NCBI GenBank assembly: GCA_020186115.1
Contig: WSYJ01000075.1
Location: forward strand, 434,001-498,000
Length of the DNA stretch: 64,000 nucleotides
Origin: Histomonas meleagridis
Lineage: Eukaryota; Parabasalia; Tritrichomonadida; Dientamoebidae
Direction: 5' to 3'
Shown here: positions 1 to 64,000 of the stretch, in pieces
Position numbering within the stretch: the stretch's first letter is position 1
Layout: each line of letters begins with the position of its first letter
The notes under the pieces: generated by a model
The model's input: only the letters and a program-made list of their open reading frames with translations
What the model was told of the DNA's origin: nothing
Database searches by the model: none
Made by a program: the position numbers and the translations under genes

Positions 1-87
1 TTAATGACATGGAATCGGAATTGGCTATATGGAGATAAAGCATTCCAAAAAGCGAAGGAAAATCCATTTGGAAGATTACGCAAATAG
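1..87 (+). CDS. 3' end of an unidentified gene (partial)
   Basis: An open frame runs in from the left edge and stops at TAG 85-87. The visible 28 codons end in NPFGRLRK. The only Met is codon 2, so most of the gene probably lies outside the window. The stop is followed by AT-rich 3' sequence. No family can be assigned from so little sequence, and a chance ORF tail cannot be excluded. Confidence 0.4.
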   Translation, partial: LMTWNRNWLYGDKAFQKAKENPFGRLRK

Positions 88-201
88 AAATTTGTTTTGT
101 TTAAATATTTATAAAATATTTTATAAATTTTTTGATTTTTATTCATCAAAATTTCAATTTTTTTAATCAGACATCAAACAAAAACAAAAAACAACAAAAA
201 A

Positions 202-273
202 CTCGCTGACCGGGAATCGAACCCGGATCACAGGAACGACAATCCTACATGATAACCATTACACTATCAGCGA
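202..273 (-). tRNA. tRNA-Asp (GTC)
   Basis: The minus strand folds into a complete 72-nt cloverleaf. Acceptor arm TCGCTGA pairs with TCAGCGA, the anticodon loop is TTGTCGT (anticodon GTC, T33 present), and the T arm is CCGGG-TTCGATT-CCCGG. The discriminator base is G, the usual identity base for Asp. No intron and no encoded CCA. It lies in the gap upstream of the UNC45-like gene. Confidence 0.95.
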
Positions 274-389
274 CTCGATTACTGCATGGCAATTTGCAAT
301 GAAATTTTTTATTTAGTGTAACATTTTGCAGAAGTCCACAATTGAACCCACGTAAACTATTCAATACTTCTGTCCTTTTGTCCCATCGT

Positions 390-2045
390 ATGGAGGGCTA
401 TTTGCGTTCCAAAAACCTCGGCGTGACCAAAATAAACCAAAAGAAGTACAACAAAGCTGTTGAAGACTTCAACAATGTAATTGATTCATTGACACCTCAA
501 AATGAGGAAGAAACAATTCTTAAGTGTAATTGTCTATTAAATCGCTCATTTTGCTATACACAACTTCACAAATATACAGAAGCACAAGAAGATGCAAACA
601 CAGTCATTAAAATATATAATGATTATCATCACAAAGGAAAACAAAATAACCCCTTAACACCCATATTAAGTCTTGCACATGTACGACTTGGTGAATGTTA
701 TGAAGCACAACTCGAATATTTAGAAGCATTTCAAGAATATAGCGAAGGCAATCGCATCAATAAGAAAGGCGAAGCACAAAAATCTTTTCAGAGTTTGTTA
801 AAGAAGTTAAACATTCCAATCATTGATCCCAAAGACAAACAACTTCAATCATTTTCACAAATTATCAACAATTTTCTCAATGAAAAATCACTTAATGAGT
901 CACTTGAATCACTTATCAATACACTCCATAACGAAACAAAACTTGAAGCAGCAGTTATTACCAAAATCAATTCGACAGATTCACCGAATATAATCTATGG
1001 AATAATTCAGTTATATCATGACAACAAAACTCTCATTAACAACTCGTTAATAGCGTTACGGTTACTTGTGGAAAGTGGAGTTTCGAGTGTATGGAATGGA
1101 TATATTGTCATACGCAATGTCATGAAACGCTATGAAAGTGATTTAGACATCATTGGTAACTCCATTAAATTACTCCGAATGATTCCGCGCAACTTATATT
1201 CTCATTTATCGAAAGAAGGTTTCATCCCATTAATCACCAAATCATTAAAGATCATTAATGACCACGGTGAAATCGAAGGCGCGTTTTTCTTACTATTCCA
1301 AATAGCAAGTAGTCCATCTCTTTTAGTCGAACTTATCAATCAAGAGATAATCGAAATCATATTGGAGAAGAAAACTATGGGCGCGTTATTATTACTAAGT
1401 AAGTTATCACTTGTGCCGGAATTATTAAAACAAGCGGAAACACTTGGCGCAATTGATTGGATATTTGAGATGTTGAAAAAGGAAAACATTAATGAGGCTG
1501 AAATCATCGCAGCTTCGTTAATATTCTCAAGAATTTTGTTACGAAAAATCTCAAACGAAGAAAAAGAAAATAGAATCCTAAAGGCAAATAAAATTTTCGA
1601 CGCTTTGGCCCCGCTTCTAATGAAGAATACAAAGAATGAAGAAGTTGTTGCAACAACATTTGCGGCATTTTCCATCGCCGTAAATTATGCACCTGAAAAG
1701 GCAAAGGAATTCAAGTTGATTAGATTGGCATCTGTGTTATTGGCAATGCATATGAAAATGGAAGACGTGGCTCAAAACTTGGTGGCGTTCTTGTATGAGG
1801 CTGCAAACTCAGGACTTTTGGATGATGTTAAGGAAGTGAAACCTGCGCTACCAACTGTTTTGAAGGCGCTCTCGCAATACCCTTCGAATGAGGCAATTGT
1901 CGAAAGATCTGTCGCTTTGGCATACTTGTTGGACCACCCAAACAAAATGGACATGTTGAGAGCCGCATTGATGCAATTTAATAACTCAAACTTCTTAAAG
2001 GTGTTCATCGCACAGAACGGAATACTTTCGGCGCAAAAGAAATAA
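390..2045 (+). CDS. UNC45/UCS-like TPR and armadillo-repeat protein
   Basis: 551 residues from the first ATG; an in-frame TTG 48 nt upstream is not a credible eukaryotic start. Residues about 1-130 form TPR-type helix pairs (for example NRSFCYTQLHKYTEAQEDA). The remainder is a continuous armadillo/HEAT-like alpha-solenoid with repeated LLLLSKL-type helices. An N-terminal TPR clamp followed by an armadillo superhelix is the architecture of UNC45-type myosin chaperones, although the classical central region is short here. Family knowledge suggests a cytosolic co-chaperone binding Hsp90 or Hsp70 through the TPRs. UNC45 is inferred from architecture only; a generic TPR-ARM scaffold is the alternative. 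Confidence 0.6.
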   Translation: MEGYLRSKNLGVTKINQKKYNKAVEDFNNVIDSLTPQNEEETILKCNCLLNRSFCYTQLHKYTEAQEDANTVIKIYNDYHHKGKQNNPLTPILSLAHVRLGECYEAQLEYLEAFQEYSEGNRINKKGEAQKSFQSLLKKLNIPIIDPKDKQLQSFSQIINNFLNEKSLNESLESLINTLHNETKLEAAVITKINSTDSPNIIYGIIQLYHDNKTLINNSLIALRLLVESGVSSVWNGYIVIRNVMKRYESDLDIIGNSIKLLRMIPRNLYSHLSKEGFIPLITKSLKIINDHGEIEGAFFLLFQIASSPSLLVELINQEIIEIILEKKTMGALLLLSKLSLVPELLKQAETLGAIDWIFEMLKKENINEAEIIAASLIFSRILLRKISNEEKENRILKANKIFDALAPLLMKNTKNEEVVATTFAAFSIAVNYAPEKAKEFKLIRLASVLLAMHMKMEDVAQNLVAFLYEAANSGLLDDVKEVKPALPTVLKALSQYPSNEAIVERSVALAYLLDHPNKMDMLRAALMQFNNSNFLKVFIAQNGILSAQKK

Positions 2046-2347
2046 ATTTTAAATATAACACCAAATTTTCATTTTGACATCAAATTTTGATGCGTCATAT
2101 TTTTCATATGAAAAATTATTACACTCGAAGTTTTTTGGGAAAAAAGATGTGCAATAACATTATGAACTCTCAAAAGCATTAATGACAAATGAATTTTATT
2201 AAAAATTATTTTTTTTTGTGGGGATCATTGACAAGAGCAAAACATTTACTCTACTTTTTGATAATGTATTCAATTACCTGTCAAAAAACATTTTCATTCA
2301 AATGTTTGTGCGACAAAACTAGAAGTTCTCAATTTTTTGCCAAAAAA

Positions 2348-3304
2348 ATGGCCCAATACTCAGATTTTTACCGAAATAAGCTCTTTGCAGGACCAATGGT
2401 CCGCGCATCTTGTCTCCCATTCCGCCTCTTATGTCTTGAGTATGGTGCTGATGCTGTCTATAGTCCAGCCACAAGCATTGATGCAATTTTGATCAGTCAT
2501 ATCAAAGAAGATGATCCAAGGACACTATACTTTGGATGGCCTGATAGCCCTCGTGTTCATTTCCATTCTTCACCAAAAGAAGATGGGAAACTTGTTTTTC
2601 AATTAGTTGGTCATGATCCCGCCAAAGCTGTTCTTGCTACCCAAAAAATTATATCATTTTCATCAGCTGTTGACCTTAATTGTGGATGTCCTGAATCCTT
2701 CGCGACATCTCGTGGCGATGGTTCTGCATTAATGAATGATCCGCAAACGGTCGTCGAAGTAATTTCTGCTCTTCGTCGAAACTTTAATGTACCGATCTCA
2801 GTTAAACATCGAATTCATCCCAATATCGAAAATTCGATTCAATTTGCAGTTGCTTGTGAAAATGCTGGAGCATCAGCAATTGCAATACATGGCCGTTTAA
2901 AAGAACAAAAGAACAAAGGAAATATTGCTTATGATGACATGAAAACAGTGTTTGAACACATCCATGTGGCAAAGATTGGCAACGGAGGTGTTAAATCAAG
3001 ATCTGGAGCCCAAAAAATGATGGAATTAACAGGCTGCGAATCAGTTATTATATCATCCGCTGCTTTGAAAAACCCGTCTGTCTTCTCTGAAGAACCAAAA
3101 GATCCTATTACTGTCGCTCGAAGATACATTGAAATTGCCGAAGAAAATTGTATAGATAAAAGGGAGTGGAGATGGTGTCTTAATTCCATGCTTGGAAAAC
3201 ATAGGTTTATTACAAAAACACAAGACTATCAGAAAATCTCAAATTCAAAAGATTTATCGGAAATCAAACAAATTATATTTGCAGAAAAACCATTTTCAGC
3301 CTAA
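2348..3304 (+). CDS. DUS2: tRNA-dihydrouridine synthase, DUS2-like
   Basis: 318 residues from the ATG at 2348. The frame is open upstream to an ATG at 2189, but those 53 residues are low-complexity, and the family-typical N terminus (NKLFAGPMVRASCLPFRLL) begins just after the chosen Met. The FMN-dependent TIM barrel is clear: APMVR-type first strand, LNCGCPESF with catalytic Cys about residue 114, GDGSALM, SVKHRI for tRNA contact, IHGR, and IGNGGV then IISSAAL for phosphate binding. The enzyme reduces uridine to dihydrouridine in the tRNA D-loop (position 20 in DUS2). The C-terminal double-stranded-RNA-binding domain of animal DUS2 is absent, as in many protists. Confidence 0.88.
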   Translation: MAQYSDFYRNKLFAGPMVRASCLPFRLLCLEYGADAVYSPATSIDAILISHIKEDDPRTLYFGWPDSPRVHFHSSPKEDGKLVFQLVGHDPAKAVLATQKIISFSSAVDLNCGCPESFATSRGDGSALMNDPQTVVEVISALRRNFNVPISVKHRIHPNIENSIQFAVACENAGASAIAIHGRLKEQKNKGNIAYDDMKTVFEHIHVAKIGNGGVKSRSGAQKMMELTGCESVIISSAALKNPSVFSEEPKDPITVARRYIEIAEENCIDKREWRWCLNSMLGKHRFITKTQDYQKISNSKDLSEIKQIIFAEKPFSA

Positions 3305-3342
3305 GTATATAAGTAAAATGTTGTCAATAAAATCGCTTTTAA

Positions 3343-3618
3343 TTAAAGCCTTCCAACCGGTCTATTATTTTGTTGTTGTGTCTGATGAGCTGGTGCTTGT
3401 CTAGGTTGTGGTGGAGCTGGTGCATTTGTTGCTTTTACGTTGCCTCTAGTTTGATTAGTTGGAGCTGTAACATAAGATGCTTGACCTGTTTTGCTATTAT
3501 ATCCATCAAGATTTGGCATAGGTTCATTGCTTGATGGGTGGTAGAGGTCTTCATTTGAGGAAGACATGAAGTTTACCATAAATGCATTAAATCGTTGTTG
3601 GTCTCTTGTTTGTCTCAT
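3343..3618 (-). CDS. small Q/P/N-rich hypothetical protein
   Basis: 91 residues, starting MRQTRDQQRF. The C-terminal half is low-complexity (APAPPQPRQAPAHQTQQQNN), suggesting a disordered tail. No domain is recognised. The case for a real gene is the ATG preceded 13 nt upstream by TCACATA, a good trichomonad Inr, and convergence onto the DUS2-like gene with a 38-bp gap. Function unknown. Confidence 0.6.
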   Translation of the reverse strand: MRQTRDQQRFNAFMVNFMSSSNEDLYHPSSNEPMPNLDGYNSKTGQASYVTAPTNQTRGNVKATNAPAPPQPRQAPAHQTQQQNNRPVGRL

Positions 3619-3842
3619 CGAACTTATGTGACACTTTTGTACCCGCTATATCAAAAAGTTTCAATTTTTGGACGTTGGGATTGAATTTGTGTGAATGTCT
3701 CTGAATTTATTTCGGTTTTTGTCTTAATTTAACGTTTAAAATGAATTTATGAAACAAAAACACATTGAAATTAACATGTTAATACTACTAGCATATTTTT
3801 TTTAAGTAATTGTTTCATTTCCTTTTTTTCTTGTTTTTAATA

Positions 3843-4211
3843 TTTTGTCTTTTAAAGTTAACTACAAATTGCACTCCTTTTGCTTGCCAATGTGGCGTTC
3901 TGGAACATGTCTTCAATTGTGTTAACCCAAGGTGCCAAGCAGTTCGCAATTATATTTAAGATTACCCCTGAACCAAGCCAACTTATCCAGCCCAAATCGC
4001 GCATCCAATCGTTGAGGGAATCAAAACCCTTGATTATTATAACATTTGCACCAATTTATTTCAAAAGCTTCTGCAATATTATCTAATGCCTCTTATTATG
4101 AGTATCCTAAATTCACATTTAAAACACGAAATGACATTAAAAAATGGAACTTTTGGCGGTGTGGATACTTGTGATGTTGAATTTTGTGATTTTTCAGACG
4201 ACTTGAGGTGA
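3843..4211 (+). pseudogene. decayed ORF remnant with Cys-rich start
   Basis: One frame reads as protein-like sequence for about 120 codons, beginning near CTPFACQCGVLEHVFNC and ending DTCDVEFCDFSDDLR before TGA 4209-4211. It is interrupted by two close stops (TAA then TGA near 3951-3966). There is no start codon in front. The codon texture differs from the flanking AT-rich spacer. The family is not recognised; a transposon or surface-protein fragment is possible. Confidence 0.3.
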
Positions 4212-4676
4212 CTTAACGTCTTCATTTTTTAAAACGATTTTATCTATATTTCAAATTTGTTAATGGGGTCTGTATTTTTTATAATATACACGAAAAATGT
4301 ATTATATTAAAGAAGCAAAATAGTTTCTGAAAAAAATGTTCCTATATGGATAATTCAAATTATAATAAAATATTTTTTTCTCAATTATTTTATGAAATTT
4401 TTCTAAATTACATTATGCATATGAATAAATATCATATCTTCATTATTATATTGAAATGATCTATTTTATTCTCTGAGTCAAAAATAATTTTTTTATGATT
4501 ACAGTTTCATTAAATGAAGTATTTTAATATTTCTCTCTGTTCAGGATATGTACATCTATACAAACTGCTTCAATAGCATACAAATTTTTAAGAAATTTCT
4601 GGTGTCCAGTTTTTAGAAAAAGGAGCCTTAATTTAGTGTGAAGAGTTTGTGTATAAAAAGTGAAAATAAAAACAAT
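4212..4676. other. gene-free spacer
   Basis: Very AT-rich sequence between the decayed ORF and the 3' end of the ankyrin gene. I see no ORF, RNA fold or repeat that I can support. Confidence 0.6.
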
Positions 4677-7600
4677 TTATTTGAAGAATTTCACAAATTC
4701 ATTTTTCATATCATTACGAACAAGATCTAAAGGAGTTTTGTTTTGCTTGTTCCTTGCAAATCTATCTATTCCATCGAACAAAACAAGTCTTGATACAGTA
4801 TAAACTCTTCCTCCTTTTGCAGCGAAATGAAGAGGTGTATCACCATTATTATCTTTTTGGTTTAACATTTTAGGATTCAAGTCCAAAATGTACAATACCG
4901 CATCAATATTTCCAGCGCCAGCTGCCATATGTAAAAGTGTTTGAAAAGGAAAAAATAAACGCCATTAAAAGAACTAAAAAAACATTATTTCTTATTTCTA
5001 TCTTTTTCACATTACATGATTTTAATATATTACCATCAAATGAAGGTTCAGTTAACGCGATATGTAAAGGAGTATTTCCATCATCATCAGGCACATAAGC
5101 AGACTCGATATTTTTTATAAGAAACTTTCGAATAGTTTCATTTGATATTTTACTTGTATACATGTAAGGATTAAACATTTTTAATCCAAACCAACTTTTA
5201 TCCACAATAACTTCATAATGCAAAGCAGTTTTATGAAAGTTATCTTTCACAAGTAAATCAATCGAAGGATTAACAAATAGAATACGAATAAAATCATTTA
5301 ATTTCTTTTGTGCTGCGATATGAAGTGGTGTCAAGAAAAAGAAAATGAAATTCCATCAAATATTAAAAAGAAATTTTATTTTGGATATTAATATTAACAT
5401 TTGATGATTCAAGAAGAAGTGAAGCTGATTTTTTATCTTTAAGTGAAACAGCCATATGTAAAGGGGACATTCCATTTAATGATTCAGTTATGTTAACATC
5501 AATTTTAGGACATTGTAATAATTGATTAACATAATCTGAGTTTTGTTTTTTTACTGCTAAAAAAAGAGCAGTTTCACCTTTTTTATTTTGTATATTTAAA
5601 TTTATATTTTTCATTTGTAATATTTTATTAATATGTTTAGTTCTTTGTTTCTTTATAGCTATATGAAGAACTGTATTGCCTTTATTATTTTGGGAATTTA
5701 TATCAATTCCTTCACATTTTAATAATGCTTTAAAAATTCGTTTTGATTTAATTTGCGCAGCATAATGTAATGGCGTATTTCCATAATTATCTTTTAATAA
5801 AAATTGTTCATTTGTAAGTGAAATTACAAATTTTACCATAGTTAAACATTTTGATTTCACTGCTACATGTAATAAATATTCGCCATTTTTAGCTTGCAAA
5901 TTTATATCTATCCATGATAAAGGTATTAACATTTTAATAAAATTTTGTGCATTTCTATAAATGGAATAATGTAAAAAAGGATAACCATTTCCATCAATTA
6001 AATTTAAGTTAAGTTTTCCAGTATTTAATAACTTTTGAAACATTTCAACTTTATCATATTTAATACAAGTATGTGGTGCAGTTATACCTTTAGGTGTTAT
6101 AATATTTATATCAATTCTATCATCAGATATTAAATAATCAAAGATTTTCGTTTGAGAATATTTAATCGAACATATTAATGGAGTATTTTTATATTTATTA
6201 TCAAGTAAAGAAATATCTTTCTCAAGTAATAATAAAACAATTTTAGTATTACCATAACAACATGCATAATGTAATGGATTCATATCATTAAAATTATTTT
6301 GTGACATAAAATCATTTGATTCTTGTTTATCAATAATAGTTTTAACAAGTTTTGATGATTTTTCATCAATCGCTTGTATTAATGGAGTTTGATTAAAAGG
6401 ATTTTTCAAAAACAAAGATTTACTCGATTTAATTAGAATGAAATCAACAATTTCTTTTTGTCTAAAATGAATTGCTGTATGAATTGGGAAAATATCAAAA
6501 GAAAAAATTGAACTTTAAATTTAGATAAAATAAACATATGCAATACTTAAAACTCGTGGAATTTTTTTCTGTAAAAACTCAACAATTTCTATATTTCCTA
6601 CAACTATAGAAATATACAAAATTTTCGATATTTTTTTGATTGGACCTTGAATAAAATTATCCATAATCCATTCGAATAAATCATTACGAAAAAAAGCAAT
6701 TGCAATTTTTAAACATCTTTCAAAATCAACTTTATTTTGATTTAATAAAGTTATAGTTTCAATGTTTCCACCAGCAATTGCATAATCGCCGACATGTTTT
6801 AATTTTATTAATTTTTGTAATGATGGAAAATCATCATTTTTTAATTCCAATTGAACATTTTCTTCATCTTCTGATTCATCAGAAGAAACATTTATAAAAT
6901 TTTGTTCTATTTCAAGATGTTTTATAGATCCAAACTCAGTATCTTTATTTATCAAAGCATTATTAAGTAACATAAATTTTAGACATCGAATCGATGAATA
7001 AAAAGAAGCAAATTGAAGTAATGTCGGATGTTGAATAACAGAAAACGTATGATTTAATGGAAGTATTGGAATAGTACTATTAATATCAATAAACTTCTCT
7101 TGAAATGTTTCAATATCATCTTTTGATATATAATATGCTAAAGTGTTTTCTATATATTCTTGTTGAAGTAATTTATTGAACATTTGAAAGTTTTCAGATG
7201 CTAAAAATAATTTAACGCAATTAATATCTTCATAACATTCAAAGCGCCGAAAAAATATAAGAATTTCCTTATAAATGTCTTTTCTATAAATCTTTAATTC
7301 ATATAAAAACCAAAAAAAGCGAATTTTTAATTGATCATAAAAAAGTTGTGAATTTGAATTTAGCTCAAGAAAAAAATGAGTAATAGCATTTAATATTTGA
7401 TCTAATGTAAAAACATTATTATCAACACACTTACGAAAAAAGAGCATATGATTTTGTGTGATATTTGTGGAATTTGAAAGTTTTTTTATAAAAAAATTCG
7501 GGGGTTCTAAATTAGATTTTTTTATAAATAAACATAATTTAGAATTATAAATAGCAACATCTGACCTAAAATGCATTGCATTAAACATCGCTCTTGTAAT

Positions 7601-7741
7601 TTGATTAAAACTTGATTGATCTTGCATAAAACTTGAATCTAAAATCCTTTCTTGAATGCTTTCAAAATTAGATTCATTCATCGATATAATCCAATTTAAA
7701 AGGTCAATAATAGGAGAAAATTTTGCATGAACATCTTTCAT
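4677..7741 (-). CDS. ankyrin-repeat protein interrupted by short AT-rich elements
   Basis: Read from the ATG at 7741 (MKDVHAKFSPIIDLL; an upstream in-frame GTG is ignored), the first about 400 residues resemble the helical N-terminal region that precedes ankyrin repeats in trichomonad families. About twelve ankyrin repeats follow (GNTPLHYAAQIKSKRIF, GETALFLAVKKQNSDYV). The frame is broken at three points, 6497-6535, 5335-5374 and 4944-4983, each at the hairpin loop of a repeat. Removing 17-nt elements (one is 19 nt) restores a continuous frame, giving loops NK-DG-L-TPLHIAA and N-NG-Q-TLLHMAA. Without this, the locus splits into four ORFs. Ankyrin arrays bind proteins; no specific partner can be inferred. 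Either it is a working gene with removable inserts or a lightly broken pseudogene. Confidence 0.7.
4944..6535 (-). other. six short intervening elements in the 4.7 kb ankyrin gene
   Basis: Minus-strand elements: 6517-6535 (19 nt), 6497-6513, 5358-5374 (ATTTCTTTTTAATATTT), 5335-5351 (ATTTCATTTTCTTTTTC), 4967-4983 (GTTTTTTTAGTTCTTTT), 4944-4960 (GTTTATTTTTTCCTTTT). Between them remain single or double codons (AAA; GATGGA then TTG; AATGGC then CAA) that supply exactly the residues missing from the ankyrin loop consensus. Each begins with a purine followed by TT and is pyrimidine-rich at its end. None has GT-AG ends. Confidence 0.6.
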
Positions 7742-8266
7742 CAGTTCATAAAATTGAACTGTCACTTTTTGATAAATATTCTATCTAATGAAAACATAAC
7801 GAACAACTGCGTAACTGATATTCCATCACTACATACATTGTTTCTTTCTTTCAAAATTAAAATGCTTATTAAATCACATGAAGATGAAGGACACAAATAT
7901 TTTATATTATTCCTTCATTATTTTCCCATAAATATTATTCTTCGTTAAATGTTTCTACATACTTAATCAAGAATTTCATGATTTCAGAGTTATAAATTGT
8001 TTAAAAGATTTCGTGACATGCAAATTTATAAAACTTAATGCTTCATATTACACTCACAAATTCATATATTTTTATTTCCTAATATCTTATAATATTGATA
8101 ATTTTTGCTTAAAACAAAGATTTGAAAGGAGAAGAAATAAAATTTTATTTATTGGTCGAGCAGGTTTGTTAAAAAAGTGACTAAAATTTTGCACACAAAA
8201 ATAACTTCTCCGAATTGAAATTTCTGAGCAACGATCACACTCAAATGTTACTTCACTCCAACACTG
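7742..8266. other. intergenic region, no supported gene
   Basis: AT-rich spacer separating the divergently transcribed ankyrin gene and the 8.3 kb gene. Only short ORFs occur, without a family match or a convincing Inr. Confidence 0.5.
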
Positions 8267-8617
8267 ATGGAGCAAAAAGTTCTCGACTCCCTCCTCGTAG
8301 CACGCCGACTAGCACAATTTTGTCCAACCTCATTATCTATTGACGATTTTAAGTATTTGGAGCAAATTCAAAGGGAGTCACATTCATGTGTCTTTATCCC
8401 ACCAAAGCCTAATGTATCCACACTAAATGAAGGAATGAGTAGAAGCAAGTCTTCACCTAAAATACCAAAAAGATTTTCGTTATTATTTGAGGATGTAAAA
8501 AAGGAAACAAAACCAAATGATGCTGGAAAAATGAAATATGAGTTACCAAATTTGGTTAAAATAAATCCGCCGACAAAGGCTAATCATCCGATTGTATCAA
8601 TTTCATTTTTGCAATAA
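8267..8617 (+). CDS. small hypothetical protein
   Basis: 116 residues beginning MEQKVLDSLLVARRLAQFC. The N terminus is probably helical. The middle is Ser/Lys-rich (SRSKSSPKIPKRFSLLFED) and looks disordered with potential basic phosphorylation sites. No known domain. The ATG is preceded by TTCACTCC, an Inr-like TCACT about 15 nt upstream, which supports expression. Function unknown. Confidence 0.55.
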   Translation: MEQKVLDSLLVARRLAQFCPTSLSIDDFKYLEQIQRESHSCVFIPPKPNVSTLNEGMSRSKSSPKIPKRFSLLFEDVKKETKPNDAGKMKYELPNLVKINPPTKANHPIVSISFLQ

Positions 8618-9085
8618 TATTTCTTATAATAAAAATATGATTTTCGATTTTTTTAATATTTAATGAAATGTTTTGATAATTGAAGTTCAAAATCATATTC
8701 AATGAATATTACTATCTCCTATCGAAACGATATTTAAGCAATTACAATTTTGTTTTTTAGTTATAACTAGCCAGCCAACATATGAGTATTCTCAAGATCA
8801 GTTCATAAATTTGTTAAAAGATCACTAAACTTAATCTCACAGTGAAGTAGTAGTTTGCATGCGTCGCTATTCGTTTCTGCTGACTATTTTTCTTCCATGG
8901 AAGCACAACCTTATCTTCTATCCATTTGTAATCATTTAACAATTTTGTATTCGGTATATTCAATTTGTTACAAATTTTGGGTTACATAATTGTGTGAATC
9001 CAATTGAAATATTCATTTTGCCACTTGTTAGTCAAAAGTATCATAAATCTTTCAAATTTTGAAGTTAATTTTTTTGTATTGTTTG
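8618..9085. other. intergenic region, nothing recognised
   Basis: AT-rich spacer before the C2-domain gene. I see no RNA gene, repeat or ORF that can be supported. Confidence 0.5.
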
Positions 9086-10643
9086 ATGCTTGAAGTTTAT
9101 GTTTCTTCAGCATGTAACCTTCCAAGCGCTGATTCAAATGGGTACTCTGATCCATACGTAGAGATATGGTCTGACGAAATTCCGTTATCACCCCGCGACG
9201 ACAAAATATTTTTCAAAAAAACTAAAGTTCAAAACAAGACCTTAGATCCAGTTTGGGATTCAAAATTTTCCAAACCTTTTCGAATACCTTTTGTTTTATC
9301 CAGTTGTTTGGAGTTCAAACTTTATGATCATGATGCTTTCAAATCAGATGATTATCTTGATAATGCCAAGATTAAGCTTACACCTGAATGCTGTAATAAA
9401 GTTCTTACTTTACCAGTAGAGACATCACAAACAACTAAAGGACCACCAACACTTACCATCCACAAACTTTCCTACTGATCCAAATTACAAGAGCTACAAA
9501 AACATTTATACGTATATTACATACTCACCAACTGATTCAAGCAATTCTTCGATTTTCCTCGATGCATATATTATAGAATTTTCAAGTACTCTTTCATGTT
9601 ATCCGGTAATAAATGGCTATAGCTTTTATAAGTCGTCTAAATCCATGCAAAATCCTCACATTGGACCCTCTGGATTCACAGATGTATTTCGCTTCAACAT
9701 CAACAAATTCGGTTCACATATTTTCACTGACGAATTTATATTATTTTTTGTTGCAACAACAAAAAATTATTCTGGTGAAGTTACACTTAATTTTCTCTGC
9801 GCACCAATCGAGCGTAAACAACGCAATAAGACAAAGAAACTTAAGAATTCTGATCAGTACAAACTCATACGAACATGTACAATTCGAGCGAATGCGAATC
9901 AACACCAAGTTTCCCCACTTTCTATACATTATTTCAAAAATAGTAACATAAACAAATTCGAAGAACTTCAATTTCAACCATATCAAACTATTGACGAACT
10001 TCTTCATCAAGTTTGTTCATATTATTCATCGAATAAAAGGTATTCATTACGAATAGAAATGTTGCCCAATTCTCCAATGAGTTTAATCAAAGCATGTCAA
10101 ATACATCGAGTGGAAATCCCCAAAAAAATTGATTTTATTGTTCAGCGCGTTGGATATTGTTCTCCTTCTTTACGTTGCAAAGTATATCAACAGAAAGACA
10201 AGAAATTTGTTGAAATCGATAACATTTGTAATGAAAATATGAAAAATGATAATGAATCAATTGTCTTTTCGAATACGTTCGGAGATTTTCAACAAATAAT
10301 TTCCATTGATTTGGAAAAATTAAAATATGAATCAGAAATAATTCCGATTTATTTGCAAACAAATATAAATATCGATTACGTGATCAAGTTCGACGACGCT
10401 TCTGGATTATCGATAAGAGTTTTGGACGTGAAAGATGGATATGAATTGTTGAATTGCGTGCCGCCTGGAGGAAAATCGATTTTAATAATGGCTGTGCTGA
10501 TGAGAAATGCAAATAACGCGTGGAATCTGTACAGCTGCATGAAGTCTGATTATATAAACCCAGATGAGTTCGATAATTACGTGGATAAATTCGTAAATGG
10601 TAAGAAATTGGTGACAAGTCTATTGGAAATGGATGAGTTGTAA
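9086..10643 (+). CDS. C2 domain plus TerD-like protein, broken by one frameshift
   Basis: The first part (ATG 9086 to TGA 9478, 130 residues) is a C2 domain: LEVYVSSACNLPSADSNGYSDPYVEI, then LDPVWDSKF and LYDHDAFKSDDYLD supplying the Asp residues of calcium-binding loops. It ends LTIHKLSY. In another frame, open from about 9471 to 10643, follows TerD-like sequence (IFLDAYIIEFS, then FATTKNYSGE-like strands) and a second similar module ending at TAA 10643. Trichomonads have C2 proteins with such tails, so the two frames are probably one gene. A shift of one nucleotide around TTTCCTACTGATCC (9464-9480) joins them. The role is calcium-dependent membrane or signalling binding, by family only. The break may be a sequencing error, a true pseudogene or recoding. 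Confidence 0.6.
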
Positions 10644-11424
10644 TTAAAAATTCACTTTGGGCCATTAATAAAAAATAACTATTGGAAGGAATTATTCTTA
10701 TTCATATTACTTAGCATGGAAAATATGATAAAAAGAAAAAACTTGGCAACACAATAATATATTTATTTGATTGAAAATATTGTACAATAAGTACATAAGA
10801 GAATAGAAAATATTTTTTTATACATTTCTCAATATATTCGTTTACAACAAATTTCACATATATGCTGGGAGTGATTTAGTACATTGCAAGTACAATAAAA
10901 TAATTTTGTAATCCAAAACTAACATTCACATTAAAGTATTACTTCGGAAATCATATACATTCATAACACATAATCCATAATTGTAAAATCTATTCCAAGT
11001 GATGTCAATCACAAACACTATTACTTTAACATGTGTTGTTGCCATTATTTGTAGTGCTGCTATTGATCCTCTTTGTGATTGGATTAGTTATTTTAGGTTT
11101 AAAAAAAATGAACATTTCCTGCTTGAAAAATTCTCTATCACACCGATGAATAGTTTGAATAAGTCTCTCTTTTAATTTAAGTTATTTTGGGCCAATGACA
11201 CGTTTTCAGATTGGGATTTGATCGGCAGATTATACGACTTTTTGCGTCACGCTTAATTCAATAAGAACCGTTTTCTATAATTTGCCACTATAATTTTGAC
11301 AATTTTTGTTACTTTTTACATTTTTGTCAAAATATATAATAACAATGTCATTCAATAAAAGATAACATTCAATCTGAATATATATATATTTTGACAAATT
11401 CATCATCTCATTTTTTAAAGGACA
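10644..11424. other. intergenic region, nothing recognised
   Basis: A 780-bp AT-rich gap between the C2-TerD gene and the 11.4 kb ankyrin gene. An AACCGTTT motif near 11264 could be a promoter element, and TCATTTTTT close to 11408 is the probable Inr of the ankyrin gene. No ORF or RNA gene seen. Confidence 0.5.
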
Positions 11425-12374
11425 ATGAACTCAGATGAACCTGGTGAAGGAATTAGATGGGCAGCAATAAATAACAATGTCCTAGTCCTTAAGTCACTCC
11501 TTAAGTATGATATCAATTCAAAGGATATTTATTTTATTAATTCAAAATTTATTTTGAAAATTTAATGTTTCATTATATCATTTGGCGTTTTTTCGATTTT
11601 TTTCAGACTGCCCTTATGCTTGCTTCCGAAAAAGGACATATCGAAGTCGTAAAAATCCTTCTCGAACAAGAAAGCATCGATGTAAATGCAAAGAATATTC
11701 ATTTATCATTTAAGTTGTTTATTTCAAAAGCTTTTAGTTTCATTCCAAATTATGGTGTTTATTAAAATTATTATGGACAGCAATTACATATGCATGTAAG
11801 GGTGGTCAAGCTGAAGTCCTCAAATTACTCCTTAAGATGGATACAGTCGAAGTTGATTTTCATGACTTAGTTTTTTTCAATGATTTGGTGTATTCATTTA
11901 TCATTTGGAATTTGTTTATCATATTTAAAACACCTTTAATGTATGCTTGTATCTTTGGACACAACGATGTTATACAAATCTTACTTCAACAGAAATTAAT
12001 TGACATTAATGCAGTTGATATTTGTTCATTTTATTTATTATTTATTTTAATGATTTTATGTTTATTTATTGAATTTGGAATTTGCTTAATTTTTTTCAAA
12101 CTGCTCTGATGTGGGCATCCTATAGTGGACATGTTGATACTGTTAGGTTACTTATTGAGCAAGAAGGCATTGATCTAACTGTTGAAGATGATTAATTTTT
12201 TGATTTGAAGTTATTTTAATTTTTATGAAATTTCTATATAATGCTTGGAATTTATTCCAACAATTTAAATCAGCATTATCAATTGCAGAAGAAAATGGTC
12301 ATGATGAAATCGTTAGTTTACTTAATGATAAATTGGATTCACTCACTAACTACATTTCAAGGAGTTTTAGATGA
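11425..12374 (+). CDS. ankyrin-repeat protein made of 90-nt coding blocks split by nineteen 17-nt elements
   Basis: As plain DNA the frame closes after a few dozen codons. Coding blocks lie at 11425-11526, 11607-11696, 11777-11866, 11930-12019, 12100-12189 and 12270-12374; the four inner blocks are exactly 90 nt. Each encodes one ankyrin core (TALMLASEKGHIEVVKILLE, TPLMYACIFGHNDVIQILLQ, TALMWASYSGHVDTVRLLIE). Between the blocks sit four codons for the hairpin loop (KNGQ, VLGW, LGGK, IYGQ, EEGK), each separated by 17 nt. Removing 19 elements leaves 627 bp, 208 residues, no stops, start to TGA. The ATG follows TCATTTTTT, an Inr 17 nt upstream. Probably a cytosolic ankyrin adaptor; partner unknown. 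Confidence 0.75.
11527..12266 (+). other. nineteen 17-nt intervening elements
   Basis: Group 1: 11527-11543, 11547-11563, 11567-11583, 11587-11603. Group 2: 11697-11713, 11717-11733, 11737-11753, 11757-11773. Group 3: 11870-11886, 11890-11906, 11910-11926. Group 4: 12020-12036, 12040-12056, 12060-12076, 12080-12096. Group 5: 12190-12206, 12210-12226, 12230-12246, 12250-12266. Most start ATTT or GTTT and end TTT (ATTTATTTTGAAAATTT, GTTTCATTATATCATTT). The retained codon before the last element of each group is always Gly, written GGC, GGT or GGA: synonymous variation that marks it as coding. Exact boundaries could slide by one or two bases in some elements, notably 11697-11713. Confidence 0.7.
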
Positions 12375-12541
12375 ACTCAATAAAAATATATAAAAAAATG
12401 CTTTTTTTTTCGATAATGGCTTTGTGTTCAGATGATACAAATCGGACTTTTTAAAAACTTTATTTACCAACTCATCAAATCTGCTGTCAAATTTCGGTTA
12501 ACCAACAGAAATAATCGGCATCAACTTCTTCCAAACTTAAA

Positions 12542-15500
12542 ATGAGTCAATTGATTAGTACACTTGATGAATTTACAAGCAAGCAAATGTTCTTCCAAAC
12601 AAGCACGGAGTTTGATAAAATCGTTTCTTCAATTGAATATCCTGTGATCAAGAAAGAAGATATCAACGACATTTCAAATAAACTTCAAAACAACCCAAAA
12701 GCACAAATACCAGAAATCCTTACCTTTGTTTCACCTTATTTTATATTTTATCCCAAAATATTGAAAAATTTCCTTGATTCCAAAATCGAAAACCAACAGA
12801 AAGCTAACATGTTTGTATATGAGAATGCCATTGCATTTTATTCGCATAATTTTAAATGTGATTTTTCGAATGAAATTGATATTTTATTTTCAGCACTTTC
12901 TAAGATATATACCAATTCCAATGCAGACAAAGTCGATTACTTCTTTTTTACCATCTCACATTTGGTTATAACCAAATCACCACTTTCATTAAATGAATTA
13001 TTTTTTTCATCAATCTACAAATACCTCCATAAGAACCACCAAAAGGATTCTACTGTCTATCAATTTGTAGTTGATGTCTTATTTTGTATTTTTTCCATTA
13101 ACAAAATTGAATATTCGCATGATTTCTTTTCGTTCATCCAAGAAATCTTTGATACTACGTGTAACGAAGAGTTATTAATGCCCATATTAACCAGCAGAAT
13201 GTTTAATTTAGAGTATGATATCTTTGCAACGATAGCATCGATATCAAAAGTGAAATATAGTTCGAATATTGAGTTTATTTATGGCAAATTACCATTAGTC
13301 ATCAGTAAGTTTAATAATGACAAGCCAATCGAAATCGAAAAACCGATTAATTTCCCATATTCGGAATTTAAAGAAAAAGATACGACATGTTGCATTGATG
13401 TATTTAGTTATGAAGATGAAATTGCATATTGTGATATCCCCGAAAACAATTTACAACTTATTGATTTCATCGGCGATGAAGTTAAGAATTCGATACATAT
13501 ATTACTTTTAGCGTTTAATAATACACGGAAAGAATATATACAATCATTTTATGAAGAGTTTGACAAACTGATTGATAATGATTTTTCTATTTCATTATTT
13601 GTTATTTATTTATATTTTGTAGATTTAAATTTAGGCGATTTAAGTTTAACTAAAAATGATATAAATACTTTACTTAACAAAAACATTTTTGATCCTAATT
13701 TAACCATCTTTAATACAAAATTATCAAATAATTTGAACTTTTTAAGAAAAGAAATTATTGATATAATATGTAAATTATGTTCGAAACAAATATTAATAGT
13801 TTTTGAGAAATTTGCAAATAATCCATTTTTGTTTTGTGAAATACTTTTTAGAATACAAAAATCAATTAGTTTAGTTCCTGATATTACTATATTTCAAAAC
13901 GAAGAAATATTTTGTATATTAATGGAAGTTGATTTTAAATGTCGAAACTTATATAAAATAATTAATAATGAATATAAATCGAATGCTTTAAGTGCAAGAT
14001 CGAAAATCTTTAACTTAGTATTAACATTTTTACAATATAAATCATTCACATTAAATACATTTCAATTACCATTTTTTACTATTTCGTTTTTATCGGCATT
14101 TTTCGAAAAACAATTTCGTAATAGTATATTATCACAATTAAAAGAAATATTAATAAATTCGAATTCTTATGAATCGAATCCAGCAATTGATTTCATTGAA
14201 TCAACAGTTCGAACAATATCTACAAAAGATAATTCTAATTTAGTTTATATTGGAATTATAAAATGTTTAAATGATTGTGTTTTATTAGATCCACGTTTAA
14301 CATTATGTTGTTCTAAAGTGTTTAAAACGATTATTAATGTATTACCATTAAATATTATTAATTTAGAATTAATTACGAATTTATTAAAATTCGGTGTTAA
14401 TATTTATATCTTTTTGTTTCATTTTAAATTAGAAAGTTCATATTTAATTAAATTAATTGAAATATTAAATGAAGTAAAATTAAATAAAACAATTCAAACA
14501 AATTTAATTGATTTAATAGCTAAAAGTACATCTGTTAATTTTAAGTCATCATTTTTAATACAAAATCCAAATATCATTGAGTTTGTTATAGCTGTTTATT
14601 CATCACATAATAAACTTGAGAAAATATTAAATTGTTTATTTAATTTATGTTGTTTCTCATTAAGTAATATCATTAATTTACATTATGGGAATATTGATTT
14701 ATTATTATTAGAATTTTTGAATAATTTTCCGAATAATTTTGTGTTTCATAAACTTCCATTTAATAATATAAATCAAAAGAATATAATACATAAATTAATA
14801 TATCCTTTATTCATTAAAATATCAACAATACAAAGTTCTTTTATAGTTGCAAATAAAATTATGGAAATCATTTGTCCACATTTAATTGATAAATCACAAT
14901 TTGAATTTGATGAAAATACAATAAAGAATAAATCGAATTATAAATTTAATGATTTATCATTTGAATTATTAAGTAATTTATTAGCAAATTTTGCATCTTA
15001 TAATAATAATAAAATGATTTATTTCTCATTATTAATGAGTCAAAGTATCGATACTGAAACTAATATTCAATTCCAAAAATTATTATCCGGATTTTCTTCA
15101 TGTTTTTGGATATATATTGATCAATATTTCTCACGACAAATTAATACACGATTAATAATATTTACAATTAAATCGAATTCGAATGATTTAATTGAAGCTT
15201 ATATTCAACGTTCTTCATTCTTCTTAAGACTTTATGCAGATTCTACACATTTTGAAGATTTCATTTTAAATGAAAACATTAGTTTAGGAACATTTACTAT
15301 GATAACATTTACATTAAAATCAGAAAATGGTCGATTATTTATAGCATCACGAATTAACTCTGATTTAATTCGACGAAGTGAAATAATTATAAATTATAAT
15401 ATGAATACGAATTGTAAAATTGTAATTGGTAAAGAAAATAATGAAGATTATCCTGAAATTATATCACGATCTTCATTCCAATTACGATCTATAGCTATAA

Positions 15501-18500
15501 TCTTATCAGAGCTTGAAAAGCTTCAAATGGATTCTATATATCAAAGTGGTTTTAATTTTATTATTCCTAATGATTTAACAGTATTATTATATAAGAAAGA
15601 TTTAACAAATTCAAATTATATAATACCAAACATTTATGAATTATTTAAGAATAATTATTCTGTTAATTATTATTTACCTATTTTGTTCTTCTTTGATATA
15701 TGTAATCAAAGTCAAATCGAAATGATAATTGATTCATTTGTTATTATATTTGGAGATCGAATCTTTAAATATATTTATTTGTTTCCATTTTTCTTAAAAC
15801 AAAATGATCCGAAATGTTTTACGTATAATATATATTTAAAGTTTTATTCATTATTAGAATTAACTAAATCAGAAAATGAAATGTTCGATGTCTTAAATAA
15901 TTTAATTGTTAATTTCGAACTTTGGTATAAATCACCAAACATTAATCGAATCTTTAAACATTATAAGAACATTGTCTTTGAGAATTGTACAAGTTATACA
16001 TTATCACCTAAATTCTTCCCAATTATATTTCCAGAGTTTTGTATCTATTTTATGGATAATGAAATATTGACAAGTGAATTCATTGAAATTATTACATCAC
16101 GAGCACAAAAGTTATTAACACAAGAAGAATTACAAATTATCATTCAACAACTTGACGGATGTAATAATGAACAATTTGTATTTAAGATCATTTCAATATT
16201 TCCATATTTATTCCAAATTTGTCCACCAAATGATCAAACGATTCAAATCTTATTTTCATGTTATTATGCTATTAATCAAAATTATACACATTTAATATTA
16301 CCATGTTTTAAAGACACGAAATATTTTGAACAATATGTTTTGTTTTTAATGTATCATCAAGATTCTTATAATTTAAGTAAGTTCTTTGAACAACATAAAA
16401 GTTTTCCAGGTTTAATCTCTTTAAGTTTAATCTTGTTTAGTAAATCAGATGAATCTGTACAAGATCAATTATCAAATACATTATTAAAGTTATGTAAAAA
16501 TAAAGAAGTTATACCCGAATTAATTAAGAATGAATTATGGATGTTATGTCCTTTATTATTTGCAGGCCAAACTAATGAAAAGAATCAAAAGAATATTTAT
16601 TATTTCTTGTCACAATTAATTATACAAATATTAGAATTAGAATCAAAAGTTGAAATAGGTATTAAAATGATCGATAAAGCTATGACTATATTAGAAATGT
16701 TTAATTATTCTGATTTAAATATTTTATTCATTAAAATTATCATCGAACAATTATTAATTAGAAAATATAAATTTAATAACGCTTTGTTATTGTTATGTTT
16801 TAGAGCTATGTTCTTAAAGCCTTATCATCATTCAAAGGCTTTAAAAGAATTATTTATTAATTCACCTTTTCCTTATGAAAAAGAAGAAGAAATTTCAACA
16901 ACTTTTTCACTGGGCAATATTTTGAATGTCATACAAAAAAGTAAGACGATAAAGTATACCTTTCAATTATCTCGGCCTGAAGTAATTAGTCAAAACGAAA
17001 ATACTTTGTTAACATTAATGCGTTCTTTATTACCTACATTACAAAATAGTCAACAATTTAATGATTTCATATTAGAATGTGTAAAATATTCAATAGGCGA
17101 AACTAAATATCCCGACATATTTTCATTGAAATTAAAGAGTTATGGCATAAAAGAAATTATTAATCCAATGATTGAAGACGTAGAAAATAAACTTTCTTTA
17201 GTATCAATCGAATTAGAAAATTATATTATTAAAAATGAAGTGAAGACGATAAAAATTACAAATCCTCAAACACCTTTAAAACAATATAAAAATAGTTTAT
17301 ACGTTATGCAAAAGAATCATTGGGGAAAAATATTAAAATATTTCGCATATCAAAACACATTTTGGAAATTTAATTCAACTTCTTTAAAGAGATCAAATGT
17401 TAATTTGTTTAAACTTAAACGTTTCGTTAACTTTAAGAAACAAAAAATTATATTAAAACAAAATCAAAAGAAATTCAAAGGTAAATCATATAAAGTTAAA
17501 TGTACATTAATTAAAATTAATGAAGAAATCGAATGTAATTTTATGATATTTAATGATTTAATTAATATGGATTACAAAAATAAAGTTCTCAAAATTCTGC
17601 CGGCGTACGTTAAATATATTTTCATTAAGAAAAATTTGAATTCAAAAGATATCACTTTAATTGAATTCATTTTAATCGACGGACGATCAATTCTCATTGA
17701 TTTCGGAACGGTTTCGGCTATGATCGAAACTATTTCAAATTTGACAAGTCTCAAATTTATTAATATTCAATGTTTCCAAAAAGATACAAATTATTTAAAG
17801 TTCTTTGAATCACAACATATTGTTAAGAAATATAATCAAGGCAAGCTTACTAATTTCCAATTAATTTTATTATTAAATCAATTTTCAGGAAGAAGTTTTA
17901 ATAATATTAATAATTATTATGTGTTTCCATGGATTAATAAAGACAACCAAATAATGTTAACTAAGAATGATAAACAAATTGATCAAAAAGATTTATATTA
18001 TTATTTAGGAAGAATTTCACCATTTTCTTTATTACGGAAACAAAATAAAACAATTTTAAGTTCGATTAATGAACTTTATAATAAAATCGACGCAAATGAA
18101 ATTAAAACGCAATCGATACCAGAGTTTTATTCATTTCCTGAAGCTTTCATGTCATTAAATGATAATGAAGTTTCAGATTTAAGTGTTGACAATTCATTTG
18201 GTTCAATTTACGAATTTATATATTCAAATCGTAAATTAATTGAAGAAAATAATGAAAACATTATTAAATGGATCGAAACCAATTTCGTTGTCACAAACAA
18301 AACTTCAAATAACGTGGCATTAACATCAAATTCTTTACAACTAAGAGATACTTCTGATGTTACATTTAATTGGAAGAAATATAGAATCGGAGAACCTATA
18401 AAAGATGCGTATTTCTTTCATAATGTACAAAATGTTTTCGTCATATTTATGGACTTAAGTAATAACATCTCTAAAATTACATTTAACAAAGATTTAAATA

Positions 18501-19219
18501 CAAAATTCCAAATTGATTATATACCTAAATCTTGTACAAATGTTTTATGTTGCTCAAATAAAAGATTGTTAGTCATATCAGATAAGAATAGAAAGTTATA
18601 CGACATGACACAACAAGGAAAAGAATATAAGTCTTCAATTAGTAATATTGACTTTCTAATGGAAGACGGAAACTTCTTCCTTTCTGCATCAAAGACTGGT
18701 GAAGTCAAAATCTTTTTCAATAATTCGTTTGAGGAGCCGTACTCTCAATTTTCAACGCTGACCGACAATTTATCGGCAATAACTTTTTCTGATAGGTACT
18801 CAACGGTCGTCTGCGGAACATCAGGATGTAGAGTTTCAATTTATTCGATTCACAAGGCAAAGTTCATAAATTATATCGACTTGGATGATATACCTTTGAC
18901 AATACAAATTACAAAGGCTTTGGGAATAATTGTCATTTGTTTACAAAAAGAAATTGTATTAACAACAATTAACGGATTCTTAATTAGAAAGGTGAAGTTT
19001 GACTTCGAAATAGATAAAGTTTGTACTTTCGCACATAAAGGAATTGACTTTCTTCTAATGGCTGATACAAATGGTCACGTGTTTTCTTCAGAAGCATTTT
19101 ATCCTGAAAAGAAATCATTATGTCTTACGTACAAAGGTAAGTTAGAAAGAATTTATGTATACAAAAATGCAATTACTGCCATTACATATAATGGAGATAT
19201 TTATTCATCAGAATTTTAA
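12542..19219 (+). CDS. BEACH-WD40 giant protein with PH-BEACH domain
   Basis: 2225 residues. The first about 1550 form a long alpha-solenoid without recognisable motifs, as in LvsA/neurobeachin/LYST-type proteins. A PH-BEACH domain lies at about 1580-1730 and a BEACH domain at about 1745-1920 (LTNFQLILLLNQFSGRSFNN, NNYYVFPWI, IPEFYSFPEAFM). The BEACH domain is short and divergent: after FPWI the usual central helices and the GTHYS-type core are missing or unrecognisable. A WD40 propeller fills about 1940-2225. The family acts on membrane trafficking and lysosome or vacuole dynamics at cytosolic membrane faces. The ATG is the first in frame; no internal break occurs over 6.7 kb. Confidence 0.9.
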   Translation: MSQLISTLDEFTSKQMFFQTSTEFDKIVSSIEYPVIKKEDINDISNKLQNNPKAQIPEILTFVSPYFIFYPKILKNFLDSKIENQQKANMFVYENAIAFYSHNFKCDFSNEIDILFSALSKIYTNSNADKVDYFFFTISHLVITKSPLSLNELFFSSIYKYLHKNHQKDSTVYQFVVDVLFCIFSINKIEYSHDFFSFIQEIFDTTCNEELLMPILTSRMFNLEYDIFATIASISKVKYSSNIEFIYGKLPLVISKFNNDKPIEIEKPINFPYSEFKEKDTTCCIDVFSYEDEIAYCDIPENNLQLIDFIGDEVKNSIHILLLAFNNTRKEYIQSFYEEFDKLIDNDFSISLFVIYLYFVDLNLGDLSLTKNDINTLLNKNIFDPNLTIFNTKLSNNLNFLRKEIIDIICKLCSKQILIVFEKFANNPFLFCEILFRIQKSISLVPDITIFQNEEIFCILMEVDFKCRNLYKIINNEYKSNALSARSKIFNLVLTFLQYKSFTLNTFQLPFFTISFLSAFFEKQFRNSILSQLKEILINSNSYESNPAIDFIESTVRTISTKDNSNLVYIGIIKCLNDCVLLDPRLTLCCSKVFKTIINVLPLNIINLELITNLLKFGVNIYIFLFHFKLESSYLIKLIEILNEVKLNKTIQTNLIDLIAKSTSVNFKSSFLIQNPNIIEFVIAVYSSHNKLEKILNCLFNLCCFSLSNIINLHYGNIDLLLLEFLNNFPNNFVFHKLPFNNINQKNIIHKLIYPLFIKISTIQSSFIVANKIMEIICPHLIDKSQFEFDENTIKNKSNYKFNDLSFELLSNLLANFASYNNNKMIYFSLLMSQSIDTETNIQFQKLLSGFSSCFWIYIDQYFSRQINTRLIIFTIKSNSNDLIEAYIQRSSFFLRLYADSTHFEDFILNENISLGTFTMITFTLKSENGRLFIASRINSDLIRRSEIIINYNMNTNCKIVIGKENNEDYPEIISRSSFQLRSIAIILSELEKLQMDSIYQSGFNFIIPNDLTVLLYKKDLTNSNYIIPNIYELFKNNYSVNYYLPILFFFDICNQSQIEMIIDSFVIIFGDRIFKYIYLFPFFLKQNDPKCFTYNIYLKFYSLLELTKSENEMFDVLNNLIVNFELWYKSPNINRIFKHYKNIVFENCTSYTLSPKFFPIIFPEFCIYFMDNEILTSEFIEIITSRAQKLLTQEELQIIIQQLDGCNNEQFVFKIISIFPYLFQICPPNDQTIQILFSCYYAINQNYTHLILPCFKDTKYFEQYVLFLMYHQDSYNLSKFFEQHKSFPGLISLSLILFSKSDESVQDQLSNTLLKLCKNKEVIPELIKNELWMLCPLLFAGQTNEKNQKNIYYFLSQLIIQILELESKVEIGIKMIDKAMTILEMFNYSDLNILFIKIIIEQLLIRKYKFNNALLLLCFRAMFLKPYHHSKALKELFINSPFPYEKEEEISTTFSLGNILNVIQKSKTIKYTFQLSRPEVISQNENTLLTLMRSLLPTLQNSQQFNDFILECVKYSIGETKYPDIFSLKLKSYGIKEIINPMIEDVENKLSLVSIELENYIIKNEVKTIKITNPQTPLKQYKNSLYVMQKNHWGKILKYFAYQNTFWKFNSTSLKRSNVNLFKLKRFVNFKKQKIILKQNQKKFKGKSYKVKCTLIKINEEIECNFMIFNDLINMDYKNKVLKILPAYVKYIFIKKNLNSKDITLIEFILIDGRSILIDFGTVSAMIETISNLTSLKFINIQCFQKDTNYLKFFESQHIVKKYNQGKLTNFQLILLLNQFSGRSFNNINNYYVFPWINKDNQIMLTKNDKQIDQKDLYYYLGRISPFSLLRKQNKTILSSINELYNKIDANEIKTQSIPEFYSFPEAFMSLNDNEVSDLSVDNSFGSIYEFIYSNRKLIEENNENIIKWIETNFVVTNKTSNNVALTSNSLQLRDTSDVTFNWKKYRIGEPIKDAYFFHNVQNVFVIFMDLSNNISKITFNKDLNTKFQIDYIPKSCTNVLCCSNKRLLVISDKNRKLYDMTQQGKEYKSSISNIDFLMEDGNFFLSASKTGEVKIFFNNSFEEPYSQFSTLTDNLSAITFSDRYSTVVCGTSGCRVSIYSIHKAKFINYIDLDDIPLTIQITKALGIIVICLQKEIVLTTINGFLIRKVKFDFEIDKVCTFAHKGIDFLLMADTNGHVFSSEAFYPEKKSLCLTYKGKLERIYVYKNAITAITYNGDIYSSEF

Positions 19220-19573
19220 AATGCTAACACAGGAAAACAAACAAAAATACTATTGATTTTCAACAATTATCTCTGGATTAAAATGGGCGCAGAAAAAACA
19301 ATTTTGGTGGGAGATAATTTTGGTTACATATAACCATCGTTTTTCAACATTGAATTAAACAGTTTTTATTTGGTTAACCAAACAAAAGCAGAAAATCTAA
19401 ACCGCCAAATAGAATGGTTTACATGAAGGATTTCTGCCAAACGTCTTGGTTTCTGTGAAAAATTGACAGCAATTGGCGGTTGATGTTCCAGCACTATTGA
19501 ATTATAATTTCGGTTATACTCAGAAATGATAGAAAGTTTTAAATTAAAATTTCTATCGTAAATCATTCCGAGG

Positions 19574-19867
19574 ATGAATTCCCTCTGGCTTTGTTGTGAC
19601 CCAATACCAGCTAAAGACTTACAGAAGAAAGAAACAAAGAACAGATCCTCACCATTCCTCGGTGTCTTCACTGAAGATCCTTCAATTATTGGAAGAATTC
19701 TTCCAAGACCAAAAACACCATTTAAAGATGAAACAGATCAATATTATGTGAGTAAATATGATGATGATGAACATCAAACAAATCTTTGTGAATCGCCACC
19801 TACTATTAATATTGATTTTAATTTCCACGAAGGAGGCATCAAGAGCGGTGAACTTTCAATTTTCTAA
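19574..19867 (+). CDS. small hypothetical protein
   Basis: 97 residues beginning MNSLWLCCDPIPAKDLQKKE, with a proline-rich middle (GRILPRPKTPFKD) and an acidic stretch (KYDDDEHQ). No recognisable domain. TCATTCCGAGG directly before the ATG is a good Inr, so I prefer this ORF to the overlapping minus-strand one. Function unknown. Confidence 0.6.
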   Translation: MNSLWLCCDPIPAKDLQKKETKNRSSPFLGVFTEDPSIIGRILPRPKTPFKDETDQYYVSKYDDDEHQTNLCESPPTINIDFNFHEGGIKSGELSIF

Positions 19868-20073
19868 ACAGACTTTATGTTTCTACATTCCATATTTCGG
19901 ACTCTTTTTTTTATATTAATTCTTTATTAGTTTTCAAAATCCGTTTAATAATTTGTTTCATTAAAAATCTGTTTTTTCGTCATTGACTGATGGAAGCGCT
20001 TTTGAGTTTTAAATATAAAGAGAAAAAAGCTTAATGATTTTTACTTGGAAAAATGAAAAAAAAATCAAAAAAA

Positions 20074-20155
20074 CGACACGAACCAGATTCGAACTGATGC
20101 GGGACAAGCCCATGGGGACTCTAATCCCACGCCTTAACCACTCGGCCATCGTGTC
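20074..20155 (-). tRNA. tRNA-Ser (AGA)
   Basis: An 82-nt class II tRNA on the minus strand with a long variable arm (TGGGCTTGTCCCGC). Acceptor GACACGA pairs with TCGTGTC, the discriminator is G, the D arm is GCCGAGTGGTTAAGGC and the T loop is TTCGAAT. The anticodon loop TTAGAGT places AGA at 34-36. The anticodon stem has an A31-C39 mismatch next to the loop. The long arm and G73 favour Ser over Leu. Confidence 0.9.
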
Positions 20156-20422
20156 TTCGAATTTTAAATTTTAGAAATATATTTAATTGTTTACATGTAC
20201 AATTTAAATAAATATAGAAGCAGCTTCATTTCCTCTCTAATATCTAAGGTTCAATGATTGTATTTTTATGTGTAATATAATATAATTTTTCCGAAAACAT
20301 GTTTATAGTGATAGAAAAATTCCTGACAAATATTGAGTGAAGTCTATAAATTCAATGGATAAATATAAAAAAATTAAATTCCGACAAAATTAAACTAATA
20401 CTTCATTGGTAAATCGGATATA

Positions 20423-21082
20423 TTATTGAACAAGACAAACTTCGCGTTTTGTGTTATTTGTGTGCTTCACATATGGTGTTTTAAGGTCAATCGGTTCATG
20501 ATCCATTTGTGGCTCTATGTTGTTTTCTAAAATATAATTGACAAGTTTGGTTATCGATTCTTCAACATTTGATCCTGTGTTGAGATCAACTGTAAAATAT
20601 CCAACAAATCCGTTTTCTTCACTATATTTACGATATTTTGCTTCCATTGGTTTCCAATTTTCATTGATATCTCCTTTTAAACAACCTATTAGAAGTATAG
20701 GAACTGGTTTGCCTTCTGACGTGAATACTTTCGACTCAATATCTTTCTTCCACAATTCAACGCCATCAAATTCATTTGGATGATTAACAGCGAAAACAAT
20801 AATTGCTCCAGATGATTCTTGATAATATACATGACTCATATTTCCATATCGTTCTTGACTAGCAATATCCCATAATTGTACATTTACTGTTAGTTTGTCA
20901 TTTACTTGTATTTTTTTGTTCGCAAAGTCAACTCCAATTGTTGTTTTATAAAATTCGTTGAAACGACATCCTTCCACAAATAAACGTATGAGCGTTGACT
21001 TACTTATGTAGTCGGGCATCTCGCCAGTAACTATTATTTTCATTATGCGGGTGATTTCCGTGGGGGAACCTAATTCAACCAT
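20423..21082 (-). CDS. Rab32-like small GTPase with degenerate nucleotide-binding motifs
   Basis: 219 residues. Strong Rab similarity, closest to Rab32/38 in my judgement: FYKTTIGVDFANKKIQ for switch I, VQLWDIASQERYGNMSHVYY for switch II, and GAIIVFAVNHPNEFDGVELW. The nucleotide motifs are altered. The P loop reads GEMPDYISKST instead of GxxxxGKS/T; DxAGQ has become DIASQ; NKxD is replaced by GCLKGD; no SAK motif is visible. The C terminus CLVQ is a possible CaaX prenylation site rather than the CC/CXC typical of Rabs. Met14 (MKIIVTGE) could be the real start. Probably a membrane-anchored, possibly nucleotide-free or atypical GTPase in vesicle traffic. Confidence 0.75.
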   Translation of the reverse strand: MVELGSPTEITRIMKIIVTGEMPDYISKSTLIRLFVEGCRFNEFYKTTIGVDFANKKIQVNDKLTVNVQLWDIASQERYGNMSHVYYQESSGAIIVFAVNHPNEFDGVELWKKDIESKVFTSEGKPVPILLIGCLKGDINENWKPMEAKYRKYSEENGFVGYFTVDLNTGSNVEESITKLVNYILENNIEPQMDHEPIDLKTPYVKHTNNTKREVCLVQ

Positions 21083-21698
21083 TAAAATTTTTCTATTGTT
21101 TATCTCAAATATGTCAGAAAAATTTCTTTAGTCAGTATAAACTCATTTTTCAAACAAAAATATCTTGCAACCAAAAAAATAATTTTTTTTTATTCTTTTG
21201 TAGTAAAATATGCAACATTATTTTTATTTTTTAAATATTTGTAATTTGAAGTTTTTTATTCATATTACCATAACCCTGAGATTCATATCAAAATTTGTTC
21301 TCGTATTTTCAACAATGAAGGCCTAAATCAAATTTTTAGGCAAAGTGATTTATTTATAATGTGATGGAGAATATATTTGTATCGTTAAAATTTTTTGTAA
21401 TTCAGAGTTAAGGGAGATCTATTCATTATAAAGTTAATGTTCAAAATCGAAAAATTGATCAATTATGAGAAAATGTTCCAAGATTCTCAAAAAAGAATGG
21501 TCGAAACCAGATCAAATTTCGAAAAATGATTGTTAGAAATATCCTAACAATGACATTTTTTCAATTTTACTCGGTTTTAAAACAACTCATACAAAATATA
21601 GTAATAAAAAAATATTATAAACACTTTATTGCACTTTATTTATTAAGTAGGCATATAGTAAAAATGCCACTTTATTTTATTATTTTATAAATAAAAAT
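21083..21698. other. intergenic region with one hairpin
   Basis: AT-rich gap upstream of the Rab gene and downstream of the surface protein gene. The only notable item is an 8-bp perfect inverted repeat, ATTGTTAG (21529-21536) and CTAACAAT (21544-21551), with a 7-nt loop. No ORF supported. Confidence 0.5.
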
Positions 21699-23945
21699 TT
21701 AAATGTGTGTAACAAATGCTTGTTCATTAAAATCATTTGCAAATGGGTCTTCTTCAATATCTTTAAATGATAATCCAGAATAATTATTGATTTCCCTCGT
21801 TTCATTTGAGTTTCCAATGTCAATATCAATTTCATCATCTTGATCATTTTCATCTTCATAATTAATTTTTTGATTTCGTCGGATAATAATAATAATCGTA
21901 ACAATTATCACAGCAAAAACAATTATTCCAATGACAATTCCGATGATTAAAAATATATTCGTATCTTTCCCTGTTTCATTTTGTTTATCGTCATTACCAT
22001 CATAAACATTCATAAAATAAAAATCGAAATAATATGAAATATAAGTTGAATACATTATAACTGTATAATCATAATAAATAATTTCAGTGATAACATATGT
22101 ATAATCATTGGAAAATTGTGTGAAAATCATTGAGATTGAACTATATATATTATTAATTGAAATTGTATTTATCAATGTTAAAGAATTTGTTAAAGTATTT
22201 GATAATGTAATTCCATATGAATATGAATGTTTTTGTGTCTCCATTTCTGTTGATATTAAAGGTGATTGTGAAAATGTTGGATGTGGTGATTGAGATAATG
22301 ATGGAGTTTTCGAAACAGATGCTGATGCTGATGGTGATGGAGATCGTGAAGGTGATCTTGTCGGCGATTCTGTTGGTGAACGTGATGGTGAAGGTGATTC
22401 TGTTGGTGATCGTGATGGTGATTTTGAAGGAGTTGCATCTGGAATTGGAATAGTTATATTTGCAATGTCACCAATATTTCCAGCTCCATCAACTGCTGCA
22501 ACAAAGACATTCATTCCACTGGTAATTTGTTGTGAATTTAAAGAAATGTAATTGTCTTTTGTTGAATTTGTTAAATCATCAACAGTAACACTTTGATTAT
22601 TTGTAACTATGTAAATATAACGATCAACTCCTGTCGTAACATCAACTTCAACTGGCTCAGATTCTGCATAAACATCATCATTAGATTTTAAAAGCGCTTG
22701 AACTTTGAATCTGTATTTCGATCCTTTATCAATACCATTAATATTAACTCTATATGATTTTTCATCATATTTAAGATTGACTGTTGGTGATTCATAATCT
22801 TGTGATGAATGATCTTCTGCAAATGTTTCATAAGTCCTTTGATTTAAATAATAAATAGTATTCGCAAAAATTTTCCTTTCTTCGATTGTCGATTCACAAT
22901 TACTATGACCTGTTTGAATCATTGCTGTGTTATCTTTCGTTGTAAGATAGAAATTATGTTGAAGACCTGAACTATCTGCTTGTGTATTTGTATTAGTTCC
23001 TAATGTCATCCAAACATCACCTGTAGTTGCTTGATAATTTGTATGTGTCGTTGGAATTGTGAGAACAGTTCCGACATCGCCGATTTGATATGGATAATTT
23101 GTTAATAAACCTTTGCGAACGACTGTAATAGTTTGTTGTGAGATAAATTGATATTGAATATTTACACCATTATAAGAGTTATCACTTTGTTGAGATTTAA
23201 TTCCAAAAAGATCTCTGATTGAAAGTAAACTTGTTGCAACACCATTAATATATAAGTTATATGCGATGGAATCATGTCCTGCCAAAAATCCATACCCTTT
23301 GTTGATGTATCTTGTAACTGCACCTTCAGCTGTTTCTGTTGTAATTCCATAACCTGTACTGGCATCCCATGTTCCAAAAACAATAACACTATAGTTGTAG
23401 AGAAATTCGTCATCATTTGCTCTTTCTTCAAATTCATTAATTGAAATTGGTGTGACATAAATCAGTTGTTCACCTGTAGTAGTATCAATACCATAAGGTT
23501 CGAAGGTGGTTCTCGAACCATCGCTATCTATCATGATACCTCCTTCCATCCAAATCTTTAATGAGGCTGATTTTGGGAGTGTATGCCACACATCAGATCC
23601 TTCTTCATCTTTATATTGAAAATTAACATCATAAGTGTTATAACTCCCAGCCCATGAGGAGCTCTGTCCTTTATTTCCATCAGTTTGACTCGGATAGATG
23701 TTTAAAACATTAACACGTGTACCTGATTTATACGTACTGATTTGTTTCCAGGTAGTATCATAATCACCAGTATCTGTGTCATAACTTTGTTGGAAAACTT
23801 TATAATATATTTCTTGATTTTCAATTTTTGACCAATTTAAATATGCGCCACCTTTACCAGATGCATATGAAGTATTAACCTGAACATTTAAGCTTATGGT
23901 TTGGCTTGATTGACAATGAGCTAAGATGAACGACAAAACGAACAT
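21699..23945 (-). CDS. type I membrane surface protein with Ser/Pro-rich stalk
   Basis: 748 residues. An N-terminal signal peptide (MFVLSFILAHCQ) leads into a large beta-rich ectodomain with fibronectin-like stretches (GKGGAYLNWSKIENQEIYYKV; KYRFKVQALLKSNDDVYAES). Residues about 505-565 are a low-complexity stalk of S-P-[S/T]-[R/E/P] units. A strong transmembrane helix (IFLIIGIVIGIIVFAVIIVT) is followed by RR and an acidic cytoplasmic tail (DENDQDDEIDIDIG). This layout resembles trichomonad surface proteins with O-glycosylatable stalks, so a role in adhesion or surface coat is plausible but inferred. The ectodomain family is not identified. The DNA of the stalk is imperfectly repetitive. Confidence 0.8.
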   Translation of the reverse strand: MFVLSFILAHCQSSQTISLNVQVNTSYASGKGGAYLNWSKIENQEIYYKVFQQSYDTDTGDYDTTWKQISTYKSGTRVNVLNIYPSQTDGNKGQSSSWAGSYNTYDVNFQYKDEEGSDVWHTLPKSASLKIWMEGGIMIDSDGSRTTFEPYGIDTTTGEQLIYVTPISINEFEERANDDEFLYNYSVIVFGTWDASTGYGITTETAEGAVTRYINKGYGFLAGHDSIAYNLYINGVATSLLSIRDLFGIKSQQSDNSYNGVNIQYQFISQQTITVVRKGLLTNYPYQIGDVGTVLTIPTTHTNYQATTGDVWMTLGTNTNTQADSSGLQHNFYLTTKDNTAMIQTGHSNCESTIEERKIFANTIYYLNQRTYETFAEDHSSQDYESPTVNLKYDEKSYRVNINGIDKGSKYRFKVQALLKSNDDVYAESEPVEVDVTTGVDRYIYIVTNNQSVTVDDLTNSTKDNYISLNSQQITSGMNVFVAAVDGAGNIGDIANITIPIPDATPSKSPSRSPTESPSPSRSPTESPTRSPSRSPSPSASASVSKTPSLSQSPHPTFSQSPLISTEMETQKHSYSYGITLSNTLTNSLTLINTISINNIYSSISMIFTQFSNDYTYVITEIIYYDYTVIMYSTYISYYFDFYFMNVYDGNDDKQNETGKDTNIFLIIGIVIGIIVFAVIIVTIIIIIRRNQKINYEDENDQDDEIDIDIGNSNETREINNYSGLSFKDIEEDPFANDFNEQAFVTHI
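22270..22440 (-). repeat. imperfect short repeat encoding the Ser/Pro stalk
   Basis: GGTGATYSTGATGG-type units recur irregularly and encode SPSRSPTE-like residues in the surface-protein stalk. Such tracts readily expand or contract by slippage. Confidence 0.6.
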
Positions 23946-24262
23946 TTTTAGATAGGATTTTGGTTCATGAACACAATTGTAAAAGTTATTTCGTCGAATT
24001 CAGAGGTTTTCCCACAAATTGACTCAAAACAGCTTTTTGAAATAAACGTTACTTCTTGTAACATTTAAATGTTTCTTGAAAAATTGTGCGCGCTTATATC
24101 AAATTTAAAATGACTCAGCATAAAATTTCGAAGGCCTTCATTCACTATGCTATATTTTTGGAATATACAAAGGGATTGATTTCTTGTGACTTCGAAATCG
24201 AAGCAGGGATGGTTTTTGCCCTGCTCCCATAGTAGCGGTTATCAACAATTCAATTTCAAAGC

Positions 24263-24276
24263 AACGGTTAACCGTT
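24263..24276. promoter_or_regulatory. palindromic M3/Myb-like site
   Basis: AACGGTTAACCGTT is a perfect 14-nt palindrome holding two overlapping RCGGTTW-type motifs, one per strand. This motif recurs just upstream of many genes in the window and resembles the trichomonad M3 core promoter element. It lies 32 bp before an ATG that is preceded by TTTCAATTT. Confidence 0.4.
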
Positions 24277-24307
24277 TTCAAAGTCGATAATGTTTCAATT
24301 TATTTGA

Positions 24308-24496
24308 ATGTACCGGTTCAAAGACGCTGACTTGGCAACGTTACAGGTTCGAACGTTAAGTCCAAACAACCCGAACTTTTGCACAAATGTAGATCGGGTA
24401 AAAAAGGTTAAGTTAATTGCAAAAAATCAGCAGTGCCTTCGAATAAAAATAAGTGACAAGTGGCATAAAAGAAAACCTGTAAAAAAAATAAATTAA
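24308..24496 (+). CDS. possible small basic protein
   Basis: 62 residues, MYRFKDADLATLQVRTLSPN, with a Lys-rich C terminus (KWHKRKPVKKIN). No domain. The support is positional: the M3-like palindrome about 30 bp upstream and TTTCAATTTATTTGA directly before the ATG. Length alone is not convincing, so this is tentative. Confidence 0.25.
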   Translation: MYRFKDADLATLQVRTLSPNNPNFCTNVDRVKKVKLIAKNQQCLRIKISDKWHKRKPVKKIN

Positions 24497-25105
24497 GATC
24501 AAAATCAACTCGATCAGTACTGGTTTTTTACCAATCGAGAAAACACATAAAAGAAACCTGATTTAATCCGTGTAACGATATTGTTTCAGTTTAGGCCATT
24601 ATAGTTGTTGAATCAACTTTTTTGTTCTATTTAATTTCCATTTTTTTTCATCTTCCCCTTCTTCTCCTTTTAAAGCACAAAACATGCGAAAGATATTGGA
24701 AATAACTAAAACATTAAATAAGAAAAAGAAATCCAAAATGTATTTAAGAAAGTCTGTTTGAATTTTGATCTAAAACCGTAAATCTTGAGAGACCGTTAAT
24801 GGAATGAAGAACATTGTTATCTCAAAATTGTCCATCAGATTTTTCTTGAGCCTTTGCACAGCTCATATATTGCTTAATTTATGCATATATAACCCAAAAA
24901 AGTGTAAGTTCTGTTGGTTTTTGAAGTGTCACATCCTTTGTTAATAAGAAAAATTGAAATGAAAGTTTGATTGATGGGACAATTCTTAGCTGTAAACGAT
25001 TACATTTTGAATGTTTGCACAAATTTTATTGAAATATTTCAATATAAACAACTTTTGAACTTTTGATTTTGTAAAGCATTTAAATATCGAACCACTCATT
25101 CAATC

Positions 25106-26119
25106 ATGTTGTTGTTTTCCTTCCTTTGGTGCGGCATACTAAACAAATGTCCTACGTGTGATCCAGGTGAATACTGTTCATCCACATCATCAACTTGCAT
25201 AAAATGCCCTCCTGGTACTGCTACTTCTACTTCTGGATCATCTTCATGTAATCGATGCAACAAAGGATATTACAATGAAGATTATGGAGCCACGAGATGT
25301 AAAGCATGCCCAGCAGGTTACTACAATGATGAATATGGTTCCACTTCATCATCAGCATGTCGAATATGTGAGCCAGGAACTGCAAGCTCATCAGCGGGAT
25401 CTGCATCATGCAGTAGATGTAACAAAGGATATTACAATGAAGAATATGGATCTACAAAATGCATAGCATGTCCAGCAGGTTATTATAACGATGAATACGG
25501 GTCTAATTCTTCATCAGCATGTCGAATATGTGGACCAGGAACCGCGAGCTCATCAGCGGGATCAGCCTATTGCAGTCGGTGTAATGTTGGTTATTACAAT
25601 GAAGAATATGGATCTACAAAATGCATAGCATGTCCAGCAGGTTACTACAATGATGAATATGGTTCCACTTCATCATCAGCATGTCGAATATGTGGACCAG
25701 GAACCGCGAGCTCATCAGCGGGATCAGCATATTGCAGCCAATGCAACAAAGGATTTTATAACGATAAATACGGATCTACAAAATGCACTGCATGTCCAGC
25801 AGGTTACTACAACGATGAATACGGGTCTAATTCTTCATCGGCATGTCGAATATGTGGACCAGGAACCGCGAGCTCATCAGCGGGATCAGCATATTGCAGT
25901 CAATGCAACAGGGGATTTTATAACGATAAATACGGATCTACAAAGTGCACAGCATGTCCAGCAGGTTATTACAACGATGAATACGGGTCCACTTCATCAT
26001 CGGCATGCAAAAGATGCCCCAGTGGAACCATTAGCTATAGCTCTGGGTCAAGTTCATGCGCGAAATGCAAAGAGGGATATCACCCGAATTCTTCTCAAAC
26101 TGAATGTGTTAAAAACTAA
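25106..26119 (+). CDS. secreted Cys-rich repeat protein (GCC2/GCC3-like)
   Basis: 337 residues. A short signal peptide (MLLFSFLWCGILNK) is followed entirely by Cys-rich units of the ephrin-receptor-like GCC2/GCC3 type (CPAGYYNDEYGS, CGPGTASSSAGSAYC). The 54-residue double unit is repeated about four and a half times with little change. No transmembrane segment or anchor is visible at the C terminus, so it is probably secreted or held by partners; tail truncation relative to longer family members is possible. TCATTCAATC just before the ATG is a good Inr. Its neighbour is a stalked surface protein, suggesting a surface-gene neighbourhood. Confidence 0.75.
   Translation: MLLFSFLWCGILNKCPTCDPGEYCSSTSSTCIKCPPGTATSTSGSSSCNRCNKGYYNEDYGATRCKACPAGYYNDEYGSTSSSACRICEPGTASSSAGSASCSRCNKGYYNEEYGSTKCIACPAGYYNDEYGSNSSSACRICGPGTASSSAGSAYCSRCNVGYYNEEYGSTKCIACPAGYYNDEYGSTSSSACRICGPGTASSSAGSAYCSQCNKGFYNDKYGSTKCTACPAGYYNDEYGSNSSSACRICGPGTASSSAGSAYCSQCNRGFYNDKYGSTKCTACPAGYYNDEYGSTSSSACKRCPSGTISYSSGSSSCAKCKEGYHPNSSQTECVKN
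25304..26020 (+). repeat. 162-bp coding tandem repeat, about 4.4 copies
   Basis: Units start near 25304, 25466, 25628, 25790 and 25952, marked by GCATGYCCAGCAGGTTAYTA. Exact 162-bp spacing keeps the frame (54 codons). Copies are nearly identical at the nucleotide level, including synonymous sites, which indicates recent expansion or homogenisation. Confidence 0.85.
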
Positions 26120-26647
26120 AGTTCGCACATTGAAAACTTTATATAAAAGTAATTTGAGTTTTCATTAGAATTATAAATGTTGCTAAAAAATATTTTAATT
26201 ATTACCGAATTATCGTAACCATGAAACAGGTTTTGGATTTTGGATGAAATAATTTGGTATATGGTCTTGAAGAGTGGTTCTTCATCTAAGAATTCAAATG
26301 TAATTAATGATAAAACCCAAATTTGCTTAAATTAAAATATGTATTTTTAATAACTGTTTGGTATATTGGTTTGTACTCTGCATTCTAATTTTTACTTTAA
26401 GAAGATTTGTGTTAAATGTTTTTCAAAAAAAAAAAAAAAAAAAAGACAAACTGAACATTTAATAAAATACATATGACTTCAACCATAATGATAATGATTC
26501 TTTTGAATTCTATTATCATACAAACAGTATATTAAAGTAATTTTATATTAAGCAAATAAAATATTGGTTTTTAGTAAACTATTTCATGGTTAATTTATTT
26601 CTAAGAAATTCATCATAACATTTAAATTTTTATGATTATTTTTCATA
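26120..26647. other. intergenic region with A20 tract
   Basis: AT-rich spacer. It contains an uninterrupted run of 20 A at 26425-26444. TCATA at 26643-26647 abuts the next ATG and is a probable Inr. No other feature. Confidence 0.6.
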
Positions 26648-27013
26648 ATGAATGCAACAAAAAACCCTTTACAAAGTAATCCAGAAATATCTCAAATGGA
26701 TTCAGTTGATCAATTCCAAAGAAGATTAAGTCGTTTTTCAATAACATGTATAACTCATAAAGAAAACAGGAAAAATAGATTTATAATTCATAAATCTGTA
26801 AGAAAAACGAGTACATTTGTTAAAAGTCCTTCTTTTGAAGTACATGTTGAGCTATTAGCTAATCAAAGAAATAATATAATAAAACGGTCAAATAAAGAAC
26901 AAATTAAAACCATACTAACATCAGAAGATTCACTTTGGACGTCAGATGATGCGAGCGAAATAAATACATATCAAACTCAAATATCAGAAGTTGATGATTT
27001 AATTGTTTTTTAA
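26648..27013 (+). CDS. small hypothetical protein
   Basis: 121 residues beginning MNATKNPLQSNPEISQMDSV. Basic in the middle (RRLSRFSITCITHKENRKNR, then KSVRKTSTF) and acidic at the end. RRLSRFS is a typical basophilic kinase site. No domain recognised. TCATA lies immediately before the ATG. Function unknown. Confidence 0.55.
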   Translation: MNATKNPLQSNPEISQMDSVDQFQRRLSRFSITCITHKENRKNRFIIHKSVRKTSTFVKSPSFEVHVELLANQRNNIIKRSNKEQIKTILTSEDSLWTSDDASEINTYQTQISEVDDLIVF

Positions 27014-27469
27014 TGTTATATAAATAAAATATATGAAAACAAATTAATTTTGAATAATTTATTTATGAAGTAATGTCATAAAAATTTAAAAACAACATGC
27101 ATTTTAATTGTTACAAAATTGTTATTGGAAAATCTGTGAAGATGTTATCTCATGTATCAATTATTTTTTCGAAATTATATCATTGAGGTCTTTCCTTCTA
27201 TCCTTTAGTTCAATTGTTCAAAATGAAATAGATTTAAATAATTTGATCACAACCAAAAGTATTTCATTTGGATGTCATAGTGTATTGTGCATAAATGGAA
27301 ATGTGTTTCACCAAAAGCAGTCATCTTAGCAATAATTTGTTCATAAATGATTTTAATAACATAAATGTTATGAATTTTTTTTCTGTTCCATTATTTATCA
27401 ACAAGGAAAATAATTGCATTTTTTAGTAAAATATGATGACATTTCGAACTTCATTTCATTTTTTTTTTT
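27014..27469. other. intergenic region, nothing recognised
   Basis: AT-rich gap between the 26.6 kb gene and the convergent ankyrin pseudogene. Short ORFs only, without ATG starts. Confidence 0.5.
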
Positions 27470-29537
27470 TCATGTTTTAAATCTTTTTCTTTCTTTATCA
27501 TAGGAGTTCATTTCATATAAAACAAATAAATTTCTTTTACATTAACATCAATTTTCTTATGTTCGGGTAATAATTTGACAATTTCTGCGTTACCATTTGA
27601 AAATGCAATCATAAGTGCTGTATTAAATATTATTTTGAAATAAGAAAATATTAAAATAAATTTTGTTTCAGGCACTAACATCCAATTCTTTATGTTCAAT
27701 AAGTAATTTAACTATTTTCGTGTAACCTTTTTCAGATGCTTTCTTAAGTGCTGTTTCAAATATTTAATATAATTTCCAAATATTATTTTGAAACATCCCA
27801 AAATTATTAAAATAAATTTCAAATAAAATAAATAAATATTTTGTGCATTAATATCAATTCCTTCTTGTTCAAGAAGTAATTTAACTATTTTTGGATAACC
27901 ACTTTCAGATGCTAAAATAAGTGCTGTATAAAATATTCAAAATAATTTTCAAATTTTATCATAAAATATAATAATATTAAATTAAATTTCAGGATAAATT
28001 TAATAACATCTTTAACATTAAGATCAATTTCTTCATGTTCAAGAAGTAATTTAACTATTTTTGTACAACAACTTTCAGATGCCAACATAAGTACTGACCT
28101 AAATACATTAAATAATTTCCAAATATTATTTTGAAATATAAAATTATTAAGATTTATTACAAATAAAGAAAATCAATTCCTTCAGCATTAACATCAATTC
28201 CTTCTTGTTCAAGAAGTAATTTAACAATTTCTATTCTGTCATTTAAAGATGCATTCATAAGTGCTGTATATAATAATTTAAATAATTTCCAAATATCCTT
28301 TTGAAATATAAAATTATTAAAATAAATTCTAAATAAAACAAATAAATATCTTTAGCATTAATATCAAATGTTTTTTGTTCTAAAAAATATTTCACAAGTT
28401 CAATATTTCCAGATCCTGAAGAGAAAACAAGAATATTTTTTGGAGTTTTTCTAGATTTAAGAAAATATTTGACAAGAAAAATATTTCCATATTTTGCTGA
28501 TTCATTGATAATATATTTATTAATTTTCATTCCTTCTTTTTCTAAAAATGAAAAAAATTCTTAATTATGATATTCAATACATTTTGCTCCAATTTCATCT
28601 ATAGAAATATTTTCTAATCTTTTATACAAAATATATATTTAAAGATATCATTTTTGCGAAATTCAATTGCTATTTTAAATGCCCCATAAAATGGTGAATT
28701 ATTTTCTTTACATAAATCAATGATTTCAAGATTTCCACTTGCAATAGCATATTCACCTGCATATTTCACATCTGCACCTTTTGTCAGCAAATATTTAAAA
28801 CATTTAACAGATCCAAAAAATGTTGCATATTTAATTAATGTAACAAACCATTGATTAATTAAATCACATCTTTCATAAGGTGATTGTTCAACCAATTGAT
28901 TAAAATCAAAATCATTTTGTGATGATATTTCTTGGAGTTTTTCTATATCATCATTTCGAATTATTGTTGCAATTTCACTTGGATTATGTCCTTCTTTAAT
29001 TAATTGTTTATGAAGTTCAAAATTATTCTTTGATAGTTCTTCATAATGCTTTCTTAAATATTGATAATGAAATTCATAACTTAGGACTTCTCTTATATTC
29101 TCTTTTGACATATATTGCAAAAAATATGGATTTTTTGAATTTTGAACAATTTTTTGATCAAGTAAGTTCTTATCAATCATTGTCTGAAGAACATAACATG
29201 ACTCTTGCGTATCTTCATTAAGAAGAAAATTCACATATTTATCAAAAAGATTAATTTCTTTTTGAAATTTCTCTTCTAATTTTTTAAATTCATTGAGGAA
29301 ATTCAAATATAAATCAATATCATCTAATCGTAGTTTTATAATTCCATGCATAATCTGGATGATAATCGTACAAAAAGAATTCGGATAAATATCATCAAAT
29401 TTTTCAATGATTGATTTTGCAGCTTGCATAATATTTTCTTTGTTTAAATTAAGGAATGAATGTTCGATCGATTGCAATGTTACAAATTCATACATATTTT
29501 GTTTACATTCTTTTTCATTGGGATTGGGTTCCATCAT
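27470..29537 (-). pseudogene. decayed ankyrin-repeat gene, paralogue of the 41.6 kb gene
   Basis: From ATG 29537 the N-terminal region (about 300 residues, containing HNPSEIATIIRNDDIEKLQE and LLTKGADVKYAGEYAIASGN) closely matches the 41.6 kb gene. After FKYIF a one-nucleotide shift (near 28620) and an in-frame TAA (near 28562) interrupt the region that is intact in the paralogue. Ankyrin repeats follow, each separated by the same 17-nt-element groups. One further TGA (27668-27670) lies in a late repeat. With the elements removed, the tail reads VNVKE-EMNSYDKERKRF to a stop at 27470. Lesions independent of the 17-nt elements make this a probable pseudogene. Confidence 0.65.
27515..28347 (-). 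other. nineteen 17-nt intervening elements (ankyrin pseudogene)
   Basis: Groups on the minus strand: 28331-28347, 28311-28327, 28291-28307, 28271-28287; 28161-28177, 28141-28157, 28121-28137, 28101-28117; 27991-28007, 27971-27987, 27951-27967, 27931-27947; 27821-27837, 27801-27817, 27778-27794, 27758-27774; 27645-27661, 27625-27641; 27515-27531. Retained codons give loops RYGY, VYGR, EYEY, EWDGE. In the third group the conserved Gly codon has become GAA. Several elements are identical to those at 43 kb (ATTTATTTTAATAATTT, ATTTCAAAATAATATTT). Confidence 0.6.
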
Positions 29538-29667
29538 TGTGGGGGAAACGATACAACAAATTGAATATTTTATTTAATAAAAATTCATTTCAATTTGTTT
29601 ATTTTAATGAAAATCGAACATTAAGAATAAATTCTGAAAATGATTTTTCAAATGATTATGAAAATTA

Positions 29668-30294
29668 TAAAATTCAGTACAACATTTAATCATTGAAGGA
29701 AGTGATACAATTCCAAGTTCAGCTTTTGTAAATTGGAATTCATTATCCACAGTTAAAATTGGTATATTAGTTTATACAATTGAACAAGATGTATTTTCAG
29801 CATGTAATAAATTGGAAAATGTCATATTAGGCGAAGATTTAACAACGATTGGAAGTTATACATTTCAAAGCTGTATTAATATAAAAAACATTACAATTCC
29901 AAAATTAGTTACATCAATAGCAATAAATCCATTTTTATATTGTTCAAAACTTCGATTTATTTATGTTTCCAATGAAATTTTACATTTTTCAAATTATGAA
30001 AATGATGGAATTTTATATGATAAAAATATTGAAAAATTATTTATTTATCCAATAGGAAATATAATAAATTCATTTACAATACCAAATTCAGTTATATCAA
30101 TTTGTGAAAAAGTATTTGAATTATGCAATAATATAAAAACGATTATTCTTGGCGAAAATGCTGAAACTATTGGAAGTTATGCATTTTATTCATGTAAAAA
30201 TTTAGAAACGATTATTTATTGGCTAAAATGTAAAAACGTTTATCTTTCGATTCTCTTTTCGTTAATGAATGACTATCACTATAACAGTCTCTAA
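29668..30294 (+). pseudogene. truncated BspA-like leucine-rich-repeat gene
   Basis: One frame, open without an ATG start from just after a TAA near 29665, encodes BspA/LRR_5-type repeats: CNKLENVILGEDLTTIGSYTFQSC, FTIPNSVISICEKVFELC, IILGENAETIGSYAFYSC. The family usually has many more repeats, a start Met and, in some members, a C-terminal membrane anchor; all are missing. After CKNLETIIYW the sequence stops resembling LRR and runs to TAA at the border of the next pseudogene. It is a fragment, probably left by recombination. Confidence 0.7.
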
Positions 30295-31882
30295 AGTATG
30301 TCGCCATCAATAAATCGAGCTCCATATGAAAGGTTTCGTGCTAATTCATCTTCATATCGTAACTTCGCATAATATGGTATACATGCATCACATGGACAAT
30401 AACAATCAACCATTTGACTTGGGTTTGATAAGTTTTGGACACTCCATGCAGTAAGTAATTCACCTTCAGAGTTCACGAAGAGATCATTAGGATATGTTTC
30501 TTTAATCCAACGATCATTCCATGATATCCAACCTTTTTCGTAATATTCATATATACTTGTATCTTGATATATATCATATGTACTAATTAAGATATCACTT
30601 AAGTTGTTTTCGGGATAATCAATGTATTCTTTTCCTGATCCCATAGCATTTACTATACTTTGGATACCTAAACTTTTCATTTCCTTAAATAAGTCAATAC
30701 GTGATGTTTTCCAAGAGCCCATTACATACGTAAGAGCTCCTCCAACAAGTTTATCAATGTTTGTGTTCCGTTTAACTTTCTCTGTAAAGGTTACTAAAAG
30801 ACCTTTTTCTTGTGCTATCTTTCGATAACGTTTGGCTATAGTAACATGATTACCAGAGAAAAACAAAACACGCATTTTCCGTTGATATGAAAAACGTCCT
30901 TTTTCAAGTTCAAAATATGGACCGAGAGTATATAACCCATCAGATCCTACGGATACTATAGCATGTCCATCATATGGCGTATCAAAGACATACATTAATG
31001 ATGACTTACTATTAGTAACACCATATCATGGCATGGATAATTTGCCCATGGGATTAGAAAAGGATTTCTGATAACTACCGCTGGTGGTATATACTGTATC
31101 TCCATTAGGTATGTTAAGACCTTCATGATATGACGCTTTTGTATGTTAAAAACGCTTTCGGAAAAGATGGACCGCCATCTTAATTCATCATCTTTAAGAT
31201 CAAATGTGATGTTGTATGATGATAAGCCATCCATAAAATGAAACGTTTTGGAGTTAGCTGATTGTGTAAAGACTTCCATAACTGTCCAACTTCCACTTAT
31301 TCCATTATTAATCCATGTGCGATTTGACGTCTTGTCAAAAACTGTGGTACATAAGGTGCCTGCATCAATTTGAATATCGAGTTTGTCATTGGAAAATGTG
31401 ACATTTGATTCTGGAGCATCATAATGTTTGACAAATTCATACCATATGTTAGTGATTTTGCCTTCTGAAGGTTAGCCACCTGTAAATCTTATCGTGATAC
31501 GATGTGTTCGTGGTGGAAGATTAACAACGGTTTCAAGATTTTCTTGTTGACCTGTTTTAGTTGATGAAACAGTCCCAAGAGTCCAGGTCAGAGTTGTACC
31601 ATTTTCATCACCTGGAACAATTGTCGTCTTGACTATACCTGAAACCATATTAACTGTTGCACCAAATTTGTATTGATCACCACCTTTTACTTCAAGTGGC
31701 ATACCATAACCCATACCATATTCTGTAGCAGAGCCAGTATATTTGAATGTTAAGGAACCATCTTGTCCTTTGCTAAATGTAATATCACCTTGAGGCCAAG
31801 TATAGTAACTACCGTTGATGGGTACTCTTTCACAATTTACAATTAGAGCAAAAAATGGTAGAAGCAGCAGGGTTTTTTTCAA
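30291..31882 (-). pseudogene. broken secreted glycoside-hydrolase-like gene
   Basis: From ATG 31882 comes a signal peptide (MKKTLLLLPFFALIVNC) and a beta-rich domain, then an in-frame TAA at about 31472-31474 after RFTGG. The same frame continues PSEGKITNIWYEFVKHYDAP to about 31140, shifts frame near NTKASYHEG, meets a TGA (LSMP*YGV, near 31027) and continues as 234 residues ending DGDIL. The C-terminal half (MYVFDTPYDGHAIVSVGSDG; NAMGSGKEYID; ISWNDRWIKETYPND) looks like a TIM-barrel hydrolase of the large DUF5696-type or GH101-like group, but the assignment is uncertain. One shift and two stops, plus likely C-terminal truncation, make it a pseudogene. Confidence 0.6.
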
Positions 31883-32379
31883 TTATATCGTTTATTTTAA
31901 ACAAAAATATTTTTATCAAAAGTATGATATATTAACATGTTTTTACTTAGAGTTATATGAAAAAATGCATTTATTAAACATATGTGAATGCAGCTTGTCC
32001 TTAAGCCCACAAGAAAACTCTTGGGTTTAAGAAAAGTGGCATTTTTGGTGCACCCCAGAGAATATCACTTTTACGGTTATTTTTGACGGGATTTAACGGT
32101 CGATTTTCTGGTTCCCTTGTTTTGGGGGGATATAGTTCGTTTGCATTGTGTTAACATGTTCGAAGCTAGGAACGCCAACTAATGTCTTGGGGTTTTCAAT
32201 AATTATTGAAAATGTTTTTTATCTTTACAAACTTTGGCAAAACGATCACAAGGAAAACGGTCGTTGTGATATGCCGATAGGTTTAATACATACAAATATT
32301 TGAGCAAAAGCGTTTTCATTGAATTATGGTTGTAAACGGTTGTCAGTCAAAAAACAATAAGTCACATAGTTTAGTAAGC
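31883..32379. other. intergenic region, nothing recognised
   Basis: Spacer between two minus-strand loci. It contains several ACGGTT/AACGGTC motifs (near 32081, 32094, 32255, 32335) that could be promoter elements on either strand; no ORF. Confidence 0.5.
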
Positions 32380-32877
32380 TTATATGGATAGGCATCTCTT
32401 GGTGCAGACTGGTGGAATTGACTTTGTGCAGATTTCGTGGCAGCGCCTTACAACTTTAGCAAAATTTTCTTCATCATTTGCAATGACTGAAATGATCTTT
32501 GAACCAATCTTGATAACCTTAGTTACTACCTTGACAACCTTTCCAAGCTTCTTGAAGAACTTCTTAAGTCTAAATTTGTTTTCACCAAGTTCTGGGGCTT
32601 CTTCGAGAACATATTCAACTTCATATTCATCATCATCTTCTTCATCGTTTGTAACTTCATCAATTACATCAACAACCTTCTTTGTCTTGTCAACAACATC
32701 CTTGATCTTCTTAATGACTTTCTTGATCTTGAATTTGTTTTCGTCATAATCGTATTCATCATCATTTTGAATAGAAACTGGTGGGATTATTGGTTCAGTT
32801 GGGACCGTTGTTAAAATTGTTGGCTCAAGTTTAATTGGTATCCTGATTGAGCGTAAAGCAAGGAGAGCAAAAAACAT
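32380..32877 (-). CDS. small secreted protein with acidic pro-region, cationic amphipathic helices and Cys-rich tail
   Basis: 165 residues. Start MFFALLALRSI is a short signal-like segment. Residues about 35-60 and 75-98 are acidic (NDDEYDYDEN; NDEEDDDEYEVEY). They alternate with two strongly cationic, amphipathic stretches (KFKIKKVIKKIKDVVDKTKK; KFRLKKFFKKLGKVVKVVTK). The C terminus carries four cysteines (CHEICTKSIPPVCTKRC), suggesting two disulfides. Both cationic segments begin ENKF, so the protein has an internal duplication. Alternating acidic and cationic blocks are typical of antimicrobial or membrane-active peptide precursors, but no family is recognised and activity is inferred only from composition. 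Confidence 0.6.
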   Translation of the reverse strand: MFFALLALRSIRIPIKLEPTILTTVPTEPIIPPVSIQNDDEYDYDENKFKIKKVIKKIKDVVDKTKKVVDVIDEVTNDEEDDDEYEVEYVLEEAPELGENKFRLKKFFKKLGKVVKVVTKVIKIGSKIISVIANDEENFAKVVRRCHEICTKSIPPVCTKRCLSI

Positions 32878-33045
32878 TTTGGCAATTTGACGACGATTTG
32901 AAAAATATTTTGTAAATCATTCAAACTTTAAATTACAATTCAATATACAAACGGTTTGAATTGATGTAAAAAAACATTTCGAGGGTGAAACCCTTCATCA
33001 CAAAATGAGCGCTTTTGGAAATAATCGGAGTTGATTACAGGAATC

Positions 33046-33155
33046 ACTATGGTGAGTACTTTATGTGCAATTTAGAGGGAGCATTGTAGCAGAAGCTGAA
33101 GGCCTTCTAAAGCAACCCCTCTATCATTTTTGCACATGGAAGGAGGATCTTCCTG
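33046..33155 (+). ncRNA. candidate U5-like snRNA
   Basis: A GC-richer island in an AT-rich gap. TCACTA at 33044-33049 is a consensus Inr, putting the 5' end at A33046. Stems: ATGTGCAA (33063-33070) with TTGCACAT (33130-33137); TAGAGGG (33073-33079) with CCCTCTA (33117-33123). The apical region has GCCTTCTAA (33102-33110), close to the U5 loop I consensus GCCUUUYAY. ATTTTTG (33126-33132) matches an Sm-binding site; it overlaps the first stem, so both cannot form fully at once. GGAAG (33138-33142) with CTTCC (33149-33153) gives a 3' hairpin. Order and size (about 108 nt) fit U5. Another structured RNA is possible. Confidence 0.45.
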
Positions 33156-33420
33156 ATTCGCACCATGAAAATATAATTGATTTTATTAAACTGTTTTTCT
33201 TGAAATCTATTAATTGTTGATTTATTTATTATTTTATTTGAACCAATTTTTATTTAAAGCTTTTTAATTAGAGCATATTTTTTTAGAATAAAATCATTTG
33301 AAGGAGAATAAGATGAAATTCGAAATATTTTTTTTTTGAAAATATTATTACTTTGTGTACACAGATTAACGACAATTTAATAAGCAAGTCAAAAAATAGT
33401 AATTATTTACACACGATTTT

Positions 33421-34680
33421 TTATTGATGTGTTTTACCTTTAAATATAAATAAAGAAGAATTTGGCGCCACTGCAAAGACACCGTTTGTTGGATGCGCGC
33501 CAACCGCCGTCACTTTTTTATTAAAGTCTAACCTTGTGTCTGTCGGTTTTTTAGCTTTCGCACTTTGTGCTCTATGTGTACATTTAGTTTTATTAATTGG
33601 GTTCCATGATACAAAGTCACAAGAATATTTCCCTGTTATAATGCTACCATCAGGCATCATTGCCATATCAAATTTGTCATTAATAAATCCTTCACTAATT
33701 ATCCAATCCATTTGTGTTGGGTACCATTGTACATTTGCTGTTGCTATTGGTGCATTCATATTACGAAAATCCCACATTTGTAAATCGCCAAATGTTCTAA
33801 CAGTAAATGTTCTTGCGTCTCGTGAAAATATAATTGATGAAATTGGCTGTGTACCTGAAACAGTTGCTTCAGTTGAGAATGTGGATAAACTAATACTTAT
33901 TGATGGTGATATATCTTCTGGTTGTTGTCGTAAATCATAAAGTTTTACATTGCCTAAGGAATCGCCAACCAAAAACGAAAATGGTAATGATCTATGGACT
34001 GATGCAGTTGTATATGCTACACTTTGATTTGGATCAGGAGTAGATCGAACAATAGTTACTGGCTTAGAAAGTTCGAAATCCCACAAGGAAACATTATTTT
34101 CGCCTATAGATAAAAATGACTTTTGATCTTCGAGACAACATATTTCAACATTAAAGTCACCTGAATAATCATTAAAAGATTTGACATGTGTAGGAAAATA
34201 TCGTTCATGTTTAATGCTTGGAATTGGCGGAATAAAAGTATCAAAGGAATTACCAGAACTATTTTCCCATGAAAACTCTTTTGTATAATCAAGACGCCAA
34301 AGCTTAACTTGACTACTATTACAAGAAAGAAAAAGAGGGTTAAGAACAGTTGTAGGAACCCATTTTATCGAATTAACTGTTTTTGAACTAAAAACAGAAC
34401 GTAAATAATCAAATTCGGAAATATGAGCTTCAATTTGACATACAAACGAAAACTTTGGGCCTGTTTTAGGATTGTCGTCAATTGAAAAAATAATAATTCT
34501 TCCACCATGATCACCAACAGCCAAAAATTTACCAGCAGGGTCAAATGATATAACGGATATTCTGTCTTCTCTTTTTAATAAGGCAGGTGCTACATCATCT
34601 CCAAAAGATTCTATGAAATCGACATCCATTCTGCCAAAGAAACCGTTTGTTAAACACGGCACACCCCGAACGGTTTTCAT
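33421..34680 (-). CDS. PP2A regulatory subunit B55-like (WD40)
   Basis: 419 residues from the first ATG. A seven-bladed WD40 propeller with B55 signatures: ISVISFDPAGKFLAVGDHGGRIIIF, SEFDYLRS, VNSIKWVP, LWDFELSKP, SRDARTFTVRTFGDLQMWDF, and LDFNKKVTAVGAHPTNGVFA at the end. It targets protein phosphatase 2A to substrates, binding the scaffold and catalytic subunits in cytosol and nucleus. The start is uncertain: Met18 (MDVDFIESF, 34629) is preceded on the minus strand by AAACGGTTTC, like the promoter motif before PCNA, and would give a more usual N-terminal length. It is tandem with the neurofibromin-like gene upstream (48 bp gap). Confidence 0.88.
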   Translation of the reverse strand: MKTVRGVPCLTNGFFGRMDVDFIESFGDDVAPALLKREDRISVISFDPAGKFLAVGDHGGRIIIFSIDDNPKTGPKFSFVCQIEAHISEFDYLRSVFSSKTVNSIKWVPTTVLNPLFLSCNSSQVKLWRLDYTKEFSWENSSGNSFDTFIPPIPSIKHERYFPTHVKSFNDYSGDFNVEICCLEDQKSFLSIGENNVSLWDFELSKPVTIVRSTPDPNQSVAYTTASVHRSLPFSFLVGDSLGNVKLYDLRQQPEDISPSISISLSTFSTEATVSGTQPISSIIFSRDARTFTVRTFGDLQMWDFRNMNAPIATANVQWYPTQMDWIISEGFINDKFDMAMMPDGSIITGKYSCDFVSWNPINKTKCTHRAQSAKAKKPTDTRLDFNKKVTAVGAHPTNGVFAVAPNSSLFIFKGKTHQ

Positions 34681-34727
34681 ACAGAAATTTCGAGTTTTAA
34701 TTCAAATTTAGATGTCAAATTCGCTTT

Positions 34728-37700
34728 TTATTGAAATTTATGAACCGATTCAGCAAGTTTCTCAATTTCTTCTTTTGTGAAATTCACTTTCTTTGTACCA
34801 GGGATAGCCATCATAACAGGTATAGGAATTTTTTCTCTATATTTTGGATCATATTTTAATGGAACGAATTCCAAAACTAAATCATAATGCTTCGGTTCAA
34901 AGTTTAAATTCTTCATTAGTTCGCAAATATTTAAAGGCATTACTTGTTTATTATATTTAGAGAGTAATGCCCTTAACATATTTTCATAATTCCTTGATTG
35001 GTTATTTAAATATCGAACAAACGTAACCAAGAAATACAAAACCCAGTTTTCAGAGGGAATTTCGGTTTTTTGAATGGATTCAAAGTCTCCCAAAATTATC
35101 TTAAACAAAAGTTCATCGTCAGAATATTTTTCTAATGATTTTTGACAGTAACCGTCAACGTCATTCAAACCAATCAATATCCCCATTGAAAACAGAGGTT
35201 TTTCTGAGAAGGGGAGTTTTGTCACTTCATCGAGAACGTTTAGATTCATGAAAGAATTTGACGATTTTAATAAACAATAATTTAATAAATAAAAAGAAAT
35301 ATTATCATGGAATAAGAAGAATGAAACAATTGCGATTAGCACGAACTTATTTAACAATTTTTCATTCACGTTCATTAAAGGTAATAATAAACATAAAGCG
35401 ACTGAAAGTTCTTTGGAATTTATATTAAATTCGGAAATAATTTTATTAATGAAAACTTCAGTATCATTTTCATTGTCATTATAAAACGGTATTTGAAAGA
35501 CAGTTCCTAATAAGGAATTTTCTTTCTTAAATAAATCGAAAATTTTATTTTTAATTTTTATGTCTTTAATTTCATTTGATAAAACAATTGCGATTTTACA
35601 TAAGTTTTTGATTCGTTCATCAGAACTATCACTTTCGGAACAATATAACTTTCGAATTTTTCGAGGATTTTCGATTTGTAATGTTCCTAAAACATTATAA
35701 AACAATAAAGAAAATTGATTATTAAATGTAATGAATGAAGACTTAAATCGTAATTTAATTAAATGATAAATTAAATCCGGAATTAAATCCAAATCAAATA
35801 ATTTCATTTCAAGTAATGAATTAATTATAGTAATTCGACATATTAAATCATCTTCTGATTTACTTTCACTTAAATTACTAAAATAATTCGACGAAATTTT
35901 TGGTAATTTTTGTGCTAAGTATATAATAATCTTTAATTTGTTTTGATTCTTTAATTCTTTTAATTTATCAAACCTTTCGCATATTTGTTTTTCTATTGCA
36001 AAATTCGACCAAATATATTCATTAAATAAAATGTCATAATTTGCATTCTTTAAATATAATGAAATGAATTTATCGAAAAATATTTCTCGATTTTCATCAT
36101 CTAAAGATATTATTTTAACCCATGGCGATATATACATTAATAATTTCGGTAACTTATTCGATGATATAAAATCAATTACTTTAAAGAACTCGTTTACGAA
36201 AAGTGGCGCTTCAGAAGGATTTTGTTTTGATATATCTAATGAAACCATTTGTAATATTTTTTCATGACATTCCAATGTTAAATCCAAAGGAAATGACAAG
36301 AAGTTAAATGTACGATTAAAATCATAAGTAATATATATACTTCTGATAACTTGGAAAGCAGCTTTATTTAATTCTTCATTATTCTTCGAGTTTATAGTAT
36401 TAGCTATAGCTATATTTAATAAGATCCATTGTATAGAGTTTTTATTGATATTAAATTTCTTATTTAAAGTAGTAAATGAATGACCTTTTTGGATAGCAAT
36501 GTTTAATAATGAATATAAATTCGAATCTGTTGATGATTTAACAATGATAGAATTAGAATTCGTTTGTTTTATTTTGAATTTATTATCTTTTTGTAATGAT
36601 ATTTCTGATATTGTTGAAATCGGTATAATAAATTGTGTGAAAATCGGATAATTTAATTCTTGTATTATTTGAATTGATTTTTCATGTATTCGAATTAATG
36701 AATCTGTTTTATTTACAAATGCTCTATGGATTGATTCATGAGGTGATAAACTTTCTTTAGTTAAACTTGGTAATTTAGTTGAAATCTTTCCAATACTTTT
36801 TATTAATACATTTGGATCTCTTACAAATATAAATAAATCTTTATTAATATGTGGACATTTCTTTAATAATATTGTTACGAAACTTGATATCGGATTTACA
36901 ATGAAAACATTTTTAATTTTAGTTAAAATAGTTTCTGGTATATTATATATATAATTTAAAACTAAATCAAATTTAGGATATAACGTTTTATCGAATTTAG
37001 TGAAATCTAATAATATATAAAATGGTTCTTCACATTTTTGGATTTCATTAAAGAAGTAATATATCAATGCTTTTTTATCCGATACTTTTGGTATATACAT
37101 TGAGATCATATAAAAACAATTATTCTCTCTAAAGAACCATTTTGAAAAACTTGAAAAATTAATGTCACTAAAGTCACTATTCATTAATTTCGTGAATAAT
37201 ATTGATGTTGAATTTAATGTATTTGTAGTCTGAGTCTTTTCAATAATTGTTTGATTATTATCTTGTAAATATTTTAATAAATTCGATGCTTTAACTTTTA
37301 TATCATTTGATGTTAATTCTTCGATTTTGGTTTGAAGTGGATTAATACATATAATTAAATTCTTTGTTAAAGTTTCAATGATTTTTGATTCATTAAATTC
37401 TAATGTTTCATCTTCTTTAGTTTCAGGATCAATTTTAATTAATTCATGAATCGATTTAAAGATTTCATCACGTGCTTTATCAGATACTTTACCTAAGTTC
37501 TTATATTGTTCACCTTTATCTTCAATTGATTTATTAGATGTTAATGACATTAATATAACAGAAACCTTTTTCAAACAATTCTTTTGTTCATTAGAAATAG
37601 GCCTTTGTATATCAATCATATTTAATAAGTTTAATGACAAACAAATAAATCTTAAAAATATTAAACCGAAAACAATTTGTAAACCTAAATCTTCGAATTT

Positions 37701-40700
37701 CTCAATAACTTTTTTATATATATGTTGTATAATGATAATTAAAGTTTTTGGTAAATTTAATAAACATTTCGAAATTCGATTAACTAACATCAAGAAAAAT
37801 TCGATGAAATCTTCATTATTTTCATAATTATTTTGTGAATCAATCATTTCGATAATTGGTTGTTTTAATGTATTAATTAACCATTTACTAGCAAATATTC
37901 GAGGTGTAAAACCTATAACTCTTGAAGGGATTTGATTACCTCTAAGTAATGCATTTTTATTTTCTTCTCTAACAAGGTTTAATTCATTTGTTAACATTTT
38001 ATCAATGAATTCAAATGCAACATGTTTTAAACATGAAGCTTCAAGTAATGCATAAGATATTGTTTCAACTTTAGATAATGGGACTATACCTATTAATAAA
38101 TCAATTAATTGGAAATTGTTCTCAAATAACATATCAAGTAATGATATTTCTGGTTGAATTACTAATGGTATAATTGATTCAATTGGCTTTTGTAATGTTG
38201 AAGCTATAGCATTTAAAAATATTGTTTTCACTGTTTCTGATGATTGTAAACATTCTGGAATACAATGTATTAAACCATTTTGTAAATTATTTTGTAAAAT
38301 TGTAATTAAAAACTTTTGGATTTTATTATTAAGTTTATTTTGTGTTTGTGAAATGTTTTTAATTGCACATTCGATATAAAACTTAAATTTATTAACTGAT
38401 TGAGATTCATTAATTATTAAATCTTCTTCTGTTTCAAAGAATTCGATATTCTTTAATAACATATCCATAGCTTCGAATGTTAAAATTTTAAAGTTTTTAA
38501 TGTTTAAATCATTTGATATATTTTCTTGTGATTGTGATACCCAATTAGCCAAATTATTTGATATATAAATTCGTTCAGGTATAGATAAATCATTACCACA
38601 TAATTCGACTAATGTTATAATGAATTGAATACACGTTATATGTAATTCACTTAATTTGATTAAATTACAATAATTAGTACAACAATGACCTAATTCACTT
38701 AAACATTTAATTGATGTTTGTAAGAAATCTTTCCAATGTTTTTGTTTTAATAAGTTTTTCATTAACGCCATTGAATTATTAATGAAAATTGTATTCGAAC
38801 TTGTTACTATTATATGTTGTTCATCATTTGGCATAAATACTTTAATCCATCGTAATAATAAATTAATAAAATATTCATAATTTTGTGGTAATAAAGCAGG
38901 TGGTAAACAATTAATTACTGCTTGTGATAAATCATCTTCATAACTTAAAAACATATTAACATAATTTAATATTTCACGTGAATCTTCTGATTGTATTGAT
39001 AATAAAACAGAAAAACAATTTGAAAACTCATCAATTAATACTGAAAATGGTTTTTGTACATCAATTTTATCAGTTATTTTAATTGATGATGATATTTTAG
39101 ATGAAACTTTCTTGAAATATTCTGTTAATGAATCCCAAATTATATTTAAGTTCTTTGAAGGATTTTTAATGAACTTTAATGATGATATAATCGATGGATG
39201 GACGGCAATTATCGATGTTTTATTTTTACAATTTGTTGTTATAATTTGATAAAATTCTATTGGCATATCGATGTCATTAAATTGCATTACATTTATAATT
39301 TCTAAAATATTCGAAAAAATAGAAATTGCAATTTTACAAATGTTTGAAGAGAATGAAATCAAAAATATAAAAGCACATTTCTCAAAGTCATGTAATATAT
39401 TTAATATATCATTAATAATATTTTCATCGAATTCATGATTTTGTAATAATAATAAAATGAAATTCGAAATCGTTAAAATAATTTCTGGTATTTTAAATGT
39501 AAAAGAATTTGTATAACTTAATGATTTCTCGACAACAAATGAAGAAATCGTTGATATAATTAACTTACACATCATTATTATCATATAATCATCATCAATT
39601 TTAGTTATTCGACTTATATCAAAGAATCCAATTAAAGCTTTAGCACATTCAATGAAATCATTCGAAAAACATGTCATTAATAAAATGACAAATGCATTTT
39701 GTGACTTCTTAAAGAATAATTCCATTAATGAATAATCTTTCGAAAAAGCTTTACATATAATTCGGAAATATTCTGGTGATTCGAGATCAGATGAAAATTG
39801 TATGATAGCATTTGATGATAAATCAATTAAATAATCGATTTCTAAATTTCTGACTTTATATGACTTAGATAATATTTTAAAGACATATAAACCTTTCGTT
39901 TGTGTTAATGTTTTATTTAATATTTGTAAAAATTTGGTAGAAAATAAGGAATAATCAAAAATCATTAAAGCTAATGGAAAATTAACAAATAATTTGTCTT
40001 TGACTTTCTTAGGGAATTGTAAACATTCGTTTGTGTTTTTCTCGATGTAATTAATTAAAAAATCAAAATGTGGAAATGTGTCTAAAAGTCGATAATTCTT
40101 CATATAAAAGATCCCTATGTTAATAATATCAAAGGAATTAACAATTTTAGTGATATCAGAAGAGTTTTGTGTGATGGTCTGATTCATTAAATTCATAAAA
40201 TCAGGAGATAAAAAGAGTTTAGGCAATAGAAAATGAATGGCAAATATGGCGTTGATTTGAGTTTTTGGGATTTTTTGGATAAATGATTCAATTAATGGGA
40301 AATTGGTCTTCGTTTTAAATTGATCAATATAACTTTCTGGTGAGGCTTTAAGAGACTTCTTGATAATATTTACAATGAGTTGTGGCGTTTTGATCTTTTT
40401 GATTTTAAGAAGTTGTCCATAATTTTGCGATATGATTTCTAACGAACTTTTAGCTGTTTCAAAATCTAAAGAGATAAGTGAAAATAAATGTAAATATTTG
40501 GTAAGGATGTCTGTATGACCATGATCTACTTCTTCGAGAATAAGATTTGAGATATGATTATAAATAGAATTACTTAAACGACCAATACTTTTGGTAAAGC
40601 GGACAAAATACTTTGTAATGGTCTTATAAAGGGCTTCAGATGAATCAGAAAATAAAATTATTTGTTTTATAATCGATGTTGTTTCAGTTGAGATTTCCTG

Positions 40701-41045
40701 AAATATATCTTCTTGATTATCGATGTAATCAGAAACACATTGATTTGCTAGTTCAAAGTAAATACAAACTGTTTCAAGATCAATAATTGAGATTGTTGAT
40801 GAATGGATTCTTTGAAGTCTAGTGTCAATACCTTGTAAAATGGCTCTTAATACAATATTTTTATAAAGGCTAGAGAATTTTTTGATGATATAAAAACCTT
40901 GGGAAAAATTAATTGATAAAAAATCTATTCCAGAAATCGGCAATGTATCATTAGAAATAGATATATTCTGAAAATGTTCTGTAATGCAATTGTTGAGACG
41001 ATCCAAATAATTCGAAATAACTGGAATTATATCATTATTTGCCAT
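34728..41045 (-). CDS. neurofibromin-like RasGAP with Sec14-PH module
   Basis: 2105 residues. A long HEAT-like solenoid precedes a RasGAP domain near 1030-1200: ALLRGNQIPSRVIGF carries the arginine finger in the context of the LFRGNSLASK motif, and LIFLRFICLSLNLL matches the FLRFINPA helix. A Sec14/CRAL-TRIO domain follows at about 1305-1430 (NNCFYMISMYIPKVSDKKAL; FYILLDFTKF; VFIVNPISSF) with a PH-like domain to about 1520, exactly the neurofibromin order. The C-terminal 580 residues are again solenoid. Family role: stimulates GTP hydrolysis on Ras, terminating signalling at membranes. The ATG at 41045 is the first in frame. No break over 6.3 kb. Confidence 0.85.
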   Translation of the reverse strand: MANNDIIPVISNYLDRLNNCITEHFQNISISNDTLPISGIDFLSINFSQGFYIIKKFSSLYKNIVLRAILQGIDTRLQRIHSSTISIIDLETVCIYFELANQCVSDYIDNQEDIFQEISTETTSIIKQIILFSDSSEALYKTITKYFVRFTKSIGRLSNSIYNHISNLILEEVDHGHTDILTKYLHLFSLISLDFETAKSSLEIISQNYGQLLKIKKIKTPQLIVNIIKKSLKASPESYIDQFKTKTNFPLIESFIQKIPKTQINAIFAIHFLLPKLFLSPDFMNLMNQTITQNSSDITKIVNSFDIINIGIFYMKNYRLLDTFPHFDFLINYIEKNTNECLQFPKKVKDKLFVNFPLALMIFDYSLFSTKFLQILNKTLTQTKGLYVFKILSKSYKVRNLEIDYLIDLSSNAIIQFSSDLESPEYFRIICKAFSKDYSLMELFFKKSQNAFVILLMTCFSNDFIECAKALIGFFDISRITKIDDDYMIIMMCKLIISTISSFVVEKSLSYTNSFTFKIPEIILTISNFILLLLQNHEFDENIINDILNILHDFEKCAFIFLISFSSNICKIAISIFSNILEIINVMQFNDIDMPIEFYQIITTNCKNKTSIIAVHPSIISSLKFIKNPSKNLNIIWDSLTEYFKKVSSKISSSIKITDKIDVQKPFSVLIDEFSNCFSVLLSIQSEDSREILNYVNMFLSYEDDLSQAVINCLPPALLPQNYEYFINLLLRWIKVFMPNDEQHIIVTSSNTIFINNSMALMKNLLKQKHWKDFLQTSIKCLSELGHCCTNYCNLIKLSELHITCIQFIITLVELCGNDLSIPERIYISNNLANWVSQSQENISNDLNIKNFKILTFEAMDMLLKNIEFFETEEDLIINESQSVNKFKFYIECAIKNISQTQNKLNNKIQKFLITILQNNLQNGLIHCIPECLQSSETVKTIFLNAIASTLQKPIESIIPLVIQPEISLLDMLFENNFQLIDLLIGIVPLSKVETISYALLEASCLKHVAFEFIDKMLTNELNLVREENKNALLRGNQIPSRVIGFTPRIFASKWLINTLKQPIIEMIDSQNNYENNEDFIEFFLMLVNRISKCLLNLPKTLIIIIQHIYKKVIEKFEDLGLQIVFGLIFLRFICLSLNLLNMIDIQRPISNEQKNCLKKVSVILMSLTSNKSIEDKGEQYKNLGKVSDKARDEIFKSIHELIKIDPETKEDETLEFNESKIIETLTKNLIICINPLQTKIEELTSNDIKVKASNLLKYLQDNNQTIIEKTQTTNTLNSTSILFTKLMNSDFSDINFSSFSKWFFRENNCFYMISMYIPKVSDKKALIYYFFNEIQKCEEPFYILLDFTKFDKTLYPKFDLVLNYIYNIPETILTKIKNVFIVNPISSFVTILLKKCPHINKDLFIFVRDPNVLIKSIGKISTKLPSLTKESLSPHESIHRAFVNKTDSLIRIHEKSIQIIQELNYPIFTQFIIPISTISEISLQKDNKFKIKQTNSNSIIVKSSTDSNLYSLLNIAIQKGHSFTTLNKKFNINKNSIQWILLNIAIANTINSKNNEELNKAAFQVIRSIYITYDFNRTFNFLSFPLDLTLECHEKILQMVSLDISKQNPSEAPLFVNEFFKVIDFISSNKLPKLLMYISPWVKIISLDDENREIFFDKFISLYLKNANYDILFNEYIWSNFAIEKQICERFDKLKELKNQNKLKIIIYLAQKLPKISSNYFSNLSESKSEDDLICRITIINSLLEMKLFDLDLIPDLIYHLIKLRFKSSFITFNNQFSLLFYNVLGTLQIENPRKIRKLYCSESDSSDERIKNLCKIAIVLSNEIKDIKIKNKIFDLFKKENSLLGTVFQIPFYNDNENDTEVFINKIISEFNINSKELSVALCLLLPLMNVNEKLLNKFVLIAIVSFFLFHDNISFYLLNYCLLKSSNSFMNLNVLDEVTKLPFSEKPLFSMGILIGLNDVDGYCQKSLEKYSDDELLFKIILGDFESIQKTEIPSENWVLYFLVTFVRYLNNQSRNYENMLRALLSKYNKQVMPLNICELMKNLNFEPKHYDLVLEFVPLKYDPKYREKIPIPVMMAIPGTKKVNFTKEEIEKLAESVHKFQ

Positions 41046-41647
41046 TTTGGGATTACAATTGTATTATATTATTATAATGATATAAATAAAAGTTCTCAAA
41101 TATTTTGATGTCATTAAGTATTTATCTCAAAATTATTCGCCATCTTTTTCTATTCAAATTCCACGCGACTTTTTCAATATCAAACCGTTGCAACCACAAT
41201 CAATTGTAATTCACACATATTGTCACTTTTTGATGTAATTAAATCTTTATTTATATATATTAATATACATTCATTTGGTTAAATGAATGCCTGCGTAGCA
41301 TAGTGGTTATTGCGTTCGCCTTGTAAGCGAAAGGTCGGCGGTTCGACTCCGCTCGCAGGCAAAATTTTTGATTTTTTTATTCATCCTGAAAATAAGTCTA
41401 CTAAGTAATTTTTTTATATAAAAAAATAAGCATCACTCATATTTATTTCCATTAAATCTTTCATGAAATATATCTTGACGTTATAGGCTTATGATACATA
41501 AGGTAAAACTATTGTATTCATAAAACAGTTATTCTATTTTATGAAAGAAAAGTAGCTAATTTTAATAAAATTTTTTTCCCATTTTTTGTTTTCATATCGA
41601 GAGGTTGCTACGGTTATTTGCATAACTTTTGTTTTTCTAAATTTAGA
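41046..41647. other. intergenic region with tRNA-Thr
   Basis: Apart from tRNA-Thr at 41289-41361 the gap is AT-rich. AACCGTTG (near 41184) and TACGGTTA (near 41610) are M3-like motifs facing the neurofibromin and ankyrin genes respectively. Confidence 0.5.
41289..41361 (+). tRNA. tRNA-Thr (TGT)
   Basis: A complete 73-nt cloverleaf. Acceptor GCCTGCG pairs with CGCAGGC, discriminator A; anticodon stem TTCGC/GCGAA encloses loop CTTGTAA (anticodon TGT, T33 present); the T arm is GGCGG-TTCGACT-CCGCT with one terminal G-T pair. No intron. Confidence 0.95.
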
Positions 41648-43830
41648 ATGGGAGGCAATATAAGTCAAATATTTGAGAGCGACCAAAAGCAACACGCTGG
41701 AAACCTTCAAATGTTGCAGAACTTAGAGCAAGTAATTTTCGATTTAAATGATAAAAACATTGATGATACTATAGGATCTCTTTTAGCAAACTTCCCACAA
41801 GAGTTTCCATATTCATACAATTTAATTATAAGTAATTTAACATACTCATATTATATATCAAAAGGACTTGATCAGCTATGTCTTGAATTTTTAAAAAAAT
41901 TGGAATTAAAAGAAAATGAAATTGGTCTCAATAATAACAAAATCATTGATATATTTATAAAATGTTTAATATCTAAAGATACGCAAGAATCAAATTTTCT
42001 TTTGGAAAAAATGATTGAAAACAATATGGCCGATCCTTTAATTTGTAAAGACAAATCAACGCCATACTTTGCACATCGCATTTCAATTGATAAAATAAAA
42101 AAAATAAAATCAAATAAATCTTATCGATACTTCTTGGAAAGCATTGAAGAACTCTCAAAGAATGATTGGCAACTTCATAAGCAATATGTTAAAGAAGGAC
42201 ATAATCCAAATGAAATTGCAAGAATAATTCGCAATGATGAAATAGAAAAACTACAAGAAATATCATCACAAACAAATTTTGATTTCAACCAAAAAATAAA
42301 ACCATCACTTTATGAAAGATGTTCATTTATTAATGACGGTTGTGTAACATTAATTGGTTATGCAGCATTTTTTTCTTCAGTAAATTGTTTTAAATATTTA
42401 CTTATGAATGGTGCAAATGTAAAGAAAACAGGTAAATATGCAGTTGCTGGTGGAAATGAAGAAATCATTCATTTATGTATACAAAATCATTCTGAATTTG
42501 ACGATGTATATGAAACAGCAATTAAATTTCATCGAAATGATATCTTTAAATATATTTTTGAAAATAGAATAAAACAAATATATAGTTTCAGGGGGGTGGG
42601 AATTAATTGTATTTTATATAATAATTATGAAATTATTTCATTTTTGTTTGAAATAGGAATGATTATTGATAAATATATAATTTTGCGTGCTATTGATACA
42701 GGAAATTTATTTATAGTCCAATATTTTATTGAAAAAAACCCAATTTCAATACGTTTTTCTGATCTTGATTCGGTATTCGAAAACAGAGAACTATTTAATT
42801 ACATTATTAATAACAAATATTTTAATTCTGAATATAAAAATGTTTTTATTAATGGTTGAATGTTTAATTATTTTATATAAATTTTCATAAAAATATTTAA
42901 TGGTTTGTTTGTTTATTCTGCACGTAGAGGTCGCACTGATATATTTAAATTACTTCTTGAACAAAAAGGAATCGATATTAATGCTAAAGATATTTGTTTT
43001 TATTATTTTATATTTGTCTTAATAATTTTATATTTCAAAATAATATTTGGAAATTATTTAAATTATTTGAAACAGCACTTATGAATGCATCCGAAATTGG
43101 TCATACAGAAATAGTTAAATTACTTCTTGAACAAGAAGGAATTAATATTAATGCTGAGAGTAATTCTTTGTATTTTATGTTTATTTCAGCAATTTGGCAT
43201 TTCAAAATATATATTTGGAAATTATTTAAATTATTATGGACTGCACTTATGTATGCATCTGAAAAAGGTGATATAGAAATAGTTAAATTACTTCTTGAAC
43301 AAGAAGGAATTGATATTAATGCTAAAGATAAAATTTATTTATTTTGATTTTTATTTATTTTAATAATTTGATATTTCAAAATAATATTTGAAAATTATTT
43401 AAATTATTTAAAACAGCACTTATTAGAGCATCTGAAAAAGGTCATACAGAAATAGTTAAATTACTTCTTGAACAAGAAGGAATTGATGTTAATGCTAAAA
43501 ATATTTATTTGTTTTATTTAAAATTTATTTTAATAATTTAATATTTCAAAATAATATTTGGAAATTATTTAAATTATTTTGGACAGCACTTATGTATGCA
43601 TCTAGCAGTGGTTACACTGAAATAGCTAAATTACTTCTTAAACAAGAAGGAATTGATATTAATGCTAAAAATATTTATTTGTTTTATTTGATATTTATTT
43701 TAATAATTTTATTATATTTCAAAATAATATTTGGAAATTATTTAAATTATTTTGGACAGCACTTATTTTGGCATCTTCAAATGGTTATACAGAAATAGTT
43801 CAATTACTAAAGAAACACAATGCATGCTAA
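41648..43830 (+). CDS. ankyrin-repeat protein with 23 short intervening elements
   Basis: ATG 41648 (MGGNISQIFESDQKQ); an upstream in-frame TTG is not used. About 400 residues of N-terminal helical region containing HNPNEIARIIRNDEIEKLQE and ankyrin-like AGGNEEIIHLCIQN run to TGA 42857-42859. That TGA, and later stops, vanish if 17-nt elements are removed. Then come ankyrin cores TALMNASEIGHTEIVKLLLE, TALMYASEKGDIEIVKLLLE, TALIRASEKGHTEIVKLLLE, TALMYASSSGYTEIAKLLLK and a short last one, ILASSNGYTEIVQLLKKHNAC, ending TAA 43830. Loops read DYYGE, DKFDEK, NKNGW, NDYYGW. Unlike the 27.5 kb paralogue, the N-terminal part is intact. If the elements are not removed, the product is a 403-residue protein without these repeats. 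Confidence 0.7.
42842..43752 (+). other. 23 short intervening elements in tandem 170-bp ankyrin units
   Basis: 42842-42858, 42862-42878, 42882-42898; 42992-43008, 43012-43028, 43032-43048, 43052-43068; 43162-43178, 43179-43195, 43199-43216 (18 nt), 43220-43236; 43333-43349, 43353-43369, 43373-43389, 43393-43409; 43503-43519, 43523-43539, 43543-43559, 43563-43579; 43673-43689, 43693-43709, 43716-43732, 43736-43752. Elements in the same slot are nearly identical between units (third slot ATTTCAAAATAATATTT, fourth AATTATTTAAATTATTT), so core plus insert was duplicated as a block of about 170 bp. Confidence 0.65.
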
Positions 43831-43990
43831 TGAAAAATTATATTGGTTTAATCCGAGCTAATTCAAAAAATTTCTACACTTTGCTAGCAAATCAAATAAA
43901 AATTGAAAGATTGATTTGATTTTGTTATTTATATTAATTTTAAAATACACATACATAAAATTTATTTTATTATTTCTTCAAAATTATAAT

Positions 43991-44640
43991 TCAATAATCG
44001 CTATTCATCTCTATCATAGGTTTACATGATGGACATCTTCCAATGCAACAATATTCATTTCTTACCTGTTTTTCATTCTTAAATCCAATTCTTCTAAAAC
44101 CAATAGGTTCATGTGATTGATGAACACAAACAACAGATACATTCTCGGATAACCCGGTAACAATTTCATCATTCTTGCAATAAATACAGTATTAATCCCA
44201 GGATTAGCTGGAACCTCATTAAAACCTTGTGATATATTCCACAATACTTTAGACAGTAACGTAAAATCACCAGGTGCACAAGGCTCAGCTTTAATTTTAT
44301 AAGTTTCACATGAATCGACAATAACAAATCTATCAATAGTTTTACACCACGAATCGACATTTTTAAGTTTCCATGTCTCAGATATAAATGAAATTAATTC
44401 ATTCATAGTTATATTATTTTTATTTAATGTATCGCTACGCAAATTCCATCGTAACCTTCGATAATAAATTGCTGTATTAAATTGATGAGTAGAAACAATT
44501 TCAAAAAATTCAGTAGGAAATAAACAATCGAAATTAGTAGTAAAAATAAATTTCCCTTTCGATTGACATATGCCAATATTCTTTGCAATATATTCGAAAA
44601 AGGCATAACGTGAGTTTAACTTTAACTTCTTTGTGTTAAG
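43991..44640 (-). pseudogene. 5'-truncated, frameshifted glycosyltransferase-like gene
   Basis: The frame is open from 44640 with a stop directly upstream and no ATG. It reads ICQSKGKFIFTTNFDCLFPT, typical of the GT-A core in which the Asp of an NxD motif precedes CLFP, then NTAIYYRRLRWNLRSD. After LPGYP a one-base shift (near 44150) moves the frame to ENVSVVCVHQSHEPIGFRRI and on to CCIGRCPSCKPMIEMNSDY, TGA at 43991-43993. The N-terminal third of the domain is missing. A glycosyltransferase assignment is moderate; pseudogene status is clear. Confidence 0.55.
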
Positions 44641-44709
44641 CAACTAATTCAGCATAGCCAAATAAACCTAAATAAAATATGAAACATGTAACTTTTTATT
44701 AAATAAATC

Positions 44710-44870
44710 ATGTACAGCAGAAAGATTAGCAGATTTATTGCAATTTTTGTTTAGAAAATGAAAAGGATTTATTTTTTAATGGAATAGTTTTAAATCTGGA
44801 TGAAACTTAAATTAAACAAGGAATTAAAAATGGTGATATAATTGAATGTAAAATTATATGTAAAATTTGA
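44710..44870 (+). pseudogene. remnant of a ubiquitin-like domain
   Basis: Sequence reads ERLADLLQFLFRK, shifts by one base, then EKDLFFNGIVLNLDET, a TAA, and IKQGIKNGDIIECKI. FNG...LDET..GIKNGD matches the second half of a ubiquitin/SUMO-like fold. There is no start, one shift and one stop. Short and tentative. Confidence 0.35.
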
Positions 44871-45178
44871 TGATATGTTTAATAAAAATGTCAAACTATT
44901 TCACGAGAAATTGCACGAGTTTTAGATATGCAAACAGATAAATTGAAATTAATAAATGAAATCAGAAGTTCACATTATAAGAATATGATAAGCAGAGAAT
45001 AAGGAGCTCATAGATAGTAAACACACAAACATTGAAAACTAATAAGCTGTATAAAAAGGATGATGCAACTCAGTATAAAAAAGCGATCGAATAACCGCTG
45101 ATATAAAAATGAACTTCTATAAACCGTCATGACCAAACGCAGTAATTCAATTTTTGTGTCACATTGGCCCTCAAACAA
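44871..45178. other. spacer before the radical SAM gene
   Basis: Holds a possible continuation of the ubiquitin-like debris and, close to the gene, AACCGCT and AACCGTC motifs plus TCACATT, a consensus Inr about 20 bp before the ATG at 45179. Confidence 0.5.
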
Positions 45179-46294
45179 ATGCTTTGGTTTGTTACACTTA
45201 CACAAGAATGTAACTTTAAATGCAAATACTGTGGAAGTGACGAAAACTTTGATATTGAAGATCTCTCGCCTTTTCCAGAAAATCTTACTTATAATCCCGA
45301 TAAATTAAAAAAACTTAATGAAGAAGAAGATTTAATTATCTGCTTTTATGGTGGTGAACCACTTCTCCGAATTGACCTTATTCAACAAATAATGATAATG
45401 ATACCAAATGCCAAATTTGTTCTTCAAACAAATGCTTCTTTGTTGAACAAGTTACCTACTGAAAACCTTCTCAAAATGGACGCAATTCTTGTTAGCATTG
45501 ATGGTGATGCTGCTGTTACCAATCTCAATCGTGGGCCAAGAGCTTATGAAAGAGCAGTTGCAAATGCAAAAGATGCACGTGATCGTGGATTTACTGGCGA
45601 TATGATAGCGAGAATGACTGTTGGCGAAGACTCTGATATATATAGAGATGTCAATCATCTTCTTAATGTTGAACATAATGGAAAGAAATTGTTTGATCAT
45701 GTTCACTGGCAATTAAACGTCCAATGGGACACACCTGCTTATTCTGCCTACAAAGATTTCTTTGGATGGCGTGACAAAAGTTATAATCCAGGAATAACCA
45801 AACTTGCTGATGAATTTATATCATGTCTCAAAAATGGTACAGTACTTGGAATTACACCATTTCTCGGACTTATTTGGTCTTATCTTACAGGTGAGAAATT
45901 TGAAACTGTTCGTTGCTCATCTGGCTGGGAATCATTTAACATTGAAACAAACGGTGATATAACAGCCTGCCCAATTGCCCCAGAATTCGATTCCCTTGGT
46001 AACATAGAAACTATTCTTAGCGTCAAAAAAGTTCATCATGCTGAGAAAGTTCAAGAACCATGTTCATCATGTGAAGTTCTTAGTGAATGTGGAGGACGTT
46101 GTTTGTATTGCAATAAGACACAATGGTGGAATGAAGATGGATTCAAGGAAGTTTGTGTTACTGTTTTCCATTTATTGGAACAAGTCAGAGAAAGAATAAT
46201 GCCAGTTGTCAGAGAAGAAATTGAAGCTGGACGTAAAGTGCAAGAAGATTTCCACTATCCAAGCTACAACAACAGCACAGAAATTATTCCATAA
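45179..46294 (+). CDS. radical SAM enzyme with SPASM-like C-terminal cysteines
   Basis: 371 residues from ATG 45179, preceded by Inr TCACATT. CNFKCKYC (Cys 11, 15, 18) is the CxxxCxxC motif that binds the 4Fe-4S cluster and SAM. FYGGEPLL is the GGE motif, and VLQTNAS and ILVSIDG follow. The C-terminal part has CSSGWESFNIETNGDITACP and CSSCEVLSECGGRCLYC, the pattern of SPASM/twitch auxiliary cluster ligands. Related enzymes modify peptides or mature anaerobic sulfatases, and similarity to archaeal/bacterial peptide-modifying rSAM proteins suggests lateral acquisition; both points are inference. No substrate peptide gene is recognised next to it. The oxygen-sensitive cofactor fits an anaerobic protist. 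Confidence 0.85.
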   Translation: MLWFVTLTQECNFKCKYCGSDENFDIEDLSPFPENLTYNPDKLKKLNEEEDLIICFYGGEPLLRIDLIQQIMIMIPNAKFVLQTNASLLNKLPTENLLKMDAILVSIDGDAAVTNLNRGPRAYERAVANAKDARDRGFTGDMIARMTVGEDSDIYRDVNHLLNVEHNGKKLFDHVHWQLNVQWDTPAYSAYKDFFGWRDKSYNPGITKLADEFISCLKNGTVLGITPFLGLIWSYLTGEKFETVRCSSGWESFNIETNGDITACPIAPEFDSLGNIETILSVKKVHHAEKVQEPCSSCEVLSECGGRCLYCNKTQWWNEDGFKEVCVTVFHLLEQVRERIMPVVREEIEAGRKVQEDFHYPSYNNSTEIIP

Positions 46295-46753
46295 AGTTGT
46301 CAACTTCTCAAAAAATTCTTTTAGTTCAATGGTTTATATTTACGTAAAATGAAAAAAATTCAAATTTTGGTTTTGCTATTAGAAAACAAAGTTTGTTTTT
46401 TTTTGTTTCATGAAACAATGTTGTGAGTTAAGTTAAAATTATCATGCAATTGAATTAGATTCAAGAAGAAACAAAGATCTTTCGATCAATGATTTTATTT
46501 TGAGAACGTTAAAAATTATCGAATATTTGACAGTTGTCATGCTAAATATCTGACTTTATGTGAAACGATCAGCAAACTTTTTGAGAATAAACGATGTAAA
46601 TTCTACAGTACTCTAACGCCCTTACATATTCAAAAAGCTGTTTAACCACCTAAAATTGAAAGATATAAACAGTTATTTTGAATGAAATACCGTTTTAACC
46701 GTCAGATTTTAGGAGTTGCTCTCAATTTAAATATCGACCTTTACTTCACAAAT
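46295..46753. other. intergenic region, promoter motifs only
   Basis: AT-rich gap. TTTTAACCGTC (near 46690) and TTCACAAAT (46745-46753) lie just before the preferred MATE start and look like M3-type and Inr elements. Confidence 0.45.
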
Positions 46754-48316
46754 ATGGGAAGGCGTCGCGTTTCGTCACCTCTCCTGATCTCAAATCCTGA
46801 GACCATAGCGTCACTTCAAAGCAGCAACATAGAATCAAATTTCAGCAAAGAAGATAAAGAACTTGGATCGAAACCACCACTCAGAACATTTTTATCCATG
46901 TCAGTTGGACCCTTAATCTCACAACTTGTTCAAGCCGTATATGGAATTGCAGATTCCTTATGGGTTGCAAGTACAATTGGCTCTGAAGGCATATCAGTTT
47001 TTGGTGCCGTTTTTATTGTTGAATTTCTTGCCATAGCAGTTTCAAATTTCCTATGTATTGGTTTAGCAATTCGTGTTTCTTATTTGTATGGAGAAGCCCG
47101 TGGGGAAGAAGTTCCGCAATTGTATATTGATTATATAAGATGTTGTGTAATTCTCGGAATAATTGTACCCTGTATAATCTTGCCAATAACACGGCCCTTA
47201 GTAGAGTGGTTTGGTGCTAGCAAACACCTTTCTCTGATGTGTCTTCAATACATGATACCGATTACTGCTGCCTGTTTCTTTAAGTTCTTATATATGATGA
47301 ACTGTGGCTTGTTACAAGCGCAAGGCCGTTCATTTTTATATGGGGCCATTCAAATAGGAGCATTAGTTGTTAACATGTGTGTCTTCGATCCAATCTTTTT
47401 AAAGGTGTTAAGGTTACCTATATGGGGTGACTCTTTAGCACGTATTATATCTGAGGCAATACCAGGTATAGTATTAACATTTTTAGTTTTTCTTGGGAAG
47501 TTTACCATTAAAGTTGAACCGAAAATGTTTTTAAATCGTTTCTCGAAAGAAACGTGGCCAGCTTTTAAAGTTGGCTTTGCGACATTTGTATCTCTTGTTT
47601 CTTATTCGATCCCATTAGTTTTAATGCAAAAGTTTGTTAATGAAGCAGCGATATCGATGGGAGTATATGATGATGTAATAGAAGTTTGGTCTGTTAATGA
47701 AAAGTTATATCAAATAGTCGGAGGTTCATGTGATGCATTAGCGTTAGGTTTATTACCATGTGCGTCATATGCATATGGTTCCGGTCGTATGAATAGGCTT
47801 TTGAAGCTGTTCTTGCATTCATTATGGGTTTCTACTTTGTTGGCTGTTACGTTTTCTGTCATTTTAATTTTCTTTCCGAGTGAAATCGCTTCTCTTTGGT
47901 CAAAAGATCCACAATTCTTATATTGGGCAAAACAAATGATACCAAAAACTTTTTATCTTGCTCCTTTTATAGCTTATCAATATTGCGTACCTGCATTATT
48001 ACAATCGTTACAAAAAATCGTAGCTTCGACTGTATTAAGTATAACTACACAGCTTTTGCCTTTGCCTGTCTTTTCTACTGTTTTATATTTCACTAATAAG
48101 CATGACCCTGCAAGGATACTTTATTCTTATGCTTTAGGTGATGCTTTCGCATTTATACTTTGCACTGCTTTCTTAATAAAGCCTTTAAGAGTTTTATTAA
48201 AGGCTAAAAAAGATGAAGAATTGGATGATAGCATTGCTTTAACCCATAAGAGCCAAAGTGATACCGCATTATTATATACGATCGGAAGTGATTCAAGAAG
48301 TAAAATATGGCAATGA
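46754..48316 (+). CDS. MATE-family multidrug/toxin exporter
   Basis: 520 residues from ATG 46754, chosen because TCACAAAT (Inr) lies directly upstream; an in-frame ATG at 46682 adds 24 unremarkable residues. About twelve transmembrane helices in two halves. MATE features: GPLISQLVQAVYGIADSLWV in TM1, GSEGISVFGAVFIVEFLAIA, MNCGLLQAQGRSFLYGAIQI, and a second half beginning WPAFKVGFATFVSLVSYSIP. It should export cationic drugs or metabolites by cation antiport across the plasma or an internal membrane. The soluble N-terminal 50 residues are Ser-rich and could be regulatory. Confidence 0.88.
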   Translation: MGRRRVSSPLLISNPETIASLQSSNIESNFSKEDKELGSKPPLRTFLSMSVGPLISQLVQAVYGIADSLWVASTIGSEGISVFGAVFIVEFLAIAVSNFLCIGLAIRVSYLYGEARGEEVPQLYIDYIRCCVILGIIVPCIILPITRPLVEWFGASKHLSLMCLQYMIPITAACFFKFLYMMNCGLLQAQGRSFLYGAIQIGALVVNMCVFDPIFLKVLRLPIWGDSLARIISEAIPGIVLTFLVFLGKFTIKVEPKMFLNRFSKETWPAFKVGFATFVSLVSYSIPLVLMQKFVNEAAISMGVYDDVIEVWSVNEKLYQIVGGSCDALALGLLPCASYAYGSGRMNRLLKLFLHSLWVSTLLAVTFSVILIFFPSEIASLWSKDPQFLYWAKQMIPKTFYLAPFIAYQYCVPALLQSLQKIVASTVLSITTQLLPLPVFSTVLYFTNKHDPARILYSYALGDAFAFILCTAFLIKPLRVLLKAKKDEELDDSIALTHKSQSDTALLYTIGSDSRSKIWQ

Positions 48317-48350
48317 GGTAAGTTAAAATCAAATATTTTGGAAATTGATA

Positions 48351-48371
48351 ATATATATATATATATATATA
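48351..48371. repeat. (AT)n microsatellite
   Basis: Ten uninterrupted AT dinucleotides just downstream of the MATE stop codon. Confidence 0.9.
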
Positions 48372-48388
48372 ATATTTAATGAAAAATT

Positions 48389-48990
48389 TGTCCTTTTGGA
48401 ATAGAATATGAATATTTTTCGAAAGAATTATATACATATTTTTATTCAAAAATTTGGTTTTTGTCTTTTGAAATATATCATATGTTTTGAGCTCCACAAT
48501 GAAAGACTTCATAAGGAACAAATTGATGTTCTTTTTTGTTTTTTTAGAAAAGAATATGAATATTTTTATTCGAAAATTTAAATTTTTTGTTTTTGTCTTT
48601 TGTTTCATATAAAATAGAAATATATCATATGTTTTGCACTGCACAAAGAAAGATTTCATAATGAAACAAATTTATGTTCTTTTTTAAATTTTTAGGAAAG
48701 AATATAAATATTTTTCACAAGAATTGTTTACATATTTTTAAGCGAAAATTTGAATTTTTTGTTTTTATCTTTTGTTTCATAAAAAAAGTACCAAATGTTT
48801 TGCACTGCACAATGAAAGACTTTATAATGAAGCAAATTTATGTTCTTTTTTATTTTTTTTTAGGAAAGATTATGAATATTTTAATACAAAAATTTGATTT
48901 TTTTTTGTTTTTGTCTTTTGTTTCATATAAAATAGAAATGTACCAAATGTTTTTCACTACACAATGAAAGACTTTATATTGAAACAAATT
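48389..48990. repeat. imperfect tandem repeat of about 150-165 bp, about four copies
   Basis: The marker GAAAGAYTT recurs at 48501, 48648, 48814 and 48966. Each unit contains ATATGTTTTGCACTGCACAA-like sequence, GAAACAAATTTATGTTCTTT, AGGAAAGAATATGAATATTT and TTTTTGTCTTTTGTTTCATA. Copies differ in length by indels. Short ORFs on both strands across the array are repeat artefacts. No protein or RNA function is evident. Confidence 0.8.
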
Positions 48991-49043
48991 TATTCTTTTT
49001 TATTTAAACAATATTTACAAACCATAATATACATTTATTATTA

Positions 49044-51443
49044 CTAAAGAAATTGAAGTTTATTTGCTAAAGCATTTGTTTCACTGTTAATGACTTCGTT
49101 TTCCGATTGTTTTGCTTCTTCGAGCAAAACCATTAAGTTCGGGCTTCCCAGCACATATTCCTTTACAATTTCGGGGCTCATATTGTATAATATATTTAAC
49201 AAATTCAACAAATTTATTACGCAAAACGAATTCATTCCGATCATTTCCGACGCAATTCTCAAGCATGCGAAAGCAGTTTCGAGACATTCCTTTTTAGCGT
49301 CGAATGAATTTTCGTTGATTGCGTCAATTAAAAACAAAGAAACTGCGGAAATTATTTCGGTCATTAAATCCACGGCATAAACAGTTTCATCTTCTTGATC
49401 GATTACATCCATTTTAGGTATCACAACGATTGCAGTTTTATATATAGAAAACAAGCGTTTGAAATAAGGCGAAAAAATGTTTTTAAATGTTTGATGTAAT
49501 TTATTAATTGATTCCAAAACTAAAATCCGTATTTCTATGTCGTAATCGTTATCTAAAATCTCGAGAAAGATTCGAATTATTTCATTAAATATAAATTTCG
49601 TTTCGGGGATTTTAAACAGATAATATGATATACATATTATTGATGTTTTAATCAGATTTATATCTTCGCTATTTAAACAGATAATAATTTGCTCAAATAT
49701 ATATCGAAGTAAATTGGAATCTTTAATGATAATACAAATGGATGTAATCAATTGAAGCGATGAAGGAATTTGAAGTTTGCTATAAATGATTTGTATGTGC
49801 GGAAGTATTTGTGGATAATAATTCATAATTCGATCTTGTAACATGTCTGTTAAAAATGTGATTAAATTAAGTAACGAATTTAAATATGAAAAATCAAAAT
49901 TTTCAGAATTAAATTTCGTAATGAGTTCAAACAATTGGATAATATATCGTTCAACTAATTCGATATTCATGTTTTTCTTGAATATACCAAGAATACATTC
50001 AATAGATGTTTCCGTTGGAATAGAAATTAATGAGTTTATAGTTATATTAATTTCGTCGATGTTCATAACATCAATTAGATATTCAATGATTTCTTTAGAT
50101 TGTTCACCTAATGGCGTTGGTATAAGTTCGATAAGCCGGGGGATAAAAATGGCATAATTACGTTCTATAGGTGTATAATCTAAAAGATTATATAACAAGT
50201 TTAGTGATTCTTGAACAATTCTTATCGGACCGTTTAAACCGTTCATGATAACGGTCGTGACTTGTGAAACGTGTGCGGTTAAGTCGGTTTCTGGATTGAA
50301 ATATGAAAAAGAGGCCGTTAAGCAGAAAAGTGCCGTCTCGACTTTTTGTGGTGTTCCTGCGTTCAAATTTTCAATACCGTATTTGAAAAGTGCTTGTGTC
50401 ATTTGTGGGAATTTATAAACAGAAGAAAGAATGCATTCACGTGCTGCTATATAAGGATACCAACATTCAATGTCATCGATTTCTGTGATATTTGGAATTA
50501 GTTCTGCAATTTGTAAAAGTATTGGAAAGATCACTTGAAATAATTTCAAAAGCCCTTCTTCAATATTTTCATTTGTCCACTCTTTTTCAATAAGTTTTTG
50601 CCACATTTGAATTATGTTTAAAACAATAAATTCATTTTGATTTGATGTAGTTAAATCAGTGATGCTTTGACCAAGAACATCAGTTAAACAAAAAAATGCA
50701 TCAGGTGATTGAGATGCAAACGAAGTTAAAAACTCATAAATGTTTATCTTTAAGTTTGGTGTTATTGATAAAGAAAAAATTTTATTAATAAAAAATTTTT
50801 GTTGCATTAAATCTGGAATAACATTTGGGATAATTGGAATTAGAACAGAAAGAAGTTCGAGCAAAAGTGATTTTAATTCATCGTTGACGTTTTGAAAGAG
50901 AAATGTTTGAATTATGTTCAAGATTTGAATTTGTGTATTTAATGATAAAATTGTTTCTTGCAAAATAAAAAGAAGTGACCTAAATAGGGGATAAGGATTA
51001 TTTGAGTTGACTATCATTTGGCAAATAAATGGTATAATTGGATCATTTTCATTCCATTCAAGTAAGTAAACTGCAATTTGACCTAAAAGATCAGATGTGT
51101 AAAAAGAAAGATTAACATTTGATGTATTAAGAAATGGGAGAATAAGAGTAACAAATTCATTAGTAAAATTAACTGGTATTAAATAAAAAGATAATGAAAT
51201 TTCATTTGATTGTTTAATTTGAACAGCTTTTCTAAATGAAGAACGGGAAAGAAGTAATGCCATTAAAACAGATTGCTCAGGAACATTTCCGGAATTTTGA
51301 ATAATTGAAAATAATATTTGAATAAATTCTTCTGGATTTTCTTTCCTTAATGAAATAATTTGTTGTTCTGCCTGTTCTCTTATTTGGTTGTTTGGGGATG
51401 TTGCATTAAATAGAAGTTGTGCAATCCCCAAAAATTTATCCAT
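49044..51443 (-). CDS. karyopherin-beta / importin-like HEAT protein
   Basis: 799 residues. The N terminus (MDKFLGIAQLLFNATSPNNQIREQAEQQI, then LLLSRSSFRKA) is the importin-beta N-terminal repeat pattern: a helical opening, an EQ-rich second helix and a conserved Arg-rich loop. The rest is HEAT solenoid (IECWYPYIAARECILSSVYK; LFCLTASFSYFNPETDL). Members ferry cargo through nuclear pores and are released by RanGTP. About 800 residues is shorter than importin-5 (about 1100). Which karyopherin it is cannot be decided. It shares a 111-bp promoter region with the divergent 51.6 kb gene. Confidence 0.75.
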   Translation of the reverse strand: MDKFLGIAQLLFNATSPNNQIREQAEQQIISLRKENPEEFIQILFSIIQNSGNVPEQSVLMALLLSRSSFRKAVQIKQSNEISLSFYLIPVNFTNEFVTLILPFLNTSNVNLSFYTSDLLGQIAVYLLEWNENDPIIPFICQMIVNSNNPYPLFRSLLFILQETILSLNTQIQILNIIQTFLFQNVNDELKSLLLELLSVLIPIIPNVIPDLMQQKFFINKIFSLSITPNLKINIYEFLTSFASQSPDAFFCLTDVLGQSITDLTTSNQNEFIVLNIIQMWQKLIEKEWTNENIEEGLLKLFQVIFPILLQIAELIPNITEIDDIECWYPYIAARECILSSVYKFPQMTQALFKYGIENLNAGTPQKVETALFCLTASFSYFNPETDLTAHVSQVTTVIMNGLNGPIRIVQESLNLLYNLLDYTPIERNYAIFIPRLIELIPTPLGEQSKEIIEYLIDVMNIDEINITINSLISIPTETSIECILGIFKKNMNIELVERYIIQLFELITKFNSENFDFSYLNSLLNLITFLTDMLQDRIMNYYPQILPHIQIIYSKLQIPSSLQLITSICIIIKDSNLLRYIFEQIIICLNSEDINLIKTSIICISYYLFKIPETKFIFNEIIRIFLEILDNDYDIEIRILVLESINKLHQTFKNIFSPYFKRLFSIYKTAIVVIPKMDVIDQEDETVYAVDLMTEIISAVSLFLIDAINENSFDAKKECLETAFACLRIASEMIGMNSFCVINLLNLLNILYNMSPEIVKEYVLGSPNLMVLLEEAKQSENEVINSETNALANKLQFL

Positions 51444-51554
51444 TTCCCCAAAGACCGTTTATAAAATCAGGTGTACGATAGATGCGGTTTATGTGTAAAC
51501 TATATAAAAAACCGCATATGAAAATAAACGTTCATATAACCGCCGATTATTGGG
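51444..51554. promoter_or_regulatory. bidirectional promoter with inverted M3-like repeat
   Basis: Between divergent start codons. ATGCGGTTT (51482-51490) and AAACCGCAT (51509-51517) form a perfect 9-bp inverted repeat, spacer 18 bp. Additional ACCGTTTA (near 51462) and TAACCGCCG (51538-51546) copies are present. TTCATATAAC about 23 bp before the + gene is a plausible Inr. Confidence 0.5.
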
Positions 51555-52415
51555 ATGCGAACTCCAATTAATCAGCTTCATGATATATCTACACAAGAAA
51601 TATTTAACAAATTAGCAGCAGTTGGAACCTTCCAAACGCGTCTTCATTTTGAAATGGGAGATGAAGATGTTATCACAGAATCTGATTCAAATAACATTTG
51701 TCATAATATCAATTTCATCCCATCTATCCCAGATATTCCTACAGGAGCTGCTGTAAGGCTCTTTCAAAATCTAAGATTCAAATGGCTTCAGAATAATATT
51801 ATTTTTATCAATAAATTCATATTCAGTATCAACGGAAAATCAGCAAAAATTAAAGCTAAACGCACAGTATCTCCAAATGGAGACGGTACCACATCACGAT
51901 CCACAGTTACAATTTCTATTCTTGAAACAGATTTAAACGAAGACGTCACAAACAAACTTTTCAACTATATTACATCTCGCGTTAAGAAAGAGAATGATTT
52001 GCTTTCGTTATCGCAAGGCACTAAGATTATGATTCAAAATAATTTTTCATTACCATTTGAAAAAGTTTTTTCTGATGTCCGAAATTACATCTCTGAACTT
52101 GACCATTTACTTGAAGAGGATTCTTCAGTTGACGTTTCTATTCTTGATGCTGTTTCAGAACTTCAGCTCTTACTTACCGAAGTGAATTCTTCATCCAACA
52201 AAATTATGTCGGCGCTTCGACGAAGAGACGAACTGCAGCAACAAATAAAGGAACAATCGAAGGAAATTACAGAAGCAGCAAACGAAATCGAAAATGCACT
52301 TTCGCATCCAAAGAGAATAATTAAAGCGCCGGATAAAAAGAATGACATAGCGTTTGTGTTTGCACTAATACCGCTGTCTGTTGCATTGATAAGTTATGCC
52401 CTAAGAAAGAAATAA
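51555..52415 (+). CDS. tail-anchored coiled-coil protein
   Basis: 286 residues. The middle is mixed alpha/beta (GKSAKIKAKRTVSPNGDGTT). Residues about 180-255 are helical with heptads (LQLLLTEVNSSSNKIMSALR, RRDELQQQIKEQSKEITEAA). The C terminus is a single hydrophobic helix, IAFVFALIPLSVALISYALR, followed by KK, which predicts a tail anchor in the ER or another endomembrane with the bulk in the cytosol. That resembles SNARE/GET-type tail-anchored proteins, but no SNARE layer residues are convincing. Function unknown. Confidence 0.65.
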   Translation: MRTPINQLHDISTQEIFNKLAAVGTFQTRLHFEMGDEDVITESDSNNICHNINFIPSIPDIPTGAAVRLFQNLRFKWLQNNIIFINKFIFSINGKSAKIKAKRTVSPNGDGTTSRSTVTISILETDLNEDVTNKLFNYITSRVKKENDLLSLSQGTKIMIQNNFSLPFEKVFSDVRNYISELDHLLEEDSSVDVSILDAVSELQLLLTEVNSSSNKIMSALRRRDELQQQIKEQSKEITEAANEIENALSHPKRIIKAPDKKNDIAFVFALIPLSVALISYALRKK

Positions 52416-52529
52416 TGTGTAATAAAAATTGTTTAGTTTCATACTGTTTAAATTATTTTTGTTCATTTTAGTTATTGATGATATTAATTTTGAAGATAAA
52501 GATTGGGAATCCAGAATATGTTAAAGGAA

Positions 52530-52702
52530 TGGAGATATTGATATGCCACTACTTCTTGAACAAAAAAGATTAGTTTGAAATAATACTGAAGATATTTATT
52601 TGTTTTGATACTTATTTTACTAACTTGATATTTGGAAATTATTCGATATGCAAAGCAACTGAAAATTCATCCAATAAAGATACAAAAGTAATGATAATTT
52701 AA
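52530..52702 (+). pseudogene. solo ankyrin unit relic with 17-nt-type elements
   Basis: Between two housekeeping genes a decayed repeat core (CCACTACTTCTTGAACAA encodes the PLLLEQ portion) is followed by GAT, ATTTATTTGTTTTGATA (52594-52610), CTT, a 20-nt insert, GGA (52634-52636), AATTATTCGATATGCAA (52637-52653) and a degenerate GCA ACT GAA AAT TCA. This matches one unit of the 43 kb array. It has stops and no start. Confidence 0.45.
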
Positions 52703-52894
52703 ATAAAAATATTTTGTAACATCTATAACCAATCACTTAGGAAAGATTATTTCTATATATTTTTCTTCTGAGATTAATTTACAATTAAAAAAGCATTGAC
52801 ATCATTTAACCCTTATAAAAAATGTTGTTTTTGATTTGTTTTGAATATCATATTAAAATATCATTTACATTAAAAAGAATTGTTTATGTACAAT

Positions 52895-53521
52895 TTATTC
52901 ATTAATCTTCAAACAATATACAAATGGATTTGTTCCGCAATATTTCTTAGCAAATGACATTCCCAAATCTGTCGGTTCACTAAAGCAAACCATGCATTTA
53001 GGAATGTTCGATTTTTCTGTTTGGCGTGCTGCATCAACAAGAAGTGTCGCAACTCCTTTGCGTCGATGTTTTGGCGACACCCAAAATCTTGCAATTCCAA
53101 GTGGACATATGACTTTACGTGTTGAATCTTCAAGTAAAAACCCCTCCACATTTCTTTCGATCAAACAATATCCAATAATAAATGGCTTTTGAAGAGCTAG
53201 ATAACAAGTCCAACCTTTTGGAAGAGGTGGTGATTCACCTAAATCATTTGAAGAACGCTCAATAATTTGTGTAACAAATTTTTTTACATTATTCGGTGAA
53301 TTCTCATTTACTTGAAGAACACTAATATCACCTTCCATTATTATGAATTTTTTTGAAATTCTTGGTGCATAAATACCTTCAAGAAAACGTTCATGGTATC
53401 GCTCATGTGAAGCTTCTTCATCATGAACGCCTTTTTGATATAGCATTTTACATATTGGACAAATTATTATTTGTTGCTTTGTTCCTTTCAAGCGTTTAAT
53501 TTGGCGGTTAATATGAACCAA
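52895..53521 (-). CDS. ESCO/Eco1-type cohesin acetyltransferase
   Basis: The frame opens at TTG 53521, just after a TAA, and has 208 codons. A C2H2-type finger, CPICKMLYQKGVHDEEASHERYH (Cys-x2-Cys, His, His), starts about residue 22. A GNAT acetyltransferase domain follows with SPKHRRKGVATLLVDAARQ (acetyl-CoA loop RRKGVA) and the Eco1-specific end CFSEPTDLGMSFAKKYCG. Eco1 acetylates Smc3 during S phase to lock cohesin onto sister chromatids, in the nucleus. No ATG precedes the finger; the first Met (codon 26, in CKMLY) would destroy it. Either a non-AUG start, an unseen upstream exon or a sequence error is needed. It is divergent from PCNA, its known partner in other eukaryotes. Confidence 0.78.
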   Translation of the reverse strand: MVHINRQIKRLKGTKQQIIICPICKMLYQKGVHDEEASHERYHERFLEGIYAPRISKKFIIMEGDISVLQVNENSPNNVKKFVTQIIERSSNDLGESPPLPKGWTCYLALQKPFIIGYCLIERNVEGFLLEDSTRKVICPLGIARFWVSPKHRRKGVATLLVDAARQTEKSNIPKCMVCFSEPTDLGMSFAKKYCGTNPFVYCLKINE

Positions 53522-53569
53522 TTAATTTTAAACGTACAGTGATTCCACGACGGTTTTGCACTTAGCAAA
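53500..53569. promoter_or_regulatory. shared ESCO-PCNA promoter region
   Basis: Contains TTTGGCGG (53500-53507), which matches an E2F/DP-type site, overlapping GGCGGTTA (53503-53510), and GACGGTTT (53549-53556) 14 bp before the PCNA ATG. On the minus strand TCACT at 53538-53542 is an Inr for the ESCO gene. The first two motifs fall inside the extreme 5' part of the ESCO frame. Confidence 0.45.
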
Positions 53570-54364
53570 ATGGAAGCACGCCTTTCAGCACCACAAACAC
53601 TCCGAAAGATATTGGACGCATTAAAAGAACTTGTTGATGAAGCAAATATTGAATGTAATGAAAGTGGTTTATCATTACAAGCAATGGACTCTTCACATTG
53701 TGCACTTGTATCAATGAATTTAAATAGCAAATCATTTGACAAATTCAAGTGCGACGATAATGAAACGCTTGGCGTTAATCTATTATCAATTCAAAAGATT
53801 CTTAAGTGTGGTGATAGTCAAGATACCTTAACACTTTCAACCAATGCAGATCATACTCAACTTAAGTTCCAATTCGAGAACGGTGGTCGATTTTCTGAGT
53901 TTTCTTTATCATTAATGGATATTGATACAGATAAGTTATCAATACCAGAAGCAGAACCAGAAGTACGTATCACATTAGGGTCCAGCGATTTTAACAAGAT
54001 TTGTCATGATTTAACACAATTTGGTGATACCGTTAAAATTATGGTAAAGTCCAAAACAATTGTTTTTAGTGCTACAGGACAACTTGGAAACGGGTCTATA
54101 ACATTAAGTTCATATGATTCTGTTGAAGATCGTCCAGTTGAAATCGAAATGGATAATTCAATTGATAAACTCGAGCTTTCATTTGCACTTAAGTACCTTA
54201 ACTACTTCACAAAGGCATCACCGCTTTCAGATAAAGTTGTTCTCGAACTTTCTACAGGTCGACCACTTATTGTGTTATACCAATTAGACGATGACACAGG
54301 ATACATCAAATACTATCTCGCACCTAAAGTCGAAGATGATGATGAGGACGAAGAAAATGAATAA
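53570..54364 (+). CDS. PCNA: proliferating cell nuclear antigen
   Basis: 264 residues, the usual PCNA length. MEARLSAPQTLRKILDALKE starts the first fold; the second covers residues about 130-250. Conserved landmarks: LQAMDSSHCALVSMNL, the interdomain loop LMDIDTDKLSIPE that binds PIP-box proteins, KSKTIVFSATGQLGNGSI, LSFALKYLNYFTKASPLSDK, and a C-terminal YYLAPKVEDDD. It forms the homotrimeric sliding clamp for DNA polymerase delta, ligase I and repair factors in the nucleus. The acidic tail DDDEDEENE is slightly longer than usual. ATG 53570 is the only sensible start, with GACGGTTT 14 bp upstream. Confidence 0.97.
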   Translation: MEARLSAPQTLRKILDALKELVDEANIECNESGLSLQAMDSSHCALVSMNLNSKSFDKFKCDDNETLGVNLLSIQKILKCGDSQDTLTLSTNADHTQLKFQFENGGRFSEFSLSLMDIDTDKLSIPEAEPEVRITLGSSDFNKICHDLTQFGDTVKIMVKSKTIVFSATGQLGNGSITLSSYDSVEDRPVEIEMDNSIDKLELSFALKYLNYFTKASPLSDKVVLELSTGRPLIVLYQLDDDTGYIKYYLAPKVEDDDEDEENE

Positions 54365-54409
54365 ACTAATATTATGTCCTTTTTCTCACGCGAAAATGTT
54401 ATTAGTTAA

Positions 54410-54430
54410 TAGTTTCAACAGTTGAAACTA
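54410..54430. repeat. 21-nt palindrome downstream of PCNA
   Basis: TAGTTTCAAC, A, GTTGAAACTA: a perfect 10-bp inverted repeat around one base, 46 bp after the PCNA stop. It could form a hairpin in the transcript's 3' end; no function is known. Confidence 0.6.
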
Positions 54431-54779
54431 ATAATTTGATTGAGGAAAAGATTCAAAATGCAATTGAAACCATTTCAGAGAAATTACCCCAGTATAAATA
54501 ATATTTTGTGGTTTTATTTAAATAAAATACATACTTAATTAATCATTTGCGTATCATTGGATATCAATCCATTTAAGCAATTTGACATTTTCTATATTTA
54601 ATTATTTTAAGATCCTTTGATAAGGGTTGCTTTAAATTTAAAATATTTTTAAACATTGTATATAATTTTAATTTATTTATATGGGAATTAAACAAAAGTA
54701 AAAATATGGTATAGCTCTGCAAATATGTACTTGTTTATTGATGAGTATATACAATTATATGTTATTTTCCATTAAAATG

Positions 54780-55085
54780 ACAAGTTCGATGGTATAACAT
54801 AAATTTCAAAAATCGTTGCACACTTCAATCTTTTTATTTTCCTTTGGAACTTTGGTTTCAACTTCAACACCTTTTGATTCTCCTCATTATTCATTTGCAA
54901 GTGCTCTTCCATCTTCGCTTTTATCCATGTCAATTTTATTTGCGCACATGAAACAAGGGAAATGGCTGTTGCTTTTGGTTTATATGCAACTGAACAAACA
55001 ATAACCATTGCCGAATTTGGTGCCAATTTCCTTCTTTGAATCCAAATGTATTCGATGCGCATCAATAGCGCGTAATAAAACAAAT
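54780..55085 (-). pseudogene. remnant of a Rab-type GTPase gene
   Basis: In one minus-strand frame: RAIDAHRIHLDSKKEIGTKF, a stop, then CFMCANKIDMDKSEDGRALANE, a stop, GESKGVEVETKV. ANKIDM followed by an Arg-Ala-Leu-Ala-x-Glu helix is the NKxD (G4) region of Rab GTPases. At least two stops, no start and no P loop. It lies between PCNA and CDC48 with no promoter motif of its own. Low confidence because only one motif is preserved. Confidence 0.35.
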
Positions 55086-55109
55086 TTCGTTAATTGAATT
55101 TTTGTTTAT

Positions 55110-58260
<3,151 letters not shown>

Positions 58261-58938
58261 TTACTTTCCCCAGTTTTTGAGATTTATAGCTATCACATTA
58301 ATAACTTCCATGGCGTCTTCTTTTTCTTCTGCAGGTAATGCCTTAGCTGCGGCAATGGCTTCATCATATGCTAGACTAGCAATCTCTCGTGCAGCGCCCT
58401 TATTGCCAGCAATTTCATAATGGAAGACAGAATAATTTAAGGCAATTCCTGTTCTTAATGGATGAGCTGGTGGTAATGCAGCGCGTGCTGCATCATATGC
58501 TTGTATGTATGCATTTCGCACAACTTGTACTTGCATTCTTTGGATCTCTGCTAAATATCTACAATAATCGGCTTTCATCTTAAGGAATAAAATTCTAGAA
58601 GATTCACTCGTGGGGTGCATGAGAAAGGCATTGTCAATGCTTGTAATATACTGATTAAGAAGACCTGCAAGTTCTTCTTCGATTTTTGATTTGAATCCTC
58701 TCAATGCAATAACGCGATTGACTTTTCCTTTGTTTTCTTCCCTTTCTTCAACAACACAAATAATGCGCCGTGCTCTGCGAAGCTGATCAATGCGGCCTTT
58801 TGTAACAACACTAACAGTGGCTTCATCTTCTGGTGTAAGTTGACCATGTACAACAGCAAGCTTTGAAACTTCATCAGAAGCTTTTGAAGTGAGTCCTGCA
58901 GTATGATAAACCCTTGCAAGAAAAGAGTGCTTATTCAT
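58261..58938 (-). CDS. 14-3-3 protein
   Basis: 225 residues from ATG 58938 (MNKHSFLARVYHTAGL); the frame is open upstream without ATG, and AACCGTTA lies about 35 bp before the chosen start. Nine-helix 14-3-3 fold: RRARRIICVVEEREENKGKV, KMKADYCRYLAE carrying the Arg-Tyr phosphate contacts, ALPPAHPLRTGIALNYSVFHYEI for the peptide groove. Relative to classical 14-3-3 (about 245 residues) the first helix and the C-terminal tail are short and divergent. As a dimer it binds phosphoserine motifs of many cytosolic proteins. Confidence 0.93.
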   Translation of the reverse strand: MNKHSFLARVYHTAGLTSKASDEVSKLAVVHGQLTPEDEATVSVVTKGRIDQLRRARRIICVVEEREENKGKVNRVIALRGFKSKIEEELAGLLNQYITSIDNAFLMHPTSESSRILFLKMKADYCRYLAEIQRMQVQVVRNAYIQAYDAARAALPPAHPLRTGIALNYSVFHYEIAGNKGAAREIASLAYDEAIAAAKALPAEEKEDAMEVINVIAINLKNWGK

Positions 58939-59187
58939 GTGGGGTTTCTGGGATTCAATTAAATAACGGTTTTCGAGTAAACTATTCAAGTCTATCGTAC
59001 GCACCAAATTGAAATTTACCCCAAAGGGGAAAAGTGTTTTTCGTTTTGAAATTGTTTTATTGAGTTATAAAGAATAATAAATATTAAAATACTTGGTGAA
59101 CATAAATGTATATGAACTGTATTTTAATATAGAAGATAAAAAAGGAAATCACAATGAAACAAAGATTTATTATTAATTATTGTTAAA

Positions 59188-59769
59188 CTATTCATTTGCA
59201 ACTCTAAAACCGAAAATTCGAGGTACATATTTTTCTGGTTGTTCTGAAGGAACCAAATGAGGGAAATGTTTTAAAAATGAATGAACCCAACTAGGACCAA
59301 AGAATGCACCATCTGTAAAACTGCTTGGTTCATCATTTATCATGTAAATATCATTACAATTTGGACAAAACATTTGTATTGATGTTTGACCAATGTTATC
59401 ACTTGAGCCATAAGGAAGACAACATATTCCTCTACAAAGCGTTCTCGGACAATGTGGGAACTTTCCACTATTGTACTTGGCAAGCATTGCATTCTGTCCT
59501 TCAGTTGTGAGAAGATATCTTGCATGAAGAAGACCATAAAGACAAAGTCCATAGTTATCCATATCTTTTGGCCATTCTTTTGGTCTTTCTTTTTGGTCTA
59601 TGTATGGACCTCGAATCAAATCATATGCGTATTTAAAATAAGGAACTTTTTGTCGAAGTCCATAATAATTAAAAATATTGTTCAAATATTCATCATCGAT
59701 TCTAACAAAGTAAGTTCCATATGTTGTTGTTAATAGCCAATCAACCCAAGATTTCGGATCAGATCCCAT
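59188..59769 (-). CDS. casein kinase II regulatory (beta) subunit
   Basis: 193 residues from ATG 59769 (MGSDPKSWVDWLLTTTYGTY); the frame extends upstream only through a GTG. CK2-beta signatures: FVRIDDEYLNNIFN, YDLIRG, LYGLLHARYLLTTEG, and the zinc ribbon CPRTLCRGICCLPYG with FCPNCNDIY, whose four cysteines mediate dimerisation. It ends with the groove residues FGFRVANE. It assembles two catalytic subunits into the CK2 tetramer and modulates substrate choice. It is divergent from the 59.9 kb WD40 gene with only about 90 bp between starts. Confidence 0.95.
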   Translation of the reverse strand: MGSDPKSWVDWLLTTTYGTYFVRIDDEYLNNIFNYYGLRQKVPYFKYAYDLIRGPYIDQKERPKEWPKDMDNYGLCLYGLLHARYLLTTEGQNAMLAKYNSGKFPHCPRTLCRGICCLPYGSSDNIGQTSIQMFCPNCNDIYMINDEPSSFTDGAFFGPSWVHSFLKHFPHLVPSEQPEKYVPRIFGFRVANE

Positions 59770-59857
59770 TCCTGAAATGTTGTCACTTTTTAATAATTGT
59801 GTACGGGCCACCCTGAAAATCTCGAATTGAATACTTTAGCTTACAACGATACAAAAT

Positions 59858-62323
59858 ATGAATGCATTTTCCCTACCAGAAATCACAGATCATAATGATG
59901 TATGTTTTGCTTGTTACGGGACATATGCTGTAATATCGTATCCCAAAATGGTAACCATTTTTGAAATCCAAAAATCTTCATTCAATTTTTTGTTTTCTTT
60001 CCAAACTGATGAACAAACTCCTTTGGAAATCCTTTTTAATCCAAGCGAGTATGCCACAGAAACATTATTTTTAGGATATAACAAAACTTGTCTTTATATA
60101 TTTTCAATTACCCAACGAAAAATTATTCTTAAGCAGAATATCAAATGTTCTTCGGTTCTTTGGGATTTGCTTCAACCACAATCTATATTTCTAGTTATTA
60201 ATCGTCACGAGTTTCAACATCTTACATTATCAGATCAAACTCTTACTGTAAATTATTCCGATCTCGTTCGTACTGATGTCAAACAAATTGTCACACCACC
60301 AACACATCCCAATTTTTTATTTCTTCTTACTGAAAATGGAACATTAAATCATTATGCAAGGCCCACATCTAATAGGCCATTTAAATTCATTACAAGTTAC
60401 ACCGAAACGTTCAATAATGAAAAAATTACTGCAATATGTTCAAGTTCTATTGAATTTCTCATATTTATGACAGATCATCATATTGGTTATTACTCTCTTG
60501 ACAGGTTAAAATCTTGTTGGTGTATTAGTGTTCAAATCGAAACATTTCGTTCCATTTTTACTTTACCTGCTTATCCCAAATGGATTTTCTGTTTGAATAA
60601 CCACAGTGAATTTTTTGGTATCAAATATTCACTGAAAAACAGCGGTTTTTTCATTCGAACGAACCGGTTCAATATCACACCATACACCGACAAATGCATC
60701 AAAGGAATTTACGTTGTCAACAATGAATTCTTTTTCTTTATCTCTGACTTAAATGTTTGGAGAATATCAGTGAACAAAGTGAACAACAAATATAAATTTT
60801 ATATGAATTCATTATTTAAATATCCATTTTGGACTAATTCCATTTTGCCAACATTAAACAATGATTTAATTGCATTTATTACCTCGAAGAATGAATTACA
60901 AATCATTGATTATGATAATATACAAATAAAATGTAATTATAATTTAGGAGACATTAAAATAACAAATATGAAATGGATTAATTCCGAAATAATTTTAATG
61001 TGGAATAACAACGAAGTTTTCCAAATGAATATAAAAAATAAAAATATAATTAAATTGAAATTTAATATCGAATCACAAGAAAAACTTCAATTTAATGAAC
61101 TTAAAATATTCGGAAACTTTTTATATATTAAAATGAATAATTATCGAATTTGTATTTATGATGTTTTGACATTTAAAGAATATTATTATAGTTTTAAGGG
61201 TTTTTCATATTACAATTTTGTGGAATTTCATCAAGATCAAAATAAATTTGCATTAGCAACTGCGAAAAATGAAAAAGAACTTCAAATCATTGATGAAGAA
61301 CGCGAAACTTTATACACATTTGAAATCAGTTATAAAAAACTTTTAGCGATAATTCACTTTAATGATACATTTATTGCATATATGAAAAATGGACAAGTTC
61401 TAAAATCGAATGACAATACAAACAATGAATTTACTTCATCAAATTCATATAATTCGTTTTATGTACAAAATTCATTTGCTGTTTTACATAATTCGTCACA
61501 ATATGAAATCTTTAGCAATTGCATCGGCTCAATAAATCATTATAAATATGATAAATCACAAATAATCGGAATAAATAATAAAAATATAATATTTAAGACA
61601 AAAGATAATATTTTTATAATTGATTTAATTCATAATAATAATAATGAAGAAGAAATAACTGTAAATAAATATAAACCTTTTATAAATAATTATAAAATTA
61701 ATAATTTGAAAAAACATTTGTTGTTTAAGGCTGCAATTCTTGCAAATGCTCAGCCTTATCTTGATGAAGTGTCGGAAACTTATTATTTCATGGGATTAAG
61801 CCAACAAAAGTATAAACTTCTCCAAGGAGAAAACCCAAATCGTTTATTTAGAAACATTTTCATGTCAATTAAATGCGATTCGTATTCAAAGGAACAAATA
61901 GATCAATTAAATTTATGCGCAAGTTCTTGGGAAAAAGGTCAACGTTTTGCAAACGCCGCCGTTATTTATCACGCTCTTAAAAATTATCAAAAATGCGCCG
62001 AGAATTTGATTTTAATGAAGATGAACTTGATTGCAATTTACTATTGCAATGTTTATAAGTTAAGTGAACTGAAATTGAAAGCTTTACTTAATATCGTCGT
62101 CGGATGTTTGAAAAAAGGCGAAATTTTAAAGGCTGTCGATTTGTTGGTTGAAGTTGGTGACCTCCATGCGGCTCTGAGTGTATTGTATAGAAATAATTTG
62201 ATTGATCATTTGGAATTGATCAAAAATAAATATATAAAATCTGATATGGAAATTAAAGGAATTTTCACAAGTGAACAGATTGGTGTCGAATTGGTTCCTG
62301 TTGAAGAATTAGTTAAAACTTGA
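59858..62323 (+). CDS. WD40 beta-propeller / alpha-solenoid protein
   Basis: 821 residues. The N-terminal about 610 look like one or two divergent WD40 propellers (TIFEIQKSSFNFLFSFQ; ELQIIDYDNIQIKCNYN; RICIYDVLTFKEYYY). The C-terminal about 200 are helical, TPR/clathrin-like (WEKGQRFANAAVIYHALKNY, ALLNIVVGCLKKGEILKAVD). A propeller plus solenoid is the architecture of coat, HOPS, intraflagellar-transport and WDR11-type proteins. No decisive motif (RING, KOG-specific residue) is visible, so a trafficking role is inference. The ATG is the first in frame and no break occurs. Confidence 0.6.
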   Translation: MNAFSLPEITDHNDVCFACYGTYAVISYPKMVTIFEIQKSSFNFLFSFQTDEQTPLEILFNPSEYATETLFLGYNKTCLYIFSITQRKIILKQNIKCSSVLWDLLQPQSIFLVINRHEFQHLTLSDQTLTVNYSDLVRTDVKQIVTPPTHPNFLFLLTENGTLNHYARPTSNRPFKFITSYTETFNNEKITAICSSSIEFLIFMTDHHIGYYSLDRLKSCWCISVQIETFRSIFTLPAYPKWIFCLNNHSEFFGIKYSLKNSGFFIRTNRFNITPYTDKCIKGIYVVNNEFFFFISDLNVWRISVNKVNNKYKFYMNSLFKYPFWTNSILPTLNNDLIAFITSKNELQIIDYDNIQIKCNYNLGDIKITNMKWINSEIILMWNNNEVFQMNIKNKNIIKLKFNIESQEKLQFNELKIFGNFLYIKMNNYRICIYDVLTFKEYYYSFKGFSYYNFVEFHQDQNKFALATAKNEKELQIIDEERETLYTFEISYKKLLAIIHFNDTFIAYMKNGQVLKSNDNTNNEFTSSNSYNSFYVQNSFAVLHNSSQYEIFSNCIGSINHYKYDKSQIIGINNKNIIFKTKDNIFIIDLIHNNNNEEEITVNKYKPFINNYKINNLKKHLLFKAAILANAQPYLDEVSETYYFMGLSQQKYKLLQGENPNRLFRNIFMSIKCDSYSKEQIDQLNLCASSWEKGQRFANAAVIYHALKNYQKCAENLILMKMNLIAIYYCNVYKLSELKLKALLNIVVGCLKKGEILKAVDLLVEVGDLHAALSVLYRNNLIDHLELIKNKYIKSDMEIKGIFTSEQIGVELVPVEELVKT

Positions 62324-62486
62324 AAAAAAATTAATAAAAATTTTTGTTGTTAATTTTGGTCGAACTTTAATTGTTATTATTGAAAGAATTAAAAAAAATA
62401 TGTAAATAAATTTTATTTTTTACTAATTACTAATTTAAATTTAAAATCCATGTTATTAGAAATCAACAAAATGAATATGTAGAAAC

Positions 62487-62837
62487 TTAATCCGGCTTTT
62501 TATGGTATAAAAAAGGGATATCATTAAGGGATTGCGTGATAATATCATTGCCAAGTGCTGCACCCATAACTCGAGGAATTTTACCATCAAATTGGTAAGG
62601 AATTTCTTGAGGTGCAATTGATGGCATCGCACTTTGATTATAAAACATGTTTGTACTTTGTGGGTATCCTTGGTATTGAATAGGTTGATTATCTTGGAAT
62701 TGTGGAATGCTTGGATTTAAAACGATCATTTTGTGGATACTTTCTAATGATATCATTGCTATTTCTGTTTGGAGTTGATCACCTTCGATTGATCTTAATA
62801 TTTGATCTCCTAGTTCTGTAAGATGGGCGAGAGTCAT
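62487..62837 (-). CDS. small hypothetical protein
   Basis: 116 residues, MTLAHLTELGDQILRSIEGD: a helical N terminus followed by a Q/P-rich middle (QFQDNQPIQYQGYPQSTNMF). The C terminus (DGKIPRVMGAALGNDIITQS) is more ordered. No family recognised. It is divergent from the SAPS-like gene with 65 bp between starts. Confidence 0.5.
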   Translation of the reverse strand: MTLAHLTELGDQILRSIEGDQLQTEIAMISLESIHKMIVLNPSIPQFQDNQPIQYQGYPQSTNMFYNQSAMPSIAPQEIPYQFDGKIPRVMGAALGNDIITQSLNDIPFLYHKKPD

Positions 62838-62895
62838 TTATTTTTAAACGTTGCGTATCGCATTTTTGAAAAAGCGAAATATTTTACAAAAAGTG

Positions 62896-62902
62896 TCATT
62901 TG
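62896..62902 (+). promoter_or_regulatory. initiator (Inr) immediately before the SAPS-like ATG
   Basis: TCATTTG followed directly by ATG at 62903 is a consensus Inr (TCA, pyrimidine, T), which implies a 5' UTR of only a few nucleotides, as is usual in trichomonads. Confidence 0.55.
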
Positions 62903-64000
62903 ATGAACTTCTTACCGCTTGATCCAAAAAGCGAAACACTTTCTGCTTTAGAAAGTGGGAATTGTACACCTGAAATCTTACTCGGGTGTTCCGATTTAAA
63001 GAGGGCTTATAGCTCAAAAAATCCAAAATTAAATGAATATTTATTAGATACAAAGAATTTCGAGGATTTCTTTGAATATTTTCTCAACACAAAAAATCCC
63101 CAACATCAGCAATTGTTTTGTAGCCTATTCCAAGATCAAAATAAAATATTATTTAACCAACTTGCAATGAATGAAAAAATGATAGCCAAAGTTTTTGAAT
63201 GCCTTGTTGACAAAGACCTTTCAGTTGAAGCACAAAGAAGAAACGGAAGTTTAGACCAAATTTTCACAACGATTTTTTATTCTAAATCAAATTCTATTCT
63301 TAATGCCTTACGATATCGACCAGATTTTATACTAAAAGCACTCAAAAACATAGAATCTCTCAGTATTTACAATGCTCTTGATGAAGCACTTGAAGGCAAA
63401 AAGGGTCTTATTGATTTATATTATTACATTTGCAAATGTTATTTTGGAAAGGATGCAAATCTTGATCCATCTTTTGTCAAAGATCCCAATCTCGAAGGAA
63501 TTCCTGAATTTACACCTGAACAAAAGAAAGCAGCCAGTATGATCATTGTCAAATATTTTTCAACCTATTCCAAATCCGGTATCAAAGAGCAACGCTTATT
63601 TGAAAGCATTGCTAAATATCTTTATAGCAAATACAAAGAACTGACGCCGATAGACTATGAATTTTTGACAAATTTACCACAAATCTGCCGTATAAAAAGT
63701 GACGGCAGAAATGCGGTTTACGATATCGTTGAGGAGGCCGTTAACAAAGACGTTATTTTCAATGACGGTGTCAAATCCATCGGAAACAAAGCGCTTCAGT
63801 TTTTGGCAAAATATAATGCATATGTTAGTGAAGAACAAGTTAAAGAAATCCTTAAAAAGGTTATCCAAAATCAGAATCAATATTTCGGTAACCAACAATT
63901 AATGTATCTTTTGGAAATATTCGAAAAGAAAAAAGAAACATTTAGCGAACAATCAAAAGATGATTTAAGAAAAGATTTCGCAGTATATTGGAATTATGTA
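62903..64000 (+). CDS. SAPS/PP6R-like phosphatase-associated protein (N-terminal part)
   Basis: 366 codons, open to the window edge. The opening ESGNCTPEILLGCSDLKRAY, then NPKLNEYLLDTKNFEDFFEY, resembles the SAPS motif (LLDEEDLLQECKxxNxKLxxFL). NSILNALRYRPDFILKALKN, then IESLSIYNALDEAL, matches the conserved HEAT segment in which SAPS proteins read LLKHIxTSAIMDLLLRL. SAPS subunits bind PP6/Sit4-type phosphatases and direct them to cell-cycle and trafficking substrates. Similarity is moderate, so a general HEAT protein remains possible. The start is fixed by an Inr touching the ATG. Confidence 0.6.
   Translation, partial: MNFLPLDPKSETLSALESGNCTPEILLGCSDLKRAYSSKNPKLNEYLLDTKNFEDFFEYFLNTKNPQHQQLFCSLFQDQNKILFNQLAMNEKMIAKVFECLVDKDLSVEAQRRNGSLDQIFTTIFYSKSNSILNALRYRPDFILKALKNIESLSIYNALDEALEGKKGLIDLYYYICKCYFGKDANLDPSFVKDPNLEGIPEFTPEQKKAASMIIVKYFSTYSKSGIKEQRLFESIAKYLYSKYKELTPIDYEFLTNLPQICRIKSDGRNAVYDIVEEAVNKDVIFNDGVKSIGNKALQFLAKYNAYVSEEQVKEILKKVIQNQNQYFGNQQLMYLLEIFEKKKETFSEQSKDDLRKDFAVYWNYV

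Follow-up and report, generated by a model that had tools for sequence, protein, structure and literature searches.

In our study, an ankyrin gene of Histomonas meleagridis was found to be interrupted by nineteen elements of exactly 17 nucleotides, which lie between single codons. The gene is located in a window of 64,000 nucleotides (the whole stretch of DNA analysed; contig WSYJ01000075.1, positions 434,001–498,000), which had a GC content of 29.1%. The grid at 11425–12374 is not due to chance; it recurs in the window and in most of the 349 inserts that were parsed. It characterises one gene family across the genome rather than a single gene, and no tested family of intervening sequences fits it. 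The triplets between the elements are almost certainly under selection as codons of a protein that lacks the elements. That they are consecutive ankyrin codons, as the first-pass annotation had claimed, was borne out by stop depletion, by the match to the loop D-x-x-G-x-T, and by a divergence like that of uninterrupted contact codons.

The coordinates of the features are listed in Table 1. The six open pieces of 11425–12374 contained no internal stop, and the inserts between them were 80, 80, 63, 80, and 80 nucleotides long, respectively. Checked piece by piece, the parse originally proposed (4 + 4 + 3 + 4 + 4 = 19 elements of 17 nucleotides with single triplets between them) was confirmed, and the coding length without the elements was likewise 627 nucleotides (102 + 4 × 90 + 105 + 60). 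The inserts hold 20 triplets, which complete the ankyrin hairpin loop D-x-x-G-x-T, and the elements are AT-rich. The first-pass annotation had also taken the synonymous variation of the loop glycine as proof of coding, and this argument was found to be weak. In 240 inserts the third triplet (slot 3) was Gly in 201, overwhelmingly as GGA (189; GGT 6, GGG 6, GGC 0), and 39 encoded other amino acids, so that variation of the Gly codon alone is no proof of coding. Coding is shown by stop avoidance and codon hypervariability.

Table 1. Interrupted ankyrin features of the window (positions are those of the window; E, 17-nt element)
Feature	Position	Strand	Description
Ankyrin gene	11425–12374	+	ATG to TGA; 19 elements of 17 nt across five loops
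Open pieces	11425–11526; 12270–12374		102 nt; 105 nt with TGA at end
Cores	11607–11696; 11777–11866; 11930–12019; 12100–12189		exactly 90 nt each
Insert 1	11527–11606	+	four E; codons AAA AAT GGC CAG; loop D-KNGQ-T
Insert 2	11697–11776	+	four E; codons GTT TTA GGT TGG; loop N-VLGW-T
Insert 3	11867–11929	+	TTA right after GAC, first E absent; then three E with codons GGT GGA AAA; loop D-LGGK-T
Insert 4	12020–12099	+	four E; codons ATT TAT GGA CAA; loop D-IYGQ-T
Insert 5	12190–12269	+	four E; codons GAA GAA GGA AAA; loop D-EEGK-S
Head before second array	41507–42859	+	uninterrupted; DUF3447 and ankyrin matches
Second interrupted array	42992–43755	+	five inserts
Second-array insert	42992–43071		80 nt
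Second-array insert	43162–43239		78 nt, irregular
Second-array insert	43330–43412		83 nt
Second-array insert	43503–43582		80 nt
Second-array insert	43673–43755		83 nt
Third interrupted array	27755–28347	-	four inserts
Third-array insert	28268–28347	-	80 nt
Third-array insert	28098–28177	-	80 nt
Third-array insert	27928–28007	-	80 nt
Third-array insert	27755–27837	-	83 nt
Loop of divergent ankyrin gene	4944–4983	-	N-N[17]N-G[17]Q-T; E at 4967–4983 and 4944–4960
Loop of divergent ankyrin gene	5335–5374	-	N-K[17]D-G[17]L-T; E at 5358–5374 and 5335–5351

Both further arrays of the window share the grid of 17 + 3 nucleotides, with one irregular insert of 78 nucleotides. By eye, the head of the third array was found to be broken ahead of the array, where the frame changes and a stop occurs (window 27755–29573). 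Three heads were compared with Pfam, and all matched DUF3447, one above the curated cut-off and two below it. The reading frame next to the first gene (12542–14000) gave no match at E ≤ 0.001 in a protein search. Tandem repeats were present at 25252–26007 (a 162-nt unit repeated 4.7 times) and 22318–22422 (a GAT-rich array of 6/30/42 nt), both within open reading frames. A broken frame with one in-frame stop and one frame change was observed at 30291–31882 (minus strand); two of its three pieces were searched against Pfam and gave no match, and no 17-nt element was seen by eye at its breaks. The frame breaks at 9400–9520, 30961–31080, and 31401–31520 were devoid of any element by eye.

The window was examined together with 68 other loci from this genome (69 sequences, 354,983 nt). 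Because the loci were picked by a match to Ank_2 or to the element pattern, the frequencies do not represent a random sample. Measured from the last codon of one core to the following core (632 rows), the spacing was 80 nucleotides in 240 rows, followed by 63 (59), 83 (26), 60 (17), and 100 (7), so that the main spacing classes are sums of 17s and 3s. Further spacings were 45 (29 rows), 12 (16 rows, uninterrupted loops), 81 (10), and 79 (3), and every other spacing was found in at most 11 rows. The 45-nt spacing was rejected as an element class; by eye, 25 of its 29 rows belonged to a conserved part of the head domain. Among 1324 elements parsed in 349 inserts of the 69 sequences, 1306 were 17 nucleotides long, 13 were 18, and 5 were 16; the parser allowed only lengths of 16–18 nucleotides, penalised 16 and 18, and placed elements only between codons. 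The parse score failed for 108 of the 457 candidate inserts (55–125 nt), which were left out, including twelve of 80, five of 63, and four of 83 nucleotides. With E for an element and c for a codon, the layouts found most often were E-c-E-c-E-c-E-c (227) and c-E-c-E-c-E-c (50); inserts of the 63-nt layout lack exactly the first element and retain its codon. The 18-nt elements were found in L028 (minus strand, about 2163–2756) and also in L012, L023, L025, L027, L035, and L038. One of them was common to four repeats of L028, and a length of 18 nucleotides may be tolerated.

In the whole genome, with as many as 3 mismatches allowed, the element pattern gave 6448 matches versus 371 for the reversed control. 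Since the examined loci show 460 pattern matches per 1324 parsed elements, scaling by proportion suggests perhaps some 18,000 elements in the genome; this number is rough, as the sample was a selected one. Ankyrin repeats flanked at least one side of each of 19 isolated pattern matches inspected by eye. The exact flank words AATGCTAAARAT and ACAGCACTTAT formed 1706 pairs at 58–85 nucleotides, two at 31–57, and one at 0–30 (7 nt between the words). The first 100 of the 1706 pairs comprised 81 at 80 nucleotides, 7 at 63, 6 at 83, 3 at 81, and one each at 66, 68, and 71.

The triplets were strongly depleted of stop codons. In 230 unique 80-nt inserts, 3 stops were found in 920 triplets at the triplet register, where the base composition of those columns predicts 58.9; two of the 3 lay in one insert with an 18-nt element, out of register. 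The 63-nt class contained 0 of 162 (6.0 expected) and the 60-nt class 0 of 48 (3.2 expected). After deduplication (one triplet per locus, slot, and type) one stop remained in 578 triplets versus 43.8 expected, and a bootstrap over 55 locus-strands gave an observed/expected ratio of 0.017 (0 to 0.060). In slots 1–4 (239 triplets each) 0, 0, 0, and 1 stops were found against 6.2, 18.0, 1.8, and 33.3 expected, respectively, so that slots 2 and 4 bear most of the signal. One insert of L012 (81 nt, out of register) was removed from the per-slot, deduplicated, and boundary counts, which left 239 of 240. One base to the left of the triplet register, 439 stops were found versus 414.2 expected. The 19 other registers were mostly near expectation, some slightly above it, and the largest other shortfalls were 13 versus 38.7 expected (9 bases to the right) and 26 versus 41.7 (6 bases to the right). 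Among 172 T-initial triplets, TAT was found 80 times, TGG 47 times, and TAA once.

The divergence between repeats was also examined. In the 76 closest repeat pairs within arrays, the 68 element sites differed by 2.6% and fourfold sites by 2.1%, and slots 1, 2, and 4 differed by 29.8, 34.6, and 36.8%, respectively; slot 3 (Gly) differed by 5.7%. The hypervariable, uninterrupted core codons 5, 8, 9, and 11 showed 29.8% difference in the same pairs, and the other core positions 5.3% (first and second) and 6.2% (third). Since the triplets diverge about as much as the contact codons of the core, the split loop codons behave like uninterrupted contact codons. The contrast was smaller in the 74 most divergent pairs (elements 32.6%; slots 42.3, 55.4, 30.2, and 60.4%). 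In 139 nearest-neighbour pairs, the pooled element positions 1–17 diverged by 0.040–0.135 per site and the triplet positions by 0.44, 0.29, and 0.34, so that element and triplet are sharply delimited. Core codons 5 and 8 carried two- or three-base differences in 42 and 38 of the 76 pairs, and slot 4 carried multi-base differences in 25 of 76, where the elements were almost identical. Such changes point either to diversifying selection of great strength or to a process of codon exchange or hypermutation.

The elements consist of 35% A and 59% T, mostly in the form [A/G]TTT...ATTT, and are on average 1.6–1.8 substitutions away from their slot consensus. From the element and fourfold divergence by class (2.6/2.1, 8.3/6.6, 15.6/13.0, and 32.6/21.3%), the element letters appear to drift at about the synonymous rate, the last three positions slightly more slowly. 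Length is held more firmly than sequence, because only 18 of 1324 elements deviate from 17 nucleotides and the letters drift. In non-coding flanks, 0.158–0.233 gaps per mismatch were found below 20% divergence and 0.111 above it; these rates are rough, since they come from all-against-all alignments and are counted repeatedly. Permissive pairwise alignment of inserts was rejected as a measure of indels, because compensating gaps were placed (305 of 1 nt and 238 of 2 nt); its gap excess at 17 (162) and 20 (48) is illustrative only.

The cores are those of an ankyrin repeat protein, with its repeat of 33/34 residues and the motif D-x-x-G-x-T-A-L...A...G-H. In total, 215 of 224 were 90 nucleotides long with the ankyrin consensus, part of which the core search motif required at each end, and one of 224 had a length that was not a multiple of 3. 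Two of the 6683 core codons were stops, and an open frame was kept by 221 of 223 cores; in-frame core ends were required, so that shifted copies are under-counted. Directly ahead of the first insert, 15 of 61 arrays had at least 250 open codons, 7 had 100–249, and 39 had fewer than 100. The last group is one of earlier interrupted loops or broken heads. With some defects and short open heads, not every array copy need be live.

Elements were also present in divergent ankyrin genes, as single, double, or triple insertions in a loop. One such gene, mostly uninterrupted, lies at 4801–7780 of the window (minus strand) and has two loops with elements (Table 1) beside element-free loops. By eye, the locus L004 contained the loops N-K-F-D[17]M-T, D[17]N-E[17]G[17]W-T, D-E-N-G[17]N-T, and Q-S[18]N[17]G[17]L-T together with five uninterrupted loops. 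In all six interrupted loops of the two genes an element lies immediately ahead of x4, the last variable loop position. The pattern GTTTATTTNNTNNATTTGGANTT, chosen to pick out more divergent genes, gave 50 matches versus 7 for the control. To judge from the sequences, single elements can be present or absent without breaking the frame. A 45-nt in-frame break with stops was seen in the window gene at about 6500–6560 (minus strand); it may hold three elements, and its ambiguous parse was left uncounted. A second ankyrin subfamily (L009, L014, L017, L018, L021, and L024) contained near-identical elements ATATGTTTTAATAATTT in runs of three to six units per loop, with single codons between them.

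The explanation that we prefer is that fixed-length, non-coding elements of 17 nucleotides, which sit exactly between the codons of the β-hairpin loop (D, x1, x2, G, x4-T), would be cut from the transcript before translation. They would be micro-introns removed by a non-canonical process, either an altered spliceosome or another machine that cuts and joins RNA. The signal recognised would be the short AT-rich block [A/G]TTT...TTT, and three-letter exons would be joined in a row. Ankyrin loops and further core positions contact ligands. Because these positions are hypervariable, the product would probably be a large repertoire of binding proteins. A dedicated 17-nt system, unlike known splice signals, that removes or skips blocks at about 18,000 places with single codons as exons seems fairly probable. 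The whole explanation, codon reading together with excision as micro-introns, is in our judgement slightly on the probable side, and for removal at the RNA level the chances appear about even. Excision is favoured over skipping by the ribosome, because it needs no particular tRNA behaviour and leaves the flanking codons unrestricted. Several points count against excision. All placeable elements are in phase 0, which is not required by splicing; strict phase 0 and fixed length favour the ribosome, and the phase may have been inherited through repeat duplication. Serial exons of three nucleotides would be extreme for a spliceosome. The transcript-trained annotation of H. meleagridis contains 573 introns, at most one per gene (PMC8529796, accessible text), and this too counts against the excision reading.

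The claim that the elements fit no described class was supported, as the tests for GT–AG ends, branch site, matched take-off and landing codons, and TA boundaries all failed. None of 960 elements had the ends GT...AG; 48 started with GT, 4 ended with AG, and 3 ended with AC, so that the ends of U2-type introns (GT...AG, rarely GC-AG or AT-AC) were not those of the elements. As for a branch site, CTAA occurred in 11 of 960 and CTAAC or CTAAT in 4 of 960. The motifs of trichomonad type A and B introns (GYAYGY ... RCTAACACAYAG) did not characterise the elements. In the exact form, GTATGT...CTAACACACAG with 4–34 nucleotides between had no match in the genome, as in the control, and the trichomonad 3' motif ACTAACACACAG had 3 matches versus 2 in the control, which is background. 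This motif was at background although 573 introns are annotated. The tiny introns of heterotrichs (15–16 nt, GU–AG) were not matched either, as the elements are near-uniform in length but have 17 nucleotides and no GT...AG. No stable fold that could guide excision was detected in 60 of the 230 unique 80-nt inserts with 40 mononucleotide shuffles each (mean z +0.27, sd 0.90). The titles and abstract openings among the matches listed in the accessible literature on introns of Histomonas, Tritrichomonas, and Trichomonas, on short introns, on bypassing, and on Histomonas ankyrin described no such elements.

Translational bypass, in which the elements are kept in the mRNA and a cytosolic ribosome skips 17 nucleotides after each loop codon, is a possible but rather unlikely reading. 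It agrees with the position of every placed element between codons (the parser allowed only such placement) and with a fixed length and nearly free letters, as if a distance were measured; dozens of inserts are bypassed in a documented case (PMC5009743). However, the matched take-off and landing codons of bypassing were not found, as the last element triplet equals the preceding codon in only 9 of 956 cases (at least two of three letters in 131). In only 1 of 956 cases is the preceding codon immediately followed by a stop, the triplets are diverse (44 types among the 80-nt inserts), and dozens of hops could be needed for one protein. The arrays might otherwise be unexpressed as they stand and serve as a silent store, from which codons reach uninterrupted, expressed genes by gene conversion. 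We consider such a store improbable, although the high codon diversity between repeats in nearly identical surroundings and the broken heads of some array genes would suit it. The lack of uninterrupted recipients speaks against it: with the exact flank words, a search that diverged flanks escape, no copy of the main repeat with a 12-nt loop was found in the genome. In addition, 15 of 61 arrays directly follow at least 250 open codons, and the transfer itself would still require removal of the elements.

Each insert of 60–120 nucleotides might also be one ordinary intron with non-coding inner triplets, since single introns are common and the inserts are compact, AT-rich, and placed at one repeat position. 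This reading was rejected on the stop avoidance of the inner triplets (in slot 2, none of 239 versus 18.0 expected) and on their variability, which is like that of contact codons; furthermore, the loop x-x-G-x would be lost and the insert length changes in increments of 17 and 3. Its probability is minimal. Programmed elimination of the elements at the DNA level, like that of the internal eliminated sequences of ciliates, would suit exact, short, AT-rich elements between coding segments. It is very improbable, as TA direct repeats occur at the boundaries in only 161 of 956 cases (with a slide of up to 2 nt) and the ciliate rule of TA at both boundaries is not followed; the sequenced DNA retains the elements, and we know of no two-nucleus system in trichomonads. 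Decaying pseudogenes or an artefact of assembly would explain the stops in every long frame, the broken head of one window array, and the short open stretch (fewer than 100 codons) before the first insert in 39 of 61 arrays. Against this, random stops and frameshifts were not found in the coding parts (with in-frame ends required and shifted copies under-counted, 2 of 6683 core codons are stops and 221 of 223 cores read through), the pattern matches number in the thousands and are consistent, and the assembly was refined with Illumina reads (PMC8529796). Decay or artefact is thus as far from probable as the single ordinary intron.

The published assembly of the virulent strain of H. meleagridis comprises 43,414,808 bp in 187 contigs with a GC content of 28.66% (Table 1 of PMC8529796) and was built from Nanopore reads before the Illumina refinement; the genome searched here comprised 43,276,120 bp in 121 contigs. 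The elements are shorter than 20 nucleotides and would be treated as deletions, and gene finders would see only fragments, which suggests why such genes would be missed. Common read aligners call gaps below about 20 nucleotides deletions. If the codons are joined, a eukaryote expresses genes with runs of single codons, 17 nucleotides apart, without GT–AG. In that case either RNA processing counts length rather than known splice signals or cytosolic ribosomes hop repeatedly. Either route would test limits that are supposedly firm, namely the minimum size of introns and exons and the contiguity of codons in mRNA.

The elements resemble the spliceosomal introns of 15–16 nucleotides in Stentor coeruleus, which are ultra-short, AU-rich, and almost uniform in length (PMC9505925). 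The Stentor introns mostly start with GU and end with AG, and their branch A has a fixed position (PMC9505925, accessible text), whereas GT...AG was found in 0 of 960 Histomonas elements. A likeness also exists to the type B introns of Trichomonas vaginalis (23–25 nt), which are short and T-rich; some of the introns of this related parabasalid are located in ankyrin genes (PMC12316389, accessible text). The type B introns, of which the T. vaginalis genome has 24, have GT/AG ends and a CTAA branch site (PMC12316389), whereas the Histomonas elements are without GT...AG. The motif of the related long T. vaginalis introns is ACTAACACACAG (PMC12316389), which in Histomonas is at background level. 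In the accessible part of the genome paper of Tritrichomonas musculus, introns are given for 5.66% of genes and ankyrin is not mentioned.

Non-coding blocks between codons are also found in gene 60 of phage T4 (50 nt) and in the mitochondria of Magnusiomyces capitatus (81 inserts), and many inserts per genome are common to Histomonas and M. capitatus (PMC5009743, accessible text). These bypass systems belong to another compartment, and the Histomonas inserts differ in that their length is fixed at one value, matching codons are rare, and stops at the take-off site are almost absent. Inserts of M. capitatus too lack perfect matching in several cases (PMC5009743, accessible text). The array genes resemble a naturally occurring library of DARPin-like binders, in which contact codons are diversified between near-identical repeats. 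The internal eliminated sequences of ciliates are short, AT-rich inserts between coding segments; the Histomonas elements are likewise short and AT-rich, whereas the TA boundary rule is absent. The consensus of ankyrin repeats and DARPins is D-x-x-G-x-T-P-L-H-x-A-x-x-G-H. The coding part of the Histomonas genes follows this consensus and places its variable triplets on the contact positions, and its loop codons, in contrast to those of the consensus, are split by elements of 17 nucleotides.
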